Below are positions 1 through 39,076 of a stretch of 39,076 bases of DNA, one piece after another. The stretch is from assembly GCA_004299305.1 (NCBI GenBank), contig SCPZ01000078.1:1-39076 (forward strand), read 5' to 3'. The notes beneath the pieces were generated by a model. That model was not told the DNA's origin. It was given only the letters and a program-made list of their open reading frames with translations, and made no database searches. The DNA comes from Methylobacter sp. GTDB lineage: Bacteria > Pseudomonadota > Gammaproteobacteria > Methylococcales > Methylomonadaceae. Numbering within the stretch: position 1 is the stretch's first letter; each line of letters starts with the position of its first letter. A program made the position numbers and the translations under genes.

Positions 1-175
1 AGCGTATGCTAAAAATGATTAATGGAACACGGATGACACTGATTAAACGGATAATCACCGATTAAAAACCCAGAATATTTTGAAAAAAATCTGTGTAAAT
101 CCGTCCTATCCGTGTCGCCTAGAGGCGCCTACTTTTGGCATCCGTGTTCTATTTCTTTTTTCGCTGAATAGTTAC
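1..175. mobile_element. MITE-like element, copy A (left end cut by window)
   Basis: Near-identical to the element at 31064-31272 but lacking its first 10 bases, which lie outside the window. The right end reads CGCTGAATAGTTAC (162-175), matching the 14-base terminal inverted repeat of the other copy. Inside are two arms of an ATCCGTGT palindrome. The right arm carries a 23-base insert (116-138); the left arm (about 25-50) does not, whereas both arms of the 31 kb copy do. The reading frame at 80-277 runs through the element and is not considered a gene. Confidence 0.75.
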
Positions 176-253
176 AAAAGTTCTTTGGTTTGTAGCATCA
201 TTTTGCATAAAAGAAAATCAAAAAAAACGATCATTATTAAAGATATAGCGGCC

Positions 254-574
254 TTATTTGCGAAGCTCTTTCAATAGGGCTTCACTAGCGGCGTCGCGGG
301 CTGAAATATGATTTTGCAGTTTATTATTATCTGCTGCTGAAAGCGTCCCAGTATTATTTTCTTGGCTGAGTTTGACCTGAAAGTCATGCCATTGCTTATA
401 AGTGTTAAAAAATTCTTCGAGTTTTTCTGAGACCGCTTGATTTTCGGCCTTGATTTGCTTGACAAGTGCGTAGTAAGACTGTTGTTCCCATTTTTGCAGC
501 TTCAGTTCCTTGGCGACATTTCGAATAACTCCGCTAATAAAATTCTTCAAGTCGTTTTCTGACAAACAAAGCAT
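254..574 (-). CDS. hypothetical small helical protein (106 aa)
   Basis: I do not recognise this protein. It is short, charged, rich in Gln, Lys, Glu and Asn, without Cys, signal peptide or membrane segment, and likely mostly helical. The reading is supported by a clear ribosome site (AGGAG, about 7 bases before the ATG) and by a plausible promoter at 610-638. It is transcribed in the same direction as the ABC-exporter operon, 117 bases beyond the end of its last gene, and probably has its own transcript. No function can be assigned. Confidence 0.6.
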   Translation of the reverse strand: MLCLSENDLKNFISGVIRNVAKELKLQKWEQQSYYALVKQIKAENQAVSEKLEEFFNTYKQWHDFQVKLSQENNTGTLSAADNNKLQNHISARDAASEALLKELRK

Positions 575-609
575 CGTGATCTCCTAATTTAATAATTCTA
601 TGGCTATAT

Positions 610-638
610 TTTATAGGATGGATCCTACCAAACACCAA
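610..638 (-). promoter_or_regulatory. putative sigma-70 promoter of the 106-aa gene
   Basis: On the minus strand TTGGTG is followed, after 17 bases, by TATAAA, about 35 bases upstream of the start codon. The -10 is good, the -35 weak. Confidence 0.4.
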
Positions 639-691
639 TAAAACCTCACACACCGGCTTTTCTTAATAGGAGGGAAGAAATGTTTTGCAGC

Positions 692-2059
692 CTAACGCTG
701 CTTACGTTTACGCCAGATGTAAAAGCCTGCCCCCATTAACAATAAGGGTATGACCACCAAAAAACCAAAACCGATAGTGGCGACGCTGATCAGGCTTAAT
801 TGCAGGCTTTTATCTGTTGCTATTTTGGCTGGGATGTCGATAAACCGGTCATCATGAATCAACCAGTTGATCATTCTCAAGCCCATGTCCAGGTTGCCGA
901 CATTGCCGATATAGGCGTTGGATAGAAAATCGCCGTCACCGACAACGACGATGCGTTGTTCGGCGAACTTGTCCTGCCCTACTCCTGCGCTTGCCAAAGG
1001 GCGAGTCAATGCATAGGCAAAGGTAAGCGGCCCCTGCTTTTCATCGCCATCGGCATCGAAAAGAATTTTTCCGGCTACGGGACCGGTTTCTGTCCATGAC
1101 TGTAATGCGCTGTTAAGAAGTTCAATGGGACGAAAATCCGTTTCTTCGCTGATTTCCAGCCCGGCGGTAACAGGGTAAACGGTTATGGTCTGGAAGCCTT
1201 TAGTAATGGGATGGGCAATATAGTCGCTGCCAAGTACGAAGCTGGGATCGTTAATGCCGTATAGCTTGGAACGACTGTCTACAATAGTTCCGGGTAGCTG
1301 GCGCAGACCCAGGAGCTGCTGCAATGCATCCAAGTGGCGGTTGCCCGGATCGGTTAACAGCAGCAGGTTGCCGCCTTGCTGGATATAGCGTTTGACCAGT
1401 TCAATTTCACCGGCTAGTAACGGCACCGCTGGGGCTGTGATCACCAGCAAGGCGGAGTTGCCTGGAATGTCCGCCATGGTCGCCAGATTAATCGATTGAG
1501 CCTTGATTTTACGGCGATCCAGTTCCTTGCCGAATTGGCCTAAATCGAAATTGGCGATGCCGTCAGGGGCGCGTTCGCCATGACCGACCAGGAAGGTGAG
1601 CCAGCGTTCATCGGCGTTAGCCAATTGCAGCAGCGCATTAGTCAGGGACGATTCGTCGATAAAGTTCAGTTTTTCAGTGCGCCCCTGATATTCGACAATA
1701 ACGGCGCCTGTTGCATCTATATTCAGTTCGCGGGTTTTTTCCGGTTGCGAGGCGGGATCTATGAAGGTCAGGGCCAGATCGGCTTTATGGCGTTTATAAC
1801 GGTCTACCAATTGCGCAATCTGGCTTCTTATTGCTTGGTCTTTTTTTATATAGGCAGTGAGCTGTATTTTATCAGGCAGCGATTCCAGCAATTTTTTCGA
1901 TGCTTGGGACAGGCTGTTGCCGTTATTGCCGGTTATGTCGGTTTCTACGCGATAACGAGTGCTTAACCAAGCCAAAGTGCCGATCATGCACAATAAAGCC
2001 AGGGTGATCAGTCCGTTTTTTAAGCGAATTTGCTGGTGTTTATGGGGCGATATTTTCAT
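692..2059 (-). CDS. GldG-family ABC transporter auxiliary protein
   Basis: 455 aa. One N-terminal membrane anchor (about residues 16-34), a large extracytoplasmic domain of the ABC-transporter auxiliary/GldG type (about 45-415), and a C-terminal membrane helix (about 425-448) ending in a basic tail (WRKRKQR). Such proteins accompany an ABC-2 permease and an ATPase, as in gliding-motility GldAFG and related exporters in many non-gliding bacteria; the substrate is unknown. The gene overlaps the permease gene by four bases (ATGA), so the two are translationally coupled. It closes the five-gene minus-strand operon that begins with the EAL-HDOD gene. Family assignment is confident; a gliding role is not implied. 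Confidence 0.85.
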   Translation of the reverse strand: MKISPHKHQQIRLKNGLITLALLCMIGTLAWLSTRYRVETDITGNNGNSLSQASKKLLESLPDKIQLTAYIKKDQAIRSQIAQLVDRYKRHKADLALTFIDPASQPEKTRELNIDATGAVIVEYQGRTEKLNFIDESSLTNALLQLANADERWLTFLVGHGERAPDGIANFDLGQFGKELDRRKIKAQSINLATMADIPGNSALLVITAPAVPLLAGEIELVKRYIQQGGNLLLLTDPGNRHLDALQQLLGLRQLPGTIVDSRSKLYGINDPSFVLGSDYIAHPITKGFQTITVYPVTAGLEISEETDFRPIELLNSALQSWTETGPVAGKILFDADGDEKQGPLTFAYALTRPLASAGVGQDKFAEQRIVVVGDGDFLSNAYIGNVGNLDMGLRMINWLIHDDRFIDIPAKIATDKSLQLSLISVATIGFGFLVVIPLLLMGAGFYIWRKRKQR

Positions 2060-2808
2060 TTTTGCAACCGATCGTTATCCAGGCTGCGGATGCTGAGCGC
2101 GATAAAGGTAGAAATAAACAGCAAAAAATAACCGACATCGACGGAGCTGATCAGGCCGCTTTGAATGTTCTGAAAATGCCTGAGAATCGACAGGTATGCA
2201 AACAGTTCGCTACCTTGATCATTCATGCCGACCGACCAGTCTAAAATCCACAACAGCAGTAAAATGCCAAAGGCGCCCATTGCAGCAACAGTAGGATGTC
2301 CGGCGATACAAGACATAAACAGGCCGGTCGCGGTAAAAGCGGTAACCAGCAGCAGTAGCCCCAAGATGTTGGCAAATAATTTACCGAAATCCAATTCGCC
2401 GCCGCACAATAAAGATAAGGGCATCAGGGTGATCAGCATAATGATCAGCAACATCAATCCGAGTGTGCCTAAATATTTGCCGAGAATAATGTCGGTATTG
2501 GAAATCGGAGCGGACAGCAGCAAAGACAAGGTTTTATTGCGCCGCTCTTCGCAGATCAAGCGCATGGTTAATAAGGGTGTGACCAATAAGAGAATAATGC
2601 CCGCGTTGCCGAATAAAGGCGGCACGATAATATCGGTCAAACCGGGCGCGCTTTCAATTGACGCCAGTTTGGGTTGAAGCGAGGTGAAGGCTTCAACTTG
2701 GGTTAAAAACAAGAACGCCAGGATGAATTGCAGGATGGCTAAAATAGTCCAGGCCATCGGCGATAAAAACAGGGATCTGAATTCGCGGGAGGCGATTGTT
2801 AGAATCAT
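2056..2808 (-). CDS. ABC-2 type transporter permease (GldF-like)
   Basis: 250 aa with about six hydrophobic segments and the usual ABC-2 layout: first helix near residues 18-37, a long periplasmic loop, then the conserved ...RLICEERRNKTLSLLLSAP cytoplasmic segment (about 83-101). It would form the membrane channel for the ATPase at 3357-4286 and pair with the GldG-like protein encoded downstream. Its ATG lies one base from the left end of the GxxExxY element, and no ribosome site is visible before it because that sequence is now element DNA. The original gap to the ATPase stop codon was probably about two bases. Expression may therefore depend on read-through across the element or on reduced coupling. 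Confidence 0.88.
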   Translation of the reverse strand: MILTIASREFRSLFLSPMAWTILAILQFILAFLFLTQVEAFTSLQPKLASIESAPGLTDIIVPPLFGNAGIILLLVTPLLTMRLICEERRNKTLSLLLSAPISNTDIILGKYLGTLGLMLLIIMLITLMPLSLLCGGELDFGKLFANILGLLLLVTAFTATGLFMSCIAGHPTVAAMGAFGILLLLWILDWSVGMNDQGSELFAYLSILRHFQNIQSGLISSVDVGYFLLFISTFIALSIRSLDNDRLQK

Positions 2809-2809
2809 G

Positions 2810-3352
2810 GTAGCTACTCAATAGATGCTAATTTTAATAAATAGAACACGGATGCCAAAAGTAGGCGCCTCTAGGCGACACTGAATTAGACGGATTTAAA
2901 CAGATTTTTTGATTTTCTTTTTATCATTCGTAAACAGTTTTCTTTTGAACTGTGGCTTTTTACCGAAATTCAAAAGTAGGCCAACCTCTATTTCTGTTGC
3001 TTTGAGATAATTGATCAACTGTAATTCGTGCTCTTCCGCTAATGATTCTGATGCCTTCAATTCAATAATTACACAGTCATTTACAATTAAATCTGCAAAA
3101 TATTCACCAATAATTTGCCCGTTATAATGCACCTTTATTTGTTTTTGTTTTTCGCAACATAAATCCACTGCAATTAACTCAAGAAACAAGGCATTCTGAT
3201 AAACTTTCTCTAAAAAGCCGGAGCCAAGTTCGTTATACACCTTATAAAATGCATTAATAATTTGATCTGTAATGTCTTTATGAAGCAGTTCCATTTTATC
3301 CGTGTTTATCAGTCAAATCCGTGTCATCCGTGTTCTATTTTTGAACTGCTTT
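2810..3352 (-). mobile_element. GxxExxY-gene-carrying repeat element
   Basis: Left arm 2842-2905 and right arm about 3293-3345 are inverted copies of the ATCCGTGT-type repeat seen elsewhere in the window. The left end GTAGCTACTCA matches the terminal repeat of the MITEs (GTAACTACTCA at 23697). A 23-base unit is inserted in the left arm at 2855-2877 and is absent from the right arm. The flanks share the direct repeat ATGGT (2807-2811 and 3353-3357). Removing the element would bring the ATPase stop and permease start to about two bases apart. The right terminus is eroded and its exact base uncertain. Confidence 0.7.
2896..3294 (-). CDS. GxxExxY family protein (PD-(D/E)XK nuclease superfamily)
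   Basis: 132 aa, typical length for the family. The name-giving motif is GFLEKVY (residues 26-32). Candidate nuclease core residues are E29, D68 (in EYFADLI), and E78/K80 in IIELKA, followed by the conserved HELQLINYLKAT segment (89-100). This pattern fits the PD-(D/E)XK fold; the activity of the family is not established to my knowledge. The gene fills the space between two inverted repeat arms: the start codon follows the arm sequence CACGGATAAA, whose GGAT may act as ribosome site, and the stop codon lies within the other arm (CGGATTTAAA on the plus strand). This suggests gene and arms are one unit. Codons are more AT-rich than in the flanking ABC genes. Confidence 0.85.
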   Translation of the reverse strand: MELLHKDITDQIINAFYKVYNELGSGFLEKVYQNALFLELIAVDLCCEKQKQIKVHYNGQIIGEYFADLIVNDCVIIELKASESLAEEHELQLINYLKATEIEVGLLLNFGKKPQFKRKLFTNDKKKIKKSV

Positions 3353-3356
3353 ATGG

Positions 3357-4286
3357 TCATAACTCGCGATGCTCTTTAGTTAGGCTGATAAAAATATCTT
3401 CCATAGATCTTTTTACCGGGGTCAGTTCCTGTAGCCCCCAGCCGGCGGCAATGATCTGTTCGGCAATTTGTTCGGCAGGATTGGCGGTTACGCTGTGGTG
3501 AATTTTGATCCGGTTTTCTGAAATATTTTCGATGGAACTGACGCCGGGAATAGTCAACAAGCTATTGATATCCAGCGCTAGCCGGGTGGCGATTTGCAGG
3601 GTGCCGGTATCCATTTGCCGGTTGAGTCCGGCTATGGTTTCATTCAGGATCAGCTGTCCGCGATCAATGATTTGCACATGCGAGCAGGATTCCTGTACTT
3701 CGGTGAGTATATGGGTGGACAAGATGACGCTGTGATCCTGGCCCAACTCCCGTATTAAGGCACGGATTTCCCGAATTTGAATAGGATCCAGGCCGACAGT
3801 CGGCTCATCAAGAACGATAACTTCAGGATTGTGCAAGATAGCTTGGGCAATGCCGACTCGCTGTTGAAAGCCTTTGGACAGGTTGGCGATCAGCCGGTCG
3901 GCAACATCCATTAAACCGCAACGCTGTTGGGCCCGATTGATCGCAGCAGTGACGGAACTTTTAGCAATGCCGTGCAGTCCGGCGCAATAAAGCAGGAATT
4001 CCTGCACAGTTAACTCTTTATAGAGCGGCGGCGTATCGGGTAAATAGCCTAGGTTTAGTTTGGCGGCTTTGGGTTGATCCAATAGATCAAAACCATTGAT
4101 TTTAATTTGCCCGGCGCTGGGTGCAAGATTACCGCACAGCATCTGCATGGTGGTGGTTTTACCCGCGCCGTTGGCACCTAAAAAACCCAGCACCTCGCCT
4201 TTGGCTACGGTAAAACTGACATCGTTAACAGCGCAATGTTTACCGTAATAACGAGTCAGGCGTTCGGCTTCGATGAGAGCGGTCAT
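3357..4286 (-). CDS. ABC transporter ATP-binding protein (GldA-like)
   Basis: 309 aa. The nucleotide-binding domain covers about residues 5-225: Walker A GANGAGKT (37-44), signature LSKGFQQR (136-143), Walker B VIVLDEP (156-162), then the H-loop in STHIL. The C-terminal 80 residues form the extra domain usual in ABC-2 exporter ATPases. It energises the permease at 2056-2808. It starts 8 bases after the hflD stop, so it belongs to the same transcript; the downstream permease is now separated by the GxxExxY element. Substrate unknown. Confidence 0.9.
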   Translation of the reverse strand: MTALIEAERLTRYYGKHCAVNDVSFTVAKGEVLGFLGANGAGKTTTMQMLCGNLAPSAGQIKINGFDLLDQPKAAKLNLGYLPDTPPLYKELTVQEFLLYCAGLHGIAKSSVTAAINRAQQRCGLMDVADRLIANLSKGFQQRVGIAQAILHNPEVIVLDEPTVGLDPIQIREIRALIRELGQDHSVILSTHILTEVQESCSHVQIIDRGQLILNETIAGLNRQMDTGTLQIATRLALDINSLLTIPGVSSIENISENRIKIHHSVTANPAEQIAEQIIAAGWGLQELTPVKRSMEDIFISLTKEHREL

Positions 4287-4294
4287 GCCTGAGG

Positions 4295-4918
4295 CTAAAG
4301 TTGTTGCAGCAGGATTTGTAATTCAGCCTGGATTTTTTTGCGGTAAAACAGAAACTTCCAACGGGTGCCGCCGCAGTGTCGCCAAAGAATAGCGGCGCGT
4401 ATTCCGGCCAGCAGGCAGGCGCGTATCTTATTAACGATGTCAGGCCTGGATAAATATTCTTGTTCGCCATTGACCATGATTCTCGGTTGCAGGGTGCTGA
4501 TCGTGGTGTGATAAACATCCCCCAGATTCGCCAATACATTTTCATGGAGCAGGCCGAAATGTTCCGACTGTGCCCGGGCGCGCTCAATTCCGGTAAAAAT
4601 GTTTTTAAGCATGGCCGGTTGCTTGCCGAGTTGATTCTCCAGAAAAACCAGAGAGGCGGCATAGCGCGCCTGTTCGGGATTGGCAATTTTGAGGCCGGTC
4701 ATTTGATCGTTAAGCTGCTCAAGCCCCATTTTAAGGCCTGATAATCCACCGTAGACATTTGCTACACCATGCTCATCGCTAACAAAAAGACTGGCTATGC
4801 TGGCCTCAAGCGTGTTTGAATCGGCAGTTCCGATCGTTGCCAGTTGTTGCACCAGCGCCGCTGACTGAGCAATGCCGGCAAGAGCGATAGTCTGGTTAGT
4901 GATTGTATTTAATGGCAT
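4295..4918 (-). CDS. hflD: high-frequency lysogenization protein HflD homologue
   Basis: 207 aa, normal for the family. It contains the conserved N-terminal QTIALAGIAQSAALVQQLA and the middle LVFLENQL...LKNIFTGIERARAQ segment typical of HflD, a peripheral inner-membrane protein that in E. coli affects lambda CII stability. In enterobacteria hflD sits between mnmA and purB; here it lies between an EAL-HDOD gene (2-base gap) and an ABC ATPase gene (8-base gap), so its usual neighbours are absent. Identification rests on remembered family sequence features and is fairly sure. Confidence 0.82.
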   Translation of the reverse strand: MPLNTITNQTIALAGIAQSAALVQQLATIGTADSNTLEASIASLFVSDEHGVANVYGGLSGLKMGLEQLNDQMTGLKIANPEQARYAASLVFLENQLGKQPAMLKNIFTGIERARAQSEHFGLLHENVLANLGDVYHTTISTLQPRIMVNGEQEYLSRPDIVNKIRACLLAGIRAAILWRHCGGTRWKFLFYRKKIQAELQILLQQL

Positions 4919-4920
4919 AG

Positions 4921-6120
4921 TTATTTTATAGTGCCCATGACGTCTTTCGCCCAGTTTATACTGTGGATATAGGTGTCGCCAATGACGGATTGGTCAATAT
5001 CCTTAAAGGCTATTGCTGAAATATCCCAATGTTCATAACTAATAACACATCTAAGCGCTTCACCGCCCAGGCCTTTTTTGTCTAAGATGGCGGCAACAAT
5101 ATCATCGGCCAAGGGCAGTTGGCTGAGCGCTTCATCCAAGCTCACATCCAGCAAGCTATCCAGGTTGGATAAAATGCCGATTAGGAAAAAGTTATCTGAT
5201 TTATCGCCGCTCAGGCTAGCCAATTCTTCACACATTTTGCCGCGGATTAATGCATTTTGCATGACCGCTTCCGGCTTGTTCGACAAGGAAGCCAACGTCA
5301 ATATATTTATCCACCGTTTTATTTCTTTTAGGCCCAAATAGGAAATAGCATGGTTAATGGACGAGACTTTATTGGGTAAGGCGAAAAATGCCGAATTTAT
5401 ATAGTGCAGCAGCTTATAGCTGAGCCCTACATCCAGGGATATTATTTTGCTCAGGTCTTCAAACTCAACATCCGGGTTGTTGATGGTGTTTAATAATTGA
5501 ATGGCTGCCGTTTGATTGACGCTTATGCGCTTGCCGGAAACTATATTGGGTTTGTTGAAAAAGAACCCTTGAAAGTAATCACAGCCTAAATCGACGAGAT
5601 ATTGGTACTCGGCGTAGGTTTCTACTTTTTCTGCGAGCAGTTGTACGTTGTAGGGTTTGAGCCGTTCAATCAGCTCTCGTGTTTTGGACTCGCCCATTTC
5701 CAAAACATCCAATTTGATAATGTCGGCAAATTCCACTAGCGGCGTCCAGTCCTCAGTAAAGACAAAATCATCCAAGGCAATGATATAGCCTAGTTTTGAC
5801 AGTTCTTTTAAGTTGGCGACGATTCTTGAGTCAATTTCAACATTTTCAAGGACTTCAATAACAATCCGGTCTTTAGGGAGGTGTAAAGGCGTTTTGTCGA
5901 GAATATTTTGTGTCGTGAAATTAACAAAGGCTTTGTGAGGCCCTACTATGTTGTTAAGTCCAAGCTCTAAAATGGTATCGGTAATGACTTGATTAGTTGC
6001 TTGTGTAGCATCGTCTTTCTGGCTCAGGTCAAAATCATTGCCTCTAAAAAGGAGCTCATAGGCGTAAATATTCAGCTTTTGATCAAAAATCTGCTGCCGT
6101 CCGATTATAATGTCTGCCAT
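4921..6120 (-). CDS. EAL-HDOD signalling protein (YuxH type, degenerate EAL)
   Basis: 399 aa from the chosen start, MADIIIGRQQIFDQ, the conserved beginning of this family; an in-frame ATG at 6183 would add 21 residues without family similarity or ribosome site. The N-terminal EAL-like domain (about 1-200) reads YELLFRG where active enzymes have EA/VLLR, LDDF without the usual GTGYSS, and AEKVET instead of AEGVET, so c-di-GMP hydrolysis is unlikely; binding remains possible. The C-terminal HDOD domain (about 200-390) is of the output type found in such proteins. First gene of an operon continuing into hflD and the ABC exporter. Known relatives act in c-di-GMP-linked regulation. Confidence 0.85.
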   Translation of the reverse strand: MADIIIGRQQIFDQKLNIYAYELLFRGNDFDLSQKDDATQATNQVITDTILELGLNNIVGPHKAFVNFTTQNILDKTPLHLPKDRIVIEVLENVEIDSRIVANLKELSKLGYIIALDDFVFTEDWTPLVEFADIIKLDVLEMGESKTRELIERLKPYNVQLLAEKVETYAEYQYLVDLGCDYFQGFFFNKPNIVSGKRISVNQTAAIQLLNTINNPDVEFEDLSKIISLDVGLSYKLLHYINSAFFALPNKVSSINHAISYLGLKEIKRWINILTLASLSNKPEAVMQNALIRGKMCEELASLSGDKSDNFFLIGILSNLDSLLDVSLDEALSQLPLADDIVAAILDKKGLGGEALRCVISYEHWDISAIAFKDIDQSVIGDTYIHSINWAKDVMGTIK

Positions 6121-6247
6121 TTTAATTACTTGAGATGTTAAATTTAAATATTTATAGGCTGGGTTTGTGCCGCTTAAACCCATATATGATCGAATTTATA
6201 CCATGATTATCGGCTATCAGTCGAGTATGATATAGGTATTACTGTAA

Positions 6248-6271
6248 AGGGGCATTGTAATTAATACCCCT
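6248..6271. promoter_or_regulatory. inverted repeat upstream of the copper genes, possible operator
   Basis: Arms AGGGGCATT and AATACCCCT (eight of nine positions paired) flank a six-base centre, 21 bases before the chaperone start codon. It does not resemble the CueR/MerR-type sites I know. A role as repressor site for the copper operon is inference. Confidence 0.4.
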
Positions 6272-6292
6272 ACCAACCTTAAAGGAGCTGAA

Positions 6293-6508
6293 ATGATTGA
6301 ATCTGTATCGTTAACCGTTACCGGTATGAAATGTGGCGGTTGTGAGGCCAATGTAACAAGTAAATTGAACGCTATCGACGGTGTGGTGTCGGCTAAGGCA
6401 TCAAATAAAGACAATCAAGTCGATGTTGAATTCGATACCGAGAAAACCAGCCTGGATGCTATTGCCGATATTATCCACGATGCGGGTTTTACCGTAGAGA
6501 CATCGTAA
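6293..6508 (+). CDS. copZ: heavy-metal-associated (HMA) copper chaperone, CopZ-like
   Basis: 71 aa single HMA domain. The metal site is GMKCGGC (residues 11-17, Cys14 and Cys17) between the first strand and first helix, the normal position. Such proteins bind Cu(I) in the cytoplasm and deliver it to a P1B-ATPase. It has a strong ribosome site (AAGGAG, 5 bases before the ATG) and is followed after 16 bases by copA, so the two form an operon. An inverted repeat at 6248-6271 may control both. Copper handling is central to methanotrophs, whose particulate methane monooxygenase needs copper; that relevance is inference. Confidence 0.9.
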
Positions 6509-6524
6509 TACACAAGGTGATTTT

Positions 6525-8765
6525 ATGAATACAAAAACTGCCGACGAATTACGGCTATCCATTTTAGGTATGCGTTGCGCCGGATGCGTCAGCGCCGTTG
6601 AGGGCGCCTTGGCGGCTGTTGACGGAGTGACCGCTGTCAGTGTCAATTTTGCCGATCACTCCGCCGTAATTAAAGGCAGCGCCGATCCCGAGCTGTTAAA
6701 ACAGGCCGTTAAAGAAGCCGGTTTTGATGCGGCGATAATGGAGGGTTTTGAAGATCCTGCCGAACAGGAACAACAAGAATTGCAACGTTATCGCCAGCTG
6801 ATGAAAAAAGCGGCTGTCGCGGCAGTCTTTGGCTTGTCGTTGATGGCGGCCGAGCATTTTGGCTGGTTGCCGGAAATCGGTTCAACAACCGGCCTATGGG
6901 TATGGCCGGAAATCGCCCTAATCACTTTAACCATCCTGATTTATTCAGGCTGGCATTTTTACAGCGGCGCGTACAAGTCGTTAACGCTGGGACAAGCTAA
7001 CATGGACACCCTGATTGCCCTGGGTACCGGTTCGGCTTGGCTGTACTCCTGTATTGTTATCGATTATTACGGGACCCTGCCATCCTTGGCAAAACACGCC
7101 TATTTTGAAGCCGCCGTAATGATTTTGGCCTTTATTAACCTGGGTTCCGGTTTAGAAACACTGGCCCGAGGCAAAACCTCCAGCGCCATTCGTCAGCTGA
7201 TAGGCTTGCAGCCGCGCACCGCGCGCGTGATCAGGAACGGCGAGGAAATGGACATTGCCATCGAGCAAGTGGGTTTGGGCGAAACCTTAAGGGTAAGGCC
7301 CGGCGAGAAAATTGCTGTTGACGGCGTATTGCTGGAAGGACATTCCACGGTCGATGAATCCATGCTGACCGGCGAATCGTTACCGGTAGAAAAAACCGTG
7401 GGTGCGGAAGTCGTTGCCGGAACCATGAACCAGACCGGCAGTTTTTTATTTACCGCAACTCGTATCGGGCGAGATACCGCACTGGCGCAGATTATTAAAA
7501 GCGTCCGTCAGGCGCAAAGCAGCAAGCCTGAAATCGCCCGGTTGGCCGATAAGATTTCCAGCGTCTTTGTACCGGCTGTAGTCGCGTTTTCGGCGCTGAC
7601 TTTTTTAATTTGGTACGCTTTCGGGCCTGAACCTTCATTGGGTTACGCCTTTGTCACCTCAATGACAGTGCTGGTTATCGCTTGTCCCTGCGCCTTGGGT
7701 TTGGCGACGCCTATTTCGGTGATGGTGGCTGTGGGCAGAGCCGCCCAATCAGGCATCTTGATTCGCAAGGGTGAAGCCTTGCAAACAGCGGGAAAATTAA
7801 CCTGCTTGATACTCGATAAAACCGGCACGGTAACCGAAGGCAAACCGACGGTTTCAACGATTGAAACCATCGATGGCATTAGCGAAGACCAAGTGTTGCA
7901 ATGGGCGGCAAGCATTGAATCAGGCTCGGAACACCCGCTGGCTGCGGCCATTTTGTCGGCAGCGGAAGCCAAACAAATAAAACTGGAAAAAGTTAAACAA
8001 TTTACAGCCGTGGCAGGCCACGGGGTAATGGCGACCATTAACGAGCGCAGTGTGTTGTTCGGCAACAAGGCGCTGATGGACGAGCAAGGCGTCAGCTTCA
8101 CACACCATAATAATCGTCTGGAGCAACTGTCGGCTTTGGGGCAAACGCCGATGCTGCTTGCCGTAGACAATAAAATTGCCGGGATTATCGCTGTTTCCGA
8201 CCCGATTAAAAAGGATTCGGCCCACGCGGTGCAAGTATTGAGAGATCAAGGTGTACGCATCATCATGGTAACCGGCGACAATCAAATAACCGCTCACGCC
8301 ATTGCCGAACAAGCGGGTATTTCTGAAGTACGCGCACAGGTGTTACCTCAGGATAAAGCCTTGGTGGTTAAAGAGCTGCAACTGCTAGGCGAAATCGTCG
8401 GCATGGTCGGCGACGGCATTAACGATGCCCCTGCATTGGCCCAGGCTAATGTCGGCTTTGCGATCGGCACCGGAACCGATGTCGCTATTGAGAGCGCCGA
8501 TGTGGTTATCTTGCAAGGCTCCTTACTCAAAGTGCCTGAAGCCATTGAATTATCCAAAGCGACTGTCATCAATATCAAGCAAAACCTGATCGGCGCATTT
8601 TTTTATAACACCATCAGCATCCCGGTCGCGGCAGGTTTACTGTATCCGTTGTTCGGCGTTTTGCTAAACCCGATGATTGCTGGTGCGGCTATGGCAATGT
8701 CTTCTGTAACCGTGGTTACCAATGCCAACCGTTTGCGCTGGATGAAATTCGTTGAGCGCAAATAG
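6525..8765 (+). CDS. copA: copper-translocating P1B-type ATPase CopA
   Basis: 746 aa. One N-terminal HMA domain with GMRCAGC (15-21), then helices including an AEHFGW segment, an actuator domain with TGES, the membrane metal site CPC (387-389, in [13 protein letters not shown]), the phosphorylation site DKTGT (Asp431), an HP motif (SEHPLAAAI), and the hinge GDGIND (629-634). All catalytic signatures of a Cu(I) exporter are intact. It exports cytoplasmic copper to the periplasm. Only one N-terminal HMA domain is present, with the second supplied as the separate protein just upstream. The convergent gene at 8781 begins its stop only 15 bases downstream. Confidence 0.95.
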
Positions 8766-8780
8766 TTTTAAGCGGACCGA

Positions 8781-8984
8781 CTAAACATACTGTCGAACAT
8801 ATTCACGGACGAATAGCCGCATCGGCGCATTGCGTAATTGATATTGCTGGTAAGCCTTATTGACATCCACTGGCGTGATATGGGCATACACCCCAAACCC
8901 TGTTTTTGCAGTGAACTCGTCGCTTAAGATTTCGATAAACACTGTCCAGGACGAATCTATTGTATTTGTATTTTGCGTTGTCAT
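8781..8984 (-). CDS. hypothetical protein (67 aa)
   Basis: I do not recognise this protein. The frame is open further upstream (to 9125), but the start at 8984 is preferred because AGGAG lies seven bases before that ATG and the upstream part looks like untranslated sequence. The product is small and soluble, with a Ser/Thr/Asn-rich beginning and an aromatic, basic C-terminus (MRLFVREYVRQYV). It converges on copA with a 15-base gap. No function assigned. Confidence 0.5.
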   Translation of the reverse strand: MTTQNTNTIDSSWTVFIEILSDEFTAKTGFGVYAHITPVDVNKAYQQYQLRNAPMRLFVREYVRQYV

Positions 8985-9464
8985 GGCCGTACTCCTAGAA
9001 AATAAATAACACACTTCGCTTATATCACAAGCATAAAAGATACCGTTATTTATAATGTCTTTATACGGCATTATGTTAGCGTACTGCCATATCCTGCTTT
9101 TCATCGTTTTTGGCAAGGATGTCAATAGACCGGCAAGTGTTTGCCTTCATTTTCTATTGACCGACATGGCTTTTTAACGAGACAACATCGTTACCATCCC
9201 ATTGGATGAACCGCTTAGCAGGAGCCATGAACATCCCTCGTAAGCAGCTTGAAAAGCAGCATCATGGAATTCTCGTGATCGAAGTTTCACACCCTAATCT
9301 TGCTCAAAAAAACGACTTATTTGCACTCTTTCCAGGTTTTTTCTAGTAGATGATTTTGCAAGCGGCTCCTGAGTCGTTAGTTTTTTTCTTCATACCCGTC
9401 GTGGCAAATAATCGAATAAATCGCTACACTAGCGCATTGCTTACAGGCTAAGACAAATACCAAC
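8985..9464. other. intergenic region between divergent 67-aa gene and gcvT
   Basis: 480 bases with no convincing gene. A 46-codon frame (9206-9346) has a poorly spaced ribosome site and no similarity I recognise. A weak promoter-like pair (TGGCAA, 17 bases, TACACT at 9425-9430) precedes gcvT. No repeat arms of the kinds found elsewhere in the window are seen here. Confidence 0.4.
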
Positions 9465-10577
9465 ATGTTAAAAAAGACGTTGCTCCACAATCTTCACCTT
9501 GAACTGGGCGCCAGGATGGTGCCGTTTTCCGGTTACCTTATGCCGATGCAATACGGCAAAGGTACGCTGCACGAACATCTGCACTGCCGCAGTCACGCCG
9601 GCTTCTTCGATATTTCCCACATGGGGCAATGCCTGATACTGGGTGATGATGCTGTTTATGGACTGGGACAACTAATACCCACCGATATTTCAGGACTTAA
9701 ATCCGGCGAGCAAAAATATACCGTATTAACCAATAACAATGGCGGCATTATGGATGACATTGTCATTACCCGCCTCGACTCGGGCTTAATGATCATTGTA
9801 AATGCCGCCTGTAAAGACAAAGATTTTAAGTACCTGTATCACCACTTATCAGGACTGTGTTGTTTCAATGAACTGAGCACTCAAGCTTTATTCGCTTTGC
9901 AAGGCCCTGCCGCCGCATCGATCATGAAAAAGTTTTCCGAACAAGCCGCTGAACTTTCTTTCATGCAAGCCTGTGGGACCTACATCAACGGCATAAAATG
10001 TAATGTCAGCCGTAGCGGCTATACCGGCGAAGACGGTTTTGAAATCTTGGTAGGCCATAACGCTGCCGAACGACTCGCCCGCCTGTTTCTGGCCGAAGAC
10101 AACGTTGAGCCTATAGGTCTAGCGGCCAGGGATACTTTGCGCCTGGAAGCGGGTCTATGCCTGTACGGTCATGAAATCGATGAATCGACTACACCGGTAG
10201 AAGCCGGTCTCCAATGGCTGTTAAAAAAAAACCACGACAAATTTCCCGGAGCCGACAAAATCCTGACTCAATTACAACGCGGTCCGGAAAAAATTCGTGC
10301 GGGTTTATTGGTGAAAAGCAAAATACCGGTGCGGGAAGGCAGTGTAATTTGCAATAGTGAAGATCTCGCCGTAGGCTATGTGACCAGCGGCAATTTTTCT
10401 CCCAGCTTGAATCAACCGATTGCTATGGCCTTACTAGCCAAGAAAGTCGCCAACAAAGGCAACACACTCTATGCCAAGGTTCGTGATCATCGAATCACCG
10501 TTACTGTGACGCCCTTGCCTTTTATCCCCCATCGCTACTATTATCAAAAACAAACCGTAATTACTCAGCAATGCTAA
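9465..10577 (+). CDS. gcvT: aminomethyltransferase, glycine cleavage T protein
   Basis: 370 aa, normal length. It shows the T-protein folate-binding core: HAGFFDISHMGQ near residues 44-55, GGIMDDIV (with the conserved Asp of the active site), SGYTGEDGFEI, and AARDTLRLEAGLCLYGHEID followed by TTPVEAGL. The enzyme transfers the methylene group of the aminomethyl-lipoyl H protein to tetrahydrofolate and releases ammonia. The genes for H and P proteins are not in this window, so the cleavage system is split. The start lacks a strong ribosome site. A folate-dependent YgfZ-like paralogue is less likely, given the intact catalytic motifs. Confidence 0.88.
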   Translation: MLKKTLLHNLHLELGARMVPFSGYLMPMQYGKGTLHEHLHCRSHAGFFDISHMGQCLILGDDAVYGLGQLIPTDISGLKSGEQKYTVLTNNNGGIMDDIVITRLDSGLMIIVNAACKDKDFKYLYHHLSGLCCFNELSTQALFALQGPAAASIMKKFSEQAAELSFMQACGTYINGIKCNVSRSGYTGEDGFEILVGHNAAERLARLFLAEDNVEPIGLAARDTLRLEAGLCLYGHEIDESTTPVEAGLQWLLKKNHDKFPGADKILTQLQRGPEKIRAGLLVKSKIPVREGSVICNSEDLAVGYVTSGNFSPSLNQPIAMALLAKKVANKGNTLYAKVRDHRITVTVTPLPFIPHRYYYQKQTVITQQC

Positions 10578-10670
10578 TTTAATAGTAAAACCAGTCATGT
10601 AGACCGGGTTATGCCAACCCAACGGAGCTTTTATTTATATGCGTTTGCCCAGTATTACACCCTTAAAAAT

Positions 10671-10699
10671 AAGACAGAACTGCTCTGAACGGCTATAAT
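10671..10699 (+). promoter_or_regulatory. putative sigma-70 promoter of prfB
   Basis: AAGACA, 17-base spacer, then a perfect TATAAT (10694-10699), leaving a leader of about 70 bases to the prfB start. Confidence 0.6.
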
Positions 10700-10777
10700 C
10701 GCCCCCTTTTTTAATTTCTCATCGACCAAAGACCATAGGTGTGTTTGGTCTCGACTGTCATTGGTTAAATACACCCC

Positions 10778-11876
10778 ATGCAAGAAATAAATCCGATCAA
10801 AAACAAAATAGCCGACTTAAAAAGCCGTGGCGATGCCCTTAGGAGGTATCTTTGACTTTGACATTAAGAACGAGCGTTTAGTCGAAGTTTTACGGGAGCT
10901 GGAAAATCCGAAAATTTGGGATAACCCGGAAGAAGCGCAGGCCTTAGGTAAAGAGCGCGGCCAGTTGGAAGTCATCGTTAACACCATTAACGACTTGGAA
11001 CGCGGTCTTAGCGACGCCGAAGAACTGCTACTGATGGCGGTTGAAGAAGACGATGAGGAAACGGTTGAAACCGTCGTCGACGATCTGGAGCATTTTGAAA
11101 AAAGAGTCGCAGACCTGGAGTTTCGTCGCATGTTCTCCGGGAAAATGGATGCCAACAATGCCTTTTTGGACATACAGTCCGGTTCCGGCGGCACCGAGGC
11201 TCAGGATTGGGCATCAATGATCGAACGCATGTATTTACGCTGGGGCGAACAGAAAGGTTTTAAAACCGAATTGATTGAAGAGTCGCAAGGCGATGTAGCC
11301 GGCATTAAAAGCGCCACGATCAAGTTTGAAGGCGAATATGCGTTCGGCTGGTTACGCACCGAAACCGGTGTGCATCGCTTGGTCAGGAAATCGCCGTTCG
11401 ATTCGGGCAATCGCCGCCATACCTCGTTCGCGTCGGTATTCGTATCTCCAGAAATCGACGACGATATCGACATCGACATCAATCCCGCCGATATACGCAT
11501 CGATGTCTACCGTGCCAGCGGCGCGGGCGGCCAGCATATCAACAAAACCGAATCGGCCGTGCGTATGACCCATAACCCGACCGGTATCGTCGTGCAATGC
11601 CAAAGCGACCGCTCGCAGCATAAAAACCGCGATACCGCGATGAAGCAATTGAAAGCCAAATTGTACGAGCTGGAAATGCGCAAACGTAGCGAAACAGCTC
11701 AGGCATTGGAAGACACCAAATCCGATATAGGCTGGGGCAGCCAGATTCGTTCTTATGTTTTAGACCAGTCGCGGATCAAGGACTTGCGTACCAGCGTGGA
11801 AACAGGCAACACCCAGGCGGTTTTGGATGGCGATTTGGATCAGTTTATTGAGGCTAGTTTGAAGAGTGGGTTGTGA
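10778..11876 (+). CDS. prfB: peptide chain release factor 2 (programmed +1 frameshift)
   Basis: Translation starts at 10778 and runs 25 codons to an in-frame TGA (10853-10855); a +1 shift at CTT continues in the frame ending at 11876. The shifted product is 365 aa, equal in length to the E. coli factor. The stop-recognition tripeptide SPF falls at 205-207 and the GGQ catalytic motif at 250-252, the same numbering as E. coli; the residue at 246 is Ala, the common form. It releases peptides at UGA and UAA, and the shift gives autoregulation. A conventional single-frame reading would miss the first 25 residues. It is normally followed directly by lysS, but here a foreign-looking segment intervenes. 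Confidence 0.97.
10838..10856 (+). promoter_or_regulatory. RF2 programmed +1 frameshift site
   Basis: CTT AGG AGG TAT CTT TGA C: an internal Shine-Dalgarno-like AGGAGG three bases before the slippery CTT, followed by the UGA-C stop context. This is the classic autoregulatory signal; the Shine-Dalgarno here (AGGAGG) is a stronger match to the anti-SD than the AGGGGG of E. coli. Confidence 0.97.
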
Positions 11877-11944
11877 TTAACAACTTATAAATAACATTAA
11901 TTAAAATCAATGAGTCATGGCATTGGTTAAATGAATTTAAAATT

Positions 11945-13453
11945 ATGTCTATATCCCAACAAAATTTAAAACGAATCGAGATAATTCAACTAAAAGGATT
12001 GCGTAACTTAGAGATGAGTTTTCGAGAAAAGGGAATAACGGCAATTCTAGGGCCGAACGGGTCTGGGAAATCGACAATTTTGCACGCGTTGGCTTGCATT
12101 AATAATCCGCCAGCTAGTCATGATTCATTGATTAATCACAAGCTTAGTGAGTTTTTTACTCCAACAATTCATTCTGTCTGGAATGACAGTAGTTTCGATG
12201 TATATCAGGACTATAGGGATGGAGAAAAGCAAATTAATGACCACACAACGCATTTTAGAAAGCAAGCAGCACGGTGGTCGCCTCGTTATGCGACAAGAGT
12301 AGAGCGTTATATTTCCTTTATTGGTATTAGAACTTGCGTTCCAATGATTGAAGCAGAAAATCAGCGATCAAGAATACAGTTCAATACAGCCCAACTTACT
12401 GATAAGGTATCTACAAAAATAAAAGAGTTAGCTGGACAGGTAATGAATAGAAATTACACCAACTACAATAGTCATACGACACCTTCAAAGAAGAAATACA
12501 TCGGTGTAACTACGAATAACATAGATTATTCGTCTTTAAGTATGGGGGCTGGAGAACAACGGATATTCTACATTCTAACAGAAATACTAAATGCGAAAGA
12601 TTATGGGCTTATTTTAATTGATGAGATTGATTTGTTGCTTCATCAGGATGCTTTGGCGAGGTTATTAAAAATAATAGATGATTATGCTCAGAGTAAAAAA
12701 CTACAGATAATTTTTACCACACATTCACATTCAGTTTTACCTCTTGATTACGTTGATTTTAGGCATTTGTATCAAACTCCTAATAAAACATTATGTTTTA
12801 ATCAAACTAAACCAGATGCATTGCATAGATTAACGGGGGAGAAAATAAGACCTATTGAGATATTTGTCGAGGATGATTTGGCTCGTTACTTGGTTAATAA
12901 AATATGTTCTGAAGAGGGTGTCAAGCAATATGTTTCAATAAAAGAATTTGGCGCGGCATTTAATTGTTTTACGGCTGTTAGCGGTTGCATCCTAAATGGA
13001 CTCAATAACCTTGAAAATATGCTATTCACCTTAGATGGTGATAAATATAGAAACGAAAGTGAAAAAATAGCCGCGATTAAAAAAGTTCTTACTGGAAGTA
13101 CTGATAGTCATAAAGAAAATAGAGCATTAGCTGTATCAAAAATAGAGCAGTTTATTTTGCCAGATAACGAGAAGCCAGAAAAATATTATCACAGCCTTAT
13201 TTGCAGTTTAGATAAGGATAATTTAACAGCTGAACAGCAAGAAATCATAAAAGTTGCGGAAAAAATTATAAACCCAAGCGATTCGCACAAGTTTTTAGAC
13301 GATATTATCCGTGAAATGGATTTTAATAGAGAAGTTGGATTGAGCAAATTAGTTGATTTGATAAGCCTAAGTGACAAGTGGATAAATGTTTCGACGGGTA
13401 TTAGAGAATGGTTGATTTTAAAAAAACCTCTATTAGTTGAACCGCCCCATTAA
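11945..13453 (+). CDS. OLD-like AAA ATPase with TOPRIM-type C-terminal domain
   Basis: 502 aa. The SMC/ABC-like ATPase half has Walker A GPNGSGKST (36-44), a signature-like SMGAGEQR (199-206), Walker B LILIDEID (222-229) and H-loop TTHS (258-261). After it come two motifs expected of a TOPRIM nuclease: IFVEDDLARYL (306-316, acidic Glu309/Asp310) and LFTLDGDKY (360-368, Asp364/Asp366). This order is that of the OLD family, whose members cut DNA and often act in phage defence, alone or with partners (Gabija, PARIS, some retrons). No helicase or second defence gene is adjacent. Codons are markedly AT-rich compared with prfB and lysS, and the gene lacks a clear ribosome site, both consistent with transfer. 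Defence function is inference. Confidence 0.8.
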   Translation: MSISQQNLKRIEIIQLKGLRNLEMSFREKGITAILGPNGSGKSTILHALACINNPPASHDSLINHKLSEFFTPTIHSVWNDSSFDVYQDYRDGEKQINDHTTHFRKQAARWSPRYATRVERYISFIGIRTCVPMIEAENQRSRIQFNTAQLTDKVSTKIKELAGQVMNRNYTNYNSHTTPSKKKYIGVTTNNIDYSSLSMGAGEQRIFYILTEILNAKDYGLILIDEIDLLLHQDALARLLKIIDDYAQSKKLQIIFTTHSHSVLPLDYVDFRHLYQTPNKTLCFNQTKPDALHRLTGEKIRPIEIFVEDDLARYLVNKICSEEGVKQYVSIKEFGAAFNCFTAVSGCILNGLNNLENMLFTLDGDKYRNESEKIAAIKKVLTGSTDSHKENRALAVSKIEQFILPDNEKPEKYYHSLICSLDKDNLTAEQQEIIKVAEKIINPSDSHKFLDDIIREMDFNREVGLSKLVDLISLSDKWINVSTGIREWLILKKPLLVEPPH

Positions 13454-13491
13454 ATCGACAAAAAACTTTAATTGTAAAATACGGGGACATT

Positions 13492-13752
13492 ATGACCACT
13501 ACTGTAGTTCATGTTCGTATAGACGAACAAATTGAAAAACAAGCCGCAGCAACACTTGCTACACTAGGGCTTTCTGTACCTGAGGCTGTGCGAATTATGT
13601 TGGAAAGAGTTGTCTCTGAAAAAGCCTTGCCGTTTGATGTGCGGGAGCCTAATGCAGAAACTACAGCCGCATTGGAAGCATGTCGACGCGGTGAAGTGGT
13701 GAGTTTCAATAGCATTAAAGACCTTATGAACGATCTTAATGCGGACAATTGA
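13492..13752 (+). CDS. dinJ: RelB/DinJ family antitoxin
   Basis: 86 aa. The N-terminal part (TTVVHVRIDEQIEKQAAATLA) is a ribbon-helix-helix DNA-binding module of the DinJ type, and the C-terminal half carries the toxin-wrapping region (ALPFDVREPNAET). A GGGGA ribosome site precedes the ATG. It overlaps the toxin gene by 14 bases, the normal arrangement giving coupled translation. As in known pairs, the antitoxin dimer probably represses its own promoter with toxin as co-repressor; no operator was identified with certainty. It follows the ATPase gene by 38 bases but is self-sufficient as a pair. Confidence 0.88.
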   Translation: MTTTVVHVRIDEQIEKQAAATLATLGLSVPEAVRIMLERVVSEKALPFDVREPNAETTAALEACRRGEVVSFNSIKDLMNDLNADN

Positions 13753-14020
13753 ACGTCAAGCGACATTTCGCCGAGACTTTAAACGGGAAAAACTGTCAGG
13801 TCGCTATAAGAATTTTGACAAAATAATCATCGATATTTTGACATTATTGGCTACGGACTCGCCTCTGCCGGAACGATATAGCGATCATCCGTTAATGGGC
13901 AGATGGGTGGGATTTCGCGAATGCCATATTAAACCCGATTTATTGCTGATCTATGAAAAACCGAATCCTGAAACGCTGGTGTTAGCCCGACTTGGCTCAC
14001 ATAGCGAACTATTTAAATAA
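13739..14020 (+). CDS. yafQ: YafQ-family mRNA interferase toxin
   Basis: 93 aa RelE-superfamily toxin. The residues used for catalysis in E. coli YafQ are all present: His50, His63, Asp67 (in ECHIKPDLLLIY) and His88 (in LGSHSELF; position 87 in E. coli). It would cleave mRNA on the ribosome and is neutralised by the DinJ-like protein encoded just upstream with a 14-base overlap. The toxin is apparently intact. Together the pair lies in the segment between prfB and lysS; lysS begins 30 bases downstream. Confidence 0.9.
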   Translation: MRTIERQATFRRDFKREKLSGRYKNFDKIIIDILTLLATDSPLPERYSDHPLMGRWVGFRECHIKPDLLLIYEKPNPETLVLARLGSHSELFK

Positions 14021-14050
14021 ACATTTAAACTTTATAACTTAATTAAACCC

Positions 14051-15556
14051 ATGTCCGAAATCGAACAAGACGAACAAGAACAAATCAAACAACGCCGCAG
14101 CAAATTAAACGAGTTGCGTGAAAACGGCGGCATTGCTTTCCCTACCGACTTTCGCCGCAACGTGGTCGCCGGTGAACTGCTGGCCGAATACAACGAAAAA
14201 TCTAAGGAGGAGCTCGAAGAAGAGCCCTTACGCGTAAAGTTGGCCGGGCGCATGATGACCCGCCGGGTGATGGGCAAAGCCAGTTTCTGCCATATTCAGG
14301 ATATGTCCGGCAAAATGCAGCTTTATGTCACTCGCGATGCGCTACCCGAAAGTTTTTACAACGAGCAGTTCAAAAAGTGGGATATAGGCGACATCGTCGG
14401 CGCGGAAGGCGTACTGTTTAAAACCCAGACCGGCGAGCTCAGCGTCAAGGTAGATGATATACGCCTGTTGACTAAAGCCTTGCGGCCATTGCCTGAGAAA
14501 TTCCACGGCATTGCCGACCAGGAAATCAAATACCGCCAGCGCTACCTGGATTTGATCATGAGCGAGCAATCGCGCAACACCTTTTTGGTCCGTTCCAAAA
14601 TAGTCGCCTATATTCGCCAATTCCTGATCGACCGCAATTTCCTTGAAGTCGAAACGCCGATGATGCAAATGATTCCCGGCGGAGCGACGGCGCGTCCTTT
14701 TACCACCTTCCATAACGCGTTGGACATGGAGCTGTATTTGCGTATCGCACCAGAGTTGTATTTAAAGCGCTTGGTGGTTGGCGGCTTTGAGCGGGTATTT
14801 GAAATCAACCGCAACTTCCGTAACGAAGGTTTATCGACGCGTCATAACCCTGAATTCACCATGCTGGAGTTTTATCAAGCTTACGCGGAATACCATGAAT
14901 TAATGGATTTGACCGAAGCCATGTTACGCGGCATTGCGCTTGAAGTAATGGGAGAAACCATGATTACCTATCAAGGCGAGCAATACGATTTCGGCAAGCC
15001 GTTTGATCGAATGACCGTGGTTGAGTCGATCCTGCATTTTAATCCCGAGTTAACGGCAGACAATATCGCCACCCGTGAAGCCGCCGTTGAAGTCGCTAAA
15101 AATCTGCATATTCCGGTTAAAGACGGTTATGGTTTGGGCAAAATCCAGATCGAGATATTTGAAAAAACCGTGGAAAGTCGGTTGATGAACCCGACGTTTA
15201 TTACCGCATATCCGGTTGAAGTCTCGCCATTAGCAAGACGCAATGACAACGATCCGCATGTCACCGATCGCTTCGAGTTTTTTGTCGGCGGACGGGAAAT
15301 TGCCAACGGTTTTACCGAGTTGAACGATGCCGAAGATCAGGCCGCGCGTTTCCAAAAACAGGTTGAGGAAAAAGAGGCCGGTGATGATGAAGCTATGCAT
15401 TTCGACGCTGATTATATCGTCGCTCTGGAACACGGCATGCCGCCCACAGCCGGCGAAGGCATAGGTATCGACCGTTTGGTCATGCTGTTTGCCGATGCGC
15501 CGTCAATACGCGATGTGTTGTTGTTTCCGCACATGCGGCCTAAGAGTGCGCAATAA
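14051..15556 (+). CDS. lysS: lysyl-tRNA synthetase, class II
   Basis: 501 aa. An N-terminal OB-fold anticodon-binding domain (about 60-150) is followed by the class II catalytic core, with motif 2 [21 protein letters not shown] split over about 256-276 and motif 3 [13 protein letters not shown] near the C-terminus. It charges tRNA-Lys with lysine in the cytoplasm. Downstream of prfB as in other gammaproteobacteria, but separated by the ATPase and toxin-antitoxin genes. The start at 14051 gives a full-length protein; the ribosome site is weak. A 22-base palindrome follows the stop codon. Confidence 0.97.
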
Positions 15557-15563
15557 ATAGTCA

Positions 15564-15585
15564 TGTAGGGCGTGCACGCCCTACA
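15564..15585. repeat. perfect 22-base palindrome after lysS
   Basis: TGTAGGGCGTG followed by its exact reverse complement, eight bases after the lysS stop. It could fold as a hairpin and act as a weak terminator or transcript stabiliser, but has no T tract. Confidence 0.6.
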
Positions 15586-15639
15586 CACTGACGAGCTGTC
15601 GCAACTGTTACTTTAGGCAACTCGCAATAAATAAAATAC

Positions 15640-15901
15640 GTAACTTCAGCAGCTAAAAAATAGCACACGGATGACACTGATTGGACGGATTTAAACGGAT
15701 TTTTAACAATTCTAATGACTTAGGAATGAGCATGAAATAACTCAGGCATTTTATTCTCCTCACCCCAGCCCTCTCCAGCAGGAGAGGGAGCTAGTTGTCG
15801 AAGTTATTTCGTGCGCATTCCTTAGAGTTTTATCAGTGATTATCTGTCTAATCCGTGTCATCCGTGTGCCATTATAAATTGGCCATACTGTGAGTAGTTA
15901 A
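15640..15901. mobile_element. MITE-like element, copy C, with nested insert
   Basis: Ends GTAACTTCAGC (15640-15650) and TGAGTAGTTAA (15891-15901) resemble the terminal repeats of the other copies. The ATCCGTGT arms (about 15662-15700 and 15845-15870) have no 23-base insert. A second element (15722-15821) sits in the loop. No target duplication is visible, suggesting an older copy. It fills the convergent gap between lysS and the GGDEF-EAL gene. Confidence 0.6.
15722..15821. repeat. nested inverted-repeat element with CTCTCC/GGAGAG hairpin
   Basis: Imperfect inverted ends AGGAATGAGCATGAAATAAC and its reverse complement (two mismatches in about 21) enclose a 60-base core holding a CTCTCC-AGCA-GGAGAG hairpin of the CCCTCTCC type common in many bacterial genomes. 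Same ends as the element at 28935-29069, different core. Confidence 0.65.
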
Positions 15902-15933
15902 GATTGTAGAATGTGGGGGGTTATTTTTGCGAG

Positions 15934-17919
15934 TTACTTTAACTGTTGCGCCCTCAATAACCCTGCAAAATCCTCCGCCGATACCGGCTTGCTGGTCAAA
16001 TATCCCTGGTACGCATCGCAGCCCTTCTGCTGTAAAAAGCTTAACTGTTCCTGGGTTTCTACGCCTTCCGCCAAAACCTTAAAGCCCAAGGTATGGCCCA
16101 TCGCAATAATGGTGGCCGTAATTTCCATGTCATCTTGAAGATGCGGAATATCATCGATAAAACTTTTATCGATTTTCAACACGTCGACAGGAAAGCGTTT
16201 CAGGTAAGCCAACGACGAATAGCCGGTGCCGAAATCGTCAATAGCAAGACGAATGCCCTGCCCGCGCAGATTATTGAACACCTCCACCGCTTTATCCTGG
16301 TTATCCATTAATCCGCTTTCGGTCATTTCCAGTTCCAAATAGCCCGCCGGAAAACCGGTTTCGGCAAGTACCTCTGCCACCAGTGCGTTAATATCGCAAC
16401 GCTTAAACTGTTGCGGCGATACATTGACAGCCAAGGTTATCGGCAAAAAACCGGCTGCCAACCAGCGCTGGCCTTGCCTACAGGTTTCACGCAACACCCA
16501 TTCGCCAATGGCGATAATCAGGCCGGTTTCTTCGGCAATGGAAATAAACTTAATCGGCGCAATAAGTCCCTCGCTTGGACTTTGCCAGCGCACTAACGCT
16601 TCGGCGCCGACAATCAGGCCGCTGGCAATATCTATCTGCGGTTGGTAAAAAACGCAAAATTCCTGCTGCTCAATGGCCCGACGCAATCGTCCTTCCAAAT
16701 CGATACGTTGTCGAACGGCAATGGTAAACTCTTCGGAAAAGTAGGCGAAGCAACCGCGTCCGGCCTGCTTGGCCTCATACATGGCGGTATCGGCCTGTTC
16801 CATCAGGAGTTCCGGGTGATTGCCATGTTGCGGATACAGGCTGATCCCGATGCTGGCACCGATTTGTACCTCACGGCCCAGCTCATGATCGACTTCATTA
16901 CTGCGGAGTAATTGGAACGGCCTGCTTAAATCGGTGACAATCTGTTCCGCTACCCGTGCAGCATCTTCCGGGTGAGCAATGTCTTCCAGCAACACAATAA
17001 ATTCATCACCGCCCAAGCGGGCCACCATGTCTATATCACGCAGCCGGTTCTGGATGCGGCCTGCGACCTGTTGCAACAACTCATCTCCTGCGCCATGCCC
17101 CAAGCTGTCGTTAACGGATTTAAAACGGTCCAAATCCAGCATTAACAATGCCAGTTGCTTGCCGCTACGCCGCTCCACGTCGATGCTGTGTTTTAGGCGC
17201 TCCAGCAGCAAACGCCTGTTTGGCAATTGTGTTAACGGATCCTGCGTTGCCAGTTGATTGAGTTCGTCTTGCAAGCGAGCGTTGACCAGTGTAATCAAAA
17301 TAAGCAGCCGGGCGGTGCTGGTAATAAACAATAACATCAAAAAAACCCTGTCCGGCTGGTCCGTGGACAGTATGTAACTGCCGGTAGATGTTGGCGTTAT
17401 TATGATAGTAATTATGCGGATAAAATGAATCAGTGCCTCCGCGCCAATAAATCCAATCAAGAGATTGGTTTCCATGAACAGTGCAAGACTGCGTTGACGC
17501 AGGATGTCCCGGATGATGAATACGCCTATCGGTATGACCAAGACCGACATGCTTAGTTGCCGCGCCGATACCGATGGCCAAACTATCATGAACACACTGA
17601 GCAAGGCCGCAGCCGGTAGAATAAACAGGGCGAATAACGACCAATGCCACCGCAGTCCGAAAAAGCTACGGATACCTACCCAAATGCAAATGCCACCGGC
17701 AATAACCAGCGAATTTGCGATAACAATCGACACGATATCGGGAATAACGCCGCGCAGGCAAAGCCCTAAAAACCCGGTAAAAATTACTATGCAGGCGGCA
17801 AGCCACCAGCTCGGCCCGCCAAGATTGGGGTGCCTGCGAGCTGTTACCGCAAAAGCAATGGCGAATACCACATCGACGATGAGATAAGCTATCAGGATTG
17901 TTAATAAATCAAATTTCAT
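15934..17919 (-). CDS. membrane GGDEF-EAL bifunctional c-di-GMP protein
   Basis: 661 aa. About six or seven membrane helices in the first 215 residues form the sensor or anchor, followed by a short linker, a GGDEF domain (about 225-390) and an EAL domain (about 405-650). The GGDEF motif is intact at 303-307, with an RxxD inhibitory site (RDID, 294-297) at the right spacing. The EAL domain has the intact EALVRW (440-445), DDFGTGYSSLAYL and AEGVET segments, so it may also hydrolyse c-di-GMP. Which activity dominates cannot be told from sequence. Its signal is unknown. It lies 85 bases downstream of the TonB receptor gene on the same strand and may be on its own transcript. Confidence 0.93.
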   Translation of the reverse strand: MKFDLLTILIAYLIVDVVFAIAFAVTARRHPNLGGPSWWLAACIVIFTGFLGLCLRGVIPDIVSIVIANSLVIAGGICIWVGIRSFFGLRWHWSLFALFILPAAALLSVFMIVWPSVSARQLSMSVLVIPIGVFIIRDILRQRSLALFMETNLLIGFIGAEALIHFIRIITIIITPTSTGSYILSTDQPDRVFLMLLFITSTARLLILITLVNARLQDELNQLATQDPLTQLPNRRLLLERLKHSIDVERRSGKQLALLMLDLDRFKSVNDSLGHGAGDELLQQVAGRIQNRLRDIDMVARLGGDEFIVLLEDIAHPEDAARVAEQIVTDLSRPFQLLRSNEVDHELGREVQIGASIGISLYPQHGNHPELLMEQADTAMYEAKQAGRGCFAYFSEEFTIAVRQRIDLEGRLRRAIEQQEFCVFYQPQIDIASGLIVGAEALVRWQSPSEGLIAPIKFISIAEETGLIIAIGEWVLRETCRQGQRWLAAGFLPITLAVNVSPQQFKRCDINALVAEVLAETGFPAGYLELEMTESGLMDNQDKAVEVFNNLRGQGIRLAIDDFGTGYSSLAYLKRFPVDVLKIDKSFIDDIPHLQDDMEITATIIAMGHTLGFKVLAEGVETQEQLSFLQQKGCDAYQGYLTSKPVSAEDFAGLLRAQQLK

Positions 17920-18004
17920 CGATCAAGATTATTTTTTAATAGGTTTAATTACCAATCCTGATAAATTTACCCATGCCATTCGTTTTAGCGCGGCGTCTAA
18001 AGTT

Positions 18005-19903
18005 CTAAAAACCGGTACGTAAGCCCAAATAAACGGCCGCGCCGTTAAAATTAAAATCATAAATCTCTGGAGTGCGTTCATCGGTGATGTTTTCACCGCG
18101 TAAATACACATCCGTTTTCGACGTTAGCTGGTACTTCAGCAATGCATTGATGCGAGGGGCGGACTGGGCTCTAAGTTTATTGGCGACATCAAACCAGTAG
18201 CCGCTACGGACCGTTAATTCCAAGCGTAACTTTAATGGCTGCAACAATTGTATTTCATTCCAAAAAACACTTTGGTGATCGGGGCGAGCCGGTACGCGTA
18301 ACTGGGTCAACGGATTTTTAGTCGTCATATAGCTGTAATTTAAACCGCTTTCCCAGATACTCGACCAGCGGTGTTGTGACTGCATTTCCGCGCCCCAGAC
18401 ATCCACTTCCTGTAAATTGCCCGCCCTGGTTATACCGGTTCTTGAATCCAACTGCATGGTAATCATTTGCCGATAATTCTGGTAATAACCGCTCACCTTG
18501 ACCTCAGTATCGGACAATGGACGCCAACGCCAACCGATTTCGCCGCCGGCATTATGTTCGCCCTTCAACGCCGGATTGCCGAACACCGGGTGCATGAGCT
18601 CACTAACGCCGGGTTGGCGATAGCCGGTGCCGCCGTTAGCCCAGACACTCATATTTTGCGGTAATGATCGGTTCACGCCCAGCGTAAACACCTGATGGTC
18701 GCCATACATGTCGCCATGATCGGAACGTGCGTCGGCGCTCCATTGCCAAGCGCCCATCGCCAGTTCTCCGCGTACATTGGGGCTGATCACGGTCTGTGTC
18801 ACCGGCAAATTCAACAGCTGCTGGTACTGGGTATTAACCCCCCATACCAGCAACGCCTGCGTTTGCTGATCCGAGCTCAACGGCAAGCGATGGGTGTTTT
18901 TCCAATCCAGCATGAATAACTGGCTGGTCAGCGACAACGGCTTGATTAAAGTCGATGCCATTTTTTGCCTATCTTGCGTAAAACCGACTTGCAGCGAACT
19001 GTTCCAATACGCTGCCAGGTCATATTGACCGCGTAATTGCGCAACCCAGGTTTCATCCGAAAGGCTGCCTCGCTTATCGTCCACCCAGCCTATTGCGCGC
19101 CTTGGCAATACCAAACCGGGGCCGTCGATGTCTTCATGGGTACGCACAAAATACAACGAGGCATCCAGTCCGCCCCGGTCGAACTCTTTAAACCAATTAC
19201 CCGAAGCATGGGTCATGCCGAAAACATCACGCTCCGCACCGTTTTGCGCTTGGCTAATCCCACTAGCAATATCGCTATGCCCGACAACTGCGGAAAAATC
19301 ACCGGCCTTGGTCGTCAAACCGCTACCGGCAGTACCGCGCATCGTGTCGTAACTTCCCCCTTCAAGGCGAAAAAAATTATCCTGTTCCTGCATGTGCCGG
19401 GTTTGCAAATGAATGGCTCCGCCGAGTGAGCGACTGCCATGCCGTTCGCCGCCTGAGCCTCGGGTCACCGTTACCCGGTCTAAAGCATCCAAGGCATAAT
19501 GACTCAGTGAGTAAAAACCGGCAAAGTTGGCAAATAAAGGTACGCCATCCAAAGTGATCAGGCCTTGTCCGCCACCACCGGCGCCGCGTAGGCTGATGCC
19601 GGTCATCATCTGCCCGCTCCCCTGGTTGAGCATTAAGCCGCCCTGATTTCTTAATACACTATTAATATTAGGCATCTCGGCAGCCTGTAAATCATCCCTG
19701 TCTAATTGATTGCGCATGAGCGGCGGTTCAATTAATTCAGGATAAATCCGGTTATCGTAAACCGTCATCGGGCTTAACGAAACCTTGTCGTTTGCGGCTA
19801 TCGCCCCGGTCGATAGGCACAGTAAAAACACGGCCGATGTCGGATATTTTTTGTTGAACACTGTTTTTTGACCGCGCATAAAATAGATAGGACTGGAGAT
19901 CAT
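18005..19903 (-). CDS. TonB-dependent outer-membrane receptor
   Basis: 632 aa. A signal peptide ends near residue 36 (STGAIAA). The plug domain (about 45-165) includes ISLRGAGGGGQGLITLDGVPL, and the rest is a beta-barrel finishing with aromatic F, as expected for outer-membrane insertion (YLGLRTGF). It should import a metal complex or cofactor using TonB energy; the substrate cannot be read from sequence. A GAGG ribosome site precedes the chosen start. It lies 26 bases after a gene for a secreted protein of unknown function, so the two form an operon and probably work together. Some features recall vitamin B12/siderophore receptors, but I do not commit to one. Confidence 0.88.
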   Translation of the reverse strand: MISSPIYFMRGQKTVFNKKYPTSAVFLLCLSTGAIAANDKVSLSPMTVYDNRIYPELIEPPLMRNQLDRDDLQAAEMPNINSVLRNQGGLMLNQGSGQMMTGISLRGAGGGGQGLITLDGVPLFANFAGFYSLSHYALDALDRVTVTRGSGGERHGSRSLGGAIHLQTRHMQEQDNFFRLEGGSYDTMRGTAGSGLTTKAGDFSAVVGHSDIASGISQAQNGAERDVFGMTHASGNWFKEFDRGGLDASLYFVRTHEDIDGPGLVLPRRAIGWVDDKRGSLSDETWVAQLRGQYDLAAYWNSSLQVGFTQDRQKMASTLIKPLSLTSQLFMLDWKNTHRLPLSSDQQTQALLVWGVNTQYQQLLNLPVTQTVISPNVRGELAMGAWQWSADARSDHGDMYGDHQVFTLGVNRSLPQNMSVWANGGTGYRQPGVSELMHPVFGNPALKGEHNAGGEIGWRWRPLSDTEVKVSGYYQNYRQMITMQLDSRTGITRAGNLQEVDVWGAEMQSQHRWSSIWESGLNYSYMTTKNPLTQLRVPARPDHQSVFWNEIQLLQPLKLRLELTVRSGYWFDVANKLRAQSAPRINALLKYQLTSKTDVYLRGENITDERTPEIYDFNFNGAAVYLGLRTGF

Positions 19904-19929
19904 AGTTTTTCCTCGGCATTTAACTTGCG

Positions 19930-21033
19930 CTACGGCAGTTGCTGCTCTTGCTGTCGGCCCGCTATTAGAATGCGCGCCAGTCTGCGCAGTCCATCGGATG
20001 AAATATCCAGGCCGAAGGGTGCGCCTAGCTGTTCAAGTTCGTAAATCACGTCGGTTGCCGCTATAAAAGTTACATAACGTAAGCCCTGTATGCCCGGCAA
20101 CTCATCCGCGATGGTTTTTAATATCGGCGCCAAGCGCGTCCAGGTATCGGTAAAAAACACCCGTACCGGATCGGCGCTATCCGCATCATGTTCTTTTAAG
20201 CCTGCCTGAAAGGCCGTCCGGGAATCCGTCAGGATTTCAAACAAGGTGTCGCGCAGTTCCGGCGATTTTGTGTCATTGGCGGCCTGTTCAATGGCCGAAC
20301 TTAAAAACGTATCCCATTGCTGCCAAGCGGATTGCCATTGTTTTTGTTCGGTTTCGCTAAAGGCGGCGGCAGGCTTTACAACAAGTTTTTTGGTCGGCGC
20401 ATTGAAAACCAGCTTAATGCTTATGCCCTTATCTTCGGCATTAATACTGTCGAATCTGAGTGATTTGAGTATCGCCTTAACCTCCTCTGCATTATCCTTG
20501 GGTAAAAAATGCGTCAGCGTTTGTTCTATATCGCTACGGGACTCGTTTAAATCAATTTTTATGTCGGCAAGCTTGGGCTCGGCAAAGCGTTTAATCAAAT
20601 CCTGGAGTTTGTTGATAGTCAGGTGATGACCTTCATGATCATAGGCGGTTGCGCTGGTGATCGGAAAGCTCAATACAGAATGCCCGGAGTCGAGCGTCGG
20701 TTGTTGGAAAGTTTCCAATACCCCCGACCATTCCAGAACAGTTAAGCATTGTCCGCCCAGGCTGGTTCCAAATCGCGCATGAACGTCGTTTAACAACTGA
20801 ATTTGGCCGTTTTTTCCGTTAACATCGGGCTTGGAAAGCCGTAAATAACTGCATCCTTGGCGATCGTTCCACAGCTCGGCGCTAGCGTCTTTGCCGGTAT
20901 ACAGCTGGGAGAGCAATACTTTTTTGATAAAACTGTAATCAATTTGCAAGGGAATACTGAGTTGATCGGCGCTGCTGTTTTCAAAAAACAACAGCAATAG
21001 GCCGAAAACGGCCGCTATGAAACTTTTGTGCAT
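19930..21033 (-). CDS. secreted hypothetical protein paired with TonB receptor
   Basis: 367 aa, not recognised. A signal peptide (about residues 1-22, hydrophobic FIAAVFGLLLLFF followed by NSSADQ) predicts a periplasmic or exported protein. Two conserved-looking cysteines (in RQGCSYLRL and GGQCLTVLEW) could form a disulfide. The rest is a mixed, Asp/Gln-rich domain with many helices. It is preceded by a GGAGA ribosome site and immediately followed by the TonB-dependent receptor gene with a 26-base gap. A role as periplasmic or surface partner in ligand capture is inference from position alone. Confidence 0.7.
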   Translation of the reverse strand: MHKSFIAAVFGLLLLFFENSSADQLSIPLQIDYSFIKKVLLSQLYTGKDASAELWNDRQGCSYLRLSKPDVNGKNGQIQLLNDVHARFGTSLGGQCLTVLEWSGVLETFQQPTLDSGHSVLSFPITSATAYDHEGHHLTINKLQDLIKRFAEPKLADIKIDLNESRSDIEQTLTHFLPKDNAEEVKAILKSLRFDSINAEDKGISIKLVFNAPTKKLVVKPAAAFSETEQKQWQSAWQQWDTFLSSAIEQAANDTKSPELRDTLFEILTDSRTAFQAGLKEHDADSADPVRVFFTDTWTRLAPILKTIADELPGIQGLRYVTFIAATDVIYELEQLGAPFGLDISSDGLRRLARILIAGRQQEQQLP

Positions 21034-21078
21034 AAATTTTCTCCAGTCGGGTTGCGTGTGCTAATCATTAACGTGAAG

Positions 21079-23028
21079 CTATTTCCCCCCAACAATGGCT
21101 TGCAAAATATCAACGTCTGTTGCTGAGGATACAGGCTTGGGCTGTTCGGGACTATATTTAGGCCGGGTAAATTGGCGTCCCATGAATAAATCATTACTGA
21201 CGACCGATACATTTTCCAGCCAACGTGAAGATAACTGGCAAGCCTCAGAATAAGGCGGCTCTTTGCATAATTCCACTTTCCCGTCAGCCAATCTATTAAA
21301 ATGCAGACCCGGCAATGTCCGTACACGTATATTCGACAAAGGCGCCGCATAATCCATGATGCTCGGCTCATTGAAGTTCAGCAAATCGAGCAACAATTTA
21401 GGCAGTTGATAAAGCGGCAGGCTGCCGATTTTAAGCGGCCCGCGTTTACCGTCGATAATAAGCATCGGCGTACTCACATAGGCTTTAAACATGGTCGGCG
21501 TAAAGTGACTGCGATTGGCCGTCAGCAGCCCCGATTCGGCATAGCCTGCAAAATTTTCACCCAGAAAAGGCAGGTGATCGCCAAAAACCACGATAATGCC
21601 GTCCGGGTCGCGTTTGCGCACCTCATTGATAAACACCATTAATTCCCGAGACTTATAATAAACCGTGTTGGCATAAGTCGATACTTCCTCAACTTTGGAC
21701 GACGAGCTTATTTTATCGGGTCGGCTTTCATTTAATGGATAATTCCAGTGTCCGAAATAGGTCACGATATAGTCCAACACCGGTTGCTTGGCATCCATCG
21801 ACCCTGATATTTTCTCCAGCACTTGGCGATATAAAGTGCTGTCGGACATAAATTCCCGGTTCATATCATCCTGGACAAAATCCTGCAACGACCAATAGGT
21901 CTGGAAACCCATGCGTTTATAAGCATTAACGCGATTCCAGAACACCGGCACATTCGGATGCGAGGCGATGGTGCGATAGCTTTTCTCAGCAAGAATACGC
22001 GGTAAACAAGGCACATCATTAAGCAACTGGCGTTCAAATTTGACCGTGTCTTTTACGACAGGAAAGCCGCATAACGCCTCAAACTCGGAATTAGCGGTAA
22101 AACCGCCGAATACAGGAACCAGCGCATGAGAATAGTCTGCGCTCTTCCACAGATCGCGAAACTCAGGCGAAAGAGGATAAGGTTTATATTTTGCTTTTTT
22201 TAATGCACTGGGATCCCAGAAAGACTCCAGTAATACGATATGTATGTTACGCGGCGTAAACACTTTGGCAACAGCCTCTTTTTTACCGGCGCTGCCGACG
22301 GCCAATAATTTATCGGCGGCTTCCTGAGCTATATCGGCATCTGGAATCACCTCGGCTGCCGCAAAATATCGCGCGCTTTCCAGCAAGGTATATAGCGTTG
22401 CCCCGCGCCACACATAATTGGAACGTTGATCCCATACCGAGTTGCCAAAGTAACCATCCAAAGGGTCCAGAATGGTAGCGGGTTTGTAGACCACGGTGAT
22501 GCCAAGCAAAATGACCGCCATACAGGCCAGATAGGCCCTGCCATGACGCATGGAAAAGTTGAACAACACTAGACTGGCAATAGCGGCCAGCGGTATCGCG
22601 GCGGCAAAAAACCGCCAACCATCGAGTATTAAAAGCAGCGATTGCAGGGCAAAAATATCGTCCGGCATAATCGGCCCGCCAAAAAAAGATATTTTTACCG
22701 CGTTACCGACATACAACAGCCCCATTAACAGCGCATGAATCACCAGAAAAATCCATACCCGTTTCGATAAGGCATACAGTACGTAAGCAATGACCAGTTG
22801 CAGCAGGTAATCGTAAGGCACCGACGCAGTCAATATTTGCACACCGAATTTAAAGGTACTGATTAGGTAATACAACAGATAAAACAGCGTCGTAGAAAGT
22901 AGCGGCAATAATTTCAGTAGCATTAAATTGGTGAATGTGAATCTGTCTCGATAAGCAAGGGCCATTTTATCATAGAATGTATCCCGTCTCGCCGCCCAGC
23001 CAATGCAGCCTTGCACCGCCCTCCTCAT
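21079..23028 (-). CDS. LTA-synthase-type membrane sulfatase/phosphoglycerol transferase
   Basis: 649 aa from the first ATG; a second candidate start at 22965 (MALAYRDRF) would remove 21 residues, and neither has a clear ribosome site. Four or five N-terminal membrane helices (to about residue 190) lead to a periplasmic alkaline-phosphatase-fold domain. The likely nucleophile is Thr311 in GGFTANSEF, and the metal-binding FGDHLPFL and FGHWNYPL segments are present. The family transfers phosphoglycerol or phosphoethanolamine groups to glycans or lipids; in Gram-negatives it decorates periplasmic glucans or surface polymers. Specificity here is unknown. Divergent from the Fae gene with a 42-base gap. 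Confidence 0.85.
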   Translation of the reverse strand: MRRAVQGCIGWAARRDTFYDKMALAYRDRFTFTNLMLLKLLPLLSTTLFYLLYYLISTFKFGVQILTASVPYDYLLQLVIAYVLYALSKRVWIFLVIHALLMGLLYVGNAVKISFFGGPIMPDDIFALQSLLLILDGWRFFAAAIPLAAIASLVLFNFSMRHGRAYLACMAVILLGITVVYKPATILDPLDGYFGNSVWDQRSNYVWRGATLYTLLESARYFAAAEVIPDADIAQEAADKLLAVGSAGKKEAVAKVFTPRNIHIVLLESFWDPSALKKAKYKPYPLSPEFRDLWKSADYSHALVPVFGGFTANSEFEALCGFPVVKDTVKFERQLLNDVPCLPRILAEKSYRTIASHPNVPVFWNRVNAYKRMGFQTYWSLQDFVQDDMNREFMSDSTLYRQVLEKISGSMDAKQPVLDYIVTYFGHWNYPLNESRPDKISSSSKVEEVSTYANTVYYKSRELMVFINEVRKRDPDGIIVVFGDHLPFLGENFAGYAESGLLTANRSHFTPTMFKAYVSTPMLIIDGKRGPLKIGSLPLYQLPKLLLDLLNFNEPSIMDYAAPLSNIRVRTLPGLHFNRLADGKVELCKEPPYSEACQLSSRWLENVSVVSNDLFMGRQFTRPKYSPEQPKPVSSATDVDILQAIVGGK

Positions 23029-23070
23029 CCGTCATAGAATGTCCGCTTTCAATCTTTTTGGGGTTAGATC

Positions 23071-23622
23071 ATGTCAGATACAATTTGGTTCAGAACCGGC
23101 GAAGCCACGGTATTTTCCAGCGAGGGTCAAGGCACAGACGCCATGCCCGAAATATTGATAGGCAGTGTGAAAGGACCGGCCGGCAACGCGTTTGCCAACC
23201 TGATGGGTCAAACCGAAGGCCATACCCGGATGTTCGCCATTCGAGCCTGCAACCAACAAGTGAAGCCTGCGACAATCATGGTGCCCAAGGTCACCATCAA
23301 ATCCACCGACTATGTCAATTTGTTTGGCGGCCCCGTGCAATCGGCGGTCGCGGATGCGGTGCTGGACAGCGTCATCGACGGTGTTATTCCTGCCGACCAA
23401 GCCAATGACCTGTGTATTATTGCGATGCTGTGGATCGCTCCTGAATGCGCGACCAACCCCGACCTGGATCGTAAGGATTTATATCGCACCAACTATGAAG
23501 CGATGAAACTGGCTATTTCCCGCGCTATGAGCAACTCACCCAGCATTGAAGAGTTAATTGCCAACCGGCACAAAATTGTCCACGAAATGTATGATCCTGA
23601 AACCGGCGAGTCCCAGTGGTAG
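23071..23622 (+). CDS. formaldehyde-activating enzyme homologue lacking the catalytic His
   Basis: 183 aa. The match to Fae is clear in GPAGNAFANLM, VKPATIMVPKVTIKS, LFGGPVQSAVADAV and ADQANDL. Fae joins formaldehyde to tetrahydromethanopterin in methylotrophs. Canonical Fae has GEALVGDGNEVAHID with an active His; here the corresponding segment is GEATVFSSEGQGTDAMPE, so the His is replaced by Met25 and the loop is longer. It is therefore probably a divergent paralogue (Fae2/Fae3-like) and may not condense formaldehyde. A GGGG stretch seven bases before the ATG may serve as ribosome site. The gene stands alone, with repeats filling the gap to the convergent Lon-type gene. Confidence 0.85.
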   Translation: MSDTIWFRTGEATVFSSEGQGTDAMPEILIGSVKGPAGNAFANLMGQTEGHTRMFAIRACNQQVKPATIMVPKVTIKSTDYVNLFGGPVQSAVADAVLDSVIDGVIPADQANDLCIIAMLWIAPECATNPDLDRKDLYRTNYEAMKLAISRAMSNSPSIEELIANRHKIVHEMYDPETGESQW

Positions 23623-23638
23623 GTAGTACACAAATATA

Positions 23639-23985
23639 ATAGAACACGGATAGCACGGATTAGACGGATTAACACGGATTTATTCACTTTTTTATCGTAA
23701 CTACTCAGCAGATAGAAAATGGAACACGGATGCCAAAAGTAGGCACTTCTACGACTTGTATGGATGTAGGAGGTAGAGCAATGCAGGGGCAATTGCCGAG
23801 GCGACACGGATTAGACTGATAAACACAGATAAAACCAATGAATGGACTGTCCATCGACTCGTTTAAATGCGTTTAAATCCGTCCAATCCGTGTTCTATTA
23901 TAAAATTAGCCTTGAGTAGTTATTTTTTATCAGTGCTTATCAGCCAAATCCGTGTCATTTGGCATCTGTGTTCTATTTTTCTAAC
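23639..23985. repeat. ATCCGTGT palindrome (outer copy) between fae and Lon genes
   Basis: Left arm 23639-23687 and right arm 23932-23978 are inverted copies of the ATCCGTGT repeat; the loop has been split by the MITE at 23697-23923. The right arm reads GTGTCATTTGGCATCTG, where other copies have either GTGTCATCCG or a full 23-base insert, so it looks like a deletion remnant of that insert. The repeat fills the whole convergent gap from the fae stop to the protease stop. Confidence 0.75.
23697..23923. mobile_element. MITE nested in a palindrome, with target duplication
   Basis: Ends GTAACTACTCA and TGAGTAGTTAT form the terminal repeats. The flanking bases TTTTTATC occur directly on both sides (23689-23696 and 23924-23931); counting one more T the match is nine. 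Inside are ATCCGTGT arms; the left arm carries a 71-base version (23733-23803) of the small insert seen elsewhere as 23 bases. Best evidence in the window for transposition of this family. Confidence 0.85.
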
Positions 23986-23999
23986 TGCCGAAGATGCAA

Positions 24000-26396
24000 T
24001 CACTCATTCTCGGCTTTACTATTAAAATCCTTTTTAATTTTGGTAAATTGCAACAACTGGTTTTCAACCTGGGCATTAAACGATCCCGGCTGATAACTAC
24101 CTTGCTCGTTGACAGTACCCGCCTCCATTCCGGTCAGTAACTCAAGCGCATCATCTACGCTTGTTACCGCATAAATGTTGAACTGGCCTGATTGAGCGGC
24201 ATGTACCACATCCCAGCGCAACATTAGATGTTTAATATTGGTGGCCGGAATAATAACCCCCTGCGTGCCGGTTAACCCTTTCTTGGCGCAAATATCGAAG
24301 AAACCTTCAATTTTTTCATTGACTCCGCCTATCGGCTGGACATTTCCCAGTTGATTGACTGAACCGGTAATAGCCAAATCCTGCCGCAATGGAATCTGGG
24401 CCAGCGACGATAAAATAACGCAAAGTTCAGCCAAAGAAGCGCTATCGCCCTCAACATGACCGTATGATTGTTCAAATACCAGACTGGCGGCTACCGAGAA
24501 CGGCGTTGTCCTTGAATAACGGGCGGCGATAAAACTCGATAAGATCAATACGCCTTTTGAATGAATAGCGCCGCCCAATTCAATTTCCCGTTCAATATCC
24601 ACTACTTTTCCACTGCCTAAACGAGTGGTTGCGGTGATTCGGATCGGTTGCCCAAAGCTAAACTCGCCCAGCTGCAATACCGAAAGGCCGTTGACTTGAC
24701 CGATAACCTTGCCTTCTGTGTCAATTAATACCGTGCCTCGATGTATATTCTCGTACAGCTTTTCCCTGATTTTATCCAAACGGTGAATTTTATGGTCAAT
24801 GGCCTGCTGCACATCGCTATTGGTGATATGCTCATGACCGTTATTATCCGCCCAATAATCCGCTTCCGTTAACAAGTCCTTGATAGTACGCAGGTGGGTC
24901 AGCAATTTTTCCGCATCGCCGCTTATCCTGGAGCCATGTTCTATGACCCTGGCGACGGCATTTTGACTCAAGGGGCGCAACTTCTCGCGACGCGCGATAG
25001 TTGCCAGCAAACAGGCGTAGTCATGGTCGCTATCTTCCCTGGCAACCGATTGATCAAAATCAGCGGCTATTTTAAACAGGTCATGAAACTCCGGGTCATA
25101 CTCGCTTAGCAAATAATAAATCAGCGGCTCGCCCATCAGGATGAGTTTTAAATTAAGCGGTATGGACTGCGGTTCAAGCGATGTAGCGCTACTCAGACTG
25201 AGCGCCCGTTCCAAGGACTCAATACGGATTTCGCCGGACTGTAGGGTTCTTTTAAGCGTATCCCAGGCATAAGGCTGGAACAGCAGTTTTCGGGCATCGA
25301 TAATCAGGTAGCCGCCGTTGGCTTTATGCAATGCGCCGGGCTTGATCATGGTGAAATCGGTGACTAGCGAACCCATATAAGCCTGATGATCGATACGACC
25401 AACCAGATTACTGTAACTCGGATGATCCTCGTAAATAACCGGGGCCGATTTCTTGTTGCAAAAATCCACCATCAGGTTAACGTAATACCGTTTAAACGGA
25501 TTGGGCTCCGGCGACATTTCCATCAAGGGGAATATTTTTTCGCTACGCGGAAGAAAATCCAAAACATGCTCGATAATATCTTTTTGAGCATCATTCAGGT
25601 AACTAAGAACGGCTTCCTGTTTGGCGTACTTTTCGACCAAGTCGTCTATCGAATGATTAACGGCCTGCTCGGCAATTTCGCGGTTTAGCGCTTGCAATTT
25701 ACGTTTAGTTTCCTTACGCCAGACGGGGAAGTTTTTCACCAATTTTGCCAGGCGTTCCTGCAAGTCAAAAATGGTTTTTTGTATATCATGCTGCTTGTCT
25801 TTATCAAACTTATTGAACTGCTCGGGACTGATAATCTCGTTATTTTCATCAGCCGGGGAAAATGCGTAACCGGTTGTGGTTTCCGTGAGAATAATATGGG
25901 CATTAGCCGCCTCTTCACGTAACTGACTAAGTTCACTTATCTCCCGTTGCCGCGATTCACTTTCAAGCTCACTCGTCCTGGAGCGGTATTCGTCACCATC
26001 AAACGCCGCCGGTATGGCGATACTCAACTCGTCAATCAACTGCGCCATGTCGTGCTTGAAAACCTTGCCTTGTCCCGGACTGAGTTTAATGGCCGTCGGT
26101 TTAGCCGGCTGACTAAAATTATTGACATAACACCAATCGGAAGGAATGTTTTGGCGACTGGCTTCGTGTTCGGCCAACTGGCGTACAGTAGTCAGTTTAC
26201 CTGTGCCTGAAGGCGCCATTGCGAAGATGTTGTAACCGTTTTTATGCATGCGAATGCCAAATTTAACGGCTTCCACAGCGCGTTGCTGACCGACCGCAAT
26301 ATCAATATCTTCAAGCTCCTCAGTGGAAGAGAACCTTAATTGTTCAACATTACATGGCTTATAGAGTTGTGCAGGATTCAACGGTGTATGTTTCAT
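24000..26396 (-). CDS. Lon-related ATP-dependent protease (YcbZ/LonB type)
   Basis: 798 aa. The ATPase part has a P-loop APSGTGKLTT (61-70) with Lys67 followed by Leu rather than Ser/Thr, a long inserted helical region (about 140-290), and a Walker B-like GGYLIIDARKLL. The C-terminal proteolytic domain has the Ser-Lys dyad Ser652 (EGDSASLAEL) and Lys695 (NEKIEGFF), 43 residues apart exactly as in Lon. It would degrade cytoplasmic proteins in an ATP-linked manner. This is the lon-related family of E. coli YcbZ, not classical Lon, which has a different N-terminal domain. The gene converges on the Fae homologue across a repeat-filled gap. Confidence 0.92.
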   Translation of the reverse strand: MKHTPLNPAQLYKPCNVEQLRFSSTEELEDIDIAVGQQRAVEAVKFGIRMHKNGYNIFAMAPSGTGKLTTVRQLAEHEASRQNIPSDWCYVNNFSQPAKPTAIKLSPGQGKVFKHDMAQLIDELSIAIPAAFDGDEYRSRTSELESESRQREISELSQLREEAANAHIILTETTTGYAFSPADENNEIISPEQFNKFDKDKQHDIQKTIFDLQERLAKLVKNFPVWRKETKRKLQALNREIAEQAVNHSIDDLVEKYAKQEAVLSYLNDAQKDIIEHVLDFLPRSEKIFPLMEMSPEPNPFKRYYVNLMVDFCNKKSAPVIYEDHPSYSNLVGRIDHQAYMGSLVTDFTMIKPGALHKANGGYLIIDARKLLFQPYAWDTLKRTLQSGEIRIESLERALSLSSATSLEPQSIPLNLKLILMGEPLIYYLLSEYDPEFHDLFKIAADFDQSVAREDSDHDYACLLATIARREKLRPLSQNAVARVIEHGSRISGDAEKLLTHLRTIKDLLTEADYWADNNGHEHITNSDVQQAIDHKIHRLDKIREKLYENIHRGTVLIDTEGKVIGQVNGLSVLQLGEFSFGQPIRITATTRLGSGKVVDIEREIELGGAIHSKGVLILSSFIAARYSRTTPFSVAASLVFEQSYGHVEGDSASLAELCVILSSLAQIPLRQDLAITGSVNQLGNVQPIGGVNEKIEGFFDICAKKGLTGTQGVIIPATNIKHLMLRWDVVHAAQSGQFNIYAVTSVDDALELLTGMEAGTVNEQGSYQPGSFNAQVENQLLQFTKIKKDFNSKAENE

Positions 26397-26922
26397 AGCT
26401 TATGTGTTTTACGTGTAAATTCAGTCTATTAACGGGTAACGTTAAGTTTACGTTATGGGCTAGGTTTAGAAAACTAAACCCTATAGTAAAGGTTATGATC
26501 TATTTTGAAATAATAATTTTTTAAATATCGACAATGAACGTGTCGGCATTGAGTCTCCCCCTTCTTTTTTTCGGCGTATTTTTAAACCTAGTATGGTTCT
26601 GAGTGGGTTCTAAGTATTTACACGAATATGTTTGTCCTCAATTTTTTGCTTCAATAGCCACATTCATGGATCGCTCATTTTTTAGTGATCCAACAAACTC
26701 ATATCGTCTACGGGGATAAGCAGGAAACTTAATGGCCATTTTTTTGCGTTCCAGAACCTCATTCCAAGCATCGCCAGCTAAAAATTCTATTAAAAACTCT
26801 ATCGAGTGGAGTGATCGGCATGACACGGATAATCAAACCGCTATTCTACAAACCGCAAAGCTATCGCTGGTTTTTCCATGCTTATCAATAATCGAACACC
26901 AGTGAACATAAGTGGGTGAAAA
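26397..26922. other. intergenic region upstream of the Lon-type gene
   Basis: About 526 bases. It holds a short perfect hairpin GGTTTAG-AAAA-CTAAACC (26463-26480), about 70 bases upstream of the protease start, that may be an operator or a processing site. A minus-strand frame at 26638-26826 (62 codons) lacks a ribosome site and similarity and was not accepted. The 3' part leads to the DUF2934 gene. No other features seen. Confidence 0.4.
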
Positions 26923-27111
26923 ATGAGCACATCCGTTCAAGAAGCAAATCCGAACCCTCTAGGAGCATTTACACCAATAAATCTTCCTGACTGTTACACA
27001 AAAATTGCTGAACTTGCCTTTTACAAGGCAGAAAGTCGAGGTTTTAAACCGGGTCATGAACTTGATGACTGGATTAGGGCTGAGCGAGAATTTAAAGAAA
27101 TAATTCGTTAA
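26923..27111 (+). CDS. DUF2934 domain protein
   Basis: 62 aa. The segment KIAELAFYKAESRGFKPGHE followed by LDDWIRAEREF matches the DUF2934 pattern (IAELAYxxAExRGFxPGxExxDWLxAE), a short domain of unknown function found in proteobacteria, often near stress or metabolic genes. The frame is preceded by GGTGA shortly before the ATG. The gene stands alone; 277 bases separate it from the cold-shock gene on the same strand. Confidence 0.8.
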   Translation: MSTSVQEANPNPLGAFTPINLPDCYTKIAELAFYKAESRGFKPGHELDDWIRAEREFKEIIR

Positions 27112-27388
27112 AAATATCCCTAGCCTTAGTAAGAATTCCCCCGAACTTTAAAACAATACTACTGAAATTTCAGCAACGGATAATCAATGACTCACAATCA
27201 AAACGATGAAAGATGCAGGTGGTCATTGTTCAATTTATATATGCTTGGAGATGTTATGAGAAACACATAAAAATACAAGAAAACACTCGGCTAACTATCG
27301 AGTGGATAGGTTTATTTACCAAATAAAAAAGAAGTAACGTTTGATCTACTTAATACAAATACAATTTATCATTTAGGATTTTTTAATC
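27112..27388 (+). promoter_or_regulatory. long AT-rich leader region of the cold-shock gene
   Basis: 277 bases without a gene. It contains a hairpin CACTCG...CGAGTG (about 27284-27305). Long structured leaders are usual for cspA-type genes and act in temperature control of translation; that role here is inference. Confidence 0.35.
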
Positions 27389-27601
27389 ATGTCTACACAA
27401 ACAAATACCGGTACAGTTAAATGGTTTAACGCCAGCAAAGGCTTTGGTTTCATCGAACAAGAAACAGGTCCTGATGTTTTCGTGCATTACAGCAATATCA
27501 GCAGCACGGGATTTAAATCATTAAACGATGGGCAAAAAGTAAAATTCAATGTGACTCAGGGAAAAAAAGGCCCGCAAGCTGAAGATATAATTGTCGTCTG
27601 A
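27389..27601 (+). CDS. CspA-family cold shock protein
   Basis: 70 aa, the single cold-shock domain. RNA-binding motifs are [16 protein letters not shown] (RNP1 KGFGFIE) and DVFVHYSNI (RNP2 VFVHY). It binds single-stranded nucleic acids and prevents RNA structure. An AGGA about ten bases before the ATG may be the ribosome site. It is followed after 51 bases by a gene for an HPF/cold-shock fusion on the same strand, so the two may be co-expressed. Which csp paralogue it is cannot be decided. Confidence 0.93.
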
Positions 27602-27652
27602 GGCTGTAGGTAAAAACTCATTTCACTATCTAAACTCAGTAAGGTGGCTAAC

Positions 27653-28195
27653 ATGCAAATTCCATTACAAGTTACTTTTCGCGGCATACCTCATTCCGAT
27701 GCTGTAGAGGCTAAAATCCGTGAAAAAGTAACTAAGTTGGAGAAGTTTCACTCGCATATTATGGGCTGCAAAGTTGCGGTGGAAGCCGAGCATCACAGCC
27801 ACCATCAAGGCAATCAATACCATATCCGTATCGACATTACCACGCCGCGTAAAGAATTGATCATCAGTCGGGAGCATCATGATAAAAAGGCTTATGAAGA
27901 CATTTATGTAGCCATCCGCGATGCGTTTAACGCGGCAGCAAGGCAGCTGGAAGATTACGCACGGATTCAGCAAGGCAAGGTCAAAACCCATGACTTACAA
28001 CATGCTGGAACCGTAATCCGCTTATTGCCGGAAAAAGATCACGGTTTTATTGCCACCGAGGATGGACGTGAAATTTATTTCCACCGAAACAGCGTGACAG
28101 CAGGTGGTTTTGATGTGTTAAAAGTTGGCGATGAAATCCGCTATATTGAGGAATCCGACGATCTCGGTCCGCAAGCCGGCATTGTTTACCCATAA
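27653..28195 (+). CDS. HPF/RaiA ribosome-associated protein fused to a cold-shock domain
   Basis: 180 aa from the ATG at 27653, chosen over an in-frame GTG at 27644 because AAGGTGG lies five bases upstream of the ATG. The N-terminal half (about 1-105) is an HPF/YfiA-like sigma-54 modulation/ribosome-binding domain (LEKFHSHIMGCKVAVEAEHH, DIYVAIRDAFNAAARQLEDY). The C-terminal half (about 115-180) is a cold-shock domain (AGTVIRLLPEKDHGFIATED, REIYFHRNSV). Such fusions are known in proteobacteria and cyanobacteria and probably act on ribosomes or mRNA under stress. It lies just after a csp gene, which supports a shared role in cold or stress response. Confidence 0.9.
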   Translation: MQIPLQVTFRGIPHSDAVEAKIREKVTKLEKFHSHIMGCKVAVEAEHHSHHQGNQYHIRIDITTPRKELIISREHHDKKAYEDIYVAIRDAFNAAARQLEDYARIQQGKVKTHDLQHAGTVIRLLPEKDHGFIATEDGREIYFHRNSVTAGGFDVLKVGDEIRYIEESDDLGPQAGIVYP

Positions 28196-28225
28196 GTGTA
28201 CGGAGCACGTTACGTTTACGTTAAT

Positions 28226-28278
28226 AAACCCGGCATGACTTCATATTTATTCCAAATCGTTAAAGTCATGCCGGGTTT
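28226..28278. terminator. hairpin between convergent genes, likely bidirectional terminator
   Basis: Two perfect 16-base arms (AAACCCGGCATGACTT, 28226-28241, and its complement, 28263-28278) with a 21-base loop. One arm codes the end of the minus-strand gene (TRHDF). No T tract is present, so termination strength is unknown. Confidence 0.55.
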
Positions 28279-28834
28279 GCTCAACTTTAGATCGATAGTG
28301 TTCGGCATCACCATAATCGATGAATTTCTGATAACGACTGTGTAAACTCTTAATGCGTTTGGCATGTTTAATCGGACACCAAAATTGTTCTGTACGCCCC
28401 GCTATTTCCTGCAAGTAAGCGAATAAACCATTAACATAGCTGCAATAAGCGCAATTAATCTTTTCTACAATATTCAGGTAATTTAGATATTGCCTATCGA
28501 AGACAATATAGTCTTGTCTCTTTACTTTAGGAATACCGTAAATAGGAAAACATATTGCCTGATATAGGCTGACAGTTATATCCAGTAATGCTACGGGGAA
28601 AATACACATCCAGATGAAGGGTACACTGATTATATGTTTTAATTTGGCATCGGTTATATAGTTAAACAAGCGTTTGACATATTCCTTATGTCTAATAATA
28701 ATTTTTTCTTCAAAATAGACCTGCCGTTTGTTAATTTCATAAGCAAATTCTTCCTGTTGCTTTTGCAATTCCTCAACTAATTCATCTTCCAAGGCTTTTA
28801 TCTTATCTAGCAATATTTCAATTTGGGTAGGCAT
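28247..28834 (-). CDS. conserved hypothetical protein, possible metal-binding, membrane-linked
   Basis: 195 aa from the ATG at 28834, preferred because AGGA precedes it by seven bases; a TTG six bases upstream is the alternative. I cannot assign a function. Layout: a charged N-terminal coiled coil (about 1-60), a hydrophobic stretch (IISVPFIWMCIFPVALLDI, about 68-86) that could span or touch the membrane, then a C-terminal domain with C-x2-C (INCAYCSYVNG) and FWCPIKHAKR, a candidate C-x2-C...C-x3-H metal site. Proteins with this NCxYC pattern are widespread in proteobacteria to my memory, but uncharacterised. It ends in a hairpin shared with the downstream gap. Confidence 0.75.
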   Translation of the reverse strand: MPTQIEILLDKIKALEDELVEELQKQQEEFAYEINKRQVYFEEKIIIRHKEYVKRLFNYITDAKLKHIISVPFIWMCIFPVALLDITVSLYQAICFPIYGIPKVKRQDYIVFDRQYLNYLNIVEKINCAYCSYVNGLFAYLQEIAGRTEQFWCPIKHAKRIKSLHSRYQKFIDYGDAEHYRSKVEQTRHDFNDLE

Positions 28835-28934
28835 AAGCAATTCCTATGTAAAAAATAAGCGGCGCGGCAAAAAAACGACACACGAATGACACGATAACCA
28901 CTGATAAAACCAATCCGTTTAAATTAGCCCTGTA

Positions 28935-29069
28935 AGGAATGAGCATGAAATAATTTGAACAACTCGCGTTGTAAGTTTACAGCGGGAGTGCAAGCTTTGC
29001 TTGCGCTTGCAGGCGAAGCCTGCACTCCGAATTTTGGCAACTTGTTCAAGTTATTTCGTACGCATTCCT
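28935..29069. repeat. inverted-repeat element with cloverleaf-like core
   Basis: 28-base ends (AGGAATGAGCATGAAATAAT at 28935 onward; complement at 29042-29069, few mismatches) enclose a core 28985-29028 in which GGAGT/ACTCC closes two hairpins, GCAAGC-TTT-GCTTGC and GCAGGC-GAA-GCCTGC. The ends are those of the nested element at 15722-15821. Upstream (about 28868-28920) lie degenerate ATCCGTGT-type arm remnants. With the hairpin at 29082-29114 this fills the gap between the hypothetical gene and uvrC. Confidence 0.7.
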
Positions 29070-29081
29070 AAATAACTTGAA

Positions 29082-29114
29082 CAGATAACATCCCTTGATT
29101 CGGGATGCTATCTG
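29082..29114. repeat. AGATAACATCCC hairpin repeat, copy 1
   Basis: CAGATAACATCCC, seven-base loop, GGGATGCTATCTG (one mismatch). A close relative lies at 31777-31805; similar sequence follows both (CTCCGTTTTAAAT / TTCCGCTTTAAAT). It lies 47 bases downstream of the uvrC stop on the minus strand and could aid its termination. Confidence 0.6.
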
Positions 29115-29160
29115 TAAACTCACTCCGTTTTAAATTGGAAGCACTTTGCGAATTACCTAA

Positions 29161-31011
29161 CTATTCATCCTGATGATGAAATAGCTCGTAAATTCGTTGT
29201 GCTAATTGACGGCTTATACCGTCCACACTGCAAAGCGCATCCACGCCAGCCTGTGAAATGCCTTGTATCCCGCCAAATTGTTTCAATAAAATCTGCCGCC
29301 GCTTAGGCCCCAATCCCGGAATGGCCTCCATAGCCGATTGTTTTTTAGCCTTGCCCCGGCGCTGCCGGTGTCCTGTTATCGCAAACCGGTGCGCTTCATC
29401 CCGAATATGCTGGATCAACAACAACCCGCTCGCTCCCGGCTTTATATCTATCGGTTGATCCTGCTCCACCCGTATCAGCTTTTCCATGCCGGGCTTTCTA
29501 TCCGGCCCTTTGGATACGCCGATTATCATAACATTGTTTATATTTAACTCCTCGAATGCCTTTTGCGCTTCATGTACCTGGCCTTTACCGCCGTCGATGA
29601 ACAATATATCCGGTGCCTCATGCTCGCCCTGCTTTAGCCGTTTAAAACGCCGAAACACCGCCTGGTGAATGGCGGCATAATCATCGCCTCCGGTTATGCC
29701 TTCTATATTAAAGCGGCGATAAGCCGACTTTACCGGACCGTCCCGGTCGAAAACAACGCAGGACGCAACCGTTTGATCGCCTTGGGTATGACTAATATCG
29801 AAGCATTCCAGCCGCTTTGGCATTTCCTTGCAGCCTAATTCTTCCTGCAAACTGAGGAAGCGGGCATAAATCCCTTGTTTATCGGATAACTTACTCAGTA
29901 ATGAGTTTTCGGCGTTGGTGCAGGCCATTTGCAACCACTTTAAACGCTCGCCCCTGACATTATGAGAAATAGCCACCGCATGTTTCGACTGGGTTGCCAA
30001 CACTTCCATCAACAAATCGGCTTCTTCCGGCTGATGACTGACGATCAATTCATGGGGCGGCTGTTTATCCAGATAGTATTGCGGAATAAACGCCTGAATG
30101 ATAGCCGCCGGATCATAGTCATCGGTTATCTTGGGAAAAAACACCTTATTGCCCAGATGCTGCCCGTTGCGGATGAAGAATACCTGAACACAAGCCACAC
30201 CGGCCTTGGTCGCGCAGGCGATAATGTCGACATCGCCGCGTTCGCCATCTACGAAATGCTTTTCCAGCACCGAGCGCAATTTCAATATCTGGTCCCTGAA
30301 TCCGGCCGCCTGTTCGTATTCCAGCTTAGCCGCCGCCTGCTCCATCTTAACAATCAACTGGTCGATCAACAGACCGCCCTTGCCTTCCAGAAACAGCACC
30401 GTGCTATCAACATCCTGTGCATAAGCGGCCTTATCGATCAAACCGACGCAGGGCGCAGTGCAGCGTTCTATCTGGTATTGCAAACAGGGCCGGGAACGGT
30501 TGTTGTAAATGGAATCATCGCACTGCCTGACCGGAAAAATCCGTTGCAACAACTTAAGGCTTTCTTTTATTGCACCGATGCCCGGATAAGGGCCGAAATA
30601 CTTGCCCTTCCTCTTTTTTGCGCCGCGATGCAGGGTGATCTGGGGGAAATCATGCTCGCTGGACAGGAAAATATAGGGATAGGATCTATCATCCCTTAAG
30701 CAGATATTGTATCGAGGCTTATGACGCTTGATTTGCTGGCATTCCAGCAATAACGCCTCACCTTCAGTATGTGTGACCGTGACTTCAATAGTCGCAATCT
30801 TGGTCACCATCGTCTGTTGCTTAGTCGATGCGGTTTGTTTTTTAAAATAACTGGAAACGCGATTTTTAAGGTTCTTGGCCTTGCCGATATAAATAATCTC
30901 GCCCTGGTCGTTAAGCATCTTGTAAATGCCGGGGCGGGTAGTCAGGTTTTTTAAAAACGCTTTTAGGTCAAAACTGTTTTCTGAACTGTTTTCTAATAAC
31001 TCGGGGTTCAC
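29161..31011 (-). CDS. uvrC: excinuclease ABC subunit C
   Basis: 616 aa from a GTG start with AGGA about six bases upstream. Domains in order: GIY-YIG nuclease (PGIYKMLNDQGEIIYIGKAK, about 27-100), UVR domain (KMEQAAAKLEYEQAAGFRDQ, about 205-240) binding UvrB, RNase H-like nuclease (CFDISHTQGD; LFIDGGKGQ) and C-terminal helix-hairpin-helix pair (IPGLGPKRRQILLKQFGG). It cuts both sides of a lesion in nucleotide excision repair. Its operon partner in E. coli, uvrY, is not seen here. Upstream, 52 bases separate the start from the MITE at 31064. Confidence 0.96.
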   Translation of the reverse strand: MNPELLENSSENSFDLKAFLKNLTTRPGIYKMLNDQGEIIYIGKAKNLKNRVSSYFKKQTASTKQQTMVTKIATIEVTVTHTEGEALLLECQQIKRHKPRYNICLRDDRSYPYIFLSSEHDFPQITLHRGAKKRKGKYFGPYPGIGAIKESLKLLQRIFPVRQCDDSIYNNRSRPCLQYQIERCTAPCVGLIDKAAYAQDVDSTVLFLEGKGGLLIDQLIVKMEQAAAKLEYEQAAGFRDQILKLRSVLEKHFVDGERGDVDIIACATKAGVACVQVFFIRNGQHLGNKVFFPKITDDYDPAAIIQAFIPQYYLDKQPPHELIVSHQPEEADLLMEVLATQSKHAVAISHNVRGERLKWLQMACTNAENSLLSKLSDKQGIYARFLSLQEELGCKEMPKRLECFDISHTQGDQTVASCVVFDRDGPVKSAYRRFNIEGITGGDDYAAIHQAVFRRFKRLKQGEHEAPDILFIDGGKGQVHEAQKAFEELNINNVMIIGVSKGPDRKPGMEKLIRVEQDQPIDIKPGASGLLLIQHIRDEAHRFAITGHRQRRGKAKKQSAMEAIPGLGPKRRQILLKQFGGIQGISQAGVDALCSVDGISRQLAQRIYELFHHQDE

Positions 31012-31063
31012 ACTTTATCCTGGTATGCACATCGCACTTTAAACGGCTTTCTCATAAAAATTA

Positions 31064-31272
31064 GTAACTATTCAGCGTATGCTAAAAATGATTAATGGAA
31101 CACGGATGCCAAAAGTAGGCGCCTCTAGGCGACACTGATTAAACGGATAATCACCGATTAAAAATCCAGAATATTTTGAAAAAAATCTGTGTAAATCCGT
31201 TCTATCCGTGTCGCCTAGAGGCGCCTACTTTTGGCATCCGTGTTCTATTTCTTTTTTCGCTGAATAGTTACC
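31064..31272. mobile_element. MITE-like element, copy B, with terminal repeats and target duplication
   Basis: Perfect 14-base terminal inverted repeats (GTAACTATTCAGCG, 31064-31077; complement 31258-31271), flanked by the direct repeat AAAAATTA (31056-31063 and 31273-31280, with one extra C before the right copy). Both ATCCGTGT arms carry the 23-base unit (31109-31131 and 31212-31234). Sequence nearly identical to copy A (1-175), differing by exactly the left-arm insert. It lies upstream of both uvrC and the RRM gene. Confidence 0.85.
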
Positions 31273-31431
31273 AAAAATTATTGTAAACCTGTAATGCAAT
31301 CCGAGTCCCTAAAATCTTGACATTGGAATTTGTGACCGTCGGCTCCCTTGGCTAAGTTGAGCAAAGTTAGCCGTCAATGCTTTGTTGAGACACTGTATAA
31401 TTTCTAGGCTTTATAACCACACGGCAATCCC

Positions 31432-31668
31432 ATGAAACTATTAATACGCAATCTCGCCCGCTCCACCACAGAAGAAGAGCTTAGGGCTATGTTTGAGGCT
31501 CACGGTGCAGTGCAGTCCTGCACCCTGGTAATGGACAAAGAAACAGGCAGTTCCAAGGGGTTTGGCTTTGTCGAGATGCCCAAACAAAGTGATGCCAAGA
31601 TGGCAGTGAATAGCCTTAACGGTAAAGATGTGGCCGGAAGCAAAATCCGTGTTAAAAAGGCCGAGTAG
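31432..31668 (+). CDS. RRM-domain RNA-binding protein
   Basis: 78 aa, a single RNA-recognition motif. RNP2 is LLIRNL (residues 3-8) and RNP1 is KGFGFVEM (42-49), both with the aromatic RNA-stacking residues. Small RRM proteins of this type occur in proteobacteria and cyanobacteria and are often cold-induced; targets are unknown. The start ATG follows CAATCCC without a clear ribosome site. It lies between two repeat-rich gaps. Confidence 0.92.
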   Translation: MKLLIRNLARSTTEEELRAMFEAHGAVQSCTLVMDKETGSSKGFGFVEMPKQSDAKMAVNSLNGKDVAGSKIRVKKAE

Positions 31669-31711
31669 AACTACGACATTTAAATCCTTGTTCAATCATA
31701 ATTATCGGCGT

Positions 31712-31734
31712 CGCCTAGAGACGCCTACTTTTAG
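31712..31734. repeat. solitary 23-base unit in a repeat-arm remnant
   Basis: CGCCTAGAGACGCCTACTTT and three further bases: the 23-base insert with two substitutions, followed by CATCCGTCTTCTATTTTT, the end of an ATCCGTGT arm. The other arm is missing, so this is a fragment downstream of the RRM gene. Confidence 0.7.
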
Positions 31735-31776
31735 CATCCGTCTTCTATTTTTGGATCTACCCATTTAAGCTGGGAC

Positions 31777-31805
31777 AGATAACATCCCTTCAAGGGATGT
31801 TATCT
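31777..31805. repeat. AGATAACATCCC hairpin repeat, copy 2
   Basis: Perfect 14-base arms (AGATAACATCCCTT and complement) around a single central base. Same family as 29082-29114. Confidence 0.65.
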
Positions 31806-31917
31806 ATAAAATCGTTCCGCTTTAAATGTAAGTATTCCGCCTCCTTAGCTCCATACGATTGGCTTAAATAAAACAATACATTCTACGGCTTGATAATCCT
31901 AAAAACCGCAGTTTATC

Positions 31918-32270
31918 CACGAAAAGCACGAAAGACACTAAATAAAACAATATGTTGTATTGATTTAGTGCAACTTCTCATTAATAACAGGTAAATATTC
32001 ACACAAAGGCACGAAGGACACGAAGTCTTCTTTTCTTCGTGCTCTTCGTGCCTTTGTGTGAATAAAGATTTTTTAAACGCCTGTGGGTAATGAGAAGTTA
32101 CGATTTAGTCACTCACCCTTTGGTTTGATAACCTTTTGAAATTTTTCGTGCTTTTCGTGTCGCCTAAAGCGCCTACTGTTGGTTTTCGTGGACGAAATGA
32201 TTTTTCTAGGATAATCCTTTGAAACTTTTCGTGTTTTTCGTGTTTTTCGTGGAAAAATGATTTATCTAGG
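31918..32270. repeat. CTTCGTG/TTTCGTG palindrome region
   Basis: Repeated words CACGAAAAGCACGAAAG (31920s) and TTTTTCGTGCTTTTCGTG (32142-32159) form arms of an outer palindrome; the loop includes ACTAAAT...ATTTAGT. The right arm holds a 22-base version of the small insert (32161-32182), between CGTGT and TTTTCGTGG. Further TTTTTCGTG units continue to about 32262. The nested element 31970-32101 sits in the loop. No gene seen in 31669-32418. Confidence 0.65.
31970..32101. mobile_element. MITE-like element with CTTCGTG interior and 8-base duplication
   Basis: Ends GCAACTTCTCATTA and (complement) GTAACTTCTCATTA, flanked by perfect GATTTAGT duplications (31962-31969 and 32102-32109). The 132-base element holds an inner palindrome TTCACACAAAGGCACGAAGG / CCTTTGTGTGAA-type (31994-32072). 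Ends match the ATCCGTGT-interior MITEs, so one mobilising system likely moves both. Confidence 0.8.
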
Positions 32271-32342
32271 ATAAATCGCCTTTTTTAAGCTAATCGTACA
32301 GGTCGAAAAATTGCCGACCATTTCAAGCAAAAATAATTTGTC

Positions 32343-32389
32343 AATCAAACGATTGATTGATACCATTAAAATCAATCAATCGTTTGATT
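32343..32389. promoter_or_regulatory. operator-like 19-base perfect inverted repeat before the TetR gene
   Basis: AATCAAACGATTGATTGAT (32343-32361), nine-base spacer, exact reverse complement (32371-32389), 29 bases before the regulator's start codon. The long exact palindrome is the expected binding site of the TetR-type protein encoded immediately downstream, implying autoregulation of the whole efflux operon. A weak promoter-like pair (TTGCCG at 32311, TAATTT at 32334) lies upstream. Confidence 0.75.
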
Positions 32390-32418
32390 TTATTTTATCC
32401 AGCACCCTAAATCCCTAG

Positions 32419-33090
32419 ATGACTAAAACCTCCAATCCAGAAACCAACAATAACGATGCCCGTAACCGTCTGATATTGGCAGCCTTGCGATTATTTGCCG
32501 AAAAAGGCTTTGAAGCCGCGACAACACGGGAAATCTGTGAAGCTGCCGGGGCTAACATTTCCGCAATCCGCTACTACTTCGGCGACAAAGCCGGGCTGTA
32601 CCGGACCGTATTTCACGAACCTTGCGAAAAAATGCCCGCCCGCGCGAACAGGGAAAAATATCTCAGCTTGCCTATAGCCGAAGCGCTCGACCTGTTTTTT
32701 TGCGACTTTCTAACCCCATTCAAAATGGATGAGAACATCAACTTGGTGATGAAATTGCACTTTCGCGAAATGCTGGAGCCAACCGGCGCTTGGCAAGAAG
32801 CCATTGAGTCCGAAATCAAACCGCAACATGAGGCGCTGACCCTATTGCTCAAACAGCATTTGGGCTTGCCGCGCATCGACCTGGACTTGCATCGGCTGGC
32901 ATTCGCCATTATCGGCATGGCGGTGCATCTGTTCGTCGGACAGGAGGTGGTTACAGCGATAGCGCCGCAAATGATGAGTTCTCCCAAAGCAATAGACCTG
33001 ATGGCTAAGCGTCTGTCCGGTTATGCGCTGTCAATGGTAGAAAGTGAAGCTCAACGCCGAACTCAGGAGAAGGGCGATGGCGACCAATAA
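32419..33090 (+). CDS. TetR-family regulator (CerR/DUF1956 type) of an RND operon
   Basis: 223 aa. The N-terminal helix-turn-helix (about 15-62: LILAALRLFAEKGFEAATTR, CEAAGANISAIRYYFGDKAG) is a typical TetR DNA-binding domain. The C-terminal ligand domain has the ALDLFFCDFL...MKLHFREMLEPT pattern of the CerR group (E. coli YbiH). It likely binds the exact palindrome 32343-32389 and represses the operon until an effector binds. It overlaps the outer-membrane-factor gene by 14 bases, so it is translated from the same message. Effector unknown. Confidence 0.9.
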   Translation: MTKTSNPETNNNDARNRLILAALRLFAEKGFEAATTREICEAAGANISAIRYYFGDKAGLYRTVFHEPCEKMPARANREKYLSLPIAEALDLFFCDFLTPFKMDENINLVMKLHFREMLEPTGAWQEAIESEIKPQHEALTLLLKQHLGLPRIDLDLHRLAFAIIGMAVHLFVGQEVVTAIAPQMMSSPKAIDLMAKRLSGYALSMVESEAQRRTQEKGDGDQ

Positions 33091-34615
33091 GTTTTCATTA
33101 CTCGGCTTGAGCTTTGCGCCATTACTGTTGACCGCTTGCAACGGCGGTTTGCTGGTTACCGTCGGACCGGATTATAAAACGCCGCCGTTGCCGGTAGCGG
33201 AACGCTGGCAAGCGCCGCAACCAGAACAGTTGCCGGTAGCCCATCAGGGCCAAGCGGCGGATTTACTGCATTGGTGGGAGCGTTTTCAAGACCCCGCCCT
33301 CAACCGCTTTCTAGCCTCCGCTGAACAAGAAAGCTATTCGGTTGCCAATGCTCTGGCCCGGATAGAGCAGGCCAGAGCCAGCCTGATCGGCGCCGATTCG
33401 GCGCTGGTTCCCAGCATCGACGCCAATTTAAGCTATAACCGCTCATCTTTTTCGATCGGCGGCCCGGCTTATATACTTAACCAATATAAGAGCGGCCTGC
33501 AATCCGACTGGGAAATCGACCTGTTCGGCGGCCTAGCCCGGCAGCAACAAGCCTCAATGAGCCAACTGGAATCGCGCCAAGCCTCTTGGCACGATGCTCG
33601 GGTAGCGGTAGCGATCGAAGTCGCCGACGCTTACCTCAACTATCGATACTGCGAGATACAGGTGCAGCAGCTGCAAGCCGATGCAAAATCGCGTCAGTCA
33701 ACGGAAAAACTCACCGCCCTAGCCGGACAGCATGGTTTTCGGTCCGTAGCGGATGTGGCCTTAAGCCATGCCGCCGCCGCAGATAGCCAAAAAAACCTGT
33801 TGGAACAGCAAGGCCAGTGCGAGCGCGCGATAAAAGGTTTAGTGGTATTGACAGCGTTGGACGAAGTCACGGTACGCAAGACTCTCGAACAGCCTGAACG
33901 AGTTGCCAAACTGCCCAATCCGTCGACTTTCAAACTGGACAGCCTGCCCGCCCGCGTGCTGTTGCAACGCCCCGATCTGGCGGCCGCCGAACGCGATATG
34001 GCGGAAGCCAGCGCCAAAATCGGCGTAGAACAAGCCAAGCGTTTCCCCAAACTAAGCCTGTCCGGCAACATCACCCCTACCCTGCAAAGCATGAACGGTG
34101 CGGCGCTGGCGCTGGCGCAAACCTGGTCGTTGGGTCCCACGCTCAGCCTGCCCTTGTTCGATGCGGGCAAGCGTGCGGCGAATGTGCAATCGGCGCAAGC
34201 CCAGTATGAAGCGGCGGCCAGCAATTATCGCAGCAAAGTGAGAAGCGCCGTCAAAGAGGTGGAGGAAGCGCTGGTAAGACTGGATAGCGCGGCGCAGCGT
34301 TTACCGCAGGCGCAGCAAGCCGAGAGCGGTTATCGCCAGTATTTCCAGGCTAGCCGACAACTGTTCGAAACCGGACTGGGCAACCTGCTCGACCTGGAGA
34401 CAGCCAGACGCAATCACCTGACTGCCGAACTGGCCGTCAAAGCCCTGGAACAGGAACAAGTCAGCGCCTGGATAGCGCTATACCGGGCGGCAGGCGGCAG
34501 CTGGGATGACGGCAATCCGCCCGGCTCCGCGACTTCGCCGCCAATCGGTAAACAAACCGAAATCCCGCCCCCTGATACCAACCCCCAACAAGCCGCCACA
34601 GGAAAAAAACCATGA
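33077..34615 (+). CDS. RND efflux outer-membrane factor (NodT/OprM family lipoprotein)
   Basis: 512 aa from the ATG at 33077, chosen because it follows an AGGAGAAGGG ribosome site and starts the signal peptide; an upstream ATG (33044) is out of pattern. The signal ends in the lipobox LLTAC, with acylated Cys21. Two OEP repeats (about 75-270 and 290-470) form the trimeric channel, with VGPDYKTPPLPVAERW and GWDIDL/DWEIDLFGGL segments typical of the family. Its C-terminal about 35 residues are Pro/Gly-rich and unusual. It overlaps the regulator gene by 14 bases and the adaptor gene by four (ATGA). Confidence 0.93.
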   Translation: MATNKFSLLGLSFAPLLLTACNGGLLVTVGPDYKTPPLPVAERWQAPQPEQLPVAHQGQAADLLHWWERFQDPALNRFLASAEQESYSVANALARIEQARASLIGADSALVPSIDANLSYNRSSFSIGGPAYILNQYKSGLQSDWEIDLFGGLARQQQASMSQLESRQASWHDARVAVAIEVADAYLNYRYCEIQVQQLQADAKSRQSTEKLTALAGQHGFRSVADVALSHAAAADSQKNLLEQQGQCERAIKGLVVLTALDEVTVRKTLEQPERVAKLPNPSTFKLDSLPARVLLQRPDLAAAERDMAEASAKIGVEQAKRFPKLSLSGNITPTLQSMNGAALALAQTWSLGPTLSLPLFDAGKRAANVQSAQAQYEAAASNYRSKVRSAVKEVEEALVRLDSAAQRLPQAQQAESGYRQYFQASRQLFETGLGNLLDLETARRNHLTAELAVKALEQEQVSAWIALYRAAGGSWDDGNPPGSATSPPIGKQTEIPPPDTNPQQAATGKKP

Positions 34616-35724
34616 GCACAGGAAAAATAGTCGCCGTTCTTAGCCTGCTCAGTCTACTGATAGGCTTAAGCTTAGCCAATACAACCAAGGTCGAACCCGG
34701 CGGCGCAATAAATCCGCCGATCTCCAAACCGGCGCTGAATGTCAACGTCATCCAGCCCCAATCTCGAGAAATACCGCTGATACTGACCGCCAACGGCTCG
34801 ATAGCGGCATGGCAGGAGGCTATTATCGGCGCGGAAGTCAGCGACCTGCACTTGGCCGAAGTCCGGGTGCAGGTTGGCGAAACCGTGCGCAAAGGCCAGG
34901 TGTTAGCGATATTTGCCGATGAGACCGTGGCGGCTGAAGTCGCCAAAAGCCGCGCAGCGCTGGCTGAAGCCGAAGCTAACTTGGCCGAAGCCCGACTCAA
35001 CGCAGAACGGGCGCAAAGCATTGCGGGCAGTGGCGCACTCAGCCATCAACAAGTGAATCAATACCTGACCGGCGAAAAAACCGCACAGGCCAAAGTACAG
35101 TCGGCCAAAGCCCAGCTGGATATGCAGTTAATCCAACTAAAATACACGCGAGTACTGGCAGGCGACGACGGCATCATCTCGTCCCGCAACGCCACCTTGG
35201 GCGCAGTGGTAACCAAAGGCCAGGAATTGTTCCGAATGATCCGCCAAAACCGCTTGGAATGGCGCGCCGAAGTCACCGCCAGCGAGATGGTGAAACTAAA
35301 ACCCGGTATGTCTGTAACCGTTAGCGTAGCCGAGGTGGGCAACGTCACGGGTAAAGTTCGTTTCTTGGCCCCGGATCTGGATACCAAAAGCCGGAACGGC
35401 TTGGTGTACGTAGACTTACCGGCCGCTGCCGATCAAGGCCTGCGAGCAGGCATGTTCGCTAAAGGCGAATTCCAATTAGCGGTCAGCTCCGGCCTGACCG
35501 TACCACAGGAAGCCGTTTCGCTTCGGGAAGGTTTTAGCTATGTGTTTCGCTTGGGCGAACCCAACGGCGACCAGGCCAAAGTCAGCCAAGTTAAAGTGGA
35601 ACTGGGTCGACAGTCCGAAGGTAACCTGGAAATCCTCTCCGGCATCCGGCCCGAAGACCGTCTGGTTGCCGGCGGCGCGACTTTCCTCAGCGACGGCGAT
35701 ACGGTCAGGTTGGTGCAACCATGA
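34612..35724 (+). CDS. RND efflux periplasmic adaptor subunit (HlyD/AcrA type)
   Basis: 370 aa. An N-terminal hydrophobic segment (about 5-23) anchors or exports the protein; it has no lipobox Cys. Then come a biotinyl-lipoyl-like part (about 45-85), a coiled coil (about 100-165, ETVAAEVAKSRAALAEAEAN), and beta-barrel and membrane-proximal domains. It links the inner-membrane pump to the outer channel. It overlaps both neighbours by four bases (ATGA), so the three structural genes are strictly coupled. Confidence 0.93.
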   Translation: MSTGKIVAVLSLLSLLIGLSLANTTKVEPGGAINPPISKPALNVNVIQPQSREIPLILTANGSIAAWQEAIIGAEVSDLHLAEVRVQVGETVRKGQVLAIFADETVAAEVAKSRAALAEAEANLAEARLNAERAQSIAGSGALSHQQVNQYLTGEKTAQAKVQSAKAQLDMQLIQLKYTRVLAGDDGIISSRNATLGAVVTKGQELFRMIRQNRLEWRAEVTASEMVKLKPGMSVTVSVAEVGNVTGKVRFLAPDLDTKSRNGLVYVDLPAAADQGLRAGMFAKGEFQLAVSSGLTVPQEAVSLREGFSYVFRLGEPNGDQAKVSQVKVELGRQSEGNLEILSGIRPEDRLVAGGATFLSDGDTVRLVQP

Positions 35725-38700
35725 ATGTATCAGCCTGGTGCATCCGTAACCCCATCCCGGCCTTAATGCTGTTCGTACTGTTAAGCTTCGGCGGTTTGCT
35801 GAGTTTCAAGACCATGAAAATCCAGAACATGCCAGACCTGGACCTGCCCACCGTCACCGTTATTGCATCGCTGCCTGGGGCCTCCCCCTCGCAGTTGGAA
35901 ACCGACGTGGCCCGCAAGATCGAAAACTCGCTTGCCACCTTGCAAGGCCTTAAACATATAACCAGCAAGGTGCAGGATGGTTCGGTCAAGATTACTGCCG
36001 AGTTCCGGCTGGAAAAACCGGTTCAGGAGGCGGTGGACGACGTGCGTTCGGCAGTCGCTAAGGTTCGCTCCGATCTGCCCAGCGATGTCCGCGACCCCAT
36101 CGTCACTAAAATGGACCTGGCCAGTGCGCCGGTATTAGCCTTTACCGTATCCTCCAGCCAACGTGATGACGAATCGCTATCCTGGTTTGTCGAAGACACC
36201 ATTGCCAAAAGATTGCTGGCCGTACCGGGGGTCGGCGCGGTCAATCGGGTAGGCGGCGTCAGCCGCGAGATAACTATCGCCATCGATCCGCTCAAACTGC
36301 AATCGCTGGGCGCCACGGCTACCAGCATTTCCCAACAACTGCGTCAGGTTCAACAAGAAAGCGCAGGCGGCCGTACCGATTTGGGCACAGGCGAACAACC
36401 GGTGCGAACCTTGGGCAACGTACAATCGGCCTGGGAAATCCGATCTATGCCCTTATACCTCAGTAACGGCAGCCGGATTCGGCTTGACCGGATCGCTACG
36501 GTCAGCGACTCGGTGGCCGAGCCTCGTGCATTGGCATTGCTTAACGGCAAACCGGTGGTGAGTTTTGAAGTCACCCGCAGCCGGGGCGCCAGTGAAGTGG
36601 AAGTGGGTGCGGGAGTGCAGCAGGCGCTAAAGGTCTTGCGCGCCGCCAACCCGGATATTGAAATCACCGAAGCCTTCAATTTCGTCACCCCGGTGCAGGA
36701 AGAATTTCAAGGCTCCATGATTATGCTATTTGAAGGCGCAGTGCTGGCGGTATTGGTAGTCTGGCTGTTTTTACGGGATTGGCGGGCCACTTTTATTTCC
36801 GCAGTCGCCCTGCCCCTGTCGATAATTCCGGCCTTTCTGGGCATGAACTACTTGGGCTTCTCGCTAAATGGCGTCACCCTGTTGGCGCTATCGTTGGTGG
36901 TCGGCATCCTGGTTGATGACGCCATCGTCGAAGTGGAAAACATCGTTCGCCATCTGCGCATGGGCAAGACCGCCTATCAGGCCGCGATGGAAGCCGCCGA
37001 TGAAATCGGCCTGGCGGTGGTTGCCACCACCTTTGCATTAGTCGCGGTATTTTTGCCTACCGCCTTCATGAGCGGCATTGCTGGACGCTTCTTCAAACAA
37101 TTCGGCTGGACGGCGGTGTTGGCAGTGATGGCCTCGCTAGTCGTGGCCAGGATGCTGACGCCGATGATGTCAGCCTATCTATTAAAAGATAGCGGCCATG
37201 ATCAACCCGCTTCAGGCCGCCTCATGCAGCTCTACCTGAAACTGGCGGCCTGGTGTCTAAAACACCGCTTGATTACCGTTACCGGGGCTTTGGCGTTTTT
37301 TATCGGCTCGCTGCTTCTGATCCCCTTATTACCGACCGGTTTCATTCCCCCCGATGACAATCCTCAAACCCAGGTACTGGTGGAACTGCCGCCCGGATCG
37401 ACACTGGCGCAAAGCAAAGCCTCGGCGGAAGCCGCCCGCGAATTGATCAGCACCGTGCCTTATGTCAAATCCGTCTATACCACCATCGGCGGCGGGGCGG
37501 CCGGTAGCGACGTCTTTGCGGGCAGCCAGACAGGGGAAGTGCGCCTAGCTTCCCTGACCATTACCCTGGCTAATCGCCAGGACAGGCCGGTGCATAAGCA
37601 AGCCATAGAACAGGATATTCGCAAGGCCTTGCAAAGACTGCCCGGCGTTCGCAGCAAAGTAGGCATGGGCGGAAACGGCGAAAAATACGTACTGGTGCTA
37701 AGCGGCGACGATCCCCAGGCTTTAAGCGTTGCCGCGCGAAATGTGGAAAAAGATCTCAGGACCATACCCGGTCTTGGCAGCATCGCCTCTTCCGCAGCGC
37801 TGGTACGCCCGGAAATAGCCGTGCGCCCGGATTTCGACCGCGCCGCCGACTTGGGCGTCAGCAGCGCCGGTATCGCCGAAACCTTGCGTATCGCCACGGT
37901 CGGCGATTACGACTACGCCTTGGCCAAGCTGAATCTTGCGCAACGGCAAGTGCCGGTGATGGTCAAACTGGCCGTTGACGGCCGTCGCGACCTGGCCGTG
38001 CTGGAACGCCTCGCCATACCGTCCGGCAAAGCCGACGTTGGTTCGGTGATGCTCAACCAGGTCGCCACATTGACGCTTTCCAGCGGCCCGGCGGTCATTG
38101 ACCGCTACGACCGGTCGCGGAACATCAATTTTGAAATCGAACTGTCCGGTTTGCCGCTGGGCGAGGTAACAAAAGCCGTGGAAAACTTGCCCAGCATCCG
38201 CAATTTGCCGGGTGGCGTAAAGAAGGTCAATATCGGCGATGCGGAAATGATGAACGAACTGTTCGCCAGCTTCGGCCTTGCCATGCTTACCGGCGTACTG
38301 TGCATCTTCATCGTCCTGGTGTTGCTGTTTAAGGACTTTATCCAGCCGATTACCATACTGACGGCCTTACCGCTGTCCTTTGGCGGCGGTTTTGTGGCCT
38401 TACTGCTGGCAAACAAGGGTTTTTCCATGCCCTCTTTAATCGGCATGGTCATGCTGATGGGCATCGCCACCAAAAACTCCATCCTGCTGGTCGAATACGC
38501 GATTGTCGCCCGTCGCGATCATGGCATGAGCAGGGTTGAGGCCTTGCTGGATGCTTGCCACAAGCGCGCTCGGCCTATCGTGATGACCACCATCGCCATG
38601 GGTGCAGGCATGTTGCCGATTGCGTTAGGCGCTGGAGAAGCCGATCCTTCATTTCGCAGCCCGATGGCTATCGCCGTCATCGGCGGCTTGGTCACATCCA

Positions 38701-38819
38701 CATTGCTCAGTTTACTGGTGATACCAGTAGCCTATACCTATTTGGATGATCTCAAGAGCGCTTTCAAACGGCTTGGGCAACCTAAATCTAGGGTTACGCC
38801 AAGACCTTCCAGATTTTAA
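35721..38819 (+). CDS. RND efflux transporter permease (HAE-1/AcrB type)
   Basis: 1032 aa, with 12 membrane helices and two large periplasmic loops. The proton-relay residues are intact: Asp399-Asp400 in GILVDDAIVEVENIV (TM4) and Lys918 in MGIATKNSILLVEY (TM10). It uses proton motive force to export substrates from the inner membrane/periplasm; drug, solvent or metal substrate cannot be read. It lacks the metal-site signature of CusA-type pumps that I know. The last codons (RPSRF) are encoded by one arm of a repeat hairpin (38804-38837), so the C-terminus may have been altered by a repeat. Confidence 0.94.
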   Translation: MNVSAWCIRNPIPALMLFVLLSFGGLLSFKTMKIQNMPDLDLPTVTVIASLPGASPSQLETDVARKIENSLATLQGLKHITSKVQDGSVKITAEFRLEKPVQEAVDDVRSAVAKVRSDLPSDVRDPIVTKMDLASAPVLAFTVSSSQRDDESLSWFVEDTIAKRLLAVPGVGAVNRVGGVSREITIAIDPLKLQSLGATATSISQQLRQVQQESAGGRTDLGTGEQPVRTLGNVQSAWEIRSMPLYLSNGSRIRLDRIATVSDSVAEPRALALLNGKPVVSFEVTRSRGASEVEVGAGVQQALKVLRAANPDIEITEAFNFVTPVQEEFQGSMIMLFEGAVLAVLVVWLFLRDWRATFISAVALPLSIIPAFLGMNYLGFSLNGVTLLALSLVVGILVDDAIVEVENIVRHLRMGKTAYQAAMEAADEIGLAVVATTFALVAVFLPTAFMSGIAGRFFKQFGWTAVLAVMASLVVARMLTPMMSAYLLKDSGHDQPASGRLMQLYLKLAAWCLKHRLITVTGALAFFIGSLLLIPLLPTGFIPPDDNPQTQVLVELPPGSTLAQSKASAEAARELISTVPYVKSVYTTIGGGAAGSDVFAGSQTGEVRLASLTITLANRQDRPVHKQAIEQDIRKALQRLPGVRSKVGMGGNGEKYVLVLSGDDPQALSVAARNVEKDLRTIPGLGSIASSAALVRPEIAVRPDFDRAADLGVSSAGIAETLRIATVGDYDYALAKLNLAQRQVPVMVKLAVDGRRDLAVLERLAIPSGKADVGSVMLNQVATLTLSSGPAVIDRYDRSRNINFEIELSGLPLGEVTKAVENLPSIRNLPGGVKKVNIGDAEMMNELFASFGLAMLTGVLCIFIVLVLLFKDFIQPITILTALPLSFGGGFVALLLANKGFSMPSLIGMVMLMGIATKNSILLVEYAIVARRDHGMSRVEALLDACHKRARPIVMTTIAMGAGMLPIALGAGEADPSFRSPMAIAVIGGLVTSTLLSLLVIPVAYTYLDDLKSAFKRLGQPKSRVTPRPSRF

Positions 38820-38837
38820 AAACCTGGAAGGTTTTAT
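38804..38837 (+). terminator. hairpin terminator overlapping the permease stop codon
   Basis: ACCTTCCAG (38804-38812), 11-base loop containing the TAA stop, CTGGAAGGT (38824-38832), then TTTAT. Nine perfect pairs plus a short T run make it a plausible rho-independent terminator of the efflux operon. Confidence 0.6.
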
Positions 38838-38891
38838 GGTTCCCACGCTCCGACGCTCATCGTTATACACAAGTGTCAAAATACCTTTTCT

Positions 38892-38983
38892 GCAACCTGG
38901 AAGGTTGCCAGCCATTAGCCGGGGGTTGAGCGTAGCGACACCCCCGGTTAATGCGAAAAAAAAACCACGACCCTGGAAGGGTC
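38892..38983. repeat. cluster of TGGAA-loop hairpins and a CCGGGGG hairpin
   Basis: GCAACC-TGGAA-GGTTGC (38892-38908) and CGACCC-TGGAA-GGGTCG (38967-38983) have the same loop but different paired stems. Between them CCGGGGG and CCCCCGG (38919-38947) form another hairpin. The rest of the end region (38984-39076) is AT-rich with no gene seen. Confidence 0.65.
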
Positions 38984-39076
38984 GCAGTCACCGTTTTGTA
39001 CGGATAAGGGTTTTATTCGCACAATGCAGAATTTTAATAATTATAAATAAATTCAATGCATTAAAGATAAAACTGC

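Follow-up and report, generated by a model that had tools for sequence, protein, structure and literature searches.

How do repeats of little more than twenty bases move? To our knowledge the question is still open for such elements, the small dispersed repeats (SDRs) of cyanobacteria included. The SDRs of Nostoc punctiforme, attributed to Elhai et al. 2008, are reportedly non-coding sequences of about 21–27 nt that are inserted precisely into other repeats. The element described here works like these cyanobacterial SDRs, which are also treated in sections of PMC4390886. Passages of PMC3733652 describe REP elements as a GTAG tag beside a palindrome with a stem of 5–13 bp, and some REP families as inserted within palindromes. 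Rickettsia palindromic elements (RPEs), in the portions of PMC2229807 that treat them, measure 105–146 bp, carry terminal inverted repeats and lie in-frame in conserved protein genes; the same portions state that most bacterial MITEs carry terminal inverted repeats and target-site duplications.

We describe a short unit, U, that recurs in a 39,076-nt stretch of DNA from Methylobacter sp., the whole of which was analysed and is called the window below. Its consensus is CCAA[A/C]AGTAGGCG-(3-4 nt)-TAGGCG, 22–23 nt in total, laid out as CCAA(A/C)AG-TAGGCG-spacer-TAGGCG. The internal TAGGCG direct repeat is strongly conserved at a spacing of 9–10 bp around a variable spacer of 3–4 nt. U has exact ends (5'-CCAA ... 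GGCG-3') that are not inverted repeats of each other; it has no coding capacity, and no room for a gene. After removal of duplicates, 259 copies could be sorted by spacer: CTT in 105 (22 nt), CCTC in 79, CTTT in 42 and CTCT in 11 (all 23 nt), with 22 others. A small hairpin follows GTAG within U, with a stem of 3–4 bp and an energy of -2.2 to -3.5 kcal/mol, no better than shuffles (z -0.6 to -1.4), and the 5' CCAAMA is unpaired. At L034, L047, L049, L330 and L284, U is followed by its own complement to give perfect or near-perfect palindromes, which suggests deletion between two facing copies.

Could U be the deletion remnant of a larger transposon with ends CCAAMAGTAGGCG and TAGGCG? An internal direct repeat with a variable spacer of 3–4 nt would fit such an origin. 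But no long element was seen to begin at any of the 67 GCCAAAAGTAGGC left ends in the loci fetched from the genome of the window: 50 lead into a complete U and five into a U split by a second repeat, element B, and the remainder comprise five fused palindromes, four shortened or fused forms and three other short forms. U is moreover intact where it interrupts genes, and we consider this origin improbable.

Features of the window are collected in the table. A scan with a U 20-mer (up to 3 mismatches) gave six matches in the window vs 0 in 100 shuffles, at 119–138 (-), 2855–2874 (+), 31109–31128 (+), 31215–31234 (-), 31715–31734 (-, 2 mismatches) and 23733–23752 (+, 3 mismatches); an edit-distance scan recovered a 22-nt copy at 32161–32182 (-). 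All six copies that an earlier note on this DNA had listed are present where it placed them, the sixth being found by the edit-distance scan. The copy at 23733 (+), in which element B splits U, is a seventh that the note did not have. At copy B of the host palindrome, 31080–31275 folds as a single long hairpin (-67.7 kcal/mol, z -15.8). The note had claimed that palindrome copies A and B differ solely by U in one arm. The 23-nt difference holds, but two internal substitutions and the last aligned base differ as well. Nor need the A/B difference reflect a new insertion, as conversion between inverted palindrome arms would give the same result.

Table. Copies of U, their host repeats and empty sites in the 39,076-nt window
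Feature	Position	Strand	Basis
Copy A of host ACACGGAT palindrome; left arm without U, junction GATG^ACAC at 35/36	1..176	.	A/B comparison
U, 23-nt (CCTC) type, in right arm of palindrome copy A	116..138	-	mismatch and edit-distance scans
U, 23-nt (CCTC) type	2855..2877	+	20-mer scan
Left part of U split by element B	23733..23751	+	
Element B, second small dispersed repeat, 48 nt here, inside U	23752..23799	+	
Final four bases (GGCG) of split U	23800..23803	+	
Empty GCAAGCA^AAGCTTGC hairpin site; occupied by 22-nt U at other places in the genome	28990..29004	-	
Host palindrome copy B, both arms filled	31074..31272	.	A/B comparison
U, 23-nt type, left arm of copy B, copy under study	31109..31131	+	
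U, 23-nt type, right arm of copy B	31212..31234	-	
Diverged U (2 mismatches in 20), then ACGC	31712..31734	-	
U, 22-nt (CTT) type with CCAACAG, in CACGAAAA^ACACGAAAA	32161..32182	-	
Empty CACGAAAA^ACACGAAA site, near-duplicate beside filled 32161 site	32236..32251	-	

The genome-wide search that the note had proposed bore out a dispersed unit. In the genome of the window (4.49 Mb, 144 contigs), the 20-mer with up to 2 mismatches gave 69 copies, and the degenerate pattern CCAAMAGTAGGCGN{3,4}TAGGCG gave 123 exact copies; a reversed-pattern control and the control for the degenerate pattern both gave 0. A fixed orientation, as the note had it, holds relative to the target strand but not genome-wide, where 34 copies are forward and 35 reverse. 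The statement that U always lies beside GTGT/ACAC did not stand: ACGC follows the 31712 copy, and since ACGC and AAGC flanks are common elsewhere in the genome, GTGT/ACAC is a property of two host repeats rather than of U.

Four repeats host U in this genome, namely the ACACGGAT palindrome, the CACGAAAA repeat, the GCAAGCA hairpin and element B, and exactly joined empty sites occur for four host families: ACACGGATG^ACAC, CACGAAAA^ACACGAAA (one of which adjoins a filled site in the window), GCAAGCA^AAGCTTGC and GAGCA^A[C/T]GCAGG. Host and subtype could be classed for 82 of the 123 copies. The CCTC subtype occupies 41 of 47 palindrome copies; CTT is the type of every copy in element B (13) and in the GCAAGCA hairpin (8), and of 8 of the 9 copies in the CACGAAAA repeat. 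Because subtype tracks host repeat, most copies in this genome have probably multiplied as passengers of larger repeats, and this carriage probably explains most of the copy number there. The 22-nt CTT form also occurs at the palindrome site, once among the 47 with a further inexact case in L336, and this site has therefore been used, or converted, more than once.

Several further features of these repeats were observed. Element B is found both inside U and as its host, at L064, L309, L310, L315 and other loci, and also in a larger repeat of genome G317. The host palindrome motif ACACGGATGACACNGAT occurs at 242 places in G000 (129 forward, 113 reverse, up to 1 mismatch, some overlapping). Some 22-nt copies lie within about 100 bases of G000 contig ends, for example those of C14, C25, C56, C74, C88, C103, C107 and C130, and longer U-holding repeats may break the assembly there.

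Is U then a fixed part of its host repeats that moves with them, its empty arms arising by deletion or by conversion between inverted arms? The tie between subtype and host fits this reading, as do filled and empty arms within near-identical palindromes. In two further genomes, G326 and G317, all 20 copies fetched (L298–L317) have U at the same position within a larger repeat. At one of these loci (L303), 8 consecutive nt of U are the complement of sequence in the adjoining larger repeat. Against a fixed part stand the presence of four unrelated host families in one genome and of U in genes and an intron that lack these host repeats.

Within genes, the junctions could be read against protein profiles. 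In a Gammaproteobacteria bin (L118), the NCBIfam IS66 profile runs to 329 and resumes at 331 across U (255 and 257 with the Pfam profile). In a Methylobacter bin (L182), the NCBIfam IS630 profile runs to 230 and resumes at 232; the Pfam DDE_3 match is looser, with 86 and 89 leaving two positions. The split codon is AAC in both genes, no target base being lost or duplicated, and no target-site duplication was found at either split codon. The earlier note had named units at fixed positions, with empty arms due to deletion only, as the finding that would speak against insertion. This does not describe what we see, because the flanking bases in the IS66 and IS630 genes form the sole missing profile residue, and because the 31109 copy is not enclosed by a direct repeat from which a precise deletion could arise (0 nt at one end and 1 nt at the opposite one). 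An origin as a fixed part of host repeats therefore appears unlikely to us. The note's proposal that U is inserted rather than intrinsic to one repeat fits the clean junctions in four repeat families, in genes and at a group II intron.

Other interrupted genes belong to several families. In L412 (from the same genome as L147, an Ectothiorhodospiraceae bin) RVT_1 was matched at 1–114 and 120–205 around U, and its split codon, CAA, is flanked by GVP and GGPLSPLL; the resulting VP-Q-GGPLSPLL is presumably a conserved reverse-transcriptase motif. L210 has the split codon AAG, a Zn_Tnp_IS91 match on its left piece and an ISCR match on its right. The right-hand pieces of L169, L114 and L131 mark these genes as transposase-type; on the left, L114 and L131 gave no family match. 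L197 was assigned by eye from its likeness to L169. At L108, U occupies 82–103, directly 5' of a group II intron match that starts at 110. In the purL gene of L196 (Methylobacter FW305_bin.9), U and B-like repeats lie in an open frame at 2611–2790; query residues 868 and 935 align to 967 and 977 of a solved enzyme, leaving about 57 extra residues. Judged by sequence, mobile-element genes account for eight of the nine identified protein genes that U interrupts or extends, in a list that is non-exhaustive, as further frame-consistent open frames exist, some without a family match. Dispensable genes tolerate inserts best. L119, L140 and L204, which also have family matches, were set aside as U-interrupted genes, U lying outside the matched domain and near the frame end. 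A search for relatives of the IS630 gene, with at most 20 candidates scored per genome, found one more copy that carries U, and partial matches, but no intact empty copy. At L379:1501-1824, a second U-bearing IS630 fragment begins 9 nt ahead of U, and its sequence farther upstream does not resemble that of L182; a recombination seam may lie at U there.

The same insertions bear on the idea that selection maintains U as a protein-binding or regulatory site. Its conserved direct repeat, with TAGGCG copies 9–10 bp and thus about one helical turn apart, is what such a site might look like, but copies of U sit within transposase-type and reverse-transcriptase genes, in purL and at an intron, and none of the neighbouring gene families is conspicuous. 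We hold a selected binding site to be very improbable.

Which bases does U choose? We distinguished 68 U contexts among 258 copies with overlapping loci kept; the count varies with the clustering rule (34, 65 or 68), and copies less than 20–60 nt from a locus end were dropped. In the set of 65 contexts, the base at -1 is A in 54 and G in 9, that at -2 is C in 38, and that at +1 is A in all 65. The scan for U in named species genomes required an A after U, but the scan that yielded L298–L329 did not, and +1 is A in all 32 copies of the latter, which come from seven genomes belonging to a single family outside the class. Among the subtypes, 23-nt CCTC copies tend towards R^ACAC (16 contexts: -1 G in 7 and A in 9, +3 A in 10) and the other types towards CA^ANGC, a difference that may reflect related hosts only. 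At the level of sequence, U demonstrably enters with precision at N^A, in most cases CA^A; where the junction could be read in codons, no target base is duplicated or lost.

We also asked whether target sites sit at hairpin tips. A perfect stem of at least 6 flanks U in 7 of 68 contexts vs a mean of 1.45 and a maximum of 6 in 300 shuffles; by a second measure, 6 of 65 contexts lie at hairpin tips vs 3.2% of 7458 CA^A control sites. Pairing of -2 with +2 occurs 33 times vs 19.6 expected (z 4.4), this being the best of 81 position pairs tried. Stems of at least 4 show no excess (22 of 68 contexts; shuffle mean 15.5, up to 25), structure around the 34 coarse contexts is no different from control in a folding test, and U shows no excess of pairing with its own flanks. 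Tips are enriched yet form a minority of contexts, and the indication of hairpin targeting is weak.

How widely is U distributed? The 20-mer with up to 2 mismatches was found in 22 of 61 genomes (that of the window and its relatives), namely 20 of 23 of the genus, 2 of 14 others of the family and 0 of 24 of the rest of the order. The exact pattern occurs in 8 of 398 genomes sampled from the phylum, that of the window included, the other seven belonging to one family outside the class. In named species genomes, exact U occurs in at least 110 stretches (116 copies), mostly proteobacterial. The records listed include Methylobacter, Methylotuvimicrobium, Sulfuricella, Solimonas, Stenotrophobium, Exilibacterium, Cycloclasticus, Geotalea, Geobacter, Desulfuromonadales, Nitrospirae, Nitrospinae, Polarisedimenticolaceae (Acidobacteriota) and Ardenticatenales (Chloroflexota). 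Most records outside the genus are metagenome bins, and a U-bearing bin titled Halobacteria is probably a stray contig; it carries the B context common in gammaproteobacteria. The cultivated Methylotuvimicrobium buryatense 5G (G479) holds 9 exact copies. By chance, 257 Gb would give about 3.7 pattern matches with uniform bases, and about 0.07 with a U-like spacer. A scan of viral contigs gave 0, and plasmid and phage records gave no match to a 54-nt B-U-B query, a search in which exact U alone is by our estimate detectable only near the E-value limit. The 13-mers CCAACAGTAGGCG and CCAAAAGTAGGCG and their complements had no match in the literature searched. The RNA-binding gene that neighbours the window locus is present in 14 of 23 genus genomes, that of the window included. 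Upstream regions were readable in 12 of the other 13 and by eye none was window-like, so that no orthologous filled/empty site between close strains was found; U occurs at 1 of these 13 loci (L341). Unrelated sequences demonstrably hold U in many lineages, among them repeats, genes of transposase and reverse-transcriptase type, and a group II intron. We are all but certain that it is a precise mobile insert.

What moves it? No mobilising gene for U was found. One candidate is a RAYT/Y1 transposase, with U as a miniature REP. GTAG followed by a hairpin of 3–4 bp within U recalls such elements. Single-strand transposases of the IS200/IS605 kind leave no duplication, and duplication-free junctions fit them. 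In the genus, 5 of the 10 loci of a 151-aa Y1 gene have U-like copies (up to 4 edits) that begin 154–166 nt upstream of its frame. But in these genus loci, by eye, other palindromes lie nearer the gene and U belongs to a different repeat. A home-made profile found a Y1 transposase ORF in 0 of the 110 listed named U loci, and U (up to 2 substitutions) was found in 0 of 30 Y1 loci of U-bearing genomes. Among the matches listed, three U–Y1 pairs within 2 kb on one contig were seen by eye, the nearest being a Y1 fragment about 230 nt from a U on contig 118 of G467. The hairpin of U is no better than its shuffles. Y1_Tnp is found in 57 of the 61 genomes (that of the window and its relatives) and in 25 of the 29 other U-bearing genomes, the remaining 4 being without a match. 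Mobilisation as a REP by a RAYT/Y1 enzyme seems to us unlikely, about as much so as a fixed part of host repeats.

Could a reverse transcriptase instead write U into nicked DNA by copying a short RNA, primed by the target? Exact ends, absence of duplication, a single orientation and one sequence across phyla would all agree with target-primed synthesis. The earlier note had suggested looking for a co-occurring reverse transcriptase, and the data do not support one: RVT_1 was matched in 13 of the 29 U-bearing genomes (12 over the cut-off) and not in the other 16, nor in either of the two that are known to be more than 90% complete and less than 5% contaminated. Many of these genomes are bins, in which absence of a gene may reflect incompleteness, and past carriers may have lost the enzyme. 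An Rfam scan of the window for a template RNA gave 0 matches. We rate this route slightly below the two alternatives just compared.

Neighbouring genes were also compared. The largest cluster, whose members we take by their motifs to be two-component regulators, reaches 19 of 110 U loci, and at 13 of these loci a member is found no more than 1 kb from U. This cluster is a single-linkage chain. Of its 27 ORFs, 13 are that close to U vs 33% of all 2858 ORFs; it was not taken as a link to U.

Together, we consider it likely that U is a very small mobile DNA module of 22–23 nt with exact ends, which spread in two ways. In first insertions, an enzyme acting in trans would join a short single-stranded piece to the target where A^A is nicked or looped; afterwards, the U-holding host repeats (the palindrome, the CACGAAAA repeat, the GCAAGCA hairpin and element B) would have spread or converted their arms. 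We are confident of such secondary spread in the genome of the window. For the insertion itself we tentatively propose a single-strand strand-transfer enzyme, template-primed synthesis and other routes sharing the rest of our expectation. Single-strand transfer is favoured because the junctions are clean and without duplication and because U has one orientation on the target strand; the modest excess of hairpin tips, and a GTAG with a small hairpin as in REP elements, point the same way. It is conceivable, though we would not yet count on it, that one 22-nt sequence is itself mobile across phyla, joined between adenines by a trans-acting system that is neither the resident Y1 nor a reverse transcriptase. 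If so, U would be among the smallest mobile DNA units known. As the genes it interrupts are other mobile elements, U may be a transposon parasite or the by-product of a transposon-inactivating system.

How does U compare with the described elements? Like MITEs, it is non-autonomous, dispersed and non-coding, but it has neither terminal inverted repeats nor a target-site duplication. Like RPEs, U together with B-like repeats lies in-frame in a protein gene, in the one case of purL (L196), but it measures 22–23 nt and has no terminal inverted repeats. With REP/REPIN elements and RAYTs, as portrayed in passages of PMC3116915 and PMC3733652, U shares short length, high copy number, a GTAG before a hairpin and a lack of coding capacity. 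Unlike REPs, it has a stem of 3–4 bp that does not surpass shuffles, an unpaired 5' end and no regular link to Y1/RAYT. The likeness to SDRs lies in a dispersed, non-coding unit of 22–23 nt, with 123 exact copies and precise insertion attested by filled and empty sites. Unlike SDRs, U is one sequence common to several phyla, targets A^A rather than HIP1 and lies inside transposase, reverse-transcriptase and intron sequences, and no cyanobacterium is among the U records listed. Set beside these systems, U is a tiny element that enters repeats, transposon genes and one central biosynthetic enzyme. With its exact ends, CA^A target, absence of duplication, codon-level evidence and presence in cultivated bacteria, it offers a clean case for the movement of tiny repeats, and makes the search for the moving enzyme directly testable.
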